Below, in pieces: positions 1 to 64,000 of a stretch of 64,000 nucleotides of DNA (the stretch's first letter is position 1; every line of letters starts with the position of its first letter). This DNA is from Terriglobia bacterium (lineage in GTDB: Bacteria; Acidobacteriota; Terriglobia; Acidiferrales; UBA7541): positions 1 to 64,000 of the forward strand of contig JAIMAG010000008.1 in the NCBI GenBank assembly GCA_023512135.1, in the 5' to 3' direction. The position numbers and the translations under genes were made by a program. Below the pieces are notes generated by a model. The model did no database searches and had not been told where the DNA came from. It was given only the letters and a program-made list of their open reading frames with translations.

Positions 1-627
1 CGCTCGCCGTACTCGGTCATCCTGCTGGACGAAATCGAAAAGGCGCATCCGGATGTCTACAACATCCTGCTGCAGGTCTTCGAAGACGGCCAGCTGACCG
101 ATGGCCTGGGCAACACCGTGGATTTCCGGAATACCATTCTGATCCTGACCTCCAATCTGGGGGCACGCCACCTGGAGAAGCGCACCGCTCTCGGCTTTCA
201 GGCCGCCTCAGAGCAGGCCATTGCGGCCAAAATGGAAGATCTCGTCATGCAGGAGGTCAAGCGCGCGTTCAATCCGGAATTCCTGAACCGGCTCGACGAG
301 ATCATCGTTTTCAACCCGCTCACCGATGAAGACCTGTTGCGCATCATCGACCTGCTCGTCGGCCAGATCAACGACACGCTGATTCACCGGCAGGTCCAGA
401 TCGTGGTTTCGCCGGAGGCCCGCCAGTGGATCCTGGAGAAAACCTGCGGCGACCGCAGTTATGGCGCACGGCCGCTGCGCCGTGCACTGCAGAAATACGT
501 CGAAGACCCGCTCTCCGAACAGCTCATTCAGGGCGGCTTGCAGCGGCCGGTGACGTTGGGCGTGTATGTCGAAGGGGACGGACTCTGCTTCCGTCCCGTG
601 ACGGAAGCAACCCCCGTCGCGCAGTAA
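1..627 (+). CDS. clpC: ATP-dependent Clp protease ATPase subunit, C-terminal part (ClpC-type)
   Basis: The gene enters from the left edge, so only the last 208 residues are visible. They contain the second AAA+ module: Walker B (VILLDEIEKAHPDVY, residues 6-20), sensor-1 region (ILILTSNLGA), the arginine-finger stretch (FNPEFLNRLDEIIVF) and the D2-small C-terminal domain ending with YGARPLRRALQKYVEDPL. That last block is usual in ClpC/ClpB C-terminal domains; the wording is closer to ClpC. Clp ATPases are hexameric cytoplasmic unfoldases that use ATP to thread proteins, in ClpC's case into ClpP. The class cannot be settled without the N-terminal part and the middle domain, so ClpB remains possible. 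It is followed after 69 bases by bamA on the same strand. Confidence 0.85.
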   Translation, partial: RSPYSVILLDEIEKAHPDVYNILLQVFEDGQLTDGLGNTVDFRNTILILTSNLGARHLEKRTALGFQAASEQAIAAKMEDLVMQEVKRAFNPEFLNRLDEIIVFNPLTDEDLLRIIDLLVGQINDTLIHRQVQIVVSPEARQWILEKTCGDRSYGARPLRRALQKYVEDPLSEQLIQGGLQRPVTLGVYVEGDGLCFRPVTEATPVAQ

Positions 628-696
628 CGAATCCTAACTGCTCGGCGCGCACCGGTTCTGTGCCGGAGGCGGTGTGCGGGCCGCCTGAGCAGGACC

Positions 697-3690
697 GTGG
701 AACAGATTCTGGGTTGGGGGGCAGTAGCCCGGATGAGGGCTCTGGCCAAGTTTCTTACAATTCCAGAGGGGATGTTGCGAGTCGCTGCTTCGGCGACGCT
801 CCTGCTGCTGTTCGTTTTCCCGGACGCCGCCGTCAGCCAGTCGGCCGAGCACCCGGCTGTGCCGCCGGCAGCCGGTTCACCGGTCGGTCCGCAGCCCGCA
901 GAAACTCTCCTCGGGTCTCAGCAGTCCCCGCCGGCTTCTTCGACCCAGGAGCCCGCGCTGGTCATCGAGCAGATTGAAATCCGCGGAAACCGCCGCATCC
1001 CCCGCGCCACCATCCAGGCACGTCTGTTCAGCCGTGCCGGCGACCCCTACAACGAAGATGCCCTGCGGCGGGACTTCCGCGCCCTGTGGAATACGCAGTT
1101 TTTCGAAGATATCCGCCTGGAAGTCGAGCCCAGCCCCAACAATCCCAACGGCCGCATTGTAATTTTCTATCTGCAGGAACGTCCCATCATCCGCCGTATT
1201 GAATACCAGGGACTGAAATCCGTCACCGAATCGGACGTCCTGGAGCGGTTCAAGGAGCGCAAAGTCGGTTTGTCCGTGGAAAGCCCGTTCGATCCCACCC
1301 GCATCAAGCGTGCGGAAGTGGTTTTGCGCGAACTGCTGGGCGAGCGCGGCCGCCAGTTCGCCACCGTCAAACCTACGTATGAGCGGATCCAGGCCACCAA
1401 CGCCGTCCGGTTGATCTTCAACATCGACGAAGGGCCCAAGGTCAAAGTCGGCCGCATCGAAATCGAAGGCAACACCGTGTTCTCCGACCGGAAAATCATC
1501 CGCGCCATGCGCCACTCGCGTCCGGTGGCCATCCCGATGTGGTTGTTCGACTTGAATCTCTGGAGCAAGACCTACGACCGCCGCAAGCTGAATGAAGACC
1601 TGGAAATTGGCATCCGCAGCCTCTACCAGGATCACGGCTACTTCCGCGTTCTGGTCAAGGAGCCGCGCATCGAAACGGCAGACATCAATCGGCCGGGCCT
1701 GCCCGGTCCCTGGCCGCTGATCGGGCGCAAACGCGGCAAGCGGACCAACATCACCATCGGCATCGAGGAAGGCGATCTGTTTCGCATGGGCGAGCTCTTC
1801 ATCCGGAGCTCGAATCCCGACCAGCCCCTCCGCTTCCGCGTCGACGTGCTGCGCAATGCCTTCCCGCTGAAGAAAGGGGATGTGTTTTCGGTGGAAAAAG
1901 TTCGCAAGGCGCTGAAAGACTACCAGCAGCTCTACAGCACCTTCGGGTTCATCGACTTCACCACCGAGCCCCTGTTCGATATCGACGCCGAAAACAAGCT
2001 GATCAACCTCACCCTGCAATTCGACGAGCAGAAGCAGTTCTTTGTCCGCCGCATCGAATTCCAGGGCAACACGACCACCCGCGACAAAGTCATTCGCCGC
2101 GAAATCCTTCTCGACGAAGGCGATATGTTCGACAGCCGCAAATGGGAAATCAGCATCCTGCGGCTGAATCAGCTCGACTATTTCGAACCCATCAAGGCGG
2201 AAGAGCACGTCGAGATGAAGCGAAATCAGAAGGAAGGCACCCTCGACCTGCTCCTCAAGGTCAAAGAAAAGGGCAAGCAGTCGATCGGGCTGACCGGCGG
2301 GGTCAGCGGCATTGCCGGCAGCTTCGTCGGCATCTCGTATCAAACCAACAACTTCCTGGGCCTCGGCGAAACCCTCAGCTTCGCCGCGGATTTCGGAGAC
2401 CGCCAGCGCAATTTCTTGTTCGGCTTCACCGAGCCGTACCTGTTCGACCGTCCCATCTCCGTGGGCTTCACCATCTTTTCGAGCCGCTTCAGTTTTGATC
2501 AGGCGCGCGAAACTGCGCTGTTGATTGGCCGTCCCATTCAGCTCGACCCGAACCTGACCCAGAATTTTGACCAGAACCGCTCGGGCTTCACCGTGTTCGC
2601 CAGCTACCCGCTGCGGCGGTTCGCTTTCTCCCGGGTCGGGCTCACCTACTCCTATTCCACCAGCGACATCACCCCGTTCAGCCAGGCCTCGCGCTTGATC
2701 TTCGAGAATCTGCAATTCCGCGGATTTGCGGGCCCGTCGGCGCTGCGGGGCATTCGTTCCAGCCGCCTGGTGCCCACCTTCGCCTACAATACGATCGACC
2801 ACCCCATCAATCCGACCCGAGGCACCAGCCTGTTCCTTTCAACCAGCGTCGAAGGCGGGCTGCTCGGCGGCAACGTGAAAGCCCTCACCCAGCTGGTTGA
2901 GTTCAAACACTTCCGTCCAGCACGCCCGGCCAGGAATACGTTTGGATTTCGCTTGCTCACTGCATTCGCCACCGGTTTCGGCGGTCAGGTCCTGCCGCCC
3001 TTCAATCGGTTCTTCCTGGGAGGCGAGGACAGCGTCCGCGGGTTCGATATCTTCAACATCACTCCGCTGGCCTTCATTCCGGTGCAGACGGAGACTCAGC
3101 TTTTCTTTTTTGACCCGACCCAGCTCGATGGCAGCGGCAATCCGCGCCTTCGTTTTCTGAACGTTCCTCTGCTCGACTTCAGCACCACGTTTCCGGGTGG
3201 CGATGCCCAGGTGGTCGCCAATGTGGAATACCGGATCCCGTTGGTGGGGCCGCTGAGCTTGAGCCTGTTCTTCGATGCGGGCCTCAACGGCATTCTCCGG
3301 CGCGATCAGTTGACGCTGACGCCAGAAGGATTGGCACGTCTCCGCTCCCAGTTCCCGAACACGAATCTCAGCGAACGGCTCGCGCTGGCCCCGGGATCGA
3401 ATTTCCGACTGCGCACTTCGACCGGGATCGAGCTGGTGATTCAGTTGCCGGTTGTCAACGCGCCATTTCGTTTCTACTGGGCGTACAACCTGAATCGGTA
3501 CCGGAGAGTCATCTTCGAACCGCGGGGCGATTTCTTCCTCAGCGAGGAGCTGCGCAACTCGCTCCCGCCCGGTGTCCTGGATTCGCAAATTCTGCCCCAG
3601 TTGAACAATCTGCTGGGCATCGGTGCGACGCGAATCAATTTCTTCGAGCCGTTGCGCACGTTCCGGTTCACGGTGAGCAGGACGTTTTAG
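697..3690 (+). CDS. bamA: Outer membrane protein assembly factor BamA (Omp85 family)
   Basis: Up to 997 residues. A hydrophobic leader (near MLRVAASATLLLLF) is followed by successive POTRA domains (first near residues 88-150, beginning IEQIEIRGNRRIP) and, from about residue 530, an Omp85 beta-barrel. The barrel carries the conserved VRGF motif (GGEDSVRGFDIF, near residue 780) and ends in the aromatic residue expected of a barrel protein (SRTF). BamA folds and inserts beta-barrel proteins into the outer membrane. The start is uncertain: GTG at 697, ATG at 733 and ATG at 772 are all in frame, and the leader would look most like a signal peptide from 733 or 772. An OmpH/Skp chaperone gene lies two genes downstream, a common partner. 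Confidence 0.93.
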   Translation: MEQILGWGAVARMRALAKFLTIPEGMLRVAASATLLLLFVFPDAAVSQSAEHPAVPPAAGSPVGPQPAETLLGSQQSPPASSTQEPALVIEQIEIRGNRRIPRATIQARLFSRAGDPYNEDALRRDFRALWNTQFFEDIRLEVEPSPNNPNGRIVIFYLQERPIIRRIEYQGLKSVTESDVLERFKERKVGLSVESPFDPTRIKRAEVVLRELLGERGRQFATVKPTYERIQATNAVRLIFNIDEGPKVKVGRIEIEGNTVFSDRKIIRAMRHSRPVAIPMWLFDLNLWSKTYDRRKLNEDLEIGIRSLYQDHGYFRVLVKEPRIETADINRPGLPGPWPLIGRKRGKRTNITIGIEEGDLFRMGELFIRSSNPDQPLRFRVDVLRNAFPLKKGDVFSVEKVRKALKDYQQLYSTFGFIDFTTEPLFDIDAENKLINLTLQFDEQKQFFVRRIEFQGNTTTRDKVIRREILLDEGDMFDSRKWEISILRLNQLDYFEPIKAEEHVEMKRNQKEGTLDLLLKVKEKGKQSIGLTGGVSGIAGSFVGISYQTNNFLGLGETLSFAADFGDRQRNFLFGFTEPYLFDRPISVGFTIFSSRFSFDQARETALLIGRPIQLDPNLTQNFDQNRSGFTVFASYPLRRFAFSRVGLTYSYSTSDITPFSQASRLIFENLQFRGFAGPSALRGIRSSRLVPTFAYNTIDHPINPTRGTSLFLSTSVEGGLLGGNVKALTQLVEFKHFRPARPARNTFGFRLLTAFATGFGGQVLPPFNRFFLGGEDSVRGFDIFNITPLAFIPVQTETQLFFFDPTQLDGSGNPRLRFLNVPLLDFSTTFPGGDAQVVANVEYRIPLVGPLSLSLFFDAGLNGILRRDQLTLTPEGLARLRSQFPNTNLSERLALAPGSNFRLRTSTGIELVIQLPVVNAPFRFYWAYNLNRYRRVIFEPRGDFFLSEELRNSLPPGVLDSQILPQLNNLLGIGATRINFFEPLRTFRFTVSRTF

Positions 3691-3798
3691 GCTTTGAGCA
3701 GTCGGGTTTTGGGGGTGCGTCTGCACTGCGGCTGCCAGTTTTACGCCGTGCAGGCTGCTGCGAACTCCGAGTTGGGTGCTGAAACCACGCGGGTGGGG

Positions 3799-3804
3799 TA
3801 CAAT
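3799..3804 (+). promoter_or_regulatory. Candidate -10 box (TACAAT) upstream of the beta-propeller lipoprotein gene
   Basis: TACAAT lies 93 bases before the ATG at 3898. No good -35 hexamer is present at the usual distance (TTGGGT at 3772 is 21 bases away). Transcription from here would run through the terminator-like hairpin at 3842-3867 before reaching the gene. Confidence 0.35.
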
Positions 3805-3841
3805 CCCTCCGTCGGCCGGACCGGACGACGGCAGCTCCGGA

Positions 3842-3867
3842 GGGACGGCTTCCTGCCGCCCTTTTTT
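3842..3867 (+). terminator. Intrinsic terminator-like hairpin between bamA and the lipoprotein gene
   Basis: GGG-A-CGGC (3842-3849) pairs with GCCGCCC (3855-3861) with a single bulged A and a 5-base loop, followed directly by six T (3862-3867). It can end bamA transcription. Because the only visible -10 box lies upstream of it and only 30 bases separate it from the next start codon, it may also act as a leader attenuator. Confidence 0.6.
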
Positions 3868-3897
3868 CAGCACCCTGTTGAGCAGAGAGGAGCTTTC

Positions 3898-6800
3898 ATG
3901 AGGCGGTGGACGCTGGTCATTTCTGCGCTGCTAAGTGCGATACTGCTGTGGGGTTGTGGCGGCAACGGGAACGGCAACGGCGGCCAGAACATCACCGTTT
4001 CCGTCACACCGGCGGCGGTCTCCATCCTGGTGAATCAGCTGCAGCAGTTTGTGGCCACCGTCACGGGTGCGCAGGTGGCCACCATCGCCAGCTCGAATGG
4101 TGCGGTGCGTTCGAACAATGTCGTGACCATCACCACCACCTCGGCCCACCGGCTCTCGGTCGGCCATCGCGTGATTATCCTCGGCGTTACCGATGCCACC
4201 TTCAACGGCACCTTCACCGTCGCCTCGGTCCCTTCTTCGACGACCTTCACCTACAACCAGAACGGGCCCGATGCCTCCAGCGGCGGCGGCTCGGTGAACA
4301 ACATCACCGTCAAATGGTTTGTCAACGATGTCGAGGGTGGTAATTCCACCGTCGGCACGATCACGCAGGAAGGTGTTTACACGGCTCCGGCTGCGCTTCC
4401 ACCGCCGACCACCGCCACGATCGCCGCCAGCAACGGCGCCTCGCGCTCCTCGAACGTGGTCACCATCACGACCACGGCTGCACACGGTTTTCTCGCCGGC
4501 CAGATTGTCACCATCACCGGCGTCACGGACTCTTCTTTCAACGGCACCTTCGTTGTGACCACCGTGCCCTCGGAAACCACCTTCACCTATGGCCAGAACG
4601 GTCCCAATGCCACCAGCGGCGGTGGCACTGCCTCGTCCACGGCTGTCAAGGTCAAGGCGGTCAGCGTGGTCGACGAAAATGCGAGCGCCACCGCCATCGT
4701 CAGCATTGATTCCGGCGTCCGCGTCACCGTCACTCCCGAAGCGGTCGGCATCAACACCGAGGAGACGCTGCAGTTCACCGCCACGGTTTCCGGCACCTCC
4801 AACACCAACGTCACCTGGTTTGTGAACGACATCGAGGGGGGCAACACCACCGTGGGCACGATCAGTCCCACCGGGCTCTACACGGCGCCGACCACGCCTC
4901 CCAGTCCGGCCAGCGTGGGCATCAAGGCTGTTTCCCAGTTCGACCCCAAGCAATTCGATATCGCCACGGTCACCGTGTTCCCCGCTGCCGATCCCGTGCT
5001 CAACTCCGTCTCACCTTCCCGCGTCGCCCAGCATTCGCTGTTCCAGGATTTCTATCTCGAAGGCGAAAATTTCCGCGGCACCACGACGGTGCGCGCCAAC
5101 GGCGTGCCTGTCGGTGGCACTCCCGTCACCACCCGGCTGTTCCGGGTCCGCTTGACGGCCGACCAGCTGAGCACGCCAGGCACGCTGGTGCTGGATATGG
5201 AGCGGCAGAACGGCAACCTCTCTGCGCCGGTTTCGGTCACCATCGAACCGGTTCGTCCTGCGGTGGTGGGCACCTCTCCCGACAGCGCGCCGCAGGGCGG
5301 TCCCCCCGTGAGCATCAATCTGAACGGCGGGTTCTACGCTTCTTCTCTGGAAGCGGAATTTGCCGGACAGCTTCGCGCAGCCACCGTAATCAATGCCCGC
5401 CAGATGAACGTGGCGCTGTCCGCTTCCGACCTGACCACCGCCGGTCTGTTTCCCTTGCTGCTTCGCAATCCAGACGCAGGAGCCGTGGCCGCCATCAATC
5501 TGGCCGTGCAGCCTGCGGCGGCGGTACCTTCGGTCGTGACCACGATTGGCGTGGGGCTGGAGCCCACAGCGGTGGCTGTCAACACGGCCACCGGAACCGC
5601 CGTCGTCGCGAACCGCGCCGGCAATTCAATCTCCATCGTCAATCTGGCGACGTTTGCCGTCACCACAGTTCCGGTCGGCACGGCGCCCACCGGTGTCGCC
5701 GTAGATAACGAACGCAACCTGGCCGTGGTCGTCAACAATGGCAGCAAAGATGTTACCGTCGTGAACCTGGCCACCGCCGCAGTGGTGACCACCGTTCCCG
5801 TGCCCCCCTTGAACCCCGGAGGCACGCCGCCGTCGCCCTTCGCCGTCGGCATCAACCCGCTCAGTGGCCTGGCTCTGGTCGCGCATCAGACGACGAACTT
5901 TGCTTCCGTTTTCGACCTCGATTCCCTCTCGTTTGTGGGCACGATTGGCGGGGGCCAGCAGACCGTCAGCACGGGTGCCAATCCCTCGGTGGCCGTCGAG
6001 CCACAGCTCGATTGGGCGGTGGTCACCCCGGGCGGCGGTGCCGGCGCTCTCACCATCGTGGACCTTGGCCGCCGCCATGTTGTCGCCACGGTGGCCGTGG
6101 GCACCGAGGTTCGCGGAGCAGGCATCAATACGGAGACCCAGCGCATCGTGCTCACCAATCCCACATCGAATGCAGTGATCCTGTTCAGCCTTGTGGACCA
6201 GACCGTGCAGAACCTCACCCTGGAACAGGGGCACGTGGCCTCTGCCGCCAATCCGTTGAGTGATGTCGCGGTTACCGTCAACCCCAACACGGACCTGGTC
6301 TCGGTGATTGATCTGCGAACGCCGGCGCGGCTGGCTACCCTGGCGACCGGCACCGATCCGGTCGCAGTGGCACTGGACCCCACCACCAACCGCGCCGTCG
6401 TGGTCAATCAGGCCGACAACAGCGTTTCGATCGTGGACCTCGGTCCGCTCCGCGCGCTCCACCTGATCCAGGTGAATCCCGCGGTGACCTTGACTTCCAA
6501 TACGGACCTGACGCTCACCGTGACCGGCAACGGTTTTCTGCCCGGTGCCGTGGTGCGCCTGGATGAGACCCCGCTGACCACCACGTTCATCAGCGCACGC
6601 AGGCTCACCGCCACCGTTCCCGCAGCCCTGTTGGCTACCGCGCGGCGATTCGTCGTCGACGTGCTGAATCCGGGCGGAGAAGTTTCTAATGCCGCCTCGC
6701 TTGCCGTGTTTCAGGAGGTTGCCGTTGGCGATGCGCCGCTGGCGGTGGCCATTGACCCGGAACGCGACCTGGCCGTCGTCACCAACAGCGGTTCCAACAA

Positions 6801-7587
6801 CGTTTCCTTCGTGGATTTGACCACCGGCACCGTCGTGCAGACGGTTTCCGTCGGCATCCGCCCGCATGGTGTGGCGGTCAGTTCGCGGTTGGGCCGCGCC
6901 ATTGTGGCCAATCGCGGCAGCAACAGCGCCACGTTTATTAACTTGGACACCTTTGCAGTCATCACCGACATTGCGGTCGGCTCCGAACCAACCGGCGTGG
7001 CTGTGGATTCAGAAGATGCCGTCGCCGTGGTCACCAACACCGCGTCGAACAGCGTCACGGTGATCGATGCTGCCTCGACGGCTCCGCTGGGCACCGTCAC
7101 CGTGGACCAGGGCCCGGTGGCAGCGGCCATCGACACATCGCGGAATCTCGCCGCTGTCGCGAACGCCACGCAGAACACGGTCAATTTCATCAATCTTACC
7201 GGCACACCTTCCTTCACGCAGCGCATTCCGGGCTTCCAGCTGCCCACGAGCGTGGCCTACGATCCCGCCGCCGATCGCTTTGTCGTCACCTCCAGCTTGA
7301 CGAACAACATCTCGCTGGTGAACCCGGAAAATGGTCAGTCGCTGCCCGTGCGGGTGGGCATCAATCCGACGGCGGTGGCCCTGAACTATCTCTCCGGCAC
7401 GCTGGTCACTTTCAACAGTGCTAGCCGCACACTTTCCGTGATCGATTTGCTCGACCGGCGCGTGCGCGCTGTGTTCGGAATGGATGGATCGACCCGCTAT
7501 AGTCTGGACATCCACCCGCGCACGAACATCGCCGTCATCGCCGATGAAGCCAACGACCGCATCCTGCTTGTCCCGCTGCCGCGCTGA
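3898..7587 (+). CDS. Lipoprotein with Ig-like, IPT/TIG-like and YVTN-type beta-propeller repeats
   Basis: 1229 residues. ATG at 3898 has a good ribosome site (GAGAGGAG) and gives a lipoprotein signal peptide with lipobox LLWGC20; in-frame codons upstream are rejected because they would bury this signal. Residues 32-270 form one bacterial Ig-like domain interrupted twice by a module of about 75 residues (see repeats). Residues 275-361 are an uninterrupted copy of the same Ig-like domain. Two IPT/TIG-like domains follow (about 365-540), then propeller repeats of the type PTAVAVNTATGTAVVANRAG, a further IPT-like domain near residue 860, and a second set of propeller repeats to the C-terminus. 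Such proteins are exported and surface-associated; the molecular function is unknown. No catalytic motif is seen. Confidence 0.85.
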   Translation: MRRWTLVISALLSAILLWGCGGNGNGNGGQNITVSVTPAAVSILVNQLQQFVATVTGAQVATIASSNGAVRSNNVVTITTTSAHRLSVGHRVIILGVTDATFNGTFTVASVPSSTTFTYNQNGPDASSGGGSVNNITVKWFVNDVEGGNSTVGTITQEGVYTAPAALPPPTTATIAASNGASRSSNVVTITTTAAHGFLAGQIVTITGVTDSSFNGTFVVTTVPSETTFTYGQNGPNATSGGGTASSTAVKVKAVSVVDENASATAIVSIDSGVRVTVTPEAVGINTEETLQFTATVSGTSNTNVTWFVNDIEGGNTTVGTISPTGLYTAPTTPPSPASVGIKAVSQFDPKQFDIATVTVFPAADPVLNSVSPSRVAQHSLFQDFYLEGENFRGTTTVRANGVPVGGTPVTTRLFRVRLTADQLSTPGTLVLDMERQNGNLSAPVSVTIEPVRPAVVGTSPDSAPQGGPPVSINLNGGFYASSLEAEFAGQLRAATVINARQMNVALSASDLTTAGLFPLLLRNPDAGAVAAINLAVQPAAAVPSVVTTIGVGLEPTAVAVNTATGTAVVANRAGNSISIVNLATFAVTTVPVGTAPTGVAVDNERNLAVVVNNGSKDVTVVNLATAAVVTTVPVPPLNPGGTPPSPFAVGINPLSGLALVAHQTTNFASVFDLDSLSFVGTIGGGQQTVSTGANPSVAVEPQLDWAVVTPGGGAGALTIVDLGRRHVVATVAVGTEVRGAGINTETQRIVLTNPTSNAVILFSLVDQTVQNLTLEQGHVASAANPLSDVAVTVNPNTDLVSVIDLRTPARLATLATGTDPVAVALDPTTNRAVVVNQADNSVSIVDLGPLRALHLIQVNPAVTLTSNTDLTLTVTGNGFLPGAVVRLDETPLTTTFISARRLTATVPAALLATARRFVVDVLNPGGEVSNAASLAVFQEVAVGDAPLAVAIDPERDLAVVTNSGSNNVSFVDLTTGTVVQTVSVGIRPHGVAVSSRLGRAIVANRGSNSATFINLDTFAVITDIAVGSEPTGVAVDSEDAVAVVTNTASNSVTVIDAASTAPLGTVTVDQGPVAAAIDTSRNLAAVANATQNTVNFINLTGTPSFTQRIPGFQLPTSVAYDPAADRFVVTSSLTNNISLVNPENGQSLPVRVGINPTAVALNYLSGTLVTFNSASRTLSVIDLLDRRVRAVFGMDGSTRYSLDIHPRTNIAVIADEANDRILLVPLPR
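4069..4302 (+). repeat. Inserted protein module, copy 1 (coding repeat)
   Basis: Encodes residues about 58-135 of the lipoprotein. It shares SNNVVTITTT-, GVTD-FNGTF- and TTFTY-QNGP blocks with copy 2 (by eye roughly two thirds identical in protein). It sits between VATVTG and ITVKWFVND, two segments that are contiguous in the uninterrupted Ig-like copy at residues 275-361. Confidence 0.75.
4405..4641 (+). repeat. Inserted protein module, copy 2 (coding repeat)
   Basis: Encodes residues about 170-248. Same module as copy 1, placed at a second loop of the same Ig-like domain, between YTAPAALPPP and VKVKAVS. The DNA copies have diverged at third codon positions, so the duplication is not recent. 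Confidence 0.75.
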
Positions 7588-7680
7588 GTCGCGGGGCCCT
7601 GGCCGTTCGATTGCGCTCGGCCACCGGGCCAACCGCAGCCCCGGGTTGTTGCATCGCACCCCTACAGCACGGGTTTTCGA

Positions 7681-7710
7681 TTGACCGGAGCAATGCCGGC
7701 TCCCTATAAT
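7681..7710 (+). promoter_or_regulatory. Sigma70-type promoter of the OmpH/Skp gene
   Basis: TTGACC (7681-7686), 18-base spacer, then a perfect TATAAT (7705-7710). The expected start of transcription is near 7717, leaving a leader of about 35 bases with GAGGAGA before the ATG at 7753. This is one of the closest matches to the consensus promoter in the window. Confidence 0.7.
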
Positions 7711-7752
7711 CCCCAATTCGTGCTTGGCCGAATCTGGCCTCGAGGAGAGAGA

Positions 7753-8421
7753 ATGAAGCAGCACATGTCAACCTTGCTGGTACTTACCCTTCTGGCTGTG
7801 CCGACCACGTTGGCGCAGGCGCAGCAGCCGGGCGGACAGGCCCCTGCGGGCCAAACGCGGGAGCGAGCTGCACGCGTCGCCATTCTGAATGTCCGGCAGG
7901 CCATCATTTCCAGTGCGGAAGGCAAACAGGCTTCCGCCGAGCTGCAGTCGCAATTCGCCGCCCGCCAGACCGAGCTGGAAAACCTGCGCAAACAGCTTCA
8001 GGACCTGCAGAGCCGCTTGCAGAACGACCGTGTCTTGAGCGACCAGGAACGTGTGCGGCTGTCTCGCGAGTTCGGCCAGTTGCAGCGGCTGTTTCAGCGT
8101 CGCCAGGAAGATTTCCAGGAAGATTTGAATCAGGCGGAAAACGAGGTCGTCGAACGCATCGGCTCGAAGATGATGGAAGTGATCGATCGCTACGCGCGCG
8201 AAAACAACCTCGCCGTTGTGCTGGACGTCTCCGGACAGGGCGCTGTGGTCTACGCCGATCCGTCGGTGGACATCACCCAGGACATCATCCGGCTCTACGA
8301 CCAATCCCATCCGGTGTCCACGACTCGGCCCGCCCAGCAGCCGCAGACGCCTGGCCAGACCCGCCCGCAGCCCCCACAGCAACAACCGCAGCAGCCCGGC
8401 CAGCGGCCGCCACAGCGCTAG
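7753..8421 (+). CDS. OmpH/Skp-family periplasmic chaperone
   Basis: 222 residues from the ATG at 7753, which follows GAGGAGA; the longer reading frame starting at 7681 overlaps the promoter and is rejected. An N-terminal signal peptide (about residues 1-23) is followed by the OmpH core (RVAILNVRQAI...), a long alpha-helical coiled-coil segment (about 60-140, rich in Q, E, L and R) and the closing VVLDVSGQGAVVYADPSVDIT element. The tail (about 185-222) is rich in Pro and Gln, which is unusual for Skp. Skp-type proteins hold unfolded outer membrane proteins in the periplasm and hand them to the BAM complex, which fits bamA two genes upstream. It is probably its own transcription unit. Confidence 0.88.
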   Translation: MKQHMSTLLVLTLLAVPTTLAQAQQPGGQAPAGQTRERAARVAILNVRQAIISSAEGKQASAELQSQFAARQTELENLRKQLQDLQSRLQNDRVLSDQERVRLSREFGQLQRLFQRRQEDFQEDLNQAENEVVERIGSKMMEVIDRYARENNLAVVLDVSGQGAVVYADPSVDITQDIIRLYDQSHPVSTTRPAQQPQTPGQTRPQPPQQQPQQPGQRPPQR

Positions 8422-8439
8422 CGTACGTCGGTGTCCTCC

Positions 8440-8474
8440 GCCCTCCCGGCGCGCCGGGAGGGCTTCTTGTTTTT
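8440..8474 (+). terminator. Intrinsic terminator of the OmpH/Skp gene
   Basis: Perfect stem GCCCTCCCGG / CCGGGAGGGC (8440-8463) with a small CGCG loop, followed by TTCTTGTTTTT (8464-8474). It begins 18 bases after the stop codon. Confidence 0.85.
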
Positions 8475-8667
8475 GTGCCGCTCTGCTATCCTCCTCAGTG
8501 CATTCTCCGCGGAAGAAGTAGGCGCCATGATTCGGTTCTGCCGCAGCGCGCGGGCAACTGCCTGCTCAATTTGCTTTTCCTGCGACATCCGACATCTTTC
8601 GCTCCGCTTCGAGCGCGTAGCCCGATTATTTGGAGCCGGCTAGGCAAAGTCAGCGCCTATCCCGGAA

Positions 8668-8695
8668 CGGTGCGCACCGCAAATAACGGTACCGT
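8668..8695. repeat. Two adjacent perfect palindromes
   Basis: CGGTGCGCACCG (8668-8679) and ACGGTACCGT (8686-8695) are separated by six bases. They share CGGT/ACCG half-sites. They could be operator-type dyads or chance; no intact gene is nearby to be controlled. Confidence 0.4.
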
Positions 8696-8910
8696 GCTTC
8701 CTTCCCGCTGTGGGTGCCGGCACCGCCCTTGGGGCAAATGCGCGGCGAACCGTTGAACCGCAGCGAGTCAAAAGCACGGACGTCTATTAGTTAAATTGAA
8801 GTTTGTGCCTAAAATTATTTTTATAACGATAAAAAAATGAAAAAACCCACGTGCTGAGCATGGCTGCTGTGGGGCCGCTCTCTATCAGCGCTCAATCGAG
8901 AGGTAGCGAT

Positions 8911-8994
8911 TGCCCGACCTGCGGAGACTGTACGTGCTGCCAGGTGTCAGGAATGCAGTAAGTCGTGGACCGGCAGTTGCAGTGCAAAGGTTGT
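8911..8994 (+). pseudogene. Broken zinc-ribbon coding trace
   Basis: In one frame the sequence reads CPTC (8911-8922), an in-frame TAA stop at 8959, then QCKGCSASF (from 8980). The CxxC...CxxC pattern with a following aromatic resembles the zinc ribbons that open some transposases and regulators. There is no start codon context and the frame is interrupted, so this is at most a remnant. Confidence 0.2.
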
Positions 8995-9081
8995 AGCGCC
9001 TCATTTGTCAAGGCGGATGGCGGCAGCGTCTTTAGGCAAGGTGCGCCCTCCGGGAGACTGTCTCCTCAATCATCAAGGGGG

Positions 9082-9105
9082 GCCAGGGGGTAAAGTCCCC
9101 CTGGC
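9082..9105. repeat. Strong inverted repeat (hairpin)
   Basis: GCCAGGGGG (9082-9090) and CCCCCTGGC (9097-9105) form a perfect 9-bp stem with a 6-base loop. No T-run follows on the plus strand, so it is not a clear terminator. It sits 12 bases before the first codon of the permease pseudogene, at the point where that gene's missing 5' part would join. Confidence 0.5.
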
Positions 9106-9117
9106 TCCTTACTTAAC

Positions 9118-10736
9118 GTGCTGGCCAGCCACTTAGGCAGTCAGTCGGTCGGGAATCGCGGCCAGCGGCTGAGGGTTGTTGCGCTTCGCGCGAAGGAAAG
9201 CGAGGCATTCCGCCCGGCGTTGCTGCTACTCTGCTTAGCCGCTGGATTAATTCTCCTGCTCACGTGTGCCAACATCGCGCACCTCAGCATTGTGCGAGCC
9301 GATTCCCGGCGCGTCGAACTTTCAGTTCGCAGGGCGCTTGGCGCCGGCTGGGGGCAAATTTTCCGTCTCTTGCTGGCCGAGACGATGTTGCTGGCTTTCG
9401 CGGGGGGAACACTGGGAGTCCTGCTGGCGAAATGGGCTTTGCAAGGCGTCAAAAGTCTCCAAATAACAGCTCAACTGCAACTGGACCAGATTCGGCTGGA
9501 ATCCGAGGCCCTGCTGTTGACGCTCATGCTTTGCTTCCTTATCGGTGTCGTACTGGCTGTAATTCCTGCGACGCGCCTGCGTGAAGCGGAAATCTTGCCG
9601 AACCTCAGGGGAGCGACGTACCGCGCGGCGGGCAAGTTGAGACTCGGAGGTCAGTACAGGTTGAGCAGCGAGCTGGCGGCCGTCCAGGTGGCAGTAGCCG
9701 TTGTGCTGACGAACCAGTGTATCAGGAAAACGCCCGGGTTGTAGCCTTCTTCAACAACTTGCTCTCGCGCGTGCGCGCGCTGCCTGGTGTGGACACGGCA
9801 GGTCTGAATAACAACGGGGTGCTGAGCAGCTCGCTGACAGCCTTCCTCAAACCGACACCAGGGAGCTCTCGCGAAGGCGCGGGTCAGCTTGAAGTCGAAT
9901 TTCGTTCTGTGAGCTCGGGATATTTCCCCGCTCTGCGAATTCCCCTGCTCGCAGGTCGTTACTTCGACGCACGTGTGTACCAGGGCGCCTCGGTACGCGA
10001 AGCAATCGCGAATCAAACGCTGGCCCGCGCCCTGTTCGGAGAGCAGAGTCCGGTGGGCAGGCAGGTCGTGCTCTCCGGCTGGGGACGGACGGAACTCCGG
10101 CTCGAGATCGTCGGCGTGGTCGGTTGGGTTCGCGACATCTCGCTCGAGTCGGAGCCCCGACCCACCCTATATGTGCCTTACACCTTGCTGCCCTCTACCT
10201 CGATGGCTCTATTCGTTCGCAGTGTTTCCGACCCCTCAGGCTTTAGCCGATGCCGTGCGTGGGCAAGTCTATGCCCTGGATCCCTACCAGGCAGCTGCCG
10301 CGGTCACAACCTTGGAGCAAATGCTGTCTGCCCATCTGGCTCACCCACGGCTGCGTGCCTTTTGTTTTCTGGACTCGCAGCTCTCTCGTTGGTTCTTGCG
10401 CTGACCGGCGTGTACGGTGTGATGTCCTACATGGTAACCAATCGTGTTCGGGAGTTCGGAATTTGCATGGCGATGGGGGCTTCGCCGAGCACACTACGGT
10501 GGATGGTCCTCAGACAGAGCCTGCTGCTGACCACCATCGGAGCGGCACCGGGTTTTCTTCTAGCCGAGGTCTACACCAGAACCCTGGCGGCTCTACTGCC
10601 TGGGATCGTAGGCCTGGAAATGGTCACGCACGTGCTGGTTCTTGCTGGATTCCTTGGCGCGGCCGTGCTTGCGAGCTATATCCCTGCCCGTCGGGCCGCA
10701 GCCCTTCCACCAGCGACGATTCTTCGATTCGAGTGA
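9118..10736 (+). pseudogene. ADOP/MacB-like permease pseudogene, truncated and frameshifted
   Basis: The N-terminal transmembrane and first periplasmic domain are absent. Frame 1 (9118-9744) encodes the FtsX-type membrane block (LLTCANIAHL, ELSVRRALGAGWGQIFRLLLAE). Homology then moves to frame 3 (9717 to about 10230), with the expected membrane segment around the shift missing; this part holds the second MacB-type periplasmic domain. At about 10230 it shifts to frame 1 (DAVRGQVYALDPYQAAAAV), and at about 10375 back to frame 3 for the final block (LALTGVYGVMSYMVTNRVRE ... YIPARRAAALPP). Reading the pieces together reconstructs much of the C-terminal two thirds of an 800-residue-class ADOP permease. 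At least three frame breaks plus the 5' loss make it inactive. Calling the family is knowledge-based; the breaks are visible in the sequence. Confidence 0.85.
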
Positions 10737-10931
10737 CCTTGCACACACGCCGTTCAAGCTTGCGGGGTGACGTAATTTTGTGTGTAAACAGATAGAAGGT
10801 GCAGGTTTGCTTTGCTGGACAGCAAAGATCGGAAGAGCCACACCCTCGACTGTTTCCGCAGGCAACCCGTCCTCACCGGGTGGGGCGGCGTTGCCCCTCT
10901 TCGGTGCATTTGAACGGCGCGATACGATATC
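10737..10931. other. Intergenic segment before the rimP promoter
   Basis: No gene is supported. It contains a perfect dyad CTTTGCTG-GA-CAGCAAAG at 10810-10827, which could be a hairpin or an operator. The rimP operon promoter begins at 10932. Confidence 0.4.
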
Positions 10932-10960
10932 TTGCAGAAATCGCTGATCCCGGCTATACT
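10932..10960 (+). promoter_or_regulatory. Promoter of the rimP-nusA-infB operon
   Basis: TTGCAG (10932-10937), 17-base spacer, TATACT (10955-10960). Transcription would start near 10967 and give a leader of about 90 bases before the rimP ATG at 11058, holding the hairpin at 10991-11013. Confidence 0.6.
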
Positions 10961-10990
10961 GGCAGAGGGTAGAAGCTGGTCGGATGTTCC

Positions 10991-11013
10991 AGTGGGCGCG
11001 AGCCCACTTTTTT
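10991..11013 (+). terminator. Terminator-like hairpin in the rimP leader (possible attenuator)
   Basis: Perfect stem AGTGGGC (10991-10997) / GCCCACT (11002-11008), GCGA loop, and a run of six T (11008-11013). It lies between the promoter and the first gene of an essential operon, so it must be read through or regulated. Leader hairpins ahead of rimP are known in other bacteria (the rimP leader RNA motif); whether this is the same motif is not established. Confidence 0.65.
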
Positions 11014-11057
11014 GTTGCGATTCTCCGACCCGGTTCGTGGCATTACGGTTTGGCAAA

Positions 11058-11507
11058 ATGGATCTGGAAAAAATTCGTGCCGCCGCAGAGCGCGTGGCCC
11101 GCTCGGAAGGGGTCGAGCTGGTGGATGTCGAGTGGAAGATCGGCCGGCAGCGCTTTCTGCGCGTCTACATTGACAAGCCCGGTGGCATCAGCCACCGCGA
11201 CTGCGAGCTCGTCAGCCAGCAACTGGGCGTGATTCTCGACGTCGAGGATTTGGTGCCCGGCCCGCAGTACATTCTCGAGGTCAGCTCGCCCGGCCTCGAT
11301 CGCAAACTGCGCACTCCGGCCGATTACCAGCGCTTTACCGGTCGGCTGGCCCGCCTGGTGCTGAACGAGCCGGTCGAAGGGGCCAGTTTTCTGCAGGGTC
11401 GTCTGGCCGGCTTTGCCGAAGATGTTGTGCAGGTGGACCTCGGCGGCCGGATTGTTTCCGTGCCGTTAGCACAGATTCGGAAAGCCAATCTGGTTGTGGA
11501 ATTCTAG
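11058..11507 (+). CDS. rimP: Ribosome maturation factor RimP
   Basis: 149 residues. MDLEKIRAAAERVARSEGVELVDVEW opens the N-terminal alpha/beta domain (split here: it continues RQRFLRVYIDKPGGIS), followed by the conserved segment YILEVSSPGLDRKL and the C-terminal SH3-like domain (about 90-149). RimP helps mature the 30S subunit in the cytoplasm. ATG at 11058 is preferred because family members start here; the frame is open upstream to 10932, but that part overlaps the promoter and leader hairpin. First gene of a plus-strand operon with nusA 11 bases downstream. Confidence 0.93.
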   Translation: MDLEKIRAAAERVARSEGVELVDVEWKIGRQRFLRVYIDKPGGISHRDCELVSQQLGVILDVEDLVPGPQYILEVSSPGLDRKLRTPADYQRFTGRLARLVLNEPVEGASFLQGRLAGFAEDVVQVDLGGRIVSVPLAQIRKANLVVEF

Positions 11508-11518
11508 GGGTAGGCATC

Positions 11519-12976
11519 GTGACCAATCATCTCTACCAAACGATCGAACAGATCAGCCGGGAAAAACACATTGAACCGGAAGTGATCATCGCCGCCATCG
11601 AAGACGCCATGGCCGTGGCGGCCCGCCGGTACTATCGCACCGATGAAGAGCTGCGCTCAAAGTTCAACCCGGAAACCGGCCAGGTGGATATCTATGCCGT
11701 GCGCACCGTCGTGGAGCAGGTCAACGATCCGCGCCGGGAAATCTCCCTGGACGAAGCCCGCGCCCTGGACCCCAACGCGGAAATTGGCAAAGAAATTCTG
11801 CTCCGCAAACCGGGAGCTGTGCTTGGTCGCATCGCGGCGCAGACGGCCAAACAGGTCATTATGCAAAAGGTGCGCGAGGCCGAACGCGACACCATCTTCA
11901 ACGAATTCCACGGACGCGTTGGTGAGCTGGTCAATGGCGTCGTCAAGCGCATCGAGGGGCCGGATGTGATCGTGGACCTCGGCCGCACCGAAGCCCGCAT
12001 GCCGCGCCGCGAACAGTCCCGGCTTGAGACTTACAACATCGGCGACCGGATCCGCGTCGTCATCAAAGCGGTCGAACGCGCGACGAAAGGGCCGCAGGTG
12101 ATTGTCTCCCGCGCCGACCCCGCCCTCGTGCAGCGCTTGTTCGAAATGGAAGTGCCGGAAATCTACGACGGCACCGTGCAGATTCGCGCCGTCGCCCGCG
12201 AGGCCGGCGAACGCACCAAAATCGCCGTGGAAAGTCGCGACAAGGACGTTGACCCGGTCGGCGCCTGCGTGGGCATGAAGGGCATGCGCGTGCAATCCAT
12301 CATTCGCGAGCTGCGGGGCGAGAAAATCGACATCATCCCCTACTCGGAAGATACGATTACGTTCGCCCAGAAAGCCCTCTCGCCGGCCAAAGTGACCCGC
12401 GTCCAGATCGTGGATCCGGTCGAAAAGCGACTGGAAGTCATCGTCGAAGATACCCAGCTTTCGCTGGCCATCGGCAAGAAGGGGCAGAACGTTCGCCTGG
12501 GGAGCAAGCTGATTGGCTGGAACATCGACATCAAGAGCGAGGAAGAGAAGCGTCGCGAAATCGAAGCGCAGATGGCGGCGCTCACGGCTCCCACGACTCC
12601 GCTCGAGGAGTTGAAGGGACTCGGACCGAAAACCCTGGAAAAATTAGCGCAGCATGGGATCAGCTCCATCGAACAACTGGCGGAAATGACTCCTGAGCAA
12701 CTGATGGAGATTCCGGGCATCGGCGAAAAAATGGTCGAAAAAATTCGCCTCGCCGTCGCGGCGCACTTCGAATCCATCGAAGCCGAGCAGCAGTCTGTCG
12801 AGCCGGCCGCGGAAGCAGCTGCCGACGACGCGTCGCTGCCGGAAGCCACCGAAACGGCGGCACAAGCCTCAGCCGCCAGCGCTGCCGCCGATTCGTCTGC
12901 GACCCCGCTGCCCGAGGCGCAGGCTTCGGAGTCAGACGAACCCTCTGAGGAAAACGTGGAGGAGCAGGAATCCTGA
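11519..12976 (+). CDS. nusA: Transcription termination/antitermination factor NusA
   Basis: 485 residues, GTG start at 11519. Order of domains: N-terminal RNA polymerase-binding domain (1-125), S1 domain (about 135-200, [21 protein letters not shown]), two KH domains (about 205-345, including [15 protein letters not shown] and [14 protein letters not shown]), a helix-hairpin-helix repeat (about 362-415, [12 protein letters not shown] ... [12 protein letters not shown]) and an acidic, Ala-rich tail. NusA modulates pausing, termination and antitermination. The helix-hairpin-helix region takes the place of the acidic repeats seen in enterobacterial NusA. Position between rimP and infB is the classic arrangement. 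Confidence 0.96.
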
Positions 12977-12981
12977 AGCCA

Positions 12982-15567
12982 ATGGCAGAATCTGGACACA
13001 TTCGTATCAACGAGCTGGCCCGCGAACTCGAGATCAAGGCCAAAGCAATCCTCGAGTATCTGCCTGAGATCGGGGTCACGGAGAGCAAAACCCACTCCAG
13101 CTCGATCAGCGCCGAAATTGCGGACAAGGTGCGTCAGCATTTCCGCCAGCTCGCCGAGGCCGAGGCCGCAGAAGTACAGGCCACTGCGCAGAAAGCTGCT
13201 GACGAGGCCGCTGCCAAAACTGCCCGGATACCGCCGCCACCGCCGGCCCAGCCGGCTCCGGCCACTCCGCCGCGGCCCGCGGCACCGGCCCCGCCTGTTC
13301 GTCCCGTACCCGCCGCACCTGCGACGGCGCCGCCTGCTCCCTCACCACCGCAAGCTGTTCGACCGGCTGCGACCTCGGCGCCGGCACGCAAGCCTGCGCC
13401 GGCTGCGCCGGCGGCCCCGCCGCCGCGCACTGCACCTCCGCCCGGCAAAACGCTCCGCACCACACCACGACCGGCCGGGGCCACACCGGCCTCCGCGCCG
13501 CAGGTACAGCGTCCGCCGGTGAAACCGCCGGCTCCTGCGCGCCCTGCCTCGAGGCCAGCCGCGACGTCCACTCAGCCGGTGCGGGCCACGACGCCGTCGG
13601 CTGCGCCCGTCACGGAAAAGATCCCGCCGAAGGCGGAGCCGGGAAAGCCAATTTATGCGCGGAAACCCACACGGGACCGTCCGCTGATCGAAAAGCGTTT
13701 TGCCGAGGGTGAACGCAAGCTCCATCCCGTTCGGGCGCGGCCGGGTGTGGTGGAGCGCCGCGGTGCGCGAGTGGTTGCGCCCCCGCCGCCGGTCGTGCGC
13801 GAGCCCCGCGAGATCACCATCACTGAAGGCATCACGGTTCGCGAGCTGGCAGAAAAGCTCGATGTCCGGGCCAAAGACCTGCTGAAGACGCTGCTTGACA
13901 AAGGCATCTTTGCCAGCATCAATCAGGCGCTCGATATCGAAACAGCCACTTCGCTGGCCCAGGCCTTCAATGGCATCGTGAAAGTTGTCTCCTTCGAAGA
14001 AGAAGTCGCCCAGGAGATCGTCCGCGAGGAAAAGCCGGAAAACTTGCAGCCGCGCGCCCCCGTCGTTACCGTCATGGGCCACGTGGATCATGGCAAGACC
14101 AGTCTTCTGGACGCCATCCGCCAGACGAACGTCGCGGAAGGTGAGGCCGGCGGGATCACCCAGCACATCGGCGCCTCGCAGGTGGAAATCAACGGCCGCA
14201 AAATCGTTTTCATCGACACGCCGGGTCACGAAGCCTTCACCCGCATGCGTGCCCGCGGCGCCCGTGTCACCGATGTGGTCGTGCTGGTTGTGGCCGCCGA
14301 TGACGGCGTCAAGCCGCAGACCCTGGAAGCCATCGATCACGCCCGCGCTGCCGGTGTGCCCATCATCGTGGCCATCAACAAAGTGGATAAGCCCGAAGCT
14401 CAGCCTGAACGGGTCAAGCGCCAGCTCGCCGACCTGGGTCTCGTCCCGGAAGAATGGGGCGGCGATACGGTGATGGTAGAGGTCTCCGCAAAATTGAAGA
14501 AAAACCTCGACCGCCTGCTGGAGATGATTCTGCTGGTCGGCGATCTCCGCGAGCTGAAAGCCAACCCGAATGCTCCCGCAACCGGCACCGTGCTCGAATC
14601 CCGCATTGACAAAGGCCGCGGCCCGGTCGCCACCGTGCTGGTGCAAAATGGTACCTTGCGAGTGGGCGATGCTTTCCTCTGCGGCGCTGTCTACGGCAAG
14701 GTTCGTGCCATGCTCGACGACCGCGGCCACAGCCTCAAGGAAGCCGGCCCCTCCACACCGGTCGAAGTCCTGGGTCTGCAGGGCCTGCCCGAAGCCGGCG
14801 ATCAGTTCCAGGTGGCCGATGAAGCCCGTGCGCGCCAGATTGTCGAGTACCGCCAGGCCAAGCGCCGCGAAGCTTCCCTGGCCCGCACGGCCGGCCCGCG
14901 GATCACGCTCGATCAGTTGCATGAGCAGCTCAAGGCCGGCGAAGTCAAGGAGCTCCCGCTGGTAGTCAAGGCCGACGTGCAGGGCTCGGTGGAAGTGCTC
15001 AGCGAGCTGCTGCCCAGGCTCTCGACCGATCAGGTGAAAATCAAAATTGTTCACGCCGGAGTCGGTGCCGTGGCCGAAACCGATGTGCTGCTGGCCTCGG
15101 CTTCGAATGCCATCATCATTGCGTTCAACGTGCGACCGGACCGCAAGGCGGCCGAGCTGGCTCAGCGAGAGAACGTGGACATCCGCACGCACACGGTCAT
15201 CTACGAGGTGGCCGATGAAATCAAGAAGGCCATCGCGGGCCTGCTCGAACCGGTCCTGCGCGAAACCTACCTCGGCCGCGCCGAGGTGCGGGAAACCTTC
15301 CGCATCAAGGGCGTCGGCACCGTGGCCGGCTGCTACGTGCAGGATGGCGTCGTCCGCCGCGACGCCGAAGTCCGCCTGCTGCGCGACGGCGCGGTCGTCT
15401 ACACCGGCCGCCCGGGTTCGCTGAAGCGCTTCAAAGACGATGTCAACGAAGTCCGCGCCGGCTATGAATGCGGCATTGCCATAGCCAATTTCAATGACGT
15501 CAAGGTTGGCGATATTCTGGAATTCTTCCGCGTCGAAAAGGTTGCGGCGCCGGAAGTGACGGCCTAG
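12982..15567 (+). CDS. infB: Translation initiation factor IF-2
   Basis: 861 residues. An N-terminal IF2N helix ([18 protein letters not shown]) is followed by a long Pro/Ala-rich linker (about residues 60-220), a second IF2N subdomain (about 275-330) and the GTPase domain from residue 360 with G1 GHVDHGKT, G3 DTPGHEAF and G4 NKVDK. The C-terminal domains that bind fMet-tRNA follow ([19 protein letters not shown] region). IF-2 is a GTPase that brings initiator tRNA to the 30S subunit. The linker is compositionally biased and creates large false reading frames on both strands. The ATG at 12982 lies 5 bases after the nusA stop codon, which suggests coupled translation. Confidence 0.97.
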
Positions 15568-15608
15568 CTCGGGGCCGTCGCTGCACGCGTGCGCCGCGCG
15601 GAGGGCCC

Positions 15609-15890
15609 ATGCCGGTTGGTCTGGTGACCCTGGAAATCCATTTGCCCAACGCCCATTCGTTGAAGGACAAACGCCAGGTCCTGCGCAGTCTGAAAGACCG
15701 CCTGCGCGGCCAGTTCAATGTGGCCGTCGCCGAACTCGATCATCAGGAGCTGTGGCAGCGCGCCGTGGTGGGCATTGTTTCCATTTCGAGCGACGCCGAT
15801 CACCTCGAGCAGTCCCTCCGCGCCGTGATCCTGGAATCCGAGCGCCTGCTCGGCCGCGACCTGGTTGGCCACGAGATGGAATTCTTCTGA
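15609..15890 (+). CDS. ylxP: DUF503 protein (YlxP family)
   Basis: 93 residues covering the full DUF503 domain: VGLVTLEIHLPNAHSLKDKR at the start, then AVAELDHQELWQRA and SSDADHLEQSL. YlxP-type proteins are small alpha/beta proteins commonly encoded between infB and rbfA; a role near ribosome maturation is suggested by this context, but the function is not well defined. Located 41 bases after infB and 12 before rbfA. Confidence 0.9.
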   Translation: MPVGLVTLEIHLPNAHSLKDKRQVLRSLKDRLRGQFNVAVAELDHQELWQRAVVGIVSISSDADHLEQSLRAVILESERLLGRDLVGHEMEFF

Positions 15891-15902
15891 ACGGATGCCG
15901 TC

Positions 15903-16265
15903 ATGCTGGCTCCCGGACATCGCCACGAGCGCATCGCCGAAGAAATCCGCCACGAGATCAGCGCCATGCTCTGCGGCGAACTGAAAGACCCGCGACTGGC
16001 CACGCTGGTCACGGTCACGGCCGTGCGCGTCTCGCCCGATCTGAAGCACGCTCGCATCTACGTCAGCGTGCTGGGCACCGACGCTGAGCAAGCCGCTGCG
16101 TTCCGCGCCCTGGCTTCCGCCACCGGCTTCATCCGTCGCGAGCTTTCTGTGCGCCTGCGGCTGCGACGCTCTCCGGATCTGCGCTTCGTGCACGACCGTG
16201 CCGCCGAATACAGCCAGCAGGTGGAAGAACTGCTGCGCCAGGTGCGAAAACCCAGCGAGGGCTGA
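15903..16265 (+). CDS. rbfA: 30S ribosome-binding factor RbfA
   Basis: 120 residues, KH-like fold. Family features seen: HRHERIAEEIRHEISAML at the start, DPRLATLVTVTAVRVSPDLKHA and KIYVSV-like RIYVSVLG, and the closing SVRLRLRRSPDLRFVHD. RbfA binds 16S rRNA during late 30S assembly and cold adaptation. It is followed by truB after 12 bases, completing the usual rimP-nusA-infB-ylxP-rbfA-truB order. Confidence 0.95.
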   Translation: MLAPGHRHERIAEEIRHEISAMLCGELKDPRLATLVTVTAVRVSPDLKHARIYVSVLGTDAEQAAAFRALASATGFIRRELSVRLRLRRSPDLRFVHDRAAEYSQQVEELLRQVRKPSEG

Positions 16266-16277
16266 ACACCGCCACCC

Positions 16278-17252
16278 ATGCCGCGCAAACCCGAACCGCC
16301 TCCTTTTGAAGGCGCCTTGGTCATTCACAAACCAGCCGGGAAAACCTCGCACGATGTGGTCGAAGCCGTTCGCCGCCTGCTCGGTTTCCGTCAGATTGGC
16401 CACCTCGGTACGCTCGACCCGCTGGCCACCGGGGTACTCCCGCTGCTGCTCGGCCGCGCCACGCGTTTGGCCCAGTTCTACGCAGGGCGCCACAAACGCT
16501 ACGAGTGCACCATTCGCTTCGGTTTTGCCACCGATACCTACGATGCCGATGGCCAGCCCCTCGGGCCGGACCTCCAGCCCGTGCTCGATCGCCGGCAGAT
16601 CGAAGCCCTCGCCGCTCGGTTCGTCGGCCGGATCACTCAGATTCCCCCGGCGTTCTCTGCGAAGAAGATCCACGGCCGGCCTGCCCATGCCTTGGCCCGC
16701 AGGAAACGTCCGGTGACGTTGAAGCCCGTCGAAGTGGAGGTCTACGAATTTCGGGTGCTCGACGTGCAGGGTTGTTGCGCCCGCGTCGCCATCGAGTGCG
16801 CGGCGGGCACCTACATCCGCTCGCTGGCTCACGAGCTCGGCCAGCTCCACGGCTCCGGGGCTCATCTGGCGGAAATTGTGCGCACGGCCGTTGGCGAATT
16901 CACCCTGGACCGCGCCATCGCGCTCGAAGAGCTCGCGCGCTGCGTCCAGTCGGGCCGCTTGGCCGAAGTCATCATTCCGCTCGAACACCTGCTGCCCGAA
17001 TTGCCTCGTGTCACGGTGCTGCCCGTCATCGAACGCCGCGTCCGCCACGGCACCCGCTTCGATGTTCTCCCGGCGCAGATTCAGCCCGGCCAGGACGTGA
17101 TGCCTGCAGGAGCCACTGCGCCGCTCGTCTCTGCAGCTCCTCGGCCCAACCGTCTTCGGGTGTTCAATCAGCAGGGCCGCTTGATTGCGATTGCACAGGC
17201 GATTGTCCCCCGCACCTATCAGCCCATCGTTGTGCTGGACGCCGCTCCCTAG
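16278..17252 (+). CDS. truB: tRNA pseudouridine(55) synthase TruB
   Basis: 324 residues. Catalytic Asp is in GTLDPLATGVLPLLLG (about residues 45-60); KPAGKTSHDVV precedes it and RYECTIRFG and IPPAFSAKKIHGRPAH follow, all family hallmarks. A C-terminal extension of about 100 residues probably forms a PUA-type RNA-binding domain. TruB isomerises U55 in the T-loop of tRNAs. It is the last gene of the operon; the secretin gene converges on it, leaving only 26 bases between the two stop codons. Confidence 0.95.
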   Translation: MPRKPEPPPFEGALVIHKPAGKTSHDVVEAVRRLLGFRQIGHLGTLDPLATGVLPLLLGRATRLAQFYAGRHKRYECTIRFGFATDTYDADGQPLGPDLQPVLDRRQIEALAARFVGRITQIPPAFSAKKIHGRPAHALARRKRPVTLKPVEVEVYEFRVLDVQGCCARVAIECAAGTYIRSLAHELGQLHGSGAHLAEIVRTAVGEFTLDRAIALEELARCVQSGRLAEVIIPLEHLLPELPRVTVLPVIERRVRHGTRFDVLPAQIQPGQDVMPAGATAPLVSAAPRPNRLRVFNQQGRLIAIAQAIVPRTYQPIVVLDAAP

Positions 17253-17278
17253 AAACTGCCGGGGCGCAGAAGGAGAAC

Positions 17279-19126
17279 TCATTGAGACCGTGCGGGCGTG
17301 CCCATCTCGGCTTCGCGGCCGGCGTACAGGCTGCGACCCGCGCGCGGCGCCAGGCGTAGAGCCCGTGGCGTGATCACCAGCAGCAGTTCTTCGTCGCGTG
17401 TCTCGGTCTCGCGGGTGGACGTCAACGCTCCCGCGCCGGGCACCCGGGCGAGACCCGGCCAGCCGGCAATCCCCAGTCGCTCCTCGTGCTGAATGATTCC
17501 CGCGATGACCGACGATTCGTCCTGGCGCAGCCGCACCGTCTGCTGCACCGTTCGGTTGCTGATCACCGGAATCCCGTTCAGTTCCGCACCGCTCAGGCTG
17601 CGGATTTCAATTTCCAGTTGGAGTGTGACTTCGCCGTTTCCGTGCATTCGCGGTGTCGTGCGCACCCGCAATCCCAGGTCTTCGAACTGAAACGCCGGGA
17701 AGGGCGCCTGCAGTTGCGGTCCCAGCAGCGGGAGCAGGTTGGGATCGACCACCGTCGGAGTCAGCCGGCCGATGGTCACCGGGAACCGCTCGCCGAGGAA
17801 AAAGGTCGCTGGCTGCCCATCCTGCGCGCGCAGCAGCAGCCGTCGCGAGCGGCGCAGGACGTTGAAGTTTTCAGAGAACTCCGCGGCCGCCTGCGGCAGC
17901 GTGGCCAGAAAAAGAGAACGCCCGCCGCCGAACAGAATCAGCGAGGGAATCAGGGCCAGGGTTCCGAGCTGGCCCGAGCCGATCAGTTGGGCCAACTGCT
18001 CCGGCGTGAGGCCGGAAACGGCCGACTGGCCGAACAGCCGCTGTAGCACCCGCAGCAATCCTTCCAGCGACTGCTGCGCCTCGGCGATGTCTTCCGGCCG
18101 CAGGGTGATCAACTGGCTGCTCGACGGCGGCGTGATGCCCAACCGTCGCAGCGCCGAGCGGCTCAGCTCCAGAACGTGCACCTCCAGCATCAGTTCGCCC
18201 TGCGCCTGTTCCAGGTCCTGCAGCAGCGCCTCGGCCAGGGCCACCGCTTCCGGTTGCCCGCGTAAAATCAGAGCGTGCGTGCGATTGTCCGCCTGCACCT
18301 GCGTGATGCCGACGATGTCGCTCACCACCCGCACCGCTTCGGTGGCGCTTTCCGGTGTAATCAGGTTGGGCAGGAACAGCCGGCGTTCCACTCTGGGTGC
18401 GAATTCCTGCCGCTTCTGCGGAGTGTCGGGCAGGATGTGGATGAGTCGCCGATCCAGCGCGATCCACCAGGTTTTGGTCTGCTGGCCGAGCAGGCGCAGT
18501 GCCGTAGCAAAATCTACGTTTTCGGCCCGAAACCGGATCGTCTGTGCCGGCAGATCCGAATCGAACGATACCGTCACGCCGAACGTTCGCCCGACCTCTT
18601 CGTAGGCTCCGCGGACATCTCCACTGTAGTAGAACGAGCGTGTGCCGGCGGCGGCTTCAACCGTTGCCGATTGCGTGCGTGCCGGGGGCCGCGGTCGGTC
18701 GTTCGATTCCGGGGGAAGTTGTTGCAGTCGTTCGCGGGCAAGTGGTTCCGTCGGATCCAGGGCGAGCGCGGCCAGCAGCTCAACCCGTGCCTGCCGGAAG
18801 TCTCGAGCCAGGGCCAGCCGGTCGGCGCGATCCAGGTGTTGTTGCAGCAGAGCAAACCGAGCTCGCTCCCGGCCGTGCAGGTAGTCCGGTTCGCTCGGCA
18901 GCAATCGCCAGGCCTCAGCATACTGCGCAAACGCCTGCGCCCAGTCGCCGCGCTGCTCTGCCGTTCGCGCGCGTTCATACGCGGCACGGGCCTGCTGCGG
19001 ATGCTGCGGCAACCAGTGTGGCGGTGCCGGCATCGCCACCTCGGCCTTTTGCGCCGGCAACGGCACGCTGGCCATCAGCAGGTACGCAGCCAGCACCGTT
19101 CGCCCGATCCGTGATCTCCGGAACAT
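17279..19126 (-). CDS. Secretin-family outer membrane protein with N-terminal TPR-like region
   Basis: 615 residues. A signal peptide (residues 1-25) is followed by TPR-like helices (about 40-135, ARAAYERARTAEQRGDWAQAFAQY), an STN/secretin-N region (about 160-300, with SFDSDLPAQTIRFRAENVDF) and the secretin channel domain (about 420-590) carrying the VPGAGALTST and ETETRDEELLLVITPRAL signatures. Secretins form multimeric outer membrane gates for type II secretion or type IV pili. No other pilus or secretion gene is in the window, so it is an orphan here; GspD-like or PilQ-like cannot be decided. The N-terminal TPR region might replace a separate pilotin or assembly partner (inference). Confidence 0.85.
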   Translation of the reverse strand: MFRRSRIGRTVLAAYLLMASVPLPAQKAEVAMPAPPHWLPQHPQQARAAYERARTAEQRGDWAQAFAQYAEAWRLLPSEPDYLHGRERARFALLQQHLDRADRLALARDFRQARVELLAALALDPTEPLARERLQQLPPESNDRPRPPARTQSATVEAAAGTRSFYYSGDVRGAYEEVGRTFGVTVSFDSDLPAQTIRFRAENVDFATALRLLGQQTKTWWIALDRRLIHILPDTPQKRQEFAPRVERRLFLPNLITPESATEAVRVVSDIVGITQVQADNRTHALILRGQPEAVALAEALLQDLEQAQGELMLEVHVLELSRSALRRLGITPPSSSQLITLRPEDIAEAQQSLEGLLRVLQRLFGQSAVSGLTPEQLAQLIGSGQLGTLALIPSLILFGGGRSLFLATLPQAAAEFSENFNVLRRSRRLLLRAQDGQPATFFLGERFPVTIGRLTPTVVDPNLLPLLGPQLQAPFPAFQFEDLGLRVRTTPRMHGNGEVTLQLEIEIRSLSGAELNGIPVISNRTVQQTVRLRQDESSVIAGIIQHEERLGIAGWPGLARVPGAGALTSTRETETRDEELLLVITPRALRLAPRAGRSLYAGREAEMGTPARSQ

Positions 19127-19220
19127 CCCTGGGTTGCTATTCTATCGTGTAGCCCAATCCTCGCGCGCAATATTCTGTGCCTGCCGCGAATGCCGCAGGG
19201 TCGGCCGGCATGGCTGCCTC

Positions 19221-19229
19221 TGCTATGAT
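19221..19229 (+). promoter_or_regulatory. Extended -10 box (TGC-TATGAT) of the DUF971 gene
   Basis: TGC followed by TATGAT (19224-19229) ends nine bases before the ATG at 19239. A transcript starting about seven bases after the box would have almost no leader. Confidence 0.45.
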
Positions 19230-19238
19230 GGTTTTGCT

Positions 19239-19625
19239 ATGCCGGCGCCGCAGGATCCGAGAAAAAAGCCCGTTCGTGTTCAGGTTCACGTAACTTCCGG
19301 TGCCGGCGTAGACGTGCAGTGGTCGGACGGCCATACCAGCCACTACGACTTTGTCTATCTCCGAGAGCACTGCCCCTGTGCCGGCTGTGCCGACGAGCGT
19401 GCCCGGAACGCAGCACGGACGGCAGAACAGAATCCAGCCTCCCTCAATCCGCTGCCGATTTTCCGGCCCCGGCCCTCGGCCCGCGCGGCAGCGCCGGTCG
19501 GCAACTATGCCATTCAGATCAGCTTCACCGATGGCCACTCGGCCGGCATCTACAGCTTCGACTATTTGCGTGAAATCTGTCCGTGCCCGGATTGCGAGAA
19601 AACCTTTCGCTCCGGTCGTTCGTAG
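19239..19625 (+). CDS. DUF971 protein (gamma-butyrobetaine hydroxylase-like N-terminal domain)
   Basis: 128 residues. The DUF971 domain is recognised by VDVQWSDGHTSHYDFVYLRE, the cysteine-rich HCPCAGCADE, then SFTDGHSAGIYSFDYLREIC and a second cysteine pair CPCPD. The domain is found alone in bacteria and at the N-terminus of eukaryotic gamma-butyrobetaine hydroxylase, where cysteines bind zinc. The stand-alone protein has been linked by others to iron-sulphur cluster or Mrp-type proteins; nothing nearby tests this. ATG at 19239 is chosen because the upstream part of the frame overlaps the promoter. Confidence 0.85.
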   Translation: MPAPQDPRKKPVRVQVHVTSGAGVDVQWSDGHTSHYDFVYLREHCPCAGCADERARNAARTAEQNPASLNPLPIFRPRPSARAAAPVGNYAIQISFTDGHSAGIYSFDYLREICPCPDCEKTFRSGRS

Positions 19626-19730
19626 GATGCCAGAAAACTGTGCCGGGCTAGCTGCGCTCGCGCGCTCGAATATGCGATCGCCACATGCAGTGTCGGGTGC
19701 TGTGTTGTGCCGCAATGCCGGAGCGTCTGC

Positions 19731-20177
19731 CTACACCGCGGCGGGCTTCAGCTCTGCAGTGCAGTAGGCGCAGCGCGATGCTCGCACAGAAATCGTCGAG
19801 TAGCAGAACGGGCAGTCGCGTGTGGTCGGCGCTGTGGCCGCCTCCTGCCTGCGCCGCAGCCGGTTCACCTGCCGCACCAGCACGAATACCGCCAGCGCCA
19901 CGAGCAGAAAATCCAGCACCGTATTCACAAACACTCCGTAGTTCACTGTCACCGCACCGGCGGCCCGCGCCTGTTCCAGCGTCGCAAAGTCGTCGCCGGA
20001 AAGAGTCAGAAACAGATTGCTGAAGTCAGCTTTGCCCAGCAGCAGTCCGATGGGTGGCATCAACACGTCGTTCACCAGCGAGCTGACAATTTTGCCGAAT
20101 GCTGTTCCCAGAATGATCCCCACCGCCATGTCCAGCACGTTTCCCCGCAACGCGAATTCCTTGAACTCTTTCAGCAT
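19731..20177 (-). CDS. mscL: Large-conductance mechanosensitive channel MscL with C-terminal zinc ribbon
   Basis: 148 residues. ATG at 20177 follows a strong ribosome site (GAGGAGGGA). MscL features: [20 protein letters not shown] and [22 protein letters not shown] (first membrane helix), then [22 protein letters not shown] (second helix). The expected C-terminal helix is followed by [18 protein letters not shown], two CxxC pairs forming a zinc ribbon. MscL is a homopentameric inner membrane safety valve opened by membrane tension. A zinc-ribbon tail occurs in some MscL homologues but is absent from E. coli MscL; its role is unknown. Confidence 0.93.
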
Positions 20178-20238
20178 CTGTCCCTCCTCTCCGCCTGCAG
20201 GCTGGAAATCGCGATTCCAACAGCCCGGGCTGCGGCGT

Positions 20239-20598
20239 TCACCCTTGCCGCACCACCAGCGCCACACCCAGAATGCCCCGCGTGATGAGGACTAGGCCGG
20301 CCGCGGTCAGCACCGGTGCCCCCAGCGCTTCCGGAATTGCGCTGAGCGCCAGCAGCATGACTCCTACGAGCAGCAGGGACCCGCCGCGCAACCGGTGCTG
20401 CCAGCGCAGCGCATAGCGGCCTGCTTGCAACCAGGCGCGAAGGCCACGGTAGGCCAGCAACACGGCCACGGCCAACCAGAGCAGCGAGCGCGGATTCAGT
20501 TGCGCCCGCCCGCTCGCTGCCAGCCACACCAGCAGCAGCCCGAGCAGGGCAAACAGCACTTCGGTCACCAACTGGAAAATTCGTGCCGGTTGGGGCAT
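20239..20598 (-). CDS. Hypothetical membrane protein
   Basis: 119 residues if it starts at the ATG at 20598 (an ATG at 20649 is also in frame). Three or four hydrophobic segments are seen: [56 protein letters not shown] and [20 protein letters not shown]. No family is recognised. It lies 61 bases upstream of mscL on the same strand, so the two may be co-transcribed. Confidence 0.6.
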
Positions 20599-20682
20599 GA
20601 CTCGCACTAGCCTATCACGGCTGGCCGCCAGCGCAGCGATGCGCTGCATGCGGACATCGGATTTTCCCTGCAAGCTGCCGGG

Positions 20683-20691
20683 TGTTAGAAT
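20683..20691 (+). promoter_or_regulatory. Extended -10 box (TGT-TAGAAT) of trxB
   Basis: TGT followed by TAGAAT (20686-20691), 44 bases before the trxB ATG. No strong -35 hexamer is visible, as expected for an extended -10 promoter. Confidence 0.4.
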
Positions 20692-20735
20692 ACGATGCCT
20701 TTTGCAGGGCACCGATTGTCCGGAACGTAACGCCC

Positions 20736-21674
20736 ATGGGAAACGACACGCGGAAGGTCATCATCATCGGCAGCGGTTGTGCGGGCCTGACAGCGGCCAT
20801 CTATGCAGCCCGTGCGAACCTCCAGCCCCTGGTGGTGGATGGCTACGAACCGGGGGGGCAGTTGACCCTGACCACGATGGTCGAAAATTTCCCGGGCTTT
20901 CCGGAGGGCATCCTCGGTCCTGAGTTGACAGAACGCATGCGCCGTCAGGCGGAGCGCTTCGGCGCGGAATTTCAATCCGGCTCCGTCACCGCGGTCGATC
21001 TCCGCCAGCGTCCTTTCACGGTCGAAGTCGGCCAGCAGACGTTTCGCTGCCAGGCGTTGATCATTGCTTCGGGTGCCTCTGCCCGCCTGCTCGGTCTGCC
21101 CAATGAGCGCAAGCTGATGGGCCACGGCGTTTCCACCTGCGCCACCTGCGACGGTTATTTCTTTCGCGACCGGCATGTCGTGGTGGTGGGTGGCGGCGAT
21201 ACCGCCATGGAAGAGGCCATCTTCCTGACCCGGTTCGCGCGCCAGGTGACCGTTGTCCATCGCCGCAATGAGTTTCGCGCCTCGAAAATCATGCTCGAGC
21301 GCGCCCGCAAGAACGAGAAAATTCGCTTCCTCACCCCGGCCGTGGTTGTGGATGTGCTGGACGCGGAAAAAGGCGCCGTCGAACAGGTTCGCATTCGCAA
21401 CGTGGCCACCGGCGAGGAATCTCTGCTGGCGGCCGAGGGGCTGTTCATCGCCATCGGCCACGAGCCGAACACGAAAATCTTTCAGGGACAGCTCGAAATG
21501 GACTCCGCCGGTTACATCCTCACCCGCAACGGCACGCGCACGAGCGTCCCCGGTGTCTTCGCTGCCGGCGATGTGCAGGACGCTCGCTATCGTCAGGCCG
21601 TCACCGCGGCCGGCAGCGGTTGCATGGCCGCTATGGACGCAGAGAAATTTTTAGAGGAACACCACGACTCGTGA
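20736..21674 (+). CDS. trxB: Thioredoxin reductase
   Basis: 312 residues from the ATG at 20736. FAD-binding motif [10 protein letters not shown] (residues 12-21), redox-active CATC (C135, C138) followed by DGYFF, NADPH-binding [10 protein letters not shown], and the closing [20 protein letters not shown]. TrxB uses NADPH to reduce thioredoxin in the cytoplasm. The frame is open upstream to 20682, but that part overlaps the promoter. The proline dehydrogenase gene follows on the same strand. Confidence 0.95.
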
Positions 21675-21741
21675 ATCCGCCATCGCCGTCCGAACCCGCT
21701 GACCCGCGCCCGCCCCGCTCGCCCCGCCCGTGGTGGTAACC

Positions 21742-22653
21742 ATGCTGCGCGCGCTGTTGTTGCAGCTTTCGCGGAGCCGCGCGCTGGCTGCTTGGCTCAC
21801 CCGCAACCGTTTCGCCCGCCGCATGTCCCGCCGTTTTGTAGCCGGCGAAACTCTCGAGGAGGCCTGTGCCGCTGCGCGCGCCTGCAATCAGCGAGGCATG
21901 TCGGCCACGCTGGATCACCTCGGCGAAAACGTCACCAACCCCGATCAGGCGCTCCGCGCTCAGCAAACCTATCTGCAGATCTTCGATTGCATCGAGCAGC
22001 AGCGGCTGCAGGCCAACGTCTCGCTCAAGCTCACCCAGCTCGGACTGGACCTGGACATGGAATTTTGCGCTCGCTTGCTGGAGCCCATCGTGCGCCGCGC
22101 CGAAGCCTGCGGCAGCTTCGTGCGGATCGACATGGAAAGCTCCGCCTATACCGAGCGCACCTTGCAGCTCTGCAAACGCATGCGCGCCATCAGCCCGGCC
22201 GTCGGGGCCGTGATCCAGTCTTACCTGTACCGCAGCGAACAGGACGTCCGCGAGCTCATCGCGCTCGGCTGCCGCATCCGCCTCTGCAAGGGCGCCTACA
22301 AGGAGCCTCCGCAGATTGCTTTCCCGCGCAAGGCCGATGTGGACGCGAACTTCGTTCGCCTGATGCAGATGCTGCTCTCCAGCGATCTCTACCACGCCAT
22401 CGCCACCCACGACCCCCGCATGATTCAGGCCACCAAAGATTTTGCGCGCAGCCGCGGCATCGGCCCCGACCGCTTCGAATTCCAGATGCTGTACGGCATC
22501 CGCCCGGACCTGCAGCAGCAGCTCGTTCGCGAAGGCTACCGCGTACGCATCTACATCCCTTTCGGCCGGGACTGGTTCCCCTATTTCATGCGCCGGCTGG
22601 CCGAGCGCCCCGCCAACCTGCTCTTCTTGCTCCGGAACCTGTTCCGCGGTTGA
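21742..22653 (+). CDS. Proline dehydrogenase (monofunctional PutA-type PRODH)
   Basis: 303 residues. Family features: LDHLGENVTNPDQAL, SLKLTQLGLDLD, the FAD/substrate segment VRIDMESSAYTERTL, AVIQSYLYRSEQDV, RLCKGAYKEPPQIAF and FEFQMLYGIRPDLQQQLVREGYRVRIYIPFG. It oxidises proline to pyrroline-5-carboxylate with FAD and passes electrons to the respiratory chain. The aldehyde dehydrogenase half of PutA is absent and no partner is seen in the window. ATG at 21742 is preferred over GTG at 21730. Confidence 0.93.
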   Translation: MLRALLLQLSRSRALAAWLTRNRFARRMSRRFVAGETLEEACAAARACNQRGMSATLDHLGENVTNPDQALRAQQTYLQIFDCIEQQRLQANVSLKLTQLGLDLDMEFCARLLEPIVRRAEACGSFVRIDMESSAYTERTLQLCKRMRAISPAVGAVIQSYLYRSEQDVRELIALGCRIRLCKGAYKEPPQIAFPRKADVDANFVRLMQMLLSSDLYHAIATHDPRMIQATKDFARSRGIGPDRFEFQMLYGIRPDLQQQLVREGYRVRIYIPFGRDWFPYFMRRLAERPANLLFLLRNLFRG

Positions 22654-22813
22654 GGTGCTCTGCTGCGCGTCCGCGTGGCCTGCTTCTCTCGCGCCCCTGC
22701 GACTCGGCCCACCCGAAGCGAGAACTCGGCTGGAACGGCAAAGTCTGACCGTCTTCGCCGCTGCACTTTGCAGCGCACATTTTCCGCTTGGCTGTGGACA
22801 CCCGACGCGGCTA

Positions 22814-23527
22814 CTAACCCAGAGTCTGGCCGGGTTGCAGGGCGTGGATTTCCAGGCCGGCGATATCTCGGGTCAGCTCCTGCAGGGCAGCCGGTGTTCC
22901 GGTCAGGGGTGGGAAGGTGCCGTAGTGCATGGGGATCACCTGCCGTGCGCCCAGCAGGCGGATCGCCAGGGCCGCCTCGCGTGGACCCATGGTGAACAGA
23001 TCGCCGATCGGCAGGCAGACCACCTCCGGCTTGTAGAGCTCGCCAATCAGTTTCATGTCGCCAAACACCGCAGTGTCGCCAGCGTGGTACAACGTCAGCC
23101 CGCCGGGCAGCCGCACGACATATCCGCAGGCCTCGCCGCCATAGACAATTTTCCCTTCATCCAGGATGCCGCAGGAATGCACCGCATGGACCATCGTGAC
23201 TTCGCATTCGCCCACTGTTTGGGTGCCGCCTTTGTTCATGGGCAGCGTGTTGCCTACGCCCTTTGACTCCAGCCAGGCGCAGGTCTCGTAGATGGCCACC
23301 ACCTGCGGTTTGTGTTCGCGGGCCAGCGCCACCGCGTCGGCAATGTGGTCGAAATGTCCGTGCGTGATCAGCAGGGTGTCAATCCGGGCCGGTTTCTTCT
23401 CTGCTTCCGGGCAGGCCGGATTGCCCATCACCCAGGGATCGATCAGCAGCACCTTTCCGGAAGGCGTCGTGATCCGAAACGTCGCATGTCCGAGCCAGGT
23501 AATCTGATTCCCGCGTAGATTCAGCAT
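22814..23527 (-). CDS. UPF0173 metal-dependent hydrolase (metallo-beta-lactamase fold)
   Basis: 237 residues. The metal-binding motif HGHFDH (H56, H58, D60, H61) is preceded by WLGHATFRI and VLLIDPWVMGNP and followed by MHAVHSCG and YHAGDTAVFGDM; HYGTFPPLTG is near the end. This is the UPF0173 pattern (YtkL-like). These enzymes bind two metal ions; the natural substrate is unknown. The ATG at 23527 follows GGAGGCAAC. It is encoded divergently from the ferredoxin gene. Confidence 0.88.
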   Translation of the reverse strand: MLNLRGNQITWLGHATFRITTPSGKVLLIDPWVMGNPACPEAEKKPARIDTLLITHGHFDHIADAVALAREHKPQVVAIYETCAWLESKGVGNTLPMNKGGTQTVGECEVTMVHAVHSCGILDEGKIVYGGEACGYVVRLPGGLTLYHAGDTAVFGDMKLIGELYKPEVVCLPIGDLFTMGPREAALAIRLLGARQVIPMHYGTFPPLTGTPAALQELTRDIAGLEIHALQPGQTLG

Positions 23528-23621
23528 GTTGCCTCCGATTCCCCCACGCTAGTTTTTCCCGCTGCCGGCCGTTTCGTCAAGAACGGTACTGCCTCGCCCC
23601 GGCCCTGGGTGCTGTCGGGGG

Positions 23622-23650
23622 TTGTCGCCGCGCCGCTTTGATGTTATAAA
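23622..23650 (+). promoter_or_regulatory. Promoter of the ferredoxin gene
   Basis: TTGTCG (23622-23627), 17-base spacer, TATAAA (23645-23650), with TG one base before the -10 box. The start codon is at 23716 behind GAGGAGAAG. Confidence 0.6.
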
Positions 23651-23715
23651 CAGCTTGTAGCGCGCCGCGCGAGGTGGTAGTAGGGAAGGCACAGTCTTAC
23701 CGAGGAGAAGCGACG

Positions 23716-23991
23716 ATGGCGTACGTGATTGCAGAGCCCTGCATTGGAACGAAGGATACGGCGTGTGTCGATGTCTGCCCGGTGGATTGCATCCATCCAC
23801 GCAAAGACGAGCCGGATTTCGAAAAGGAGCCGCAGCTCTACATCGACCCTGACACCTGCATTGATTGCGGCGCCTGTGTGCCGGTTTGTCCGGTGACCGC
23901 TATTTTTGCCTTGGAAGACTTGCCCGAGAAATGGGCCAATTTTGCCCAGATCAACGCCGAATGGTATAAGAGCCGCGCTGCTGCTGGATAA
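23716..23991 (+). CDS. fdxA: Ferredoxin, FdxA/7Fe type
   Basis: 91 residues from the ATG at 23716, which has a strong ribosome site. Eight cysteines are seen: C9, C17, C21, C25 (CIGTKDTACVDVCPVDCI) and C48, C51, C54, C58 (CIDCGACVPVCPV). The first group, with wide spacing, is typical of the [3Fe-4S]/[4Fe-4S] ferredoxins and the second of a standard [4Fe-4S] site. It carries electrons in the cytoplasm; the partners are not indicated by neighbours. A terminator follows. Confidence 0.92.
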   Translation: MAYVIAEPCIGTKDTACVDVCPVDCIHPRKDEPDFEKEPQLYIDPDTCIDCGACVPVCPVTAIFALEDLPEKWANFAQINAEWYKSRAAAG

Positions 23992-24023
23992 GCCTGCCCC
24001 CTCGTCTCGACGCGAAGCGTTTC

Positions 24024-24062
24024 GGCGGCGTTCCCGGCTGCGGGAGCGCCGCCTTTGTTTTT
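24024..24062 (+). terminator. Intrinsic terminator of the ferredoxin gene
   Basis: A stem of 13 bp, GGCGGCG (24024-24030) to CGCCGCC (24047-24053) with the inner TTCCCG / CGGGAG continuing it (one G-T pair), a 4-base loop, then TTTGTTTTT (24054-24062). Confidence 0.85.
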
Positions 24063-24230
24063 GCGAGCGGCGGCACCGCGTGCCTGCCTTTGGCGCTTTC
24101 CAGAAACGGTGAATCGCGGAAAACAGTTGGAGTGCTGGAAACCGGCCCGCTCACCGAAGCGAACGCTTCCCGCCCTGCAGCATGGCGAGGAACTTGTGCG
24201 AAGCTAGCTCTGCGATGTTTTCCCGTGTCT

Positions 24231-24689
24231 TTAGATTTCGTAGAGCCGGTAGGGGCTTTGGTCGACCATGCCGGACAGCGTCCGCTTGCGGATTTCGTCG
24301 AAGCTGGTGTGGAACAGAATCTTCTCGACGGCGCCCTGCACATCCTGCCAGAGTTGTTTCAACCCGCAGGCTTGGCTCTCGGGACAACTGTAGTGTTCGC
24401 GCAGACTCACTTCGATGCAGCTCGCCTGTGAAAATTTTCCATCTACCGCCTTCAGCACGTCCCCCACGGAGATTTGATCGGGCGGCCGGCTCAGCAGATA
24501 TCCACCCCGTGCCCCGCGTCGGCTCTCGAGGAATCCGGCGCGCTTCAGGGTCAGCAGAATGTGCTCCAGGTACTTGACGGGGATGCTGTGGCTTTCGGCA
24601 ATCTCGTGGATCGTGGCCATCTGGGGGTATTTCAGGCTCAGGTACAAGACGGCCTTGGCAGCATACTCGCCTTTGGCACTGATGCGCAT
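24231..24689 (-). CDS. Rrf2-family transcriptional regulator with three cysteines
   Basis: 152 residues. Winged-helix DNA-binding domain (residues 1-75: YAAKAVLYLSLKY, IHEIAESHSIPVKYLEHIL, RGARGGYLLSRPP). Cysteines C91, C102 and C108 lie in the dimer region where IscR and NsrR bind an Fe-S cluster; spacing here is C-x10-C-x5-C, which differs from IscR (x5, x5) and NsrR (x7, x5). It is likely a redox or Fe-S sensing repressor (inference from family). It is encoded divergently from the type III PKS, and the 140-base gap between the two starts is where an operator would lie. Confidence 0.88.
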   Translation of the reverse strand: MRISAKGEYAAKAVLYLSLKYPQMATIHEIAESHSIPVKYLEHILLTLKRAGFLESRRGARGGYLLSRPPDQISVGDVLKAVDGKFSQASCIEVSLREHYSCPESQACGLKQLWQDVQGAVEKILFHTSFDEIRKRTLSGMVDQSPYRLYEI

Positions 24690-24801
24690 GACAGTCGTCT
24701 CGATCCAGTATGTTTAGAGTTCCACAGACCTGTGCTCCTGTCAATCGCCCCGGGCCTGCGCTGGCCTCGTTCTGCTTGCCGCTGCTCTCGTTTTCTGCAT
24801 C

Positions 24802-24807
24802 TATACT
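24802..24807 (+). promoter_or_regulatory. Candidate -10 box (TATACT) of the PKS gene
   Basis: TATACT ends 22 bases before the ATG at 24830. A TTGC-type -35 lies about 19-20 bases upstream. No clear ribosome site precedes the ATG. Confidence 0.4.
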
Positions 24808-24829
24808 AGTGGGCGTAAAAACTCGCGCT

Positions 24830-25939
24830 ATGGGTTCCGCGCAGAACGTCGTTTTGCTTTCCTGTGCGACCAGTGTCCCCCCGCGCCGCTTCACGCAGCA
24901 GCAGGCGCTCGAACTGGCCGGCTACACCAGTCCGCGCATTCGCGAAATTTTTCTCAACTCCGGGATCGACGGGCGCCACTTCTGGCTCGACCCGGAAAAC
25001 TTCACGTCCAACGAAACGCCCGACGAACTCCATCGTCGTTACCGCGAAGGCGCGCTGCATCTGGCCTGTCAGGCGGCCACCGACTGCCTGCGCGCTGCCG
25101 GCCTGCAGCCCGCCGACGTGGATTGTCTGTTCGTGGCTTCCTGCACCGGATATCTCTGTCCCGATTTGTCCACCCGCCTGGCCGGCCACCTGCCGATGCG
25201 CAGCGATGTCCAGCGAGGCGCTTTGCTCGGCCACGGGTGCGCGGGAGCGCTGCCGCTGCTGCAGCGCGCTGCCGATTTCGCACGCGCCCATCCGGGCCGG
25301 CGCGCGCTGGCCATCGCCGTAGAGATTTGCTCGGCAGCCTACTACCTGGACAACACGCTCGAAACTGTTATCGGCAATGCCATCTGTGCCGACGGTGCGG
25401 CCGCCGTGCTGCTCTCTACTACCAGCAGCTCCACGGAATCCCGAGCGACGCCCGTGCTGCTCGATTTTTACTCCGTGCTCGACCCGGCGCATCAGGACAA
25501 AGTGGGATTCGAGCAGCGGGAAGGGAAGTTGCGGATTATCCTGGCGGCGGAGATTCGCCACCTGGCCGGCCCGATTGTCGACCGGTGCCTGGATGGCCTG
25601 CTGACTCCCCGCGGCCTGCGCCGCGACCAGATTCGCTTCTGGATTCTGCACCCGGGCGGGCGCAAAGTTCTCGATGCCGCCGCCCGCTATCTCGGGCTGA
25701 CCGATGACCAGCTCGTTTTTTCGCGGCGTGTGCTGCGCGATTTTGGCAATATGTCTTCGCCCACGGTTCTGTTCGTGTTGCACGAGGTGCTTCGTTCCGG
25801 CCAGCCGCGCCCGGGTGATTATGGTGTGCTGCTGGCGCTGGGGCCGGGTTTCGTGGCAGAAGCCGCGCTGTTGCAGTGGCAGCTTCCGGGACAGTCCGAA
25901 GCAGCCAGCCTTTTCTCGCAGGGGGTGCAGGGACAATGA
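24830..25939 (+). CDS. Type III polyketide synthase (chalcone/stilbene synthase family)
   Basis: 369 residues from the ATG at 24830. The full catalytic triad is present: Cys137 in GHGCAGALP, His274 in ILHPGGRKVL and Asn307 in DFGNMSSPTVL, with the C-terminal GDYGVLLALGPGF loop. These homodimeric enzymes extend acyl-CoA starters with malonyl-CoA to alkylpyrones, alkylresorcinols or similar lipids. The stop codon overlaps the start of the cupredoxin gene (ATGA), so the two are translationally coupled. No methyltransferase or oxidoreductase partner like that of Bacillus bpsAB is next to it. The product cannot be predicted from the sequence alone. Confidence 0.93.
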   Translation: MGSAQNVVLLSCATSVPPRRFTQQQALELAGYTSPRIREIFLNSGIDGRHFWLDPENFTSNETPDELHRRYREGALHLACQAATDCLRAAGLQPADVDCLFVASCTGYLCPDLSTRLAGHLPMRSDVQRGALLGHGCAGALPLLQRAADFARAHPGRRALAIAVEICSAAYYLDNTLETVIGNAICADGAAAVLLSTTSSSTESRATPVLLDFYSVLDPAHQDKVGFEQREGKLRIILAAEIRHLAGPIVDRCLDGLLTPRGLRRDQIRFWILHPGGRKVLDAAARYLGLTDDQLVFSRRVLRDFGNMSSPTVLFVLHEVLRSGQPRPGDYGVLLALGPGFVAEAALLQWQLPGQSEAASLFSQGVQGQ

Positions 25940-26349
25940 GCCTTCGACTTCTGGCAGTTTCCGCAGCGCTGCTGGTTGCAGCGCTTGCATCCATGTCCAC
26001 TCAGCAACCCGAGCCGGCACCGGCTCAGGAAATCGAAGTCACGGCCAAAAAATATGAATTTCAGCCGTCCGAGATTCGCGTCCGCCAGGGCACGCGTGTG
26101 CGGCTGCGTGTCCGTGCGCTCGACCGCGCTCACGGCATCGAATTCCGTCTCCATCCGGAAGGTGGTCCGCAGGAAGGGCCTGCCGGCCTGCGCTTCCCCG
26201 GCGAGCAGAAAAAATGGAAGCTCGAGCCGAATCAGGAGCAGGTGATTGAATTCACCGCCGAGCGCCCCGGCACGTATGCGTTTCACTGTGCGGTCTTTTG
26301 CGGTCTCGGTCATCGCCGCATGAAGGGCACGCTCGTCGTTGAACCCTAG
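25936..26349 (+). CDS. Exported cupredoxin resembling the CuA domain of cytochrome oxidase subunit II
   Basis: 137 residues. A signal peptide or membrane anchor (about 1-22) is followed by a Pro-rich spacer and a cupredoxin fold (EIEVTAKKYEFQPSEIRV). Copper ligands match the CuA pattern: H66 and the loop C118-AVF-C122-GLG-H126-RR-M129. The Glu that normally sits between the two cysteines is Val or Phe here; that residue binds copper through its backbone, so a CuA site remains possible. There is no long N-terminal two-helix hairpin as in COX2. It overlaps the PKS gene by four bases. It may be an electron carrier or copper protein in the periplasm working on the PKS product or independently (inference). 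Confidence 0.82.
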   Translation: MSLRLLAVSAALLVAALASMSTQQPEPAPAQEIEVTAKKYEFQPSEIRVRQGTRVRLRVRALDRAHGIEFRLHPEGGPQEGPAGLRFPGEQKKWKLEPNQEQVIEFTAERPGTYAFHCAVFCGLGHRRMKGTLVVEP

Positions 26350-26371
26350 CGCACCGGCGCGGCAGATGTCT

Positions 26372-26746
26372 TCAGGCGGTTTCGATGCGGGGAAACGATG
26401 CCTTCGCGGGCCGCCCGCCGCGTTCGAGTTCTCCGAGCCACTGCCGGGCTGCGCTTCGCAATTTCTCCAGGTGTATGCCCAGAAAATTCTCCGGTGCGTT
26501 CTCCAGCTTCTTCAATGCAGAGGCCAGCAGCCTCTGTGCCCCGGTCGTGTTCCCGTGCTGGTAGTGATGGAAGGCCGCTGCGATCTGGATCAATCCCTGC
26601 AGACGGGTTCGTTCCGGCTCGACCGCTCGCAACCAGATGGCTTCCCAGGTTTCGTGGGTTTCGAAGAACAGCTCCTGGTTGAACTGGGCGATGCCCTGCT
26701 CAAAAATCCTTCGGAATTCCTCCCGCTCGTCGGCTCGCGCGTTCAT
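26372..26746 (-). CDS. DUF309 protein
   Basis: 124 residues. The DUF309 core is seen: FNQELFFETHETWEAIWLRA and LQGLIQIAAAFHHYQHGN, with GAQRLLASALKKL following. Several conserved His and Glu residues in these helices suggest a metal site, but the function is unknown. The ATG at 26746 is 17 bases downstream of the pgpA stop codon, so they form a two-gene operon. Confidence 0.85.
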   Translation of the reverse strand: MNARADEREEFRRIFEQGIAQFNQELFFETHETWEAIWLRAVEPERTRLQGLIQIAAAFHHYQHGNTTGAQRLLASALKKLENAPENFLGIHLEKLRSAARQWLGELERGGRPAKASFPRIETA

Positions 26747-26763
26747 TTTGAGCAGGTTGTCGC

Positions 26764-27306
26764 TCACAGCCAGCCCGCGGCCCGTGCGGCCAGCAGCACC
26801 GCGGCGGCGTAGGCGCCAGCCAGCCAGTCGTCGGCCATGATGCCCCATCCGCCCGGCAGTGTTTCCGTCCGCCGGATCAGCCACGGCTTCCAGATATCCA
26901 GCACGCGAAACAGAACGAATCCGGCCACCAGACCTTGCCAGTCGCCCGCAGCAATTCCGAGCCACGCGATCATCTGGCCGGAGACTTCGTCGATCACGAT
27001 CGCGCTCGGGTCCCGTTGCGAAAACCAGGCCACGGCACGACCTGCAGCCCACAGCCCGGCCAGCGCCACGGCGACGAGCGCAGCACACTGCACGGCGAGC
27101 GGCATCGGCGAAGCCGACCACGCCGCCGCGGCTGGTCCGCTCGCGCAAGCCGCCAGCCAGCTCGTCAGCGCGTGCAGGGCCAGCGCCAGCGCTGAGGCGC
27201 ACGTGCCCGGTGCTCGCGGTATCTGTCCGATGCCGAAGCCCGTTGCTACCCACCAGGCGAGTCCGCGCCGCCTGCCCGTGGCGTTGCTCGGTGTGCTGTG
27301 GCCCAT
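26764..27306 (-). CDS. pgpA: Phosphatidylglycerophosphatase A
   Basis: 180 residues from the ATG at 27306; a longer frame upstream is not supported by the family. The N-terminal GFGIGQIPRAPGTCAS, the DEVSGQMIAWLG catalytic segment and MADDWLAGAYAAAVLL are the PgpA signatures, with four hydrophobic helices. It dephosphorylates phosphatidylglycerophosphate to phosphatidylglycerol at the inner membrane. Encoded ahead of the DUF309 gene. Confidence 0.9.
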   Translation of the reverse strand: MGHSTPSNATGRRRGLAWWVATGFGIGQIPRAPGTCASALALALHALTSWLAACASGPAAAAWSASPMPLAVQCAALVAVALAGLWAAGRAVAWFSQRDPSAIVIDEVSGQMIAWLGIAAGDWQGLVAGFVLFRVLDIWKPWLIRRTETLPGGWGIMADDWLAGAYAAAVLLAARAAGWL

Positions 27307-27475
27307 CTCCGCGGCCGATGATACCGAAAAGTGGCTTTTGCTGCTGCCCCCTGCGATGTGCGCACGACAGGGCAGCGGGGTGAGGAATCGGAAAAACATC
27401 GATCCTAGCGCCGGCGTTCGTAGTTCCCACCCCGGTGCGCAGCCGCCGCTTTGTGCGCTATTTTCGGCAGCGCCC

Positions 27476-27484
27476 TGCTAGAAT
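27476..27484 (+). promoter_or_regulatory. Extended -10 box (TGC-TAGAAT) of galE
   Basis: TGC followed by TAGAAT (27479-27484); the galE start codons (GTG at 27500 or 27506) follow 15-21 bases later, behind a run of five G that can serve as ribosome site for 27506. Confidence 0.5.
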
Positions 27485-27499
27485 CCCAGAACGCAGGGG

Positions 27500-28483
27500 G
27501 TGTACGTGGGCAAAATCCTGGTGACGGGTGGTGCCGGCTACATCGGCAGTGTGGTGACCGAGCTGCTCGTAGCCCGCGGCTTTCCGGTCGTCGTTGTGGA
27601 CAATCTGACGCAGGGCCACCGGGCCGCCTTGCCCGATGCTGTCGAGTTTTTCCGCGCCGATCTGCTCGAGCCCGAACAGATTGCCCGCGTCTTCGAAGAA
27701 CACCCCATCGAAGCCGTAATCCATCTGGCGGCCGTATCCGTGGTCGGCGAATCGGTGCGACAGCCCCTCCGGTACTACCAGCAGAACGTCACCGGCCTGC
27801 TGAATTTGCTGGAGGCCATGTGCCGCGCCGGCACCCGCCGCATCGTGTTTTCTTCGACAGCTTCTGTCTATGGCACGCCTGAGCATCTCCCGCTGACGGA
27901 AGCAGCCCCACTGCGTCCGGTCAATCCTTATGGCTGGACCAAGGTCGTCGGGGAACAGATCCTGGCCGATGCCGCGGAAGCTCATGGCATTCGCGCCATC
28001 ACGTTGCGCTATTTCAACGTCGCTGGTGCGACCGAGCGCTGTGGCGAAGCGCATCGGCCGGAAACGCACCTGATTCCTTGTCTGCTGGAGGTCGCCCTGG
28101 GCCAGCGGCCGCATCTGGAGCTGTTCGGCACGGACTACGACACCCCCGACGGCACCGGAATCCGCGACTACATCCACGTGCTGGACCTTGCGGAAGCGCA
28201 CCTGCTCGCGCTCGAGAAAACGCAGCATGTCGCCGGCGTCTACAACCTCGGCACCAACCGGGGCTATTCCGTTCGTGAAGTGATTGCCTGCGTCGAAACG
28301 GTCACCGGAAAGAAAATCCCCGTGCGCGAGATGCCGCGCCGTCCCGGCGATGCTCCCCGGCTGGTCGCCAGCTTCGAGCGCGCGCAGCGGGAGCTCGGCT
28401 GGCAGCCCCGTCGCAGCCTGGAAGAGATGGTGGCCAGCGCCTGGCGCTGGCGACAGCGCCATCCAAACGGCTACGAAAGTTGA
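27500..28483 (+). CDS. galE: UDP-glucose 4-epimerase
   Basis: 327 residues (325 if GTG at 27506 is used). Short-chain dehydrogenase fold: NAD-binding GGAGYIGS near the start, IHLAAVSVVGES, the catalytic Ser in FSSTASVYG and the YxxxK pair in NPYGWTK; DTPDGTGIRDYIHVLDLAEAH is the GalE signature. It interconverts UDP-glucose and UDP-galactose for surface polysaccharides. It appears monocistronic; the next gene faces it. Confidence 0.94.
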   Translation: MYVGKILVTGGAGYIGSVVTELLVARGFPVVVVDNLTQGHRAALPDAVEFFRADLLEPEQIARVFEEHPIEAVIHLAAVSVVGESVRQPLRYYQQNVTGLLNLLEAMCRAGTRRIVFSSTASVYGTPEHLPLTEAAPLRPVNPYGWTKVVGEQILADAAEAHGIRAITLRYFNVAGATERCGEAHRPETHLIPCLLEVALGQRPHLELFGTDYDTPDGTGIRDYIHVLDLAEAHLLALEKTQHVAGVYNLGTNRGYSVREVIACVETVTGKKIPVREMPRRPGDAPRLVASFERAQRELGWQPRRSLEEMVASAWRWRQRHPNGYES

Positions 28484-28517
28484 AGGCTGGGTTGTGGCGA
28501 AAGAGCAGAAGGGCGCT

Positions 28518-29651
28518 TCAGTGTTCGGCCAGCTCGCCCAGCCGGCTGAGCTCCAGCCGCGTCTGCAGCACACGCAGGATCGTATCGCGAGAGATGAGTC
28601 CCACCACGCGGCCGCCGGAAATCACGGGCATCTGATTCACATCTTCGTTTTGCATGCGCTCTAGCAGCCCCAGCACCGGTTCTTCCGGGGCCGCCCAGTG
28701 AATCCGCTCCGGCGGCAGCATTACCGCCTGCACCGAGGTGCGTGCCCAGTCTTCGCGGGGCACCCGGTTCAGCGCGTGCACGGTCATCAGCCCGAGCAGT
28801 TCGCCGTCGCCGACCACCAGATGGCAGCGCCGGCCCGTGCGCAACAGCTCCTGCACGTAGCCTTCGAGCGAAAGGTCCCGGGCCACCATGGGCAGCTCGG
28901 TGCTCATCACGTCGCCCACACGGACGCCCCGGAGCGAGTTCCGCATCGCCACCTGCGCAAAGCTTTCCTGAGCAGCGCTCAGCAGAAACCATCCGATGAA
29001 GACCAGCCACAGCCCGCTCCCCAGATTCCCCTGCAGCGTCCCCACAATCCCCAGCAGGATCAGCAGGTAGGCAAAGAGCTGTCCGCCCCGCGAAGCAATC
29101 CGGGTGGCTTTTGTGTAGTCCTGCGTCCAGCCCCAGACGGCCGCACGCAGAATCCGTCCCCCGTCCAGCGGGAAGCCGGGTACCAGATTGAACGTGGCGA
29201 GCACAAAGTTGATCAACGCCAGCCAGTTCAGCAGCGCCGCTGCCATTTCCGTCCCCTGAGCAACTCGCTCCAATCCGTGAAACATTCCGGCGAGCATGTA
29301 GCTGGAAATTGGCCCGGCAATCGCAATCGCGAACTCCTGTTTGGCGTTGTGCGGTTCTCGCCCGATGCGGGCCAGTCCGCCGAATACGAACAGGGTGATC
29401 GAAATCACCGGAATCTGGTAGCGCAGCGCCACGACGCTGTGGGCCAGCTCGTGGAACAACAGCGAGCCAAAAAACAGGATGCTCGTGATAATGCCCAGCA
29501 CCCAGCGCTGCCACGGAGTCCACGCAGCATTCAGTTGTGCGTAGTACTCGGCGATCGAAATCGTGATCAGCGCGAAGATCAGAAACCAGCTCGCGTGCAG
29601 ATAGATGGGAATCCCGAAGATGCGCCCGATTTTCAGTCCGGAGCTGAACAC
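28518..29651 (-). CDS. M50 site-2-type intramembrane metalloprotease with two CBS domains
   Basis: 377 residues from a GTG at 29651, chosen because it is preceded by GAGGGAGGCGG; the frame is open upstream but without family sequence. The zinc motif HELAH (residues 67-71) lies in a membrane helix and the third ligand Asp in FPLDGGR (Asp163). About six membrane helices end near residue 235. Two CBS domains follow (GDVMSTELPMVARDL and QAVMLPPERIHWAAPEE), a common regulatory fusion in bacterial S2P proteins that senses adenine nucleotides. It cleaves membrane-spanning substrates; the substrate is unknown. Confidence 0.92.
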   Translation of the reverse strand: MFSSGLKIGRIFGIPIYLHASWFLIFALITISIAEYYAQLNAAWTPWQRWVLGIITSILFFGSLLFHELAHSVVALRYQIPVISITLFVFGGLARIGREPHNAKQEFAIAIAGPISSYMLAGMFHGLERVAQGTEMAAALLNWLALINFVLATFNLVPGFPLDGGRILRAAVWGWTQDYTKATRIASRGGQLFAYLLILLGIVGTLQGNLGSGLWLVFIGWFLLSAAQESFAQVAMRNSLRGVRVGDVMSTELPMVARDLSLEGYVQELLRTGRRCHLVVGDGELLGLMTVHALNRVPREDWARTSVQAVMLPPERIHWAAPEEPVLGLLERMQNEDVNQMPVISGGRVVGLISRDTILRVLQTRLELSRLGELAEH

Positions 29652-29891
29652 GCCGCCTCCCTCGCCGATTATATCGAAACTCCTTGCTGCGTGCCGGTAC
29701 ACACCCGCAACTTTCTGTCCACTATAGGTGCTTTCCCTGGCGTATGATTCTGCTGCCGCCGGAGCCGGCGGGCGGTGGCGCTTGCCGGACCGCGTGGCGG
29801 GGCAGGTGAGCTTCTTCCGGGTCAACGGCCGGTGCTCGATTCGCCCGGGATGGAGTCACCCGCCACAACGATCGAAGGGAATTCCAAGGCC

Positions 29892-31727
29892 ATGCGTCTG
29901 CCCGCCCGAGTTCTGTTGGCTTTCACGCTCACCGCTGTTTTGGTGGTGGGTGCGCTGGGCTGGTTTGTTTTGCGGACAGTGCGGCTCGCCTTTCAGCGGC
30001 TGGACGGGGAGCGTACTGCCGCCCTGGCGCTGCAGTTTCGCCGTGAGCTCGACATGCGCGGTGCGGAGGTGGTGCACCGGGTTGCGGCCATTGCCGATGC
30101 CGAAGCCACCCTTCGCATGGCCATCGACGTCAGTCGTCCGCAACCCGACTACGCTCTCTACCGCAACGACGCGTTCGGCCTGGCTGCTGCGCAGGGTTTG
30201 GACCTGCTCGAGCTGGTGGCGCACGACGGTACCATCCTCTCTTCGGCGCACTGGCCAGACCGCGCCGGCTATCAGAACGCCTGGGTAGTCGAACCGGTCG
30301 ACTGGCGTGCACGCGGCGCGTTCCTCCGTCGTGAAGAAACACCGGCGGGCCCGGCGTTGGCTCTGGTCGCGGTGCAGCGTGTGCCGGTCGGTGAAAAAGG
30401 GCTGTACATTGTGGGCGGCCGCTGGCTCGACCGCGAATTCCTGAATGCAGTCGCGCTGCCCGCGGGCATGCGCGCCTTGCTGTATCGCCACCTGGGCCGC
30501 GAATTTTCCGCCGAACAGGTTACCGACCCAGCCGGACCCGTCGCCGGTGCCGAGGCCCTCGCTCCGCTGATCGCCGCGGTTCTGGCGACGCCGCGCGACC
30601 AGACGCAAACGGTTGCCTGGACCGACCGCGCCGGAGAGACGGAAGTCTTCCGTGCCCTGCCTCTCACGGCGCCGGACGGTGGCGTGCTGGCCGTGTTGCT
30701 GTTGGGCAGTGCCCAGGGCGAGCTGATGGCGCTCGAGCGGACGATTCTCCAAGGGGCACTGGCCATGCTGGCTGTTGCGTTGTTGTGCGGCTGGCTGCTG
30801 CGCGGGTGGGTGGCGGCGCGCGTTTCGCGTCCGCTGCGCCAGCTGGTGGATGCAGCTCAGCAACTGGCTGCCGGCCATCTGGCTGCCCGCGTCGAGAGCA
30901 ACGCCCGCGGTGAAATCGGAGAACTGGCTCGCGCCTTCAATCGAATGGCCGATGAGCTCGTTGCCCAGCGCCGCCAGTGGATGCAATCGGAACGCGTCGC
31001 CGCCTGGCGCGAGCTGGCCCGCCGCCTCACCCATGAAGTGAAACACCCGCTGTTTCCCATCGAGCTGACTCTCGAAACCCTGCGCCGGGCCCGCGAACAC
31101 AATGCCGACCGCTTCGACGAAATCTTCAACGAAGCCACCCAAACGCTGCAGACCGAACTGGAGCAGTTGAAATCCACCCTCGCGCGCTTCTCTGAATTTG
31201 CCCGCCTGCCTGCGCCGCGTCCCCGTGCCGTCAGTGTGAACGAGCTGTTGCGCGATGTGGTGCAGAGCCATCACGAGCATTTCAGTGCTGTTGGTCGGCC
31301 CTCGGTCACCCCGGAGTTGTACCTGGACGAGCAGGTGCGTTTCATTGCTGCCGATCCCGATCTGCTCCGGCGTGTCCTGGATCTGCTCGTGCGTCATGCC
31401 CTGGACTCGATGCCTGCAGGCGGAACGCTCACCGTGCGCACGCGCCGGGAAAACGGTGCGGTCTGCATCGAGGTCAGCGACACCGGCACCGGCCTCTCCC
31501 GGGAAGAGTGCGAACGGTTGTTCACCCCTTACTACACGAGCCGCCCCTACAGCACCGGCCTCGGGCTGGCCATCGTGCAATCCATCGTCAGCGATCACGG
31601 CGCCAGCATCTTTGTGGAAAGCGAAGCCGGCCAGGGCACCACGTTCCGCATCCTTTTTCCTGAAGCGCAGCCCGGCGCGCTGTCGGAAGCTGCCGGTCCG
31701 CCCAGCGCTGATCTTGCCCAGTCCTGA
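29892..31727 (+). CDS. NtrY-like membrane sensor histidine kinase with degenerate N-box
   Basis: 611 residues from the ATG at 29892. First membrane helix (about 5-28), a large periplasmic sensor region (about 35-280), second helix (about 288-310), HAMP domain, DHp with H381 (LTHEVKHPLFPIELT) and an ATPase domain with G1 DTGTG (D530) and G2 STGLGLAI. In the N-box, where kinases have two Asn, this protein reads VLDLLVRHALDSM: the Mg-binding Asn is His502 and the other is Leu. The H-box also has His instead of Asn after the Lys. ATP use may be altered or lost (inference). No response regulator is adjacent. Confidence 0.88.
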   Translation: MRLPARVLLAFTLTAVLVVGALGWFVLRTVRLAFQRLDGERTAALALQFRRELDMRGAEVVHRVAAIADAEATLRMAIDVSRPQPDYALYRNDAFGLAAAQGLDLLELVAHDGTILSSAHWPDRAGYQNAWVVEPVDWRARGAFLRREETPAGPALALVAVQRVPVGEKGLYIVGGRWLDREFLNAVALPAGMRALLYRHLGREFSAEQVTDPAGPVAGAEALAPLIAAVLATPRDQTQTVAWTDRAGETEVFRALPLTAPDGGVLAVLLLGSAQGELMALERTILQGALAMLAVALLCGWLLRGWVAARVSRPLRQLVDAAQQLAAGHLAARVESNARGEIGELARAFNRMADELVAQRRQWMQSERVAAWRELARRLTHEVKHPLFPIELTLETLRRAREHNADRFDEIFNEATQTLQTELEQLKSTLARFSEFARLPAPRPRAVSVNELLRDVVQSHHEHFSAVGRPSVTPELYLDEQVRFIAADPDLLRRVLDLLVRHALDSMPAGGTLTVRTRRENGAVCIEVSDTGTGLSREECERLFTPYYTSRPYSTGLGLAIVQSIVSDHGASIFVESEAGQGTTFRILFPEAQPGALSEAAGPPSADLAQS

Positions 31728-31742
31728 GTCGGGAATTCGTGT

Positions 31743-33119
31743 TTATCGTGGATTCCGTTGCGGCAGCTCGAGGGGCCTGCCCTCGGCGTGTGCGAACGGC
31801 AATCCCAGCCACGCGGCGATAGTCGGCGCCAGGTCGATCATCCGGGCGTTGTTGATCCGGCCGGCTCCGATGGCCGGACCGTAAATCAGCAGCGCTGCCC
31901 GCATCGCTTCCTGTGCCGGCGGGTAGCCATGTTCCCCGCGCACCGCAACGGTGCGCACGACTTCGCCTGCGTATCCGCTCTTCAGCGCAAAGCCCGGGGC
32001 AGCTTCCAGTGCCAGGAACGCCTCCGGGTCGCCTCCCAGCGCCACAATGTCTTCCCGCGTGTAGAGCCGCGCAATCCCGTTTTCGGGCCGCGCGGCCGCG
32101 GTGCGAAACAGCTCCAGCACCTCCGCCTGCGTGGTCGCATCTTGCTCGTCTCGCACGTAGACGAAGGCCGAGCCGCTGTGGGCGACGACGACGGCGCGCC
32201 AGTCGGTCACACGCCCCTCTGCATCCAGGGTCAGCAGACCCTTCTCGCGCAGCCACACTCCGGGCCGCACCTGCCGCGTGGTCGGGGCAAATCCGTGATC
32301 GGAGGCCACGATCAGTGCTGTTTTCTCCCACAGGCCGGCTCGCTCGGCCGCTTCGATCAATCGCGCGATTTGCCGGTCAGCGTTTTCGATGGCCTGCCGT
32401 GCCGGCTCGGCCAGCGGGCCAGCTTCGTGTTGCCAGTGATCCACCTGCGCCATGTGCAGCAGCAGCAGGTGGGGCCGCAGCGTCTCCAGCATATACACGG
32501 CCACGTCGGTCACGGTTTCGTCGTCCTTGAATGGAGCCAGAAAGCGCTCGCTGAACCCGGCAAATTTCTTCTCGACCGCTTCGAGCAAGCCCGGCGTGCT
32601 CAGCGCCCGCAGCAGTTTGGCGTCTTCTGCTGTGCTCGCACGCCAGTACTCCGGCAGCAGTGCAGTGGCCTGCGCGCCAACCGTGACCGGCCACCAGACC
32701 ATCGCCGTGCGCAGCCCCTTTGCATACGCCACCTGCCACAGTGTGGGCACGCGGATGTCCGCGGCGTACCATCGCCAGCCACCCTGATTCCGCCCCAGCG
32801 GATCCCAGGCCAGATTCGTGACAATCCCGTGCCGGCCCGGCGGCACGCCGGTGACCATGGTGGTATGCGCCGGATAGGTCAGTGACGGAAAAACGCTCAG
32901 CATCCCTTCGCTGTACGCTCCTTCGTTACGCATCCGCCGCAGCGTGGGAACGCGCAATCCGTAGCGATCCGGCTCTAGGTAGCTGGCGGGCATCAAGCCG
33001 TCCACAGAGACCAGAACGACGTGCTCGATCGTTGGCTCTTCGCGTCGACAACCACTCCCACCGAACGCCAGGCTCAGCACAAGCAGCACCGCTGCCAGCA
33101 AGCTCCACCGTTTCCTCAT
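31743..33119 (-). CDS. Alkaline phosphatase-superfamily phosphodiesterase (NPP-like), lipoprotein
   Basis: 458 residues from the ATG at 33119, which follows AAGGAGTCAACG. Lipobox GGSGC24 directs lipid attachment. Metal and catalytic segments of the nucleotide pyrophosphatase/phosphodiesterase family are present: VVLVSVDGLMP, the nucleophile region FPSLTYPAHTTMVTG, HMAQVDHWQHEAGP, ASDHGFAPT and the C-terminal GEHGYPP. It hydrolyses phosphodiester or pyrophosphate bonds outside the inner membrane; the substrate is unknown. It converges on the NtrY-like kinase, with 15 bases between them. Confidence 0.9.
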   Translation of the reverse strand: MRKRWSLLAAVLLVLSLAFGGSGCRREEPTIEHVVLVSVDGLMPASYLEPDRYGLRVPTLRRMRNEGAYSEGMLSVFPSLTYPAHTTMVTGVPPGRHGIVTNLAWDPLGRNQGGWRWYAADIRVPTLWQVAYAKGLRTAMVWWPVTVGAQATALLPEYWRASTAEDAKLLRALSTPGLLEAVEKKFAGFSERFLAPFKDDETVTDVAVYMLETLRPHLLLLHMAQVDHWQHEAGPLAEPARQAIENADRQIARLIEAAERAGLWEKTALIVASDHGFAPTTRQVRPGVWLREKGLLTLDAEGRVTDWRAVVVAHSGSAFVYVRDEQDATTQAEVLELFRTAAARPENGIARLYTREDIVALGGDPEAFLALEAAPGFALKSGYAGEVVRTVAVRGEHGYPPAQEAMRAALLIYGPAIGAGRINNARMIDLAPTIAAWLGLPFAHAEGRPLELPQRNPR

Positions 33120-33306
33120 CGTTGACTCCTTAGGACAACATGTTTTCTGCTGCGTCCTCGCACCCACGGACTGGCTGTTTTTCCGAGCCGCCCTCCTGCG
33201 TTGTGCCCGAACCTGTCAGGATTGGTTTTCCACGCGGCCACGAGGAAATTTGCCGGGATTTTGTTACACTCGAGTCGCGCGGTCATTGCGCTGGCCGGCG
33301 GCAGCC

Positions 33307-33579
33307 ATGATGGACGATCGCCGATTCTACGATGAGCGCCAGGAAATCAAACAGGTGCCGCTGATCTGTCCGCACTGCCGCCAGGAAAACACCTACCCTG
33401 TCCGCTGGCTTGTGCGCACAAAGAAAGCTGCGCCGCCCCCGGATGCTGACCGCGAAGCCCGCGCCCGTTTTGCCCGGGCTCGCAGCTACATGGTCCGTGT
33501 CGATGATCTCGTCGCCTGCCGCAACATCCGCTGCCGCAAACGCTTCGAGCTGACCGGCCAGAGCGTCATTTTGCTCTAG
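33307..33579 (+). CDS. Small zinc-binding hypothetical protein
   Basis: 90 residues from the ATG at 33307 (33310 is also possible). CPHC (about residues 21-24) and CRNIRC (near 71-76) give four cysteines for a split zinc ribbon, separated by a basic helix rich in Arg and Ala. No family is recognised. A TACACT -10-like box is at 33265-33270. No neighbours on the same strand form an obvious operon with it. Confidence 0.65.
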   Translation: MMDDRRFYDERQEIKQVPLICPHCRQENTYPVRWLVRTKKAAPPPDADREARARFARARSYMVRVDDLVACRNIRCRKRFELTGQSVILL

Positions 33580-33635
33580 CCCGACCGGCGCCGCGGCCGG
33601 CCCGGGATCGTTCGCGGTGCGCCTGCGCACCGTGC

Positions 33636-33836
33636 TCAGATTTCCGGGTACATTTCAAAAAAGGCTTCGATCGACCGCAGCAGCGTTGCTTGGATTTCTT
33701 CTTTGCTGCCTTCGATCAGGTGCATGGTCACGCGCCCGCTGCGGCCATTCTTCAGTTGCACCGTCGCGTCCGATACCTGTTCGAGATCTTCGGCTGGAAA
33801 AAGTCGCATGCCGTAGACCAGGGCTAGATTGGCCAT
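33636..33836 (-). CDS. Hypothetical protein of 66 residues
   Basis: Starts at the ATG at 33836 behind GGGAG; an ATG at 33848 (70 residues) is also in frame. The sequence (ANLALVYGMRLFPAED...VTMHLIEGSKEEIQATLL...EMYPEI) is a plausible small soluble alpha/beta protein, but no family is recognised. The longer frame reaching 34190 overlaps the start of the next gene on the other strand and is rejected. Confidence 0.5.
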   Translation of the reverse strand: MANLALVYGMRLFPAEDLEQVSDATVQLKNGRSGRVTMHLIEGSKEEIQATLLRSIEAFFEMYPEI

Positions 33837-34007
33837 GTAGGCTCCCATACTGCGTTTTCGAATTACGCGAATACGGTAGGCGTTCAGCCCGCCCCCGTCA
33901 AATGCAAGTTTTGCTGGCTCTTGCGCGCCCGGGGAGATATCCTTCAGACATCCCTGCGGTGCCCCCGCGGCATCGCACCGTGTGCGGAAAACGTGGGAGG
34001 CCTTCCT

Positions 34008-34790
34008 ATGCCGAAACCCTTCTACCGCTGGTTGGCTGTCGCACTGGTTTCCCTCAGTTTTGCAGTAGCGATTTCGTTCGCTCAACAGCCCGAGACGGCT
34101 GCGCCGCCAGCAGCCGGCCAGGCTGCTGAGCCCAAGGCAAGCGAAAAAATCGTTGTGCCCGCCGGCACCCGACTGGCTCTCATCCTGCACAATTCCATCT
34201 CCACCCGTCAGGCCCGTCCCGGTATGGCTGTTTACCTGGAAACGATCTTTCCCGTGGTTCAGGACGACCGCATCGTGATCCCTGCTGGTTCGTATGTGCG
34301 CGGGGAGATCGTGGAGTCAAAACGTCCCGGGCGCGTTTCGGGTCGTGCGGAACTCATGCTCCGCCTGAACACCCTGATTCTCCCGAACGGCTACGTGGTG
34401 GACTTCAACGCGGTTCCGGAAAATGCCGGCACCGGAGGCAACGAAACGGTTGATCCCGAGGGAACCGTCAAGGGGGATACAGACAAAAGTTCCGACGTAG
34501 CTACCGTGGCGGCTACGACCACACTGGGCGCCGGCATCGGCAGTGTGGCGACCCGCAGTGCCAAGGGTGCTGGAATCGGTGCTGCCGCGGGCGCAGGAGC
34601 CGGCCTGCTCGCTGTGTTGCTTTCGCGCGGTCCCGAAGCCGAGTTGCCCCGGGGTTCAACAATTGACGTCACCCTCGATCGGCCGCTCTACCTGGACGCT
34701 GAGAAAATTCAGTTCACCGACCCGGGAAAAGCTTCGCTCCTGCCTGGCCCCGACAATCGCCAGCCGCAGCGCCGCCGCTTCCCCTATTGA
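34008..34790 (+). CDS. Exported hypothetical protein with TrbI/VirB10-like motifs
   Basis: 260 residues from the ATG at 34008, behind GGGAGG. A signal peptide (about 1-25) is followed by the block IVVPAGTRLALILHNSISTR and VIPAGSYVRGEIVESKRPGR, resembling the beta-barrel repeats of TrbI/VirB10-type proteins, then a Gly/Ala-rich segment (about 175-205) that could cross or lie on a membrane. Proteins of this shape are widespread in Acidobacteria (recollection, unchecked). There are no conjugation genes around it. The stop codon overlaps the end of the convergent lipoprotein gene by seven bases. Confidence 0.7.
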   Translation: MPKPFYRWLAVALVSLSFAVAISFAQQPETAAPPAAGQAAEPKASEKIVVPAGTRLALILHNSISTRQARPGMAVYLETIFPVVQDDRIVIPAGSYVRGEIVESKRPGRVSGRAELMLRLNTLILPNGYVVDFNAVPENAGTGGNETVDPEGTVKGDTDKSSDVATVAATTTLGAGIGSVATRSAKGAGIGAAAGAGAGLLAVLLSRGPEAELPRGSTIDVTLDRPLYLDAEKIQFTDPGKASLLPGPDNRQPQRRRFPY

Positions 34791-35335
34791 GGGGATCTGA
34801 GCGAGCGCACCAGCTCGACGGAAAGCACGCGCGCTTTTTCCGCCAGCGTCGAGGCCCGCATCCAGTCCTTGGCTTGGATGGCTTCCCGGGACTGCGCCAG
34901 GAATCCCTGGATTTTCTGCACGAGGTCATGCTGAGTGGCGTTCAACTTTTTCCCGTAGGATTGCTCCAGATTTTTCTCAGCGGCGGCCAGCGCTTCGTTC
35001 GTCTTCCGTTCCAGCTCAGCTTGCCGCTCCGGGGAAAGCTGCGGTGCGATTCGCGGTGGCGGCACCGCAGGTGCCGCCGGTGTCGGTTTGGGTTCCGGCA
35101 CGGCTGGTTTGGGCGCGGGGGCCGGCACAGCCAGTTCGGGTATGGGTTCTTTGGGTGCTTCGGTCGGCTCGGGTTCCGGCGGAGGAGGAGTCTCCGCAGC
35201 CGGTTGTGTTTCGGCCGGCGCAGGGGTTGGCGCAGGAGCCGGTGCCGCAACGACGGGTGCGCGTCGTTTGCAGCCCGCCGCCCCGCCGGCCAGCGCCAGC
35301 AACAGCAGCACCGCCATGACTTCACGCAGCCGCAT
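34784..35335 (-). CDS. Proline-rich lipoprotein in a two-component operon
   Basis: 183 residues. Signal peptide and lipobox AGGAAGC22, then a long Pro/Ala/Glu spacer (about 28-100), then an alpha-helical C-terminal domain (about 100-183, LSPERQAELERKTNEALAAAEK). The start overlaps the end of the histidine kinase gene by 14 bases, so it is coupled to it. It may be an envelope partner of the kinase or simply co-expressed (inference). The 3' end overlaps the convergent gene. Confidence 0.75.
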   Translation of the reverse strand: MRLREVMAVLLLLALAGGAAGCKRRAPVVAAPAPAPTPAPAETQPAAETPPPPEPEPTEAPKEPIPELAVPAPAPKPAVPEPKPTPAAPAVPPPRIAPQLSPERQAELERKTNEALAAAEKNLEQSYGKKLNATQHDLVQKIQGFLAQSREAIQAKDWMRASTLAEKARVLSVELVRSLRSPQ

Positions 35336-36848
35336 CGTGGGTATCCAGGGGCAGCTCGATTCGGAAGGTCGTGCCCCGGCCGACTTCGGAAGTAAAGTCT
35401 ATCGAACCATTGTGCAGCATCACAATCCGATATGTGGTTGCCAGACCCACGCCGTTCCCGCCGGGCTTCGTGGTGAAAAACAGTTGAAAGATCCGCTCCC
35501 GGTGCTCCGGCGGAATTCCGCGTCCGGTGTCACTGATCAGAATTTCGGCGGCGTTTGCGGTGCGACGCAGAACCACGCGAAGCTGCCCGCCGGTCGCCAT
35601 CGCTTCGCACGCGTTCAGCAACAGGTTCAGCACGGCTTGCTTGAGCAGTTCACGGTCAACACGAACCGGCGGCAACGCCTCTTCCAGTTCAGTGACCAGT
35701 TCCACCCCGGCGTTTTCGATCTGTGGACGCACCAGTTCCAGCGTGCTGCGCAGCAGGTCATCCAGGCGGGTCGGTTCCAGCAGCAGTTCCACGGGACGGT
35801 AGAACTCCAGCAGTCGCTTCACCACACGGTCGAGCCGCTCGATTTCTTTGTCCAGAATCTGTACCGCCTGCTGCTGCATCTGCGGGCTTTCGCTTCCGCT
35901 CGACTTCAGGTTCTCCAGCCACAAGCGCATCGAGTTCAGCGGATTTTTCACTTCGTGGGCGGCCCCGGCCGTGATCCGCGCGAGTCCGGCCAGCCGGTCG
36001 AGCACGTGCATCTGGGCCCGGATGCGCTCCAGCGCCCGCTCTTCCTGGGTCAGCAGCGCTCGCTCGCGCAGTTGCAGGCTGAGCTGGGTGATCTTCGTGC
36101 TCACCAGTCCCAGCTCGTCATGACGCCGCAGCGGTTCGAAGTCGAATCGCCCCGCAGCGATGCGGTCCAGTTGATCGGAAATTTTCTTCAGGGGGGACAG
36201 GGCCAGGTGGCTCACCACCGAAGCCAGCAGCGTGGAAATCAACACCGCGCCGAGGGCCAGCAGCGTGGCCTGAGAAACCTCGCTGCGAAGTTTTTCCCGC
36301 AGTAGCGCCGTGGAGATGGCCACGCGCACGTCTCCGAATCGGCCTCCGCTCCCGATGTCGAACGGCTGCCGGATCTCGAACACCTCGGGCGGGCCATAGA
36401 CCACGCGGAGCTGCCGCCACAAACTGGCCTGCAGCAGGGCCTGCAGCGGCGCGCGCTCGCTGACCGCACGCCCGGGCAACGCCGGATCGCTGGAGATCAG
36501 AACCACACCCCGGTGGTCGGTCACCGTGACCTCATAGATGGCTTGCACCTCGGTGGCTCCGCTGACGATGCGGGTCACGCCGGCATCTTCTTCCAGTACA
36601 GCCCTGACGTACTCCCGCAAGTCGTCGGGAGCGGTGCTGGCCGGGGCGTTCCCTTCGGCGGCCGCATCTTCCAGGGCCTGCTGCGCCTGAAAAAACACCT
36701 GTCGCACCACATCCTGCGCACGTTCTTCTGTCTGGCGCAGCTCTTGCTGCAGCAATGTCGCCAGGTAGACCCCGGAAACTGCGGTGGCCACAGCCAGCAC
36801 CAGCAGCGAAAGTGCCAGGGTCAGTTTAGTTTTCAGGCGAAGTGGCAT
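35322..36848 (-). CDS. Membrane sensor histidine kinase (NtrB/AtoS-like)
   Basis: 508 residues. Two membrane helices (about 8-30 and 195-220) flank a periplasmic sensor with EVTVDHRG-like (TVTDHRGVVLISSDPAL) single-Cache character. HAMP (about 222-275), DHp with HEVKNPLNSM (near residue 300), N-box AVLNLLLNACEAM, G1 DTGRGIP, G2 GNGVGLATTY. All kinase motifs are intact. The start overlaps the end of the sigma54 response regulator gene by 23 bases, so it is the probable cognate kinase. Confidence 0.92.
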   Translation of the reverse strand: MPLRLKTKLTLALSLLVLAVATAVSGVYLATLLQQELRQTEERAQDVVRQVFFQAQQALEDAAAEGNAPASTAPDDLREYVRAVLEEDAGVTRIVSGATEVQAIYEVTVTDHRGVVLISSDPALPGRAVSERAPLQALLQASLWRQLRVVYGPPEVFEIRQPFDIGSGGRFGDVRVAISTALLREKLRSEVSQATLLALGAVLISTLLASVVSHLALSPLKKISDQLDRIAAGRFDFEPLRRHDELGLVSTKITQLSLQLRERALLTQEERALERIRAQMHVLDRLAGLARITAGAAHEVKNPLNSMRLWLENLKSSGSESPQMQQQAVQILDKEIERLDRVVKRLLEFYRPVELLLEPTRLDDLLRSTLELVRPQIENAGVELVTELEEALPPVRVDRELLKQAVLNLLLNACEAMATGGQLRVVLRRTANAAEILISDTGRGIPPEHRERIFQLFFTTKPGGNGVGLATTYRIVMLHNGSIDFTSEVGRGTTFRIELPLDTHDAAA

Positions 36849-38229
36849 GCGACTGGGAAAGCTGCCCGGCGGCTTCGTATTCTTTCAGTTTATTGTGCAG
36901 AGTCTTTAGGCTGATTCCCAGCAGTTCAGCGGCTCGTGTTTTGTTGTTCCCGGTGGCGGCCAGCGTCTGCAGGATGAGCGCCCGCTCGGCTTCGTCCACG
37001 GTGGTGCCGATGGGGAAGCGGAGCGACTGCGGGCTGGCTACCGGCCGGCCGAATTCCGGCGGCAGGTGTTGCCGGGTGATGGTTCCTCCCCCCGAGCTGA
37101 TCGCAGCACGTTCCAGCACGTTGCGCAATTCGCGGATGTTCCCCGGCCAGGGATAGCCGTGGAACAATTCCAGCACCTCCGGGCTCACGCCCCGCACCTC
37201 GAGCCCGTGCTTTTCGTTCAGTCCGGCCAGCAGCGCCTCGATCAGCAGCGGCAGGTCTTCCTTATGCTCGCGCAGGGGAGGAACGTGGATGCGGAACACG
37301 TTCAACCGGAAATAGAGGTCCTGACGCAGCGCGCCCCGCGCCACGGCTTCCTCCGGGTCGCGGTTGGTTGCGGCCAGCACGCGCACATCCACCGGCGTTT
37401 CCACCCGGCTGCCCAGCCGGCGGATGCGTCCCTCTTCGAGCACCCGCAGCAGCTTGGCCTGCGTGGGCGCGGGCATCTCGCCGATTTCGTCGAGCAGCAG
37501 CGTGCCGCCGTCGGCGAGCTCGAAGCAGCCCAGCCGCCGCTCGGCCGCACCGGTGAAGGCTCCTTTTTCGTGCCCGAAAATTTCGCTCTCCATCAGCGAC
37601 TCGGGAATCGCCGAGCAGTTGATGGCCACAAACGGCTGGTCGGCGCGCGGCGAAAGCTGGTGGATGGTGCGCGCCACAATTTCTTTGCCGGAGCCGGTTT
37701 CTCCGGTGATCAGCACTGAAGTTTTCGCCGGAGCCACCAGTTCCACCAGCCGCATCACCTGCTGCATCGGTTTCGACTGTCCGACCAGCTCTCCCAGCCG
37801 GCCCGCTTCGCGCAACTGTCGTGTCAGCGCCGCTACCCGCTTTTCACTCTGCATGCGCTGCAGGGCGCGCTCGAGCAGTGCCCGCAGCGTGGCCGCTTGA
37901 ATGGGCTTCTCAAGGTACCAGAACGCTCCGGCTTCGATGGCGGCGACGACGCGTTCGTCGCTGCCCCGGCCGGTGATGACAATCGCCGGCACGCGGTCCA
38001 GCTCCGGCCCGAGACGCCGGATCAGTTCCAGGCCGTTCACACCGGGCAGCTCCACATCGGCAATCAGCACGGCGGGCTGAAACTCGGCAAACCGCGCCAG
38101 GGCCTCCTCGGCCGTGCCGACACCCAGAACCGTGCAGCCCCAGGTCTGCAGAAGCGCCTCATAGCCCCGTCGGGCATTCGGCTCGTCTTCCACGATCAGG
38201 ATCCGGCCTGTGAGCGGATTCTTTGTCAT
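36826..38229 (-). CDS. Sigma54-dependent response regulator (NtrC family)
   Basis: 467 residues. Receiver domain with phospho-acceptor D58 (LIADVELPG), AAA+ domain with Walker A GETGSGKE, the sigma54-contact loop GAFTGA and Walker B LLLDEIG, and a C-terminal Fis-type helix-turn-helix (TRAAELLGISLKTLHNKL). Phosphorylated regulators of this type bind upstream enhancers and drive open-complex formation by sigma54 RNA polymerase. First gene of an operon regulator-kinase-lipoprotein. The divergent region 38230-38672 separates it from the OmpA-like gene. Confidence 0.95.
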   Translation of the reverse strand: MTKNPLTGRILIVEDEPNARRGYEALLQTWGCTVLGVGTAEEALARFAEFQPAVLIADVELPGVNGLELIRRLGPELDRVPAIVITGRGSDERVVAAIEAGAFWYLEKPIQAATLRALLERALQRMQSEKRVAALTRQLREAGRLGELVGQSKPMQQVMRLVELVAPAKTSVLITGETGSGKEIVARTIHQLSPRADQPFVAINCSAIPESLMESEIFGHEKGAFTGAAERRLGCFELADGGTLLLDEIGEMPAPTQAKLLRVLEEGRIRRLGSRVETPVDVRVLAATNRDPEEAVARGALRQDLYFRLNVFRIHVPPLREHKEDLPLLIEALLAGLNEKHGLEVRGVSPEVLELFHGYPWPGNIRELRNVLERAAISSGGGTITRQHLPPEFGRPVASPQSLRFPIGTTVDEAERALILQTLAATGNNKTRAAELLGISLKTLHNKLKEYEAAGQLSQSHATSPEN

Positions 38230-38672
38230 GGGCTAGCTGGAATGTACCAGCACATTTCGGCAAAACCAAGCGACTTGGCTCGCCGAATACCTGCTGGCTA
38301 AGATGCCACAAACAGGTCAGGAGTCTACTCCCCGCACGACCCGCCTGTTGTGGGCCCTGTTCGTCCTGTCTTGGCGGACAGCCGGCAGTCTGGTCCGTTG
38401 GGCAAAACGGACAGGTAGGAAAAGTATAGTGTTATACGGAAGCATAACTTATGGTGAAAAATGCTTTTCTGGGGCGTTGCCTCTGCCCTATAATGGCCCA
38501 GCAGTTTTGTGGGCTGTCGCCATGCGGGTGAGATTAAAGATGCCATCTTTGCCCGGGGCGAGAGCCCGGTGGTTGGTTGTGTCAGCTTTTAGTTTGTCTT
38601 CGAAGACTGCACGATTCCGTGCCGGAAAGTAGCGCGGGCCTGGTGAACCCAGCGGTGGAGGAGGATGGGCTG
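38230..38672. other. Divergent intergenic region between response regulator and OmpA-like gene
   Basis: 443 bases, no gene supported. It contains an AT-rich dyad GTATA-GTGT-TATAC (38424-38437), a perfect TATAAT (38489-38494, plus strand) with a poor -35, a CCGGG/CCCGG hairpin near 38551-38567 and a 12-base palindrome GTCTTCGAAGAC (38596-38607) in the expected leader of the plus-strand gene. No known riboswitch was recognised. Confidence 0.5.
38489..38494 (+). promoter_or_regulatory. -10 box (TATAAT) of the OmpA-like gene
   Basis: Perfect TATAAT. The region 17 bases upstream (TTTCTG) is a poor -35 match. A transcript from here would have a structured leader of about 170 bases. Confidence 0.5.
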
Positions 38673-40736
38673 ATGAAACCGGTGCCACGAATTTTGTCCT
38701 TGCTCGTGTTGGTTCTGGCTTTCGGATTGGTCATCCAGGCAGACCATGGGCCAGCAGAGGGAACAGGCAAGAGCAGAGACAAAGAAACCAAGGCTGCTGC
38801 ATCCGCTACCCAGCCCGAAAAAACCGATGCTCGCGAGAACGAGGCCAAACCGGCTCCTGCCGAATCTACCCTCAGCCCGGCAGCGCTGCCGGCTCCTGCA
38901 CCGGTCGAGTGGGAACGGTATCCCCAGTGGCGCCCGGTTCCTGCGACGACCGGCACGCTCGGACTGTTGACCGTAGAACTGGGCGATACCCTGCCCCGCA
39001 AGGGTGCCACCTTTTCCGGCTTCGCGAATCGCTTCGGCCGCATGCCCGGCAGCGTCACCATCACGGCCGTGGGCTTCAGCGTCGGCTACGGCCTGCACGA
39101 CCGCGTCTCGACCTTCCTGCAGTTTGAACCGCACCGCCATGTGCACGTCGGTGGTGGTCGCCAGGGCCAGTTGAGCTTCAATGCCCCGCTCACCAATCCG
39201 CAGTTCGGTACGACCATGTACCGCCGCCTGACGCCCACCGGGCTGCCCGGCTACGTCGAAGATTTCCCGTTCGCTGCGCGGAACAGTGGCGACCCGGGCG
39301 AAGTGGTTCTGGGCTTGAAGGTTGGTTTGTTTTCGGAATTGTGGGGCGACCCGTTCAGCCTGGGCGTGCGCAGCGACTTCATCATCCCGACCGTCACGAA
39401 TTTCACTGACCTGATCAACAATCAGGTGCAAACCGGCCAGTTCAACTACGCGGTCACGGTTTCCGCCAGCCGCACCTGGAGCGACTGGATGACCAGCGCA
39501 TTGAATATCGGCTATCGCTTCACGCGCGACCCGCGTTCGGCCGGCGTGCCCACGATGACCATGGCCGACCAGTTGCGCGTGGGCGCGGGTCTGCTCTTCA
39601 TGCCCGAAAAGCGCTTCCAGATCATCCTGGAATCGACCGGCCTGATTTTCGTCAACGATGCCACGCCCAACACCAGCGCCGGTGCAAGCGATCCCGTCGA
39701 CGGCTTGCTCGGCCTGCGCATCTACGGAGCGCGCGGGCTGGCGCTCGACATCGGCTATCGCTACATGGCCAACCTGGTCAACCACGGCGACCAGCACGGC
39801 TTCGTCTTCAAGCTGGGTACGACCCTCTGGCCGACGGCTCCACCGCCACCGAACCGTGCCCCCGCCGCCGCCTGCTCGGCGGAACCGACCATGGTGTATG
39901 TCGGTTCGGGCGATTCCGTTGCTGTGCGCGTCCGCGCCAGTGACCCTGATGGCGACCCGCTGAACTACTCCTGGTCGGCGACCGGCGGCAGCGTGCAGGG
40001 CAGCGGCGCCGAAGTCCGCTGGAATTCTGCGGGAACGCAGCAGGGCACCTATACGGTGACCGTTCGCGTCGACGATAACCGCGGCGGCACCGCCAGTTGC
40101 GCCGTCGACATCCGCGTCGAACCGCGGCCGAATCGCCCGCCGACGATGTCCTGCTCCGCCGATCGCACCGCCGTGCTGGTCGGCGAACGCGCCCGCATCA
40201 CTGCCCGTGCCAATGACCCCGATGGAGACACGCTGAACTACGCCTGGCGCACCAATGGTGGACAGATCGTCGGCTCCGGCAGCTCCGTGCAACTGGATAC
40301 CAGTGGCGTTCAGCCGGGCACCTACACGGTCACCGGACGCGTCGAGGACGGCCGCGGCGCCGCCGCCGACTGCTCGGTCAACATCACCGTGCAGGCCCCT
40401 CCGCCACCCCCGCAGGCCAGCAAGCTGAACGAGTGCTTCTTCAGTGCGGGCAGTGCCCGTGCCGATAACGTCTGCAAGCGTGTGCTGGACGACGTTGCCC
40501 TGCGGCTGCAGAACGACCCGCGGGCCCGCGTGGTGCTCGTCGGGTACGCCGATCCGGCCGAGCGCCGTGCCGCACAGCTGGCTACGCAGCGCGCCGAGGC
40601 AGCTCGCCGCTACCTGGTCGAAAGGGGCATTGCCCAGACACGCGTGGACGTGCGCACCGCCACTGGACAAGCCGGTGCCGGGCGACAGAACCGGCGCGTG
40701 GACATCATCTGGGTGCCGGAAGGCGCAACATACTGA
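38673..40736 (+). CDS. Outer membrane OmpA-family protein with two PKD-like domains
   Basis: 687 residues from the ATG at 38673, behind GGAGGAGG. Signal peptide (1-22), low-complexity spacer (to about 75), a beta-barrel-like region (about 90-385, alternating aromatic strands), two PKD-like domains (about 395-475 and 482-565, each with the DPDGD motif followed by YSW or YAW) and a C-terminal OmpA-like domain (about 575-687, VVLVGYADPAERRAAQLATQ and NRRVDI). The barrel sits in the outer membrane and the OmpA domain would bind peptidoglycan. The OmpA domain departs from consensus (GYAD for GHTD), so binding may be weak. Confidence 0.85.
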   Translation: MKPVPRILSLLVLVLAFGLVIQADHGPAEGTGKSRDKETKAAASATQPEKTDARENEAKPAPAESTLSPAALPAPAPVEWERYPQWRPVPATTGTLGLLTVELGDTLPRKGATFSGFANRFGRMPGSVTITAVGFSVGYGLHDRVSTFLQFEPHRHVHVGGGRQGQLSFNAPLTNPQFGTTMYRRLTPTGLPGYVEDFPFAARNSGDPGEVVLGLKVGLFSELWGDPFSLGVRSDFIIPTVTNFTDLINNQVQTGQFNYAVTVSASRTWSDWMTSALNIGYRFTRDPRSAGVPTMTMADQLRVGAGLLFMPEKRFQIILESTGLIFVNDATPNTSAGASDPVDGLLGLRIYGARGLALDIGYRYMANLVNHGDQHGFVFKLGTTLWPTAPPPPNRAPAAACSAEPTMVYVGSGDSVAVRVRASDPDGDPLNYSWSATGGSVQGSGAEVRWNSAGTQQGTYTVTVRVDDNRGGTASCAVDIRVEPRPNRPPTMSCSADRTAVLVGERARITARANDPDGDTLNYAWRTNGGQIVGSGSSVQLDTSGVQPGTYTVTGRVEDGRGAAADCSVNITVQAPPPPPQASKLNECFFSAGSARADNVCKRVLDDVALRLQNDPRARVVLVGYADPAERRAAQLATQRAEAARRYLVERGIAQTRVDVRTATGQAGAGRQNRRVDIIWVPEGATY

Positions 40737-40751
40737 GTTGTACTGCACCTG

Positions 40752-40783
40752 CCGGCCCCGCGTGCCTTCTGCGCCGGGGCCGG
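40752..40783 (+). terminator. GC-rich hairpin after the OmpA-like gene
   Basis: CCGGCCCC (40752-40759) pairs with GGGGCCGG (40776-40783). There is no T-run, so it may stabilise the mRNA end rather than terminate. The next gene starts 19 bases later. Confidence 0.4.
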
Positions 40784-40801
40784 TCGCGTCTGCGAGCGGC
40801 C

Positions 40802-42805
40802 ATGCTAAGCCCAGCCAGTCCGAGGAAATTTTTGTTCCGCGCCGCCCTTTGCGCGGGCCTGCTGCTGGCCAGCCTCTGCCCGGCGGCTGCGCAAACCTGG
40901 CGGCCGCTGGGCCCGCCGGGGGGTGATGTCCGCACGCTGGCGCGCGACCCGCATGACCCCGACCGAATCTACCTCGGTACCGCTGATGGTCACCTCTTTC
41001 TGAGTCAGGACGGTGGCCGGAGCTGGGTCCTGCTCAGCCGCGTCGGTGAAGACCGCACCGACCACGTGCTCACGCATATCCTGGTGGACCCGCGCGACCC
41101 GCGCTGGCTCTATGCTTCTGCATGGTCGCGCCAGGCTGGGGGCGGCGGCGTCTTTCGCAGTCGTGACCGCGGGCAGTCCTGGGAACTGGTCGGCTTGGGC
41201 GGGGAAAACGTCCGTGCGCTTGCCCAGTCCGCTTCCCATCCAGATATCCTGATAGCCGGGACATTGACCGGTGTGTTCCGCTCGCGCGACTCCGGCCGGT
41301 CCTGGGAACGCATCTCCCCGGCCGGTCATCCGGGAATTCGCAACGTGGATTCCGTGGCCATTGACCCGCGCAATCCCGACATCCTCTATGTGGGCACGTT
41401 CCGCCTGCCCTGGAAAAGCAGCAACGGAGGTCGCACGTGGTTGCCGATTCATGCGGGCATGATTGACGACTCCGATGTCTTCAGCATCGTTGTCGATCCC
41501 ACGGACTCACGTCGCATCTATGCCAGCGCCTGCTCCGGCATCTACCGCAGCGACAATGCCGGCCTGCTCTGGAAAAAAGTGCAGGGAATTCCTTACTCCG
41601 CCCGGCGTACCTACGCAATTCGCCTTGACCCGACCGATGCCCGCGTCGTCTATGCCGGCACTACGGAAGGCCTCTGGAAAAGCGTGAATGCCGGTGCATC
41701 CTGGCGACGGCTGACGCCGCAAAACTGGGTGATCAACGCGCTCGAAATTGACCCGCGCAACCCCGCCCGACTGCTGGTGGGAACCGAGCAGCAGGGCGTG
41801 CTGGCCAGCGACGATGGCGGAGAAACCTTCCGCGCCTCGAACGAGGGCTTTTCGCACCGACAGATTCTGGCTTTAGCGCTGGATTCGCATCGTCCCGGAC
41901 GCGTCCTCGCCGTGCTGGCCCATGCACCCGAACCGGTGCTGGTTACGGAAGACGGTGGCCACAGTTGGACCCCGCTCGGCCGCGGCCTCCAGGCCGAAGC
42001 GGTCCTCCGCGTCTATGCCGCTCCGGATGGTTGGTGGGCTGCCCTGCAGGACGGCGGTCTGGTTCGCTACGACGAATCCCGGAAACTTTGGGTTCGCACC
42101 GGTACTGTCGTGGGCGAAACTGCTCCCCGCCGTGATCGCACGGGCCCGATGAGCCCTGCACGCAGACCGGCACAACTGGAGTATCTTGTTCTCGATATGG
42201 CTTTCAGCCGCGACCGATGGTTTGCGGCTACCCCGAAGGGGTTGCTCGTCTCCACCGACAGCGGCCGCACCTGGGAGCCGTTCCCGTTTGCGCCGGTCCG
42301 TCTTCCGGTCAGCTCTGTGCGCGTCTCTCCGGACGGCCAGCAGCTCTGGATTGTTTCGCTGCGCGGGATGGTTTTCTCGCGTGATGGCGGGCGAAGCTGG
42401 ACCTGGCATGACTTACCCTTTGACTCCGGGGGCGCGCTCCGCCTTGAGGTGGCCGACCCGCACACTCTGCTTGCCTTGGCACGGCGCGGCCTCTACATCT
42501 CCCGCGATGCGGGCAAAACCTGGCGCCCCGCGGCTTCCGGGTTGCCGACCGCCCCGGTACAGCAGTTGGCCATCGTCGACGATGTTTTGCTGGCTTCCCT
42601 GCAAACCGGTGGCCTCTACCTCTCCTTTGACCGCGGCTTCAACTGGACGCGTGTGGAAGGTCTGCTCGCCGATGGCTTCTTCCCCGTCGTTACCTCCGTG
42701 CCCGGTGCTGCGAGGATCTACGCGGCATCCTCCACCGACGGCCTCTACGTCATCGAGCTCCATCAGGCAGCTCAGGTTGCCGACGTCGGCGGCCAGCCCG
42801 ACTGA
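40802..42805 (+). CDS. Exported Asp-box (BNR) repeat beta-propeller protein
   Basis: 667 residues. A signal peptide (about 1-30) is followed by about twelve Asp-box motifs of the form S-x-D-x-G-x-S-W (SQDGGRSW, SRDRGQSW, SRDSGRSW, SDNAGLLW, TEDGGHSW, STDSGRTW, SRDGGRSW, SRDAGKTW and others) spread from residue 60 to 620. This is the pattern of sortilin/VPS10-like and YCF48-like propellers. No sialidase catalytic residues are recognised, so a binding or scaffold role is more likely than an enzyme. It lies 65 bases after the OmpA-like gene on the same strand and may be co-transcribed. Confidence 0.85.
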   Translation: MLSPASPRKFLFRAALCAGLLLASLCPAAAQTWRPLGPPGGDVRTLARDPHDPDRIYLGTADGHLFLSQDGGRSWVLLSRVGEDRTDHVLTHILVDPRDPRWLYASAWSRQAGGGGVFRSRDRGQSWELVGLGGENVRALAQSASHPDILIAGTLTGVFRSRDSGRSWERISPAGHPGIRNVDSVAIDPRNPDILYVGTFRLPWKSSNGGRTWLPIHAGMIDDSDVFSIVVDPTDSRRIYASACSGIYRSDNAGLLWKKVQGIPYSARRTYAIRLDPTDARVVYAGTTEGLWKSVNAGASWRRLTPQNWVINALEIDPRNPARLLVGTEQQGVLASDDGGETFRASNEGFSHRQILALALDSHRPGRVLAVLAHAPEPVLVTEDGGHSWTPLGRGLQAEAVLRVYAAPDGWWAALQDGGLVRYDESRKLWVRTGTVVGETAPRRDRTGPMSPARRPAQLEYLVLDMAFSRDRWFAATPKGLLVSTDSGRTWEPFPFAPVRLPVSSVRVSPDGQQLWIVSLRGMVFSRDGGRSWTWHDLPFDSGGALRLEVADPHTLLALARRGLYISRDAGKTWRPAASGLPTAPVQQLAIVDDVLLASLQTGGLYLSFDRGFNWTRVEGLLADGFFPVVTSVPGAARIYAASSTDGLYVIELHQAAQVADVGGQPD

Positions 42806-42915
42806 AACTTCATCTCGTTCCATTTTGGCCCTAGCCCTCTGCCCAAAACGGTAACTTTCCTGTAATCAAGCAACTGCAGGCCCCCTCAGTCTCGAATTCT
42901 GTTGCCTGTATTTTC

Positions 42916-42929
42916 AATATGGACATATT
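42916..42929. promoter_or_regulatory. AT-rich dyad upstream of the sigma54 promoter
   Basis: AATATG-GA-CATATT is a perfect dyad centred about 79 bases upstream of the GG of the sigma54 promoter and about 100 bases upstream of the expected transcription start. This is where an NtrC-type enhancer would be expected. Confidence 0.4.
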
Positions 42930-42998
42930 ATTCTAATGAGTATAACTTAAGTGATTAACTAATGGCTTTCGTTTCAGAGAATTGTCTTCCGTACTCTT

Positions 42999-43016
42999 TT
43001 GGCACAGAGGCTGCTC
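42999..43016 (+). promoter_or_regulatory. Sigma54-type promoter of the response regulator gene
   Basis: TGGCAC (43000-43005), 5 bases, CTGCT (43011-43015): GG and GC are exactly 10 bases apart, and the -24 element is a full match to consensus. Expected start near 43026, giving a leader of about 25 bases containing GGGAGG (43040-43045) before the ATG at 43051. Confidence 0.7.
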
Positions 43017-43050
43017 CCGATTTGAATGTAGGCCATCTCGGGAGGTGCTC

Positions 43051-44454
43051 ATGAACGAAAACTCCGCCGCTGCGACCAAGCTCGTCTCGACTCGTTCGAC
43101 TCCGGGTACGGTTCTGATTGTGGATGACGAGGTGGCTGCCCGGGAGCTCTGCAGCGAAGTTGCGCTAGAAGCTGGCCTGCGCGTGCGCACTGCCGCTACG
43201 ACGGAGCAGGCGCTGGAGGCGCTCGAACAGGCGCCGGTGGACATCGTGGTCACCGACCTGAAGGTACCCCAGATGGGCGGCCTCGAACTGCTCCGCCGGA
43301 TCCGGGCTGCCTTCCCTCATATCGCTGTGGTCGTGCTCACCCAGTACGGCACCATCGAAACCGCTGTCGAAGCCATGCGCGCCGGTGCCGCGGACTACCT
43401 CACCAAACCGTTCCATGTGGAAGAGCTCCGCAACAAGCTCGAGCGGCTGCTTCGTGCCGTGGAGATGGACCACGAAAATCGCATTCTGCGCGAGCAGTTG
43501 CGCAGCCGGCCCGGCTTCGGGGGACTGGTCGGGATTTCCCCTCGCATGCAGAAGGTCTACAAATTGATTGAAAAAGTCAGTCAGCACAGCTACCCCGTGC
43601 TTGTTCTGGGCGAAAGTGGCACCGGCAAGGAGCTGGTCGCGCGCTCCATCCATTTCTCCGGGCCGCGCCGCTCCGGCCCGTTCGTGCCGGTAGATTGCTC
43701 GGCTCTGGTGCCCACCCTGATCGAGTCGGAGCTGTTTGGCTATGTGAAAGGCGCCTTCACCGGCGCACTCCGCAGCAAGGTCGGCCTGCTGGAAGCCGCT
43801 GATGGCGGTACACTGTTTCTCGACGAAATTGCTGATCTCCCCTTCGATCTGCAGGCCAAGCTGCTCCGCGCACTGCAGGAAAGAGAAATCCGCCCGGTCG
43901 GCTCCAATGAACGCGTGCGCATCAACGTGCGAGTCATTGCAGCCACCAACCGAGACCTGGAAGCCGCCATCCGCAGCGGATCCTTCCGCCAGGACCTCTA
44001 CTTCCGCTTGAACGTGGTGCAGATCAAGCTGCCGCCACTGCGGGAACGGAAAAGCGACATCCCGCTGCTCGTCAATCATTTCCTGGAAAAGTTCAGTGAT
44101 CCAGAGCGACCCGTGCGCTCCATTTCGGAAGAAGCCATGGCCCGCCTGATGGCCTACGACTGGCCGGGCAATGTGCGCGAACTGGAAAACGCAATCGAAC
44201 GGGCGCTGGCACTGGGCAGCGGTCCGGTGCTGCAGCTGGCCGACTTGCCCTCGAATCTTCACTCCAGCAGCCCGGACCGGTTGCCGGCCAGCGATGAACT
44301 GCTTCCGCTCGAAGAGCTGGAACGACGCGCCATCTTTCGAGCCCTGCGTGAAACCGGCGGCGATAAGCTCGCCGCGGCACGCTTGCTCGGCATCGGCAAA
44401 ACAACTCTCTACCGCAAATTGAAACAGTACGAAGCTGAACGCCAGTCCGCCTGA
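43051..44454 (+). CDS. Sigma54-dependent response regulator (NtrC family), second copy
   Basis: 467 residues. Receiver with D69 ([13 protein letters not shown]), AAA+ domain with [14 protein letters not shown] loop ([12 protein letters not shown]), Walker B LFLDEI, sensor II region, and C-terminal Fis-type helix-turn-helix ([19 protein letters not shown]). It is only distantly similar to the regulator at 36826-38229. The sigma54-type promoter in front of it suggests it is itself sigma54-dependent and could be auto-activated. It starts the island that continues with a small membrane protein, a hybrid kinase and a receiver-DHp protein. Confidence 0.95.
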
Positions 44455-44669
44455 TTTCCGTTCGCATCTTCCGTCCCACAGGACCCCACTTCGGAAATGC
44501 CTCTGCTGGCCATCTCTGTTCTGGTTTTCCTAACTGGGAAGCAACTGCGCTCCGGTTTCGGAGTGGGAACGAGCCGTACTCCCCGAACCGGTCGTAGGGC
44601 TGAATCCGCAGGGGTTACCGCTTCCCCGGGCTGGAATGGACTGTGCAATGCCCATGTGGGGGGCTGCAG
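44455..44669. other. Intergenic region between response regulator and small membrane ORF
   Basis: No gene seen. It contains a short hairpin CTCCG-GTTT-CGGAG (44550-44563) and a candidate sigma54 promoter (44632-44647). No clear intrinsic terminator follows the response regulator. Confidence 0.45.
44632..44647 (+). promoter_or_regulatory. Candidate sigma54-type promoter before the small ORF and hybrid kinase
   Basis: TGGAAT (44632-44637), 5 bases, GTGCA (44643-44647), with GG and GC 10 bases apart. The -12 element matches 4 of 5 bases; the -24 element is weaker than at 43000. The transcript would start close to 44658, leaving a very short leader before the ATG at 44670. Confidence 0.4.
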
Positions 44670-44780
44670 ATGAGGCAAGTAGACCGTTTTTCCATTCACC
44701 CGCTCCTGCGCAGAGTTCTCGAATATGTGCTAGCCCTCGCCGCGGCACTGGTCTGCAGCTACCTGATTCTGCGCTTTTGA
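44670..44780 (+). CDS. 36-residue single-pass membrane peptide
   Basis: ATG at 44670 lies 7 bases after a run of six G (44656-44662 region). The peptide has a basic N-terminus (MRQVDRFSIHPLLRRV) and one hydrophobic helix (LALAAALVCSYLIL), ending RF. The stop codon is 12 bases before the hybrid kinase ATG, so translation of the two is probably linked. The basic-then-hydrophobic pattern predicts a membrane-anchored peptide with its N-terminus in the cytoplasm. No homologue is recognised. It may regulate or localise the soluble-looking kinase that follows (inference). Confidence 0.55.
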   Translation: MRQVDRFSIHPLLRRVLEYVLALAAALVCSYLILRF

Positions 44781-44792
44781 TGGAAGCCTGCA

Positions 44793-47438
44793 ATGCGCGC
44801 AGCCTGGTCACAGTTCCGCCGCAGGGACACTGTCTCGGAGGCTGCTTGGGCAGCCTTCACCCGCGCCGCACTGGCCGGTGCATCCACGGACGAGCTGCTG
44901 GGGCGGGCTGCCCGGGGTCTGTTGGAGCTGGGCCGTGCTGATCGCGCCGGTATTTGGCTGGTTCGAGACCGGGAAGCGGAAACGTTGACCGGCGCGGTCG
45001 TGGATGCGTTGCTTTCGCCGGTTCCGCCGGCTTGGTGTCGAGCCCGGCTCCCCTCGCCCGCGCTGGGTATGTTGCTGCACAGCAGGGAACCGATCGTCGC
45101 CGAGAGCAATCAGTTTGCCGAAGCGTCTGACCTGGAAGCCCTGACCGGTCTCCGCACCGTGGTTTGGTTGCCGCTCCGGACTGCCGAACGCCTCTGGGGA
45201 GTGGCCTGGGTCGGCTATCGCGATCCGGCTGAGCCACCGAAACCGCAGGTCCTGCATCCTTTCGTCGAGCAGCTGGTCGTTGTGCTCAGCGAACGCGCCG
45301 CAAAGGAAGAACTCCATCGGCTGCAAGCGGCGGTCGCAGCGCTGGGAGAGCTTGTGCGGATGGTGTTTACCGGTACTTCCCGAACAGAGGTTTTTGCTCG
45401 CATTACCCAGGCGGTGGTGGCCCACACACCCGCGCACTGGGCTGCACTCGCCCGGTTAGACGGAGCCACATTGCACCTCCTCAGCGGTCACGGTCCGCCG
45501 GAGTTTTCCGCACCCCTGCATCTCCCAGAACTTCTGGCTGCCGCTTGCCGCGCCTGGGTGAACCGCACAGCGGTTTCGGCCAGGTTGCCCGGTCGAGCCG
45601 TGCCCCAGTCCGCCGCAGAATCCGTAACGGTGCTCCTGGTGCCGGTTCCGCTGCCGTGGGCGACACCCAGTCTGCTGCTGGCTGGATTCGAAGTCGAATC
45701 GCTGGAGGAATCTGCTCGCACTTACCTGCTCATGTTGGCGCAACTGGTCGCGCTGGCTGCGCATGCGGAACCTGTCGAATCCATGGGCGCCGATGCCGCC
45801 GCGCTGCATCCGGCAGGGGAACGCACCGAGGAAACGGTGCAGGCTGAGGGCAGCGCCGCTCTGGCAGTGCAGGCGAGCCGCCTCGAGGCCGAGCTGCGCA
45901 GTGTGCTCGATTCGGTGCACGCCGGCATTCTGCTCGCAGACCGGTCAGGACAGATTCGCTACGTCAATCATCGCTTTGTGCAGTTGCTGGGTGTGGACCC
46001 GCTTCAGCAGCCGGAGCTGCGCCATCTCGATGCGCTGGCTGCCGCCGTTCAGGACCGCTTCCGCAATCCCGAAGAATTCGCCGAACGCTGGCGGCAGCTG
46101 CGCCGCGAACGGGAAGAAGTCTGCGTGGACGAGCTGGAGATGGTTCGTCCGACACGCAAAATCATCGAACGCTGTGCACGTCCGGTGCTGGACCGCGCGG
46201 GCCGGTGCCTGGGTTGGCTGGAGGTCTATCGCGACCTCACCCAGCAGCGCCTGATTCAGACCCAACTCGTGCAAACGGAAAAAATGGCGGCCCTCGGCCA
46301 GCTTGTCAGTGGCATCGCCCACGAGCTGAACAATCCGCTCACCTCCATCATGGGCTACGCACAATTGCTGCTCAGTCGCCGCCTGCACGAAGACCGCATC
46401 GCCGATGCCGAAAAGATCTACCAGGAAGCAGAACGCGCCCGCCGGCTGGTGAAAAGCCTGCTCCTGTTTGCCCGCGAAGCCAAGCCGGAACACCGGCTCG
46501 TGGACCTGAACGAAATCGTCGAACGCACCCTGGCGCTGCGCAGCTACGAATTGAAGGTGGAAAACATTCAGGTCACACTCGATCTTGATCCCGATCTGCC
46601 GCGAACCCTTGCCGATGCCCACCAGCTCCAGCAGGTGATCCTGAACCTCGTGGTCAACGCCGAGCAGGCTTTGCAGATGGCCCGCGGCAGCGGCAACATC
46701 TGGATTCGCACCCGTCGGGCGCCGGGCAACCGCATCGCGCTCGAAGTCGCCGACGATGGCCCCGGCATTCCCCCCGCGCTTGCTTCCCGCATCTTCGACC
46801 CGTTCTTTACCACCAAACCGCCGGGACTGGGCACCGGGCTGGGACTTTCGATCGCCTACGGCATCGTGCAGGAACACGGCGGTGAAATTACCGTGGATTC
46901 CCAGCCCGGCCAGGGTGCGACCTTTGTTGTGCAGCTGCCGGTTGTCACCGTGGCTGAGCCGTCACGACGGGTTGAGTCCCAGGCCAGTGCGGAGTGCCGT
47001 GTGCATCCCGGTCGGCGAATTCTGGTCGTCGAAGATGAGCCCACCGTCGCCCAGCTTATCGTGGACGTGCTTACCGAACAGGGCCACCAGGTCGAAGCGG
47101 TGCTCGACAGCCGCGAGGGCCTCCACCGGGTCTCCCAGCAGGACTACGACCTGGTCATCTGCGACCTGCGCATGCCCCGCCTGGATGGACGCGCTTTTTA
47201 CGAAGCTCTGGTTCGCTCCGGCAGTCCCGCCCGCAACCGGCTGTTCTTCATCACCGGAGATACGCTTGCACCCCGTACCGTAGAGTTTTTGAAAACGCAC
47301 CAGATTCCCTACCTGGCCAAGCCGTTCCTGGTCGAAGAATTGACTCTGGCCGTGCACCGTCTGCTGGCGAGTTCTTCGGCCACCAATGCGGCTGACCAGC
47401 CCGGGAAAACAGCTGCAGCCCCGGCGAGGAAATCATGA
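44793..47438 (+). CDS. Hybrid sensor histidine kinase (GAF-PAS-HisKA-HATPase-receiver)
   Basis: 881 residues, no membrane helix. N-terminal GAF-like domain (about 20-175), a second GAF-like segment (about 185-330), a PAS domain (about 370-480, VLDSVHAGILLADRSGQIRYV), DHp with H510 (GIAHELNNPLTSIMGYAQ), ATPase domain with N-box VILNLVVNAEQAL, G1 DDGPGIP and G2 GTGLGLSI, and a C-terminal receiver with D791 (LVICDLRMPRLDG). All kinase motifs are intact. The receiver may pass phosphate on or restrain the kinase. Its last four bases overlap the start of the receiver-DHp gene (ATGA). Likely partner of the regulator at 43051. Confidence 0.93.
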   Translation: MRAAWSQFRRRDTVSEAAWAAFTRAALAGASTDELLGRAARGLLELGRADRAGIWLVRDREAETLTGAVVDALLSPVPPAWCRARLPSPALGMLLHSREPIVAESNQFAEASDLEALTGLRTVVWLPLRTAERLWGVAWVGYRDPAEPPKPQVLHPFVEQLVVVLSERAAKEELHRLQAAVAALGELVRMVFTGTSRTEVFARITQAVVAHTPAHWAALARLDGATLHLLSGHGPPEFSAPLHLPELLAAACRAWVNRTAVSARLPGRAVPQSAAESVTVLLVPVPLPWATPSLLLAGFEVESLEESARTYLLMLAQLVALAAHAEPVESMGADAAALHPAGERTEETVQAEGSAALAVQASRLEAELRSVLDSVHAGILLADRSGQIRYVNHRFVQLLGVDPLQQPELRHLDALAAAVQDRFRNPEEFAERWRQLRREREEVCVDELEMVRPTRKIIERCARPVLDRAGRCLGWLEVYRDLTQQRLIQTQLVQTEKMAALGQLVSGIAHELNNPLTSIMGYAQLLLSRRLHEDRIADAEKIYQEAERARRLVKSLLLFAREAKPEHRLVDLNEIVERTLALRSYELKVENIQVTLDLDPDLPRTLADAHQLQQVILNLVVNAEQALQMARGSGNIWIRTRRAPGNRIALEVADDGPGIPPALASRIFDPFFTTKPPGLGTGLGLSIAYGIVQEHGGEITVDSQPGQGATFVVQLPVVTVAEPSRRVESQASAECRVHPGRRILVVEDEPTVAQLIVDVLTEQGHQVEAVLDSREGLHRVSQQDYDLVICDLRMPRLDGRAFYEALVRSGSPARNRLFFITGDTLAPRTVEFLKTHQIPYLAKPFLVEELTLAVHRLLASSSATNAADQPGKTAAAPARKS

Positions 47439-48067
47439 GCGCACCGCGACGAATGGTTCTGCTGGCTGTTGCCGAACCCACCCTGCGCCATCTGCTGGTT
47501 GCCCATCTGTTGCATGCGGATGGACCACTGCAACTGTCTGTTGCCACAGACTTCGAACAGGCCTGTCGGCAGGCCGAACGCCTGCGCCCGGAAGTGGTGA
47601 TTCTCGATGAAACCTGTGCTGGGGATCGCCCGATGGGACAGGCAGTGCAACGGCTCGTCCCCCTGGCACCGGTCATCGCGTTGACCGATTCTGCCCGTCA
47701 GGCCGAATTGGCCGACTGGATCAGGACCGGAGACGTGGACGTGGTCCCTCAGGTGGGCAACTACCTGCCTGTGGTCTTTGCGCTGGTCTTCCGCCGGATT
47801 GCCCGGCCCGGCCCCCTGCGTGTGCCCCTGCGCGACGAGCTGGGCTGGCCCCCTGAACAATTCGCCGAAATCCTCCGGCACGAAGTCAACAATCCACTCA
47901 CCGGCATCCTGGGCAATGCCGAACTGCTGCTCGCCCGCCGTGAACGACTCCCGGCGGCCGCCGTCCAACGGCTGGAAACGATCACAGAGCTTGCCGTCCG
48001 CTTGCGCGAGACCATTCGTCGCATCACTGCCCGCCTGGCCCAGGCACAGCAGGCCCGTTCGGCCTGA
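47435..48067 (+). CDS. Receiver-like domain fused to a DHp domain, no ATPase domain
   Basis: 210 residues. Residues 5-120 have a receiver-like fold with a possible acceptor D58 (VVILDET), but the acidic pocket is reduced (one Glu near residue 14) and the conserved Lys is not found. Residues 138-205 form a HisKA-type DHp helix pair with H149 in LRHEVNNPLTGILGNAEL. The protein ends about 60 residues after this His, so there is no catalytic ATPase domain. Phosphate would have to come from another kinase or regulator, which makes it a possible phosphotransfer or phosphatase module. The start overlaps the hybrid kinase stop (ATGA). Confidence 0.85.
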   Translation: MSAPRRMVLLAVAEPTLRHLLVAHLLHADGPLQLSVATDFEQACRQAERLRPEVVILDETCAGDRPMGQAVQRLVPLAPVIALTDSARQAELADWIRTGDVDVVPQVGNYLPVVFALVFRRIARPGPLRVPLRDELGWPPEQFAEILRHEVNNPLTGILGNAELLLARRERLPAAAVQRLETITELAVRLRETIRRITARLAQAQQARSA

Positions 48068-48071
48068 GCGC

Positions 48072-48085
48072 ATTCCCGGGGGAAT
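48072..48085. repeat. Inverted repeat between convergent genes
   Basis: ATTCCC-GG-GGGAAT, perfect 14-base dyad just after the receiver-DHp stop codon, followed by a second weak stem TCCGG / CCGGA. It may act as a bidirectional end signal, although no T-run is present. Confidence 0.4.
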
Positions 48086-48119
48086 CCGGGGGCAACCGGA
48101 TGAGGTGGCATTTTGTTGG

Positions 48120-49313
48120 CTAGGCCCGAAACAGAACTTCCTCGCGGTTGAACTGCCATGCCGCCAGCCCCAGACCCAGGGCGGCGTACACACAGGAGGA
48201 AATCAGCACCAGCGCAATGGACAGCCAGGGAAAGCTGCCAGTAAAAATTTCCTGTGCGACCAGCGAGACGTTCAGAATCGGTACCCAGGCCGTCACCGGA
48301 TTGATTTCCACTCCGGGCAGCACCGAGCCGATCGCAGGCAGCAGCACCCCGAGCATCACGTAGCCGGTATAGCTCTGCGCTTCCTTGTAGCTTTTCGCAA
48401 ACACCGCCAGCGCGAGCAGCACACCCGACAGCAGCACCGCCACCGGCAGCACCAGCGCGAAGACCAGCACTGCAGAACCCGCACTCACTGTGAACGTCTC
48501 GCTGGCCCCGGATCCGCCCCGCTGCAGATAGAGGACACTGTAGGCAAAGGAGCCCAGCGCCAGCAGCGTCGTGACCAGCGAAAGGGTCAGGACCACGAGG
48601 AATTTTCCGGCCACCAGCTCGATCCGCCGTGCGGCACTGGCCAGCAAAGTTTCCAGCGTGCCTCGTTCTTTTTCCCCCGCCGTCAGGTCGATGGCCGGGT
48701 GCAGGGCCCCGCTGGCACACAAGAGGATGATGAAATACGGCAGCAACCGCCCGAGCCGCATCCCGGCGACCTGTTCCGCCCGGGCCACATCTTCGCGCCG
48801 CGTCTCGACCGGTTTCAACAGTGCTGCGGAAAATCCCCGACTGGCCAGCCGGCGACCCACCACCTGCTCCCGGTATTCTCGCGCGATGGCTTCCAGCCGT
48901 TCGGCAGCCGCTTCCGAGCGCAGCTCGGTTTGATACAGGTAGATGCGAATCTCCGGTGCCGGTGCGCCCTGCTCCAGGCTGGCCTGAAAACCGGGCGGGA
49001 ATTCCACCGCGGCCCGCAGCTTCTTCTCGTTGATTTGTTCGCGGAAGTTGGCTTCGGGCGCCACCACGTCGAACTGTTCGTCGGCCCGAATCCGCGCGGC
49101 CAGCTCTGGGGCGTGTTCTTCGCCGAGCAGCATGATCCGTTGGGCTTCCCGCCGGGTTTTCTCCAGGCTCATTTCGGAGAGTTTGGCAAATCCCGTTGAC
49201 AGCAGCGGAAACAGCACCAGCGGAAAGACGAGCGTGGCGAACAGGGTGCGCCGGTCGCGCATCATATCCAGCAACTCTTTGCGATAGACGATCAGAACAT
49301 TCCGCAACGTCAC
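48120..49313 (-). CDS. natB: ABC-2-type transporter permease, NatB-like (second copy)
   Basis: 397 residues. An N-terminal helix (about 20-42), a large extracytoplasmic domain (about 45-190) and five or six C-terminal helices (about 195-390). VIYRKELLDMMRDRRTLFATLVFPLVLFPLL at the start (here quoted in parts: YRKELLDMMRDRRT) and DLTAGEKERGTLETLLASA are NatB/ABC-2 signatures. NatAB exports Na+ in Bacillus; the substrate here is unknown. It is a paralogue of the next upstream gene, from which it is separated by 15 bases. Confidence 0.9.
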   Translation of the reverse strand: MTLRNVLIVYRKELLDMMRDRRTLFATLVFPLVLFPLLSTGFAKLSEMSLEKTRREAQRIMLLGEEHAPELAARIRADEQFDVVAPEANFREQINEKKLRAAVEFPPGFQASLEQGAPAPEIRIYLYQTELRSEAAAERLEAIAREYREQVVGRRLASRGFSAALLKPVETRREDVARAEQVAGMRLGRLLPYFIILLCASGALHPAIDLTAGEKERGTLETLLASAARRIELVAGKFLVVLTLSLVTTLLALGSFAYSVLYLQRGGSGASETFTVSAGSAVLVFALVLPVAVLLSGVLLALAVFAKSYKEAQSYTGYVMLGVLLPAIGSVLPGVEINPVTAWVPILNVSLVAQEIFTGSFPWLSIALVLISSCVYAALGLGLAAWQFNREEVLFRA

Positions 49314-49328
49314 GGATAGCCTCCGGCT

Positions 49329-50531
49329 CTAGGACCGGAACAGAACTTCTTCCCGGTGAAATTGTCGCACCGCGGCCCACAGCGCCAAGGCCGCGTAGAC
49401 GCAGGTGGAGCCGAAAATGATGCCAATCAGCTTCCAGGGATAGTTGCCCACGAAGATTTCCTTTGCCACCAGGGCCACGTTCAGCACCGGCACCAGCGCC
49501 AGTTTCGGCGTCAGCTCGATGCCCGGCAGCATCGAAGCCACGGCCGGCAGAATCACGACGAACAGCAGGGGCCCGAGATAGGTCTGTGCTTCCCGGTAAT
49601 TCCGCGCCAGGAGCGCAACGGCCATCAGACCGGCAGCGAACGTCACCGCCAGCGGGAGCACCATGAAAAACACTGCGGCCGCCGCCTTCGCGCTGAGCGC
49701 CAGCACGAGCCGGTCGCTGACCCTGGCCAGCAGGCCGGCACCCAGCGTCGCGGTCAGAGAGAAGGAAGCAATCGCCAGAGCCGTCGTCACGGCCGCCACC
49801 AGCGACACCAGCAGGAATTTCCCCAGCACTAGGTCGGTGCGCCGGACCGGGCTGGCCAGAACGGTTTCGATGGTTCCGCGTTCTTTCTCGCCGGCGGTTA
49901 CATCCATCGCGGGATACATCGCACCGGTCAGGCACAGAGCGATGATGAAATAGGGCAGCAGCAGGCCCAGGATGTTTCCGCCGACCCGCTCGGCGGTGGC
50001 CACGTTCTGCTTCGCAATCCGGAACGGCTCGCCGATTCCCTCCGGCAAGCCCTGCGTGGCCAACCGCTGCTGAACCAGTTCCGCGCCGAACCGGGCAAGG
50101 GTTTCCTCGATGTCGTCGGCGGCTTCGTCGGAGCGCTGGTCGCTGCTGTTGTAGTAGAGGAGCACGCTCTGCGACGCGTCCGGGCGGGCGCGCAAGTGCT
50201 CCTCGAACCCGGACGGGAATTCCACTACTGCGCGCAACCGTTTGGCGAGGATCGCTGCGCGGAAATCCTCGTCGGCAGCCACTGTTTCCAGCTCCGGATG
50301 CGCCCGCAGTTGTGCCGCCAAGGTTGGCGCATGTTCGGCTCCGCGGATTCCGGCCACCAGTTTTTCCTGTCCGATCCTCGTCATGATCATGAATCCGAGT
50401 GTCCCAAAGCCCAGAAACAACAATGGAAACAGCAGGATCGGCAGCAGGATCGAGGAGATCAACGTGCGCCGGTCGCGCAGCGTATCCAGCAGCTCCTTTC
50501 GGAAAACGGTGCTGACGCTTTGTAGATTCAC
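49329..50531 (-). CDS. natB: ABC-2-type transporter permease, NatB-like (first copy)
   Basis: 400 residues with the same layout as the downstream paralogue: STVFRKELLDTLRDRRT at the start, DVTAGEKERGTIETVLAS in the middle, helices at about 20-42 and from 175 to 385. Its start overlaps the end of the ATPase gene by four bases. Two different permeases with one ATPase suggest a heterodimeric membrane part. Confidence 0.9.
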   Translation of the reverse strand: MNLQSVSTVFRKELLDTLRDRRTLISSILLPILLFPLLFLGFGTLGFMIMTRIGQEKLVAGIRGAEHAPTLAAQLRAHPELETVAADEDFRAAILAKRLRAVVEFPSGFEEHLRARPDASQSVLLYYNSSDQRSDEAADDIEETLARFGAELVQQRLATQGLPEGIGEPFRIAKQNVATAERVGGNILGLLLPYFIIALCLTGAMYPAMDVTAGEKERGTIETVLASPVRRTDLVLGKFLLVSLVAAVTTALAIASFSLTATLGAGLLARVSDRLVLALSAKAAAAVFFMVLPLAVTFAAGLMAVALLARNYREAQTYLGPLLFVVILPAVASMLPGIELTPKLALVPVLNVALVAKEIFVGNYPWKLIGIIFGSTCVYAALALWAAVRQFHREEVLFRS

Positions 50532-51265
50532 GCTGGTTGCTCGACGACCCGGATGAAAATTTCTTCCAGGTCGGTTTCGTTGTACCGTCGCTGCAATTCG
50601 GCCAGGGTGCCCTCGGCCCGCAGCGTGCCGTTATGGATGATGCCGATGGTGTCGCACAGTTTTTCGGCTTCGCTCATCACGTGGGTTGAAAAGATGACTG
50701 TTTTTCCGCGCGCTCGGCAGTCGCGAATGAACCCCACAATGGTTCGCGCCGTCATGACATCGAGCCCGACGGTCGGTTCGTCGAAAATCATCACCGGCGG
50801 ATCGTGCACCAGCGTGCGGGCAATCGAGACTTTCTGCTTCATTCCCGTGGACAGCTTGTCGCAGCGCCGGTCGCGAAACGAATGCATATCCAGCGTGGTG
50901 AACAGTTCCTCGATGCGAGCCCGCAGTGCGTTCTCCTCCATCCCGTGCAGCCGCCCGAAATACGCCACCATCTCTTCGGCCGTCAGCCGCCCGTACAGCG
51001 CGGTGGCCGTGGAAAGAAAACCCACGTGCTGACGCACCTTTTCCGGCTCCTGGACCACGTCGTAGCCGGCCACGCGGGCAGTGCCTTCGGTTGGCTGCAG
51101 GATGGTTGCCAGCATGCGCAGTGTGGTCGTCTTCCCTGCGCCGTTAGCACCCAGCAGGCCGTAGATTTGTCCGGGCAGGGCCCGGAAACTCACCCGGTCG
51201 ACCGCGCGAATTTCCCCGCGCTTCCGATCCTGAAACACTTTCGTCAGTCCATGGGCTTCGATCAT
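50528..51265 (-). CDS. natA: ABC transporter ATP-binding protein, NatA-like
   Basis: 245 residues from the ATG at 51265. Walker A GANGAGKTT (about residues 40-48), Q-loop, signature LSTGMKQKV, Walker B VMIFDEPTVGLD and switch His in FSTHVMSEAE. This is the cytoplasmic motor for the two permeases downstream. The frame is open to 51325 but the first 20 codons have no family sequence. First gene of the three-gene minus-strand operon. Confidence 0.93.
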   Translation of the reverse strand: MIEAHGLTKVFQDRKRGEIRAVDRVSFRALPGQIYGLLGANGAGKTTTLRMLATILQPTEGTARVAGYDVVQEPEKVRQHVGFLSTATALYGRLTAEEMVAYFGRLHGMEENALRARIEELFTTLDMHSFRDRRCDKLSTGMKQKVSIARTLVHDPPVMIFDEPTVGLDVMTARTIVGFIRDCRARGKTVIFSTHVMSEAEKLCDTIGIIHNGTLRAEGTLAELQRRYNETDLEEIFIRVVEQPA

Positions 51266-51352
51266 GTTCAACCGCCGTTGCTGGACTTTCTCGTTCCCTG
51301 CACCTACAGGGTACGCTGCCGCCACACGACAAGTTTCAGCCGGAGCCGCAGC

Positions 51353-51763
51353 CTACTCTCCCAGAACTTTCACCAACACGCGTTTCGGCCGTCCGCCGTC
51401 GAATTCCGCGAAAAATACCTTCTGCCACGGCCCCAGCACCGGCTTGCCATTTTCGACCGACAGGGCCACCTGCTGTCCCGTGAGCAGGTTTTTCAGGTAC
51501 GCGCCGGCGTTGCTTTCGCCTTTTGTGAATTGGTACCCCTCGCGTTCGGGGGCCAGTCCCTCGAGCCATTCCAGCAGGTCGCGGTGCAGAGGCTCGTCCT
51601 CCTGCCCGACGAACACACCGGCGTTGTTGTGCATCGAGCTCACCAGCACGATGCCTTCCATGATCTCGGCTTTGGTAATGGCCTGGCTGACCCGCGGGGT
51701 CAGGTCTACTATTTCCCGCTTGTTCTTCGTCTGGATGGTGACGTATTCGTTCCAGATTCTCAT
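51353..51763 (-). CDS. YjbQ/UPF0047 family protein
   Basis: 136 residues. Family features: GIVLVSSMHNNAGVFVGQ, DEPLHRDLLEWLEGLAP, ESNAGAYLKNLLTG and GPWQKVFFAEFDGGRPKRV. The His and Asn/Asp residues that line the active site in YjbQ are present in similar positions. E. coli YjbQ has weak thiamine phosphate synthase activity; the true role is unclear. It lies 87 bases upstream of the NatA start on the same strand, so co-transcription is possible. Confidence 0.88.
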   Translation of the reverse strand: MRIWNEYVTIQTKNKREIVDLTPRVSQAITKAEIMEGIVLVSSMHNNAGVFVGQEDEPLHRDLLEWLEGLAPEREGYQFTKGESNAGAYLKNLLTGQQVALSVENGKPVLGPWQKVFFAEFDGGRPKRVLVKVLGE

Positions 51764-51927
51764 CCTTCCACTCCTGCCTGCAGATTTCTCCTCTGTGCGA
51801 ACTTCTCCCCCGGTCCGCGCACGGCTGTCCGGCTGCCCGCGTACGCGGCGGGACTAGGAGAAAGGTTTTCTGGCGAATGAACCGAAGGGCGCTCTGGCGC
51901 CATGCCGATTGGGCCAAGCCTCCGAAC

Positions 51928-52074
51928 TTACTCTTTGTGGCAGTTCGGGCATTGCTTAGCTTCGTAGTGATCGGCGCTGACCCGGAACATGTTGTTGCAC
52001 GTCACGCAGACCCGGTGAATCACCGCCTGCGGTTTCTGTGACGGTGCCGTTTCCGTTTTGGTCTGCTGGGTCAT
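51928..52074 (-). CDS. 48-residue zinc-ribbon protein
   Basis: Starts at the ATG at 52074. Sequence: polar N-terminus (about 1-18), then HRVCVTCNNMF and KQCPNCHKE, giving two CxxC pairs 19 residues apart and one zinc ribbon. No other domain. There is no ribosome site; a TAGAAT box with TGC before it (52084-52092 in reverse) lies nine bases upstream, so the mRNA may be leaderless. Function unknown. The conserved cysteines make it a likely real gene despite its length. Confidence 0.65.
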   Translation of the reverse strand: MTQQTKTETAPSQKPQAVIHRVCVTCNNMFRVSADHYEAKQCPNCHKE

Positions 52075-52083
52075 ACCGGCGTG

Positions 52084-52092
52084 ATTCTAGCA
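52084..52092 (-). promoter_or_regulatory. Extended -10 box (TGC-TAGAAT) of the zinc-ribbon gene
   Basis: Read on the minus strand: TGC TAGAAT, then nine bases, then ATG. Transcription would start within two or three bases of the start codon. Confidence 0.45.
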
Positions 52093-52117
52093 CAGGCATT
52101 CTGCCCGCGCAGCCGCC

Positions 52118-53413
52118 TCACTGCAACCGTCGGACTTCGGGAGCGACCACCGCGATCACCCCGGTCAGCACGAGCGCGAACCCGCTCGAAACAGCCAGCG
52201 CTGTCGGCGGCCCCCAGCGCTCGGCCAGGGCTCCGACCAGCAGGCTGCCCAGGGGCGTGAATCCCAAAAAAGCCATCGTGTGCATGCTCAGCACGCGCCC
52301 GCGAATCCCGTCCGGTACCACTGTCTGAATCAGGCTGTTCACCGTGGCCACCGAGCTGACCATCGCTCCGCCCACAACGGCCAGCAACAATGCGGAAAGC
52401 AGAGGCTGCCGGGAAATGCAGAACAGCACCAGGGCGCTGAAAAACAACATGGCCGCCGCCAGCACCAGTGGCCCGCGACGCCGGTGCGACTTCCACGCGG
52501 CTAGCTGCAGCCCGCCGAGCAGCGCGCCGGCACCCGCCGCCGCCACCAGGTAGCCGAGCCCGGTCGGCCCCACGTGCAGCACGTCGCGGGCGAACGCAGG
52601 CATCATGACCAGGTAAGGCAGCCCGAACATGCTCACCATGGCCACCACGACCACCAGCATCAGGATGGGGCGATGGGTCCACACGTACCGAAAGCCTTCC
52701 ACCAGCTCCGCCCGGAACGAATTGGCTGGCCGCGCTTCCCGCTCTGGAAATTTCACCTTCAGAATGGCGAACAGCAACGCCAGATAGCTGAGCGCATTCA
52801 GGAAAAAGCAGGCGGCCACGCCGACGGCGGCAATCAGAAAACCTGCTATCGAAGGGCCCAGCACCCGCGAAGTGTTGAATTGGATGGAATTCAGGGCAAT
52901 AGCGTTCAGGGTGTCTTCCGGCTCGACCAGGTCCCGCAGGGCGGCCTGGTAGCTGGGTGCGTTCAGGGCCATCGTCGTGCCCGCAAGAAATGCCAGCACG
53001 ATGATGATCGGCACCGTCACTGCTTCGCGCCACACCAGCACCGTCAGCGTCAGCGCAAGTGCCAGCATCGTACTTTGTGTCGTGAACAGCAGCCGCCGTC
53101 GGGGCACCCGGTCTGCCAGCACGCCGCCCGGCAGCGAGAACAGCAGCGCCGGCAGTTGCTGCGCGAATCCCAGCACGCCCAGCCACCAGGGAGAATTCGT
53201 CAGCAGCAGCACCAGCCACCCCTGGGCCACGTTGTGCATCCAGGTCCCGATGTTCGAAACAAAGTTCCCGATCCAGAACAGACGGAAATCCGGATGCCGC
53301 AGCGCGCGGAACCAGCCACGCTCGGGCGCCAGCAGCACATCCAGCGGCACGCGCGGGGCAGGGGCCGCCGGGGTCTCTACCCCCTGGGGAGGATACGCAG
53401 GATCGCGGGACAT
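52118..53413 (-). CDS. MFS transporter (EntS-like)
   Basis: 431 residues from the ATG at 53413. About twelve membrane helices. NVAQGWLVLLLTNSPWWLGVLG and GGVLADRVPRRRLLF (the DRxxRR loop between helices 2 and 3) are typical of the MFS_3/enterobactin-exporter group. Direction and substrate are unknown. The start codon shares one base with the stop codon of the pseudo-receiver gene (TGATG), so the two are translationally coupled. Confidence 0.92.
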   Translation of the reverse strand: MSRDPAYPPQGVETPAAPAPRVPLDVLLAPERGWFRALRHPDFRLFWIGNFVSNIGTWMHNVAQGWLVLLLTNSPWWLGVLGFAQQLPALLFSLPGGVLADRVPRRRLLFTTQSTMLALALTLTVLVWREAVTVPIIIVLAFLAGTTMALNAPSYQAALRDLVEPEDTLNAIALNSIQFNTSRVLGPSIAGFLIAAVGVAACFFLNALSYLALLFAILKVKFPEREARPANSFRAELVEGFRYVWTHRPILMLVVVVAMVSMFGLPYLVMMPAFARDVLHVGPTGLGYLVAAAGAGALLGGLQLAAWKSHRRRGPLVLAAAMLFFSALVLFCISRQPLLSALLLAVVGGAMVSSVATVNSLIQTVVPDGIRGRVLSMHTMAFLGFTPLGSLLVGALAERWGPPTALAVSSGFALVLTGVIAVVAPEVRRLQ

Positions 53414-53760
53414 CAGGCAGGGATTCCCTTCAGCAGGCTTTGGATTTTGGCGGCCACATCGCCGATACGCACCGGACGCGTCAACAGTTGATCCGCGTTC
53501 TCCAGTTTTGGTGTCGGCTCCAGGGCCGAGGCGACGACCAGGATCGGCGTGTGTCCGTGCAGACGGGCGCGCCAACGCGCCGCCAGCGGGTATTCCGAAG
53601 CTTCGACCACAATCATGCTGGGCCGGTGCTCGGCGTCCACGGCCTGTGCTGCATCTCCCACCGTCGCAAATCCGAGCGTCTCGATGCCCTGCTCGCGCAG
53701 CTCGGCACGCAGTCCGGAGCGCAGCATCCAGTCGGAACTGATCACAAATACGGTAGCCAT
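53413..53760 (-). CDS. Receiver-like protein lacking the phospho-acceptor Asp
   Basis: 115 residues with a CheY-like layout: VFVISSDWMLRSGLRAELRE (beta1-alpha1), MIVVEASEYP at beta3, PILVVASA at beta4 and LLTRPVRIGDVAAKIQSLL at the end. At the acceptor position there is Glu53 instead of Asp, and the N-terminal acidic pair is reduced to one Asp (residue 10). The conserved Lys is Arg (TRP for KP). It is a pseudo-receiver that cannot be phosphorylated in the normal way; Glu may mimic the phosphorylated state (inference). Coupled to the MFS gene. Confidence 0.8.
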   Translation of the reverse strand: MATVFVISSDWMLRSGLRAELREQGIETLGFATVGDAAQAVDAEHRPSMIVVEASEYPLAARWRARLHGHTPILVVASALEPTPKLENADQLLTRPVRIGDVAAKIQSLLKGIPA

Positions 53761-53861
53761 TTGTGCTCCACGGCTCTCGCGACGAGTATATCATCCCGGA
53801 CGGCGCACCGGCCCCTGCCCGGCTCAGGCGCATTGCTGGACGGTTGTCTCGGGGGCTGGTC

Positions 53862-53870
53862 TGCTACAAT
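53862..53870 (+). promoter_or_regulatory. Extended -10 box (TGC-TACAAT) of the efflux adaptor gene
   Basis: TGC followed by TACAAT (53865-53870), 17 bases before the ATG at 53888. There is no clear ribosome site between them. Confidence 0.5.
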
Positions 53871-53887
53871 GTGACGGTTTGCTTGAC

Positions 53888-55135
53888 ATGTCGCAGCCGG
53901 TTACACAGTTTGCGCGCGCACGCGTCTGCTGTTTCGGTGGGTCGGTAGGGGTGTTAGTTGTTGCGCTGCTGCTGTTGGTCTCCTGCAATCGCCCGCCGGA
54001 AGTGGTGGTTGCCTCTGTCGAACGCCGTGACCTGAGCGCTTCGGTGTCCAGCAATGGCCGCGTAGAGCCGATTGACCCGGCGGTGCTGCGCGCGCTGTTT
54101 CCCACGTTTGTTGAGCGCGTGGTGGCGGTTGAGGGCCAGAAGGTTCGCGCGGGCGAGCTCCTGCTGGAGCTGGACGCCACCGAAGCGCGCGCGGAGCTGG
54201 CCCGCGCCCAGCAGGAGCTGATTGCTGCCGAGGAGTTGCTTCGTTCGGCCCGCGCCGGCGGCCCACCGGAGCAGTTGGCCCGGCTGGAAAGCGAGCTTCG
54301 CAAGGCGGAGGCGGAAACGACCCGCTTGCGCCAGCAGCAGGAAGCGCTCGAACGCTTGCTCGCCCGCCAGGCTGCTACCGAGGATGAAGTCGCCCGCGCC
54401 CGGCTCGCCCTCGAGCAGGCCGAAGCCGATCTTCACCGTCTCCGCCAGGAACGCGATGCGCTCGCCCACCAGGCCCGGGTGGATCGGGAACGCGCCGAAC
54501 AGATGATTGCCCGCGCGCAGAGCGAAATCCGCTCCTGGCAGCAAAAGCTGCGTTCAGCGCGACTGACGGCTCCGATCAGCGGCACCGTCTATTCGCTGCC
54601 GGTCAAGGCCGGCGATTATGTCCGTACGGGCGACCTGCTTGCCGAAGTCGCTGATCTCTCGCGCATCCGCGTGCGGGCCTTTGTGGACGAGCCCGAGCTG
54701 GGCCCGTTGGCCGTGGGCCAGCGGGTCGAAATCACCTGGGAGGCTCTGCCGGGCCGCCGCTGGTTCGGCCAGACCACGCAAATCCCCAAACAGGTGGTTC
54801 CCCGCGGCACCCGCAGTGTCGGTGAGGTGCTCTGCTCCATCGAAAACCCGGCGGGTGAACTGCTGCCCAACACAAACGTCTATGTTCGCATCGTAGTAGA
54901 AGAACGCAGCCAGGTGCTGGTTGTGCCCCGACCGGCCGTGCAGGAGGAAGGCGACCAGCGCTTCGTCTTCGTCGTGCGGGACGGTCGGCTGGAGCGCCGC
55001 ATGGTTCGGCTTGGCCTGGCCAGCACGCAATTCTACGAAATTCGCGAAGGGCTGCAGGAGGGCGAACTGGTCGCGCTGCCCGGTGCCGAACCGCTGGCAG
55101 CCGGCATGCGCGTCACGCCGCGAAGGCAGTCATGA
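53888..55135 (+). CDS. Efflux periplasmic adaptor, HlyD/MacA-like lipoprotein
   Basis: 415 residues from the ATG at 53888. Lipobox LLVSC33, barrel-sandwich half (RDLSASVSSNGRVEPIDPAV, VVAVEGQKVRAGELLLELD), a long helical hairpin (about 105-215, rich in E, R, A, L and Q), second lipoyl half (TAPISGTVYSLPVKAGDYV) and beta-barrel and membrane-proximal domains to the end. Adaptors of this type join an inner membrane ABC or RND pump to TolC. The MacB-like permease and TolC gene lie 2.5 kb downstream beyond a gene on the other strand. The stop overlaps the TPR gene (ATGA). Confidence 0.92.
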   Translation: MSQPVTQFARARVCCFGGSVGVLVVALLLLVSCNRPPEVVVASVERRDLSASVSSNGRVEPIDPAVLRALFPTFVERVVAVEGQKVRAGELLLELDATEARAELARAQQELIAAEELLRSARAGGPPEQLARLESELRKAEAETTRLRQQQEALERLLARQAATEDEVARARLALEQAEADLHRLRQERDALAHQARVDRERAEQMIARAQSEIRSWQQKLRSARLTAPISGTVYSLPVKAGDYVRTGDLLAEVADLSRIRVRAFVDEPELGPLAVGQRVEITWEALPGRRWFGQTTQIPKQVVPRGTRSVGEVLCSIENPAGELLPNTNVYVRIVVEERSQVLVVPRPAVQEEGDQRFVFVVRDGRLERRMVRLGLASTQFYEIREGLQEGELVALPGAEPLAAGMRVTPRRQS

Positions 55136-56103
55136 AGTGGCCCGTCCCCGTTCTTCTCGCCGCTCTGCTCACCGCCGGACCGGCCGTTTCCGCCCAGCAG
55201 GAGCTGGAAACGGCCCGCCAGCAGTTTGAAGTCGGCCGCTACGACGCCGTCATTGCCACATTGACTGCTGCCCTGGCCAAGCAGCCCAACAATCCGGAAT
55301 TTCATTTCTGGCTTGCCCGCGCCTATTTCGAACTCGACGACTACAACCGCGCCATTCAGGCTGCCGAACGGGCCGTCGCCCTTGTTCCCTCCAATTCGGA
55401 GTTTCACTACTGGCTCGCTCGTGCCTACGGGCGCAAAGCTTCGCGCGAACGCAGTTTCTCGTACGCGAGAAAAACGAAGGCCGCGTTTGAAGAAGCCGTC
55501 CGCACCGACCCCAACAACATCGCTGCCCGCCGCGCGCTGGCCGAATACTACGCCCGCGCGCCGTGGATCGCCGGTGGCAGCGATGGCAAGGCCCGGGAGC
55601 AATGCCGCGCCGTCGCGCGCCTGGATCCCGTTGAAGGGCATCTCTGCTGGGCCACGTACTGGCTGGAAGCCGACGAAGCTGCGCGCGCCGAACAGGAATA
55701 TCGTCGCGCCCTCGCGCTGCGACCCGACCGCCTTGAGTCTTACCTTGAGGTGATCGAGTTCTACGAAAGCCGCAACGATCCCGCCGCGATGGAAAACGTT
55801 CTGCGGGCTGCCGAGGCGCTGGAGACCACCGATCCCCGCTTGGACTACTACCGCGGTGTCGCACGCGTTCTGGCTGGAGATCGCCTCGAGCAGGCCGAAC
55901 AGTTCCTGCAGAACTATCTGGCCCGCGCGCCGCGCCGCAATGACTGGCCTCCGCTCGCCGCCGCCCACGAATGGCTCGGCCGGCTCTACGAAAAGCAGGG
56001 TCGGCCGCGCGAAGCTGCCGAACGCTACCGCGCGGCGATCGAACTCGACCCCCGACGCGATTCTGCGCGCACGGCACTCCAGCGAATCGAAAGGAACCTC
56101 TAG
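55132..56103 (+). CDS. Exported TPR-repeat protein
   Basis: 323 residues. Signal peptide (1-21, cut near SAQQ), then about seven TPR units (LETARQQFEVGRYDAVIATL, PEFHFWLARAYFELDDYNRA, and so on to the end, AAERYRAAIELDPRRDSA). TPR proteins are periplasmic or outer-membrane-linked scaffolds. Coupled by a four-base overlap to the efflux adaptor, so it may help assemble that pump (inference). Confidence 0.88.
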   Translation: MKWPVPVLLAALLTAGPAVSAQQELETARQQFEVGRYDAVIATLTAALAKQPNNPEFHFWLARAYFELDDYNRAIQAAERAVALVPSNSEFHYWLARAYGRKASRERSFSYARKTKAAFEEAVRTDPNNIAARRALAEYYARAPWIAGGSDGKAREQCRAVARLDPVEGHLCWATYWLEADEAARAEQEYRRALALRPDRLESYLEVIEFYESRNDPAAMENVLRAAEALETTDPRLDYYRGVARVLAGDRLEQAEQFLQNYLARAPRRNDWPPLAAAHEWLGRLYEKQGRPREAAERYRAAIELDPRRDSARTALQRIERNL

Positions 56104-56211
56104 CCGGCGGAGAGCAAACTTAGCTGGCCGTCGCACCCGTCGCGCGGAAGTCTGCCGGGGTATTTGCGCGCACTGTGGTTTGTTGCTCGCCTTCGGAACG
56201 GCGGCTCGCTG

Positions 56212-57507
56212 TCACGCTTTCGATGAGCGTTCCACGTGCACCCGGCGCCAGACGGGCAGCAAATCCTCGACCAGTACGTCGCGCCAGCTGGGCCAGTGCT
56301 GTTCGATTCGCGCACGCGCCGCTGCTCCGATGGCGCGCCGTCGCCCGGCATCACGACACAGCGCGCCGAGCGTTTCGGCCCAGGCTTCTTCTTCAGCGCG
56401 GGCCACCGTGATGCCGTCCACGCCGGGTCGTTCGATCAGGGCAGCCGCTCCGCCCCGTGACGCTACAACCACCGGCAGGCCGCTCGCCATGGCCTCGAGC
56501 ACCACGTTGGGGAAAATTTCCAGTTCCGAGGGCAGGGCAAAAAGGTCGGCACTGGCATACAGGCGCGCCAGAGTGGGCTGAGGCAACGGGCCGGTCAGCG
56601 TGAGCTTGGTCCCGAGAAGCTCGCGCAGCGCATCCCCCTGTCCGCCCCGGCCGGCAAATACCGCGTGGATGTGCTCGCCCCGCTCCAGAAGTCGGCGCAC
56701 CGCTCGCGCCAGCAGCGTCACGTTTTTGTCTGGCGTCAGACGGCCCACATACAAAATGACGACTTCTGCGTCGTCGATTCCCCAGGTCTGCCGCAGCCAG
56801 CCGCGGTCGCGTCGCGCCGGATGAAACAACTGCCGGTCGATTCCGCGACGCAGCACCGAAGTGCGCTGCGCCGGCAGGACGACCGACCGGCTCCCCGCGT
56901 AGGCGTGCGAAGAAGTCAGCACCCAGTCGCACTGGTGCAGATAGTGCTGCAGACGACGGTCTTTGCGGGACCCGAATCGTTCTGCCCATTGTCGGTCTTC
57001 CACCAGCCAGCGCCCCAGCCGTCCGGTGCCGAACAACCGGTGCAAAATCTCCGCGGCATAGACGCGCGTGTATCCGGGCGTGTCCGTATGCAGCGATGTG
57101 ACCAGGGGGCGTCCGTGCCGACGCGCGAACAGCAGCGCAGTCCGTGCCATGGCAAAGTACGCGTCGGTGGTGTGCAGCACATCATGCTTGCCCAGGCGCA
57201 TCCACAGCTCAGGGTGGAAGGGGGCCAGGTCCGTGTGGTCGGCAATTCCGTCCAGAAAACCGAAGCGGTCCGTGCCCAGCACGGCCGGCAGCGTCTGATG
57301 GCGGGCGTGCGCGTGGACGGGGATGCAGCTCACCTGCTGCCCCAGCGAGTAGAGGGTCAGGTCCACCTCGTCGTCGGCCGCGACTGCTTCGGCCAACCGT
57401 TCCCACGACTTCACATGTCCGCCGGCTGCATCATACAGATAGAGGTCGAGCAGGACCGCCACGGAAAGCGGCTGGCGACGTGGCTGATGAATCTGCGTCA
57501 TCGGCAC
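56212..57507 (-). CDS. Glycosyltransferase family 4
   Basis: 431 residues (429 if the ATG at 57501 is used). N-terminal acceptor domain with LYLYDAAGGHVKSWERLAEA, C-terminal domain with VVILYVGRLTPDKNVTLLARAV, FALPSELEIFPNVVLEAMASGLPVV (quoted in parts: SELEIFPNVVLEAMASG) carrying the EX7E motif for nucleotide sugar binding. It is a retaining GT-B enzyme that adds a sugar to a lipid or glycan acceptor. It interrupts the plus-strand efflux genes on the opposite strand. Confidence 0.9.
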   Translation of the reverse strand: MPMTQIHQPRRQPLSVAVLLDLYLYDAAGGHVKSWERLAEAVAADDEVDLTLYSLGQQVSCIPVHAHARHQTLPAVLGTDRFGFLDGIADHTDLAPFHPELWMRLGKHDVLHTTDAYFAMARTALLFARRHGRPLVTSLHTDTPGYTRVYAAEILHRLFGTGRLGRWLVEDRQWAERFGSRKDRRLQHYLHQCDWVLTSSHAYAGSRSVVLPAQRTSVLRRGIDRQLFHPARRDRGWLRQTWGIDDAEVVILYVGRLTPDKNVTLLARAVRRLLERGEHIHAVFAGRGGQGDALRELLGTKLTLTGPLPQPTLARLYASADLFALPSELEIFPNVVLEAMASGLPVVVASRGGAAALIERPGVDGITVARAEEEAWAETLGALCRDAGRRRAIGAAARARIEQHWPSWRDVLVEDLLPVWRRVHVERSSKA

Positions 57508-57605
57508 TGCTGACCGCGACTGCCGGCCAGCGTTTTACGATACCAGAACCCTGGCGCCGGCGCGGTTCCGAAGAGGTCATCCGGAAGGACGCTGCGCGCC
57601 AAGTC

Positions 57606-57614
57606 TGTTATATT
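57606..57614 (+). promoter_or_regulatory. -10 box (TATATT) before the MacB-like gene
   Basis: TATATT at 57609-57614, with the ATG at 57668. The -35 region is not clear. It would serve the run macB-like, TolC, DMT pair and hpnI. Confidence 0.35.
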
Positions 57615-57667
57615 GATTCCTCGTTGCAGCGCCTGCGACCGGTTGTCGGCGAGAGGGCTCCGAAGCC

Positions 57668-58873
57668 ATGTTCAACCGCGAAATCATTCAGGTGGCACTC
57701 GACGCGCTCCGCGCCAACAAAACCAAGGCGTTTCTGACGGCCCTGGGTGTGGTGATCGGCAGCGCCTGCATCGTGCTTGTGGTCACCATCGCCCTCTCCG
57801 GCAAACAGTACATCATGGCGCAGATCGAAGGCATCGGCTCGAACATCGTCTATGCCAAACACATCCTGGAAGACCCGGAACAGCTTCTCACGGCCGCCAG
57901 CGACGAAATCACTCTGGAGGATATGGAAGCCGTCCGCCAGCAGATTCCCCAGGTCGTTGCCGTGGCCGGCACGCGGAACCTCCCCACGACCGTGGTTACC
58001 CCGGGCGGAGTCCGTCCGGTGGATTTGGTCGGGGTCACGCAGGAATTTCAGCGCATCCGCAACCTAGTGGTCCTCCGCGGACGCTTCCTCGATGCGCAGG
58101 ATTTTGCCGCGCATGCCAAGGTCTGCGTGATTACCGAAGAACTCGCCCGCCGGGCCTTCCCTTACGAAGATCCGGTTGGCAAAGACCTCCGCGTCGGCGA
58201 GCTGCGCTTCACGGTGGTCGGCGTCTTTCGGGAACGCATCTCGACCTTCGGCCAGTCGGAAATCAAGGAAGAATCCGTCGTCGTCCCGTTGCCAGTGTTC
58301 AACTATTACACGGAAGAGGATTTCATCCGGGTGCTCTATGCGCAGGCGGCCCGACCGGAAGATGTGCCCTGGGTGACCCAGCGTGTCGAAGAAATCCTGC
58401 GCAGCCGCCACCGGCCCGGGGCCACCTACCGCGCGCAGAATCTGACGGCGCTGCTCGAAACGGCCGGGAAGATTTCCCTTACGCTCACCATTGTCCTGTT
58501 GCTGATTGCGTTCATCGCTCTGGTGATCAGCGGCATCGGCATCATGAACATCATGCTGGTGACGGTCACGCAGCGCACCCGAGAAATCGGCATTCGCAAG
58601 GCCATCGGAGCACGTCGCCGCGAAATTCTTTCGCAATTTCTACTCGAAGCTTTGCTGATCAGTGGCTCCGGAGCCGTGGTCGGCATTCTGCTCGCCGTCA
58701 GCATACCCGCTCTGGTGCGCGCCTTTGTGCCGCAGGGATTGCCGGTGCCGATTTCGGGCCTTTCGGTTGTGGTGGCTTTCCTGGCCTCCTGTCTGACCGG
58801 TATCATCTTTGGTTACCTGCCCGCCAGCCGGGCAGCAAAACTTCCTCCCACGGAATCGTTGCGCTATGAATAA
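57668..58873 (+). CDS. ABC transporter permease, MacB-like
   Basis: 401 residues. One N-terminal helix (AFLTALGVVIGSACIVLVV, about 20-40), a MacB periplasmic domain (about 45-265), and three C-terminal helices in the FtsX fold (about 275-395) ending in LPPTESLRYE. The ATPase domain found in MacB itself is absent, and no ATP-binding gene is next to it. It would need an ATPase from elsewhere. It overlaps the TolC-type gene by eight bases. Confidence 0.92.
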   Translation: MFNREIIQVALDALRANKTKAFLTALGVVIGSACIVLVVTIALSGKQYIMAQIEGIGSNIVYAKHILEDPEQLLTAASDEITLEDMEAVRQQIPQVVAVAGTRNLPTTVVTPGGVRPVDLVGVTQEFQRIRNLVVLRGRFLDAQDFAAHAKVCVITEELARRAFPYEDPVGKDLRVGELRFTVVGVFRERISTFGQSEIKEESVVVPLPVFNYYTEEDFIRVLYAQAARPEDVPWVTQRVEEILRSRHRPGATYRAQNLTALLETAGKISLTLTIVLLLIAFIALVISGIGIMNIMLVTVTQRTREIGIRKAIGARRREILSQFLLEALLISGSGAVVGILLAVSIPALVRAFVPQGLPVPISGLSVVVAFLASCLTGIIFGYLPASRAAKLPPTESLRYE

Positions 58874-60182
58874 CCGCATTCGCATGGCGATGACCCTGGT
58901 GCTGGTTCTGCTGCTCGGGGGGACAACCCCGGCACAGCAGCCTGAACTGGCACCCGAAGTGAAAATCGAGCGCATCTCGCTCCGCCAGGCGCTTGCCCTG
59001 GCCTTGCAGAACAGCCGCGAACTCGTCCTGGCGCGCATCCAGCATACCGTTGCGGAAAATCTGGCCGGTCTGAACCGCTCCCAGTTCCGGCCGAATCTGT
59101 TCGTAGGGTCGGCCGCCGCCGCCACCCGCGGCCTGCCGGCCACACCCGGCGGTCAGGCGCCTTCCGTGTTCAACTTGGCGTACACGCAGACGCTGTTCGA
59201 TGGCCCGCGCCGCGGTCAGCTCCGTGCCGCCGAAGAACGGGCGGAAATCCAGCGGCTGGCGGTGGAGCAGACCCGCGACGCAATCGTCATCGAAACCGCT
59301 TCCGTTTATCTCGAGCTGGGCAAGGTGCGCCGGGCGCTGGATTTGCTCCGCGCCGAACGGGCCAGTGCTTCCCGGATCGTTCAGTACACAGAGCTTCGCG
59401 CCCGCGAGGGCCTCGAACTGCCCATCGAAGTCACCCGCACCCAGCTCCTGCAAGCCCGGATCGAGCAGGCCCTGGTGCAGCTCGAAGGCCGGGAAGAACT
59501 GCTCGAATCGCGCCTGCGTCAGTTGACCGGCATCGGCCCGGAGCGCCGCATCGAAGTGACGGCCGATGAGCTCCCGCTCGAAGCTGCTCAGCCTGTCTCC
59601 GAGCTCATCGCCGCCGCCCTGCAGAACAATCTCGAGCTGCGCCAGGCGGAACACGAACGCCGCGCCCGCCAGCTCCGTCTGCAGGGCGAACGCCAGGGCT
59701 TCTGGCCCTCCTTCGAATTCTTCAGCCAGTACAGCCTGCTCTCCCGGTTCAACAATTTCGACGATTTCTTCAACCGCTTCGAGCGCCACAACGTCAATGC
59801 GGGCATCCGCATCACCATCCCGATTTTCAGCGCGCGCACCAGCGCCGCTGCGCGCCTGGCCGAAAGTGAACTGGCCGAAGCCGATCTCGCCCTGCAGCAG
59901 CGCCGCGCCGCGCTCGAACTCGACGTGCGGCAGCAGGCGCGCCGCGTTCGTGAACAGGAAGCTGCCGGCGAAGTGGCCCGCCTGGAACTGAAACTCGCTC
60001 AGGAATCGCTCCGTCTGGTTCAGTCCCGCTTCGAAGAAGGCCGCGCCAGCCTTCGCGAACTCGAGCAGGCCCGCCTGGACGAGCACAATCGCTGGCGTGA
60101 GTTCCTCGACGCCCAGTTTGAGCGCCAGAAGGCCCAGCTCGAGCTGCTCCGGCTGACCGGTCAGTTGAGCCGCCTCTTCTGA
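58866..60182 (+). CDS. Outer membrane efflux protein, TolC family
   Basis: 438 residues from the ATG at 58866. Signal peptide (about 1-23), then two OEP repeats with long coiled-coil helices: ISLRQALALALQNSRELVLAR and, in the second half, VSELIAAALQNNLELRQAEHE; FNLAYTQTLFDGPRR marks the beta strands. It forms a trimeric outer membrane channel for the efflux pump. Its start lies within the end of the MacB-like gene, indicating one operon. Confidence 0.92.
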   Translation: MNNRIRMAMTLVLVLLLGGTTPAQQPELAPEVKIERISLRQALALALQNSRELVLARIQHTVAENLAGLNRSQFRPNLFVGSAAAATRGLPATPGGQAPSVFNLAYTQTLFDGPRRGQLRAAEERAEIQRLAVEQTRDAIVIETASVYLELGKVRRALDLLRAERASASRIVQYTELRAREGLELPIEVTRTQLLQARIEQALVQLEGREELLESRLRQLTGIGPERRIEVTADELPLEAAQPVSELIAAALQNNLELRQAEHERRARQLRLQGERQGFWPSFEFFSQYSLLSRFNNFDDFFNRFERHNVNAGIRITIPIFSARTSAAARLAESELAEADLALQQRRAALELDVRQQARRVREQEAAGEVARLELKLAQESLRLVQSRFEEGRASLRELEQARLDEHNRWREFLDAQFERQKAQLELLRLTGQLSRLF

Positions 60183-60189
60183 GCCGCGA

Positions 60190-60636
60190 ATGCCGATGCC
60201 CATGCGCACCGCTTTCCCGCACGCCAGCCGGCCCGTGCGCCTCCGCCTGCGCACCTATGCTTTCATCCTCGCCTTGGTGATGTTTTCCTCGGTCGGCAAT
60301 CTGTTCCTCAGCCTGGCCATGAAGCGCATTGGCGATCCGCACGCCTGGACGGCCACCGCTCTGTTCGAACACCTGCTGCGCATCCTCTCCAGCGGCAACA
60401 TCTGGATTGGCATCGCTTTTCAGCTTCTCTTTTTTGTCTGCTATCTGACGGTGCTTTCCTGGGCCGATTTCAGTTTTGTCAAACCGAGCATGGCCATTGG
60501 CTACGCGCTGGTCACTCTGTTGGGGGCGCTGGTGCTGGGCGAGCCGGTCAGCTTGCTGCGATGGTTCGGTGTGGCGCTGATCTGCTCCGGAGTCGCGCTC
60601 GTTGCTCGCACCGATGTTCGTACGACGCCGTCATGA
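60190..60636 (+). CDS. Half-size DMT/SMR-like membrane protein, first of a pair
   Basis: 148 residues, four helices. Residues 20-45 (YAFILALVMFSSVGNLFLSL), 65-90 (NIWIGIAFQLLFFVCYLTVL), 95-118 (SMAIGYALVTLLGALVLGE) and 122-140 (WFGVALICSGVALVA). The last block is the EamA-type end. Proteins of this size work as dimers, for example ArnE/ArnF that flip undecaprenyl-linked sugars, or EmrE. It overlaps the second gene by four bases (ATGA), which suggests a heterodimer. Confidence 0.8.
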   Translation: MPMPMRTAFPHASRPVRLRLRTYAFILALVMFSSVGNLFLSLAMKRIGDPHAWTATALFEHLLRILSSGNIWIGIAFQLLFFVCYLTVLSWADFSFVKPSMAIGYALVTLLGALVLGEPVSLLRWFGVALICSGVALVARTDVRTTPS

Positions 60637-61007
60637 ACCTGCTTTCGACGATCTACCTGGCTCTTGTCGTGCTCGCCGGTACCGGCGGTCACCTGGCGAC
60701 CAAGCAGGCGCTGCGCCGGGTCGGCGAAGTGAAACGCCTTCGCCCGGGCCCCATCCTGCGCATGCTTGCCCGGGTGATGCGCCAGCCCTGGTTCTGGACG
60801 GGCATTGTGCTGATGACCATTTCGTTTTTTTCGCTGCTCGCCCTGCTCGCTCGCGAACCGCTCAGCCTGGCGGTGCCGGCCACCGCTCTCAGCTATGTGG
60901 TCGGCACGTTCGGCGCACGGTGGCTGCTCGGCGAGCAGGTCAGTCCTGCTCGCTGGCTTGGCGTGCTGCTGGTTTGCGCAGGTGTAACTCTGGTCTCGCT
61001 CGGCTGA
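60633..61007 (+). CDS. Half-size DMT/SMR-like membrane protein, second of a pair
   Basis: 124 residues from the ATG at 60633, four helices (about 2-20, 48-68, 76-95, 102-122) with LSLAVPATALSYVVGTFGARWLLGE and WLGVLLVCAGVTLVSL. It is similar in layout to the first member but distinct. The hpnI-like gene follows 55 bases later. Confidence 0.8.
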   Translation: MNLLSTIYLALVVLAGTGGHLATKQALRRVGEVKRLRPGPILRMLARVMRQPWFWTGIVLMTISFFSLLALLAREPLSLAVPATALSYVVGTFGARWLLGEQVSPARWLGVLLVCAGVTLVSLG

Positions 61008-61062
61008 ACCCGCGCGGCCCGCAGGGTTTGACCGGGCAGCAGGAGAGGGAAGGGAACACGGC

Positions 61063-62256
61063 GTGGTGACGTTGCTGCGCTGGACAATCCTGATCGCCGC
61101 CTTGGCCCCGCTGGTGTATTACATCCTGGTGCTGCTGGCGGCGCGTCGCTTCGCGCGTGACCAGCACACGGCCCGAAGTGCCGACCCCTTCACCCCGCCC
61201 ATCAGCGTGCTGAAGCCCATTCGCGGCTTGGACCGCAACGCCCGCGAAAATTTTGCCAGCTTCTTTCGCCTCGACTATCCGGTTTACGAGATCCTGTTCT
61301 GCGCCAGTGACCCTGATGACCCGGCCGTGCCCGTTGTCGAGCAGGTGATGCGCGAGTTCCCGCACGTGCCCGTTCGCCTGCTGATCGGTGCCGAACCGCT
61401 CGGGGTGAACGACCGCATCAACAAGCTCTGCCGGCTGGCACGCGAAGCCCGCTACGACCTGCTGGTGATTACCGATAGCGATGTGCGCGTCGAGCCGGAA
61501 TTTCTCCGCGCCTTCGCTGCCGCTTTCCGCGACCCTCGCACCGGCGCCGCCATGATGCTGTTCCGCAGCGATGTGGATGGTTCGCTCGTCTCCCGCCTCG
61601 ACTGTCTCGGCGTCGGCAACGACTTCTGGTCCTCGGCGCTGGTGGCCATCTGGCTGGAGGGCGGTGCCCGGTTCATCCACGGGGCGGCCATGGCGACCCG
61701 GCGCGAGCGCCTGGCGGAAATCGGGGGGTTCGAAGCCATGGTGCATCACCAGCTCGATGATTTTCTGCTCGGCCACCGCATGGCGCGTGCCGGCCACCAC
61801 GTTGCGCTCGTCCCGCCTGCGTTTTGGATGGTGTATGCCTCCGCCGGCTGGCGCGAATACCTGCGTCACGAGCTGATGCGGTATGTGCGCTTCCGCCACG
61901 TGCGTCCGGCTGGCTATGCCGGCATGCTGTTCACCTATGGACTGCCCTGGTCGCTCGCCGCCGTGGCTGCCGCTCCTTCGGCATCGGTCGGACTGGCGTA
62001 TCTGGTTGCTTATCTGCTGTTGCGCTATGTTTCGGTTTGGGTGGTCGGTGTCGGCGTGCTGGACGACCCGGCTGTGCGCCGCTCCTGGTGGCTGGCGCCG
62101 CTGCGGGACGCCGTTGCTTTCCCGATCTGGCTGGCCGGCTTTGCCAGCCAGCGCTTCCGCTGGCGCGGACAGGAATTTCGCGTGGAAAAGGGAGGTCGCC
62201 TGGTGCCCGTCGTGCCATCGGCCCGTGCAGTTGACGAGCGGGCCTCGCGTCGGTAA
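61063..62256 (+). CDS. hpnI: Glycosyltransferase, hopanoid-associated HpnI/GT21 type
   Basis: 397 residues, GTG start at 61063. N-terminal helix (LLRWTILIAALAPLVYYILV), then a GT-A domain with PISVLKPIRGLD, ITDSDVRV (DxD), HHQLDDFLLGHRM and the acceptor-side RYVRFRH, and four C-terminal helices. HpnI belongs to the ceramide glucosyltransferase-like group and transfers N-acetylglucosamine to bacteriohopanetetrol in other bacteria. Here (Q/R)xxRW is replaced by RYVRF. No other hopanoid gene is in the window, so a different lipid acceptor is possible. The two half-size DMT genes precede it. Confidence 0.82.
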   Translation: MVTLLRWTILIAALAPLVYYILVLLAARRFARDQHTARSADPFTPPISVLKPIRGLDRNARENFASFFRLDYPVYEILFCASDPDDPAVPVVEQVMREFPHVPVRLLIGAEPLGVNDRINKLCRLAREARYDLLVITDSDVRVEPEFLRAFAAAFRDPRTGAAMMLFRSDVDGSLVSRLDCLGVGNDFWSSALVAIWLEGGARFIHGAAMATRRERLAEIGGFEAMVHHQLDDFLLGHRMARAGHHVALVPPAFWMVYASAGWREYLRHELMRYVRFRHVRPAGYAGMLFTYGLPWSLAAVAAAPSASVGLAYLVAYLLLRYVSVWVVGVGVLDDPAVRRSWWLAPLRDAVAFPIWLAGFASQRFRWRGQEFRVEKGGRLVPVVPSARAVDERASRR

Positions 62257-62265
62257 ATTGATTGC

Positions 62266-62295
62266 GCGGGTCGGTTCGGCGACCCGCATTTGTTT
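62266..62295 (+). terminator. Intrinsic terminator after the hpnI-like gene
   Basis: GCGGGTCG (62266-62273) pairs with CGACCCGC (62280-62287), 6-base loop, then ATTTGTTT. It separates the operon from the tRNA gene. Confidence 0.7.
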
Positions 62296-62304
62296 CCCGC
62301 CGGC

Positions 62305-62379
62305 TGGGAGGTCGTCCAATCGGTAGGACATCAGACTCTGGATCTGAGTATCCTGGTTCGAGTCCAGGCCTCCCAGCCA
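62305..62379 (+). tRNA. tRNA-Gln (anticodon CTG)
   Basis: Full cloverleaf: acceptor TGGGAGG / CCTCCCA (62305-62311 / 62369-62375), D-arm GTCC..GGAC, anticodon stem TCAGA / TCTGA with loop CTCTGGA (anticodon CTG), T-arm CCTGG-TTCGAGT-CCAGG, discriminator G and encoded CCA (62377-62379). The U at the first position is typical of tRNA-Gln. Confidence 0.96.
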
Positions 62380-62465
62380 AGCCCGCTCTCAGTGGCTGAA
62401 CCTTTCCTCGACACTGCCGGGCGGGCTCGGTGGTGCCGGCCGCAGGATCTTTCCTCGCGCGGGTT

Positions 62466-63482
62466 TCAATCGTTCAGGGTCGGTTCCAGCACGGCGATGG
62501 CGAAGTGCGCCAGTTGTGCGGCACCTTCGTCCAACTGCAGCCATCGCACCGTGCAGTTCCGTTTCAGGTAGTCGCCGAGTTTCGATTCCGTGATGCCGAG
62601 TTGTTCGGCCATCCGCGTGCGCACGTCTTTGCCGCGGCGCGCCTGCCGTGCGCTGCGTCCGCTGCGCAACCAGTATTCGATGCCTGCGCGCAGGCTGTCA
62701 CAGGCTTCCACGTAGTAGTGAGTGGCCTGGTCGGCGTCGGAGATCAGCAGCACGCCGGGCCCGACGGGTGCTTGGTCGGCTGTCTCCAGCGTGAGCGGCA
62801 TCGCCGCGCCGGCCAGAAACTGCCGCAGCTTCGATTCGAGCCGGGCCAGCCGGGAAGCCAGTGCCGGCTCGCCCGTGCGTGCCTGATAGCGCCGTTCCAG
62901 TTTTGACCCAGCCGGTTCCCCGGCCGCAGCCGGTGGAAACATCGGACGCGGGTGAGCGGTCGCCGTCAGCGTTGTGGCTGGAGCCGGTTCACCGGTCGCT
63001 GCTCCGCGCGCGGCTTCGCGTTTTTTGCGATGCCTTCGTCCGCCGCGCCGGCCCCGTCGACGTTTCTTCCGTGCAGGCGCTTCGGAAGGTTCTGCTTCTC
63101 TCGTTTCCAGCGAGGGCAACTCCTCTGCGGGCGCGGTTTCGGCAGCTCCCGCAACGGGTTGCGCGGCGGTTCCGTGGACCGCTTCTTCTGCTGCCTCCAA
63201 GGCGAACGCCCGGCCGGTCTCGACTCCAGTTCCGTTGCCTGCCAGCCGTTCCAGTGCCGCTTGTGCCTTTTGTTTCCAGTCCGAGCGCCGGAACCGTTCG
63301 GCGGCGATGGCGTACCATCGCGCTGCCTCGTCGCGGTCGCCGGCCGCTTCTTTCAGAGCGCCCAGCTCGTAGGCCACCATCGCATCGTGAAATTTTTCGT
63401 ACAGCGAAGTGAGCTGTCCGAGCGGGTCTTTGCCCGCTTTGGCTCGGCGAATCCGCGCTTGAATCTGTCGCCAGTCTGCCAT
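62466..63482 (-). CDS. Hypothetical protein with TPR-like start and Arg/Lys-rich linker
   Basis: 338 residues from the ATG at 63482. Residues 1-80 are helical and TPR-like (LYEKFHDAMVAYELGALKEA, EAARWYAIAAERFRRSDWK). A low-complexity Ala/Glu/Pro part follows, with a very basic stretch (ARKKRRRGRRGGRRHRKKRE, about 138-157). The C-terminal 150 residues are folded-looking, with VLLISDADQATHYYVEACD and a possible helix-turn-helix (TRMAEQLGITESKLGDYLKR). No family is recognised. The basic tract suggests nucleic acid or ribosome contact (inference). Confidence 0.75.
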   Translation of the reverse strand: MADWRQIQARIRRAKAGKDPLGQLTSLYEKFHDAMVAYELGALKEAAGDRDEAARWYAIAAERFRRSDWKQKAQAALERLAGNGTGVETGRAFALEAAEEAVHGTAAQPVAGAAETAPAEELPSLETREAEPSEAPARKKRRRGRRGGRRHRKKREAARGAATGEPAPATTLTATAHPRPMFPPAAAGEPAGSKLERRYQARTGEPALASRLARLESKLRQFLAGAAMPLTLETADQAPVGPGVLLISDADQATHYYVEACDSLRAGIEYWLRSGRSARQARRGKDVRTRMAEQLGITESKLGDYLKRNCTVRWLQLDEGAAQLAHFAIAVLEPTLND

Positions 63483-63550
63483 CTGTATGCATTCTAGCAG
63501 CCCATTTCGCCCGCGGCCAGTTTCCTGCCGTTCTCTGTTTGCGCACGCGA

Positions 63551-63556
63551 TAGAAT
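63551..63556 (+). promoter_or_regulatory. -10 box (TAGAAT) of queG
   Basis: TAGAAT ends six bases before the ATG at 63563, so the transcript would start at or next to the start codon. This points to a leaderless mRNA. Confidence 0.5.
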
Positions 63557-63562
63557 CGTGCC

Positions 63563-64000
63563 ATGGACACGGCAGAGCAGACTGCTTGGATTGTCTGTCG
63601 GGCACGCGCGCTCGGCTTCGACCTTTGCGGAGTGTGTAGCGTCGAAACCTATCGTGCCGAGGCGGCAGCGCTGGAGCAATGGCTCGCCCGCGGCTTTGCC
63701 GGCCAGATGCATTACCTGCAGGACCCGCGCCGGCGCGACCCCGAACGCGTCCTGCCGGGCGCGCGCAGCATCATCGTCTGTGCGCTGAACTACAACACCG
63801 ATCGCCCGTATTCGACGGAAGTGCTGCCGGAAGAAGAAGTCCCGCGCGGCTGGATTTCCCGCTACGCCTGGGGCGAAGATTACCACCACGTGCTCGGCCG
63901 GCGCCTGCAAGCCTTACTCGAATCCATGCAGGCCCATCTGCCCGTGCCGTTTGCGGCCCGCTGGTATGTGGATACCGGCCCCATCGTGGAACGAATCGCT
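63563..64000 (+). CDS. queG: Epoxyqueuosine reductase QueG, N-terminal part
   Basis: 146 residues are visible before the window ends. Family features: ARALGFDLCGVCSVE, WLARGFAGQMHYL, PGARSIIVCALNY, ISRYAWGEDYHHVL and WYVDTGPIVER, which line the cobalamin site. QueG reduces epoxyqueuosine to queuosine in tRNA, using cobalamin and two [4Fe-4S] clusters; the cluster-binding cysteines are beyond the right edge. The start codon lies six bases after a -10 box. Confidence 0.93.
   Translation, partial: MDTAEQTAWIVCRARALGFDLCGVCSVETYRAEAAALEQWLARGFAGQMHYLQDPRRRDPERVLPGARSIIVCALNYNTDRPYSTEVLPEEEVPRGWISRYAWGEDYHHVLGRRLQALLESMQAHLPVPFAARWYVDTGPIVERIA

Follow-up and report, generated by a model that had tools for sequence, protein, structure and literature searches.

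Why does a gene for a type III polyketide synthase (PKS) run into a gene for a putative copper protein in an acidobacterial genome? The two genes lie in the window, a stretch of 64,000 nucleotides of contig JAIMAG010000008.1 from a Terriglobia bacterium. The first-pass annotation of this DNA described them as a type III PKS coupled to a CuA-like cupredoxin and proposed that the cupredoxin might oxidise a phenolic lipid or carry electrons in connection with it. Our tentative answer is that the PKS and the probably exported cupredoxin may be functionally coupled in one redox pathway.

Both genes are on the forward strand, with the PKS first. The PKS gene (24830..25939) begins with ATG at 24830, ends with TGA at 25937-25939 and encodes 369 amino acids. 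The cupredoxin gene (25936..26349) begins with ATG at 25936, ends with its stop at 26349 and encodes 137 amino acids. The four-base overlap noted earlier was borne out as an ATGA (25936..25939, forward strand) that joins the PKS stop to the cupredoxin start. The PKS and cupredoxin genes would form a two-gene unit that is probably translationally coupled. An Rrf2-family regulator (24231..24689, reverse strand; Pfam/NCBIfam scan and alignment) is divergent from the PKS. Three cysteines in it, in the pattern C-x10-C-x5-C, are kept in six of the six sequences compared, and the regulator would be expected to bind an iron-sulphur cluster. The divergent intergenic region (24690..24829, no strand assigned) carries a TTGACA-like, presumably promoter-like element at its Rrf2 side. 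This element is common to relatives and is the sole shared feature in their alignment, in which no operator or regulatory motif could be defined between Rrf2 and the PKS. The surrounding genes serve as markers of a chromosomal slot. Upstream, on the forward strand, are a thioredoxin reductase (20682..21674; NCBIfam and synteny), a proline dehydrogenase-like gene (21730..22653; named by reading its sequence) and an FdxA-like ferredoxin (23674..23991; best NCBIfam score below cut-off). Downstream, on the reverse strand, is a DUF309 gene (26372..26746), named from its translation and labelled relatives, the Pfam DUF309 model having been run on the L204 homologue only. Neither a methyltransferase nor an oxidoreductase or FAD enzyme adjoins the pair, and thus a quinone product is not indicated at this locus.

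The identity of the PKS is supported by Pfam, NCBIfam, alignment and a tree. The Pfam domains Chal_sti_synt_C, FAE1_CUT1_RppA and Chal_sti_synt_N all score above cut-off, and the full Cys-His-Asn triad recognised earlier was confirmed as C137/H274/N307, invariant across six of six aligned clade members. No signal peptide was seen on inspection by eye, and the enzyme looks cytoplasmic. It is the sole type III PKS found in its own genome, which gave one FAE1_CUT1_RppA match and a second, weaker match in the class-wide search. Matches in plasmid records were all below 60% identity. The closest solved structure is the pyrone synthase PKS11, which we take to be from Mycobacterium tuberculosis.

The top NCBIfam match of the PKS is DpgA (3,5-dihydroxyphenylacetyl-CoA synthase), at 260.5 bits where the cut-off is 425. 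No other type III PKS model appeared among the NCBIfam matches, and 196-212 bits are reached on the DpgA model by four ordinary type III PKSs. In a midpoint-rooted tree the PKS clade groups with two Streptomyces DpgA proteins as their sister branch (support 100/100), and the ordinary acidobacterial type III PKSs fall on the opposite side (support 100/100). Identity to DpgA is about 36%, and the PKS has HPGG and GCAG motifs where DpgA has HSGG and GCNAG. The genes dpgB and dpgC, which accompany dpgA in two Streptomyces records, are absent from the scanned neighbours of the PKS. Because of the score below cut-off, the tree position and the absence of dpgB and dpgC among the scanned neighbours, the PKS clade is, on sequence grounds, a separate sister clade of DpgA. 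Identification of the PKS as DpgA itself was rejected, since its score falls short of the curated threshold and the model is also matched by ordinary type III PKSs. One acidobacterial protein (L076) groups with DpgA and was excluded from the PKS clade counts.

The second gene encodes a stand-alone CuA-like cupredoxin, identified by Pfam, alignment and predicted structure. It has a single cupredoxin domain (Cupredoxin_1, above the Pfam cut-off) and an N-terminal signal-like helix, read from the sequence as a signal peptide, and is probably exported. The CuA ligand set of the earlier annotation is intact: all five side-chain ligands (H66, C118, C122, H126 and M129) are present with the spacing of COX2. 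They align to what we take to be the ligand residues of the Thermus ba3 CuA domain. Across aligned stand-alone cupredoxins, H66, C118, C122 and H126 are invariant (31/31) and M129 is nearly so, with V in L037. PKS-linked cupredoxins with valine in place of the axial methionine ligand occur in L006, L037 and L047. The nearest solved relatives by sequence are the CuA domains of cytochrome oxidases, followed by nitrous-oxide reductases. The predicted structure (mean pLDDT 91.3) matches 2cua with a Z of 12.9 and 1.7 Å across 94 residues, and nitrosocyanin, a one-copper protein, ties with it at a Z of 12.8. The fold alone is therefore undecisive, and it is the ligand set that points to CuA. Taken together, ligand set and fold make the protein CuA-like, and it is predicted to be loaded with copper. 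It has its fold and five side-chain ligands in common with the CuA domain of Thermus ba3 oxidase subunit II (2cua) and with nitrous-oxide reductase; unlike these, it is a stand-alone protein, and no oxidase or N2O reductase genes are among its scanned neighbours.

CuA centres are electron-transfer sites. This bears on the idea that the cupredoxin is an oxidase of the PKS product, for example one that polymerises a phenol. The aromatic product likely for a type III PKS and the probable export of the copper protein would suit such a role. No tool result points to an oxidase, and a single cupredoxin domain with the ligands of an electron-transfer site argues against one; we consider the role very improbable. 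That the cupredoxin itself oxidises a phenolic lipid, as first suggested, is likewise unsupported and unlikely because CuA sites transfer electrons. The other suggestion, electron carriage, is plausible in view of the CuA-like ligands and fold, the Rieske and cytochrome b genes in L055 and L056 and a NorB-type gene in L145, which are described below.

How widely is the pairing kept? In a class sample of 151 genomes, the clade PKS occurs in seven, the window's own counted, and the other six proteins are 59-71% identical to it. A cupredoxin adjoins the PKS in six of these seven genomes; in the seventh (G052) a methyltransferase is beside the PKS instead. In comparison, a cupredoxin motif lies near none of 23 ordinary type III PKS loci (L009-L031, viewed to about 1.5 kb per side where the contig allowed). 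Denser sampling found the clade PKS in 5/89 genomes of family f1, 3/39 of family f5 and 2/7 of family f7, for which the order search of G031 returned these seven genomes in all. Together these make 10 of 135 genomes, nine of which have an adjacent cupredoxin.

In total, 36 distinct clade loci were counted, namely 34 loci from named genomes, all titled MAG, plus the window's locus and that of one more genome of the Ignavibacteria class. L075, with a score equal to that of L061, and L211-L219 were excluded as repeats of counted loci, and a locus was counted as paired when its cupredoxin exceeded 60 bits. A cupredoxin of the same family adjoins the PKS at 13 of the 36 loci; these 13 are spread over several lineages of Acidobacteriota and one of Ignavibacteria, mostly uncultured bacteria. 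A candidate cupredoxin start falls between a 7-base overlap and 101 bases past the PKS stop in 11 of 12 loci, L041 being the twelfth, and the PKS gene of G112 is split over two frames in its assembly. The other 23 loci have no cupredoxin in the surrounding sequence, six of them with short flanks (less than 1 kb downstream in L049, L062, L070 and L071; almost nothing upstream in L052 and L067). At a profile score of at least 100 bits, 19 of 28 genomes searched, out of the 34 named PKS-locus genomes, gave no cupredoxin match. On the cupredoxin side, 24 of 30 examined family members in the class lie apart from any clade PKS. The view of the cupredoxin as an obligate PKS partner was rejected because many PKS loci lack a cupredoxin and many cupredoxins lack the PKS. 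The pairing is thus real, partly conserved and unusual, and it recurs beyond chance, part of the recurrence being shared vertical synteny. The word "coupled" in the first-pass annotation captures this recurrence and overstates its strictness, given the 23 PKS loci and 24 cupredoxins that stand apart. No paper on a type III PKS-cupredoxin pairing was among those listed by literature searches, which also covered DpgA in Acidobacteria, stand-alone or soluble CuA proteins, polyketide quinones, ArsB/ArsC and qCuANOR; the matches on both terms were plant work, to judge by their titles and the starts of their abstracts. One record titled Bacillota (HOT.MB2.40, L040) has a PKS 89% identical to that of the window and the same gene order. 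Its title is probably wrong because L215, with the same scores, comes from a genome that shares its genus with the window.

Most Acidobacteriota pairs occupy one slot, with the order trxB, proline dehydrogenase-like gene, a variable part (hydrolase, fdxA-like, Rrf2 or others), PKS, cupredoxin and DUF309, and much of the adjacency in this phylum is inherited synteny. The two genes could accordingly be neighbours only, with the cupredoxin a general periplasmic carrier of these phyla, the PKS a maker of an envelope lipid, and the operon a product of synteny or of Rrf2 co-regulation. We take this possibility seriously and regard it as somewhat doubtful. The cupredoxin tree mostly tracks the organisms, with PKS-linked, FabF-linked and unlinked copies mixed in family f5, and unlinked copies are numerous. 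Two genomes of the window's own family, G030 and G081 (L146 and L148), have the Rrf2 gene, the cupredoxin and DUF309 without the PKS, as expected of mere neighbours. The PKS label is nevertheless clustered on the cupredoxin tree (3 of 500 shuffles as low), though kinship alone could produce that. Two further observations speak against mere adjacency: the linkage is seen in differing gene orders and in a second phylum, and different synthase cassettes immediately precede the same cupredoxin family.

The differing orders are found in L006 and L047, where the cupredoxin is upstream of the PKS, a SAM methyltransferase is downstream and the methionine ligand is replaced by valine. The second phylum is represented by L055 (titled Bacteroidetes) and L056 (titled Ignavibacteria), which are close relatives and in which genes for a Rieske protein and a cytochrome b come after that of the cupredoxin. 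The cupredoxin of these two loci is a lipoprotein, judging from its LSGC sequence, which we take to be a lipoprotein motif. L056 also encodes a methyltransferase-like protein and a membrane protein like the b-type cytochrome ExtQ, both below NCBIfam cut-offs. On the cupredoxin tree, the Ignavibacteria proteins fall on a branch of their own, which includes two that are unlinked to a PKS. The Ignavibacteria PKSs likewise make up a separate branch; it also takes in a Gemmatimonadales record and records titled Bacteroidetes, and L055 and L056 are its only members with a cupredoxin nearby. These branches, with only two linked loci, suggest that the PKS-cupredoxin linkage arose separately in Ignavibacteria, the alternative being an ancient linkage that was lost many times. 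Transfer of both genes together from one phylum to another is unsupported, as the cupredoxins and PKSs of Ignavibacteria each stand on a branch of their own.

The surroundings also bear on a role in metal homeostasis, in which the cupredoxin would help to handle iron or copper, with the PKS product as a chelator or protectant under iron-sulphur Rrf2 control. The conserved cysteines of Rrf2 are consistent with this, as are an FTR1-family permease with an FtrD-like domain that is divergent from the pair in L046 and the fold that FtrB-like cupredoxins have in common with this protein. Resorcinols are poor chelators. The FTR1 seed matched only 1 of 14 loci compared, and the CuA ligand set indicates electron transfer; metal handling is distinctly unlikely to be the function of the pair.

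A different perspective is provided by what precedes the cupredoxin elsewhere. Family cupredoxins of at least 100 bits are present in 33 of the 151 class genomes, and the neighbourhoods of 30 of these were examined (G082, G024 and G053 were excluded). The clade PKS is beside the cupredoxin in 6/30, and in another 6/30 a FabF, a methyltransferase and an FAD enzyme are immediately 5' of it. One genome (G020, in a 1.5 kb view) has an upstream FabF gene and FAD-like fragments, and two have a methyltransferase directly before the cupredoxin. The remaining 15 show no biosynthetic neighbour, three of them (G025, G008 and G150) viewed to 1.5 kb only. The FabF cassettes (L138:3221-7061, L133, L134, L136, L139 and L142) consist of a FabF-type ketosynthase, a SAM methyltransferase and a geranylgeranyl-reductase-like FAD enzyme, the last matched below cut-off. 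L124 carries a remnant-like form of this cassette. We know of no description of a FabF-methyltransferase-FAD-cupredoxin cassette. In L138 and L139 the FAD gene and the cupredoxin overlap by four bases, and trxB or DUF309 is visible in three of the six FabF-cassette stretches.

Synthases are also distributed unevenly among these genomes. In three genomes of the window's family (G126, G098 and G102), the space from fdxA to DUF309 is occupied by an ordinary type III PKS and lacks a cupredoxin. Across the class, PKSs of this ordinary kind (above 100 bits) are found in 0/7 clade-PKS genomes versus 77/144 others (hypergeometric 0.006, kinship ignored). The six FabF-cassette genomes have neither kind of type III PKS (0.007 class-wide and 0.06 within their own family, kinship ignored). 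From these variants of the slot, with the clade PKS, FabF, an ordinary PKS or no PKS, it follows that the slot holds interchangeable condensing enzymes and that the cupredoxin is a frequent yet optional companion. The exchange of condensing enzymes before one cupredoxin is a natural experiment on its small-molecule partners.

How might the PKS and the cupredoxin take part in one redox pathway? The cytoplasmic PKS would condense malonyl-CoA into an aromatic metabolite of the resorcinol or pyrone type, and enzymes encoded elsewhere would probably convert this into a redox-active phenol or quinone. The exported cupredoxin, with its predicted dinuclear CuA centre, would move electrons in the periplasm in the same pathway. 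The likeliest route would lead from a Rieske/cytochrome b quinol-oxidising complex, or from the metabolite itself, to the cupredoxin and then to a terminal acceptor. Judged on sequence alone, the PKS would stay in the cytoplasm and the cupredoxin would be exported; a direct enzyme-to-enzyme step is therefore improbable, and a membrane-soluble product could link the two. In favour of the shared pathway, the linkage recurs in differing surroundings (the reversed order of L006 and L047; the Rieske and cytochrome b genes of L055 and L056), and the same cupredoxin family follows FabF-methyltransferase-FAD cassettes or a methyltransferase. Against it, the PKS and the cupredoxin each often occur without the other. 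A quinol-oxidising partner may exist in the window's own genome, which has three cytochrome b matches, all on contigs other than that of the window. One of these loci (L190) has a 659-aa frame, with a Rieske-like gene before it and a CxxCH-motif gene after it, as read by eye.

A bolder version is a polyketide-based respiratory branch. In it, a polyketide quinone or a related redox lipid made by the type III PKS would be oxidised via Rieske/cytochrome b or directly by the secreted stand-alone CuA protein, outside cytochrome c oxidase and N2O reductase, with several synthases recruited to the slot. We consider this unlikely as a whole. Precedents exist for parts of the shared redox pathway. Passages of PMC9927152 report that type III PKS-methyltransferase-oxidoreductase operons produce respiratory polyketide quinones in actinomycetes, with pkqA-C of Mycobacterium smegmatis and the operon of Streptomyces sp. 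MNU77 as examples, and a mention of the polyketide quinones of Mycobacterium and Streptomyces also occurs in PMC10896814. As described there, these operons are a precedent for a type III PKS that feeds respiration, and the cupredoxin family is elsewhere found behind methyltransferase-FAD cassettes; the window pair differs in having a copper protein and no adjacent methyltransferase or oxidoreductase. The type III PKS-methyltransferase-oxidoreductase operons of Planctomycetota and hierridin producers in PMC10896814 follow a similar type III PKS operon logic, whereas the main text of that paper contains no match to "copper". For the cupredoxin, the description of qCuANOR of Bacillus azotoformans in PMC3475470 offers a small separate CuA protein with a partner other than an oxygen-reducing oxidase. 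It differs in that its CuA-type protein is a subunit of a membrane enzyme and the partner is an NO reductase, according to the same account (PMC3475470). If the link is functional, polyketide-based electron transport would extend from actinomycetes to Acidobacteriota and Ignavibacteria, and a common stand-alone CuA-like family, present in 33/151 class genomes, would acquire a role.

Several other arrangements were observed. In L145 (2432-6514), the neighbours of a stand-alone CuA-like family member are an NnrS-like protein and a NorB with a cytochrome c-like domain. This setting recalls the separate CuA-type subunit that PMC3475470 describes for qCuANOR, and L145 possibly encodes a CuA-fed NO reductase. 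In four Acidobacteria loci (L050, L051, L052 and L053) an O-methyltransferase follows the clade PKS, with a 7-base overlap in three of the four; that of L053 has Pfam Methyltransf_2 and a dimerisation domain. A TAT-type ferritin-like protein, named from its sequence, is upstream of the PKS in some Acidobacteriaceae (L051:4156-5397, also L070 and L071); the L051 copy has no Pfam/NCBIfam match. Such a protein adjoins the cupredoxin in L130-L132, L151 and L152. In Ignavibacteria (L057, L058, L060, L063, L065, L066 and L069), a Dus-like gene precedes the clade PKS, and several of these loci have a PolX-like gene downstream of it, the names again being read from sequence.
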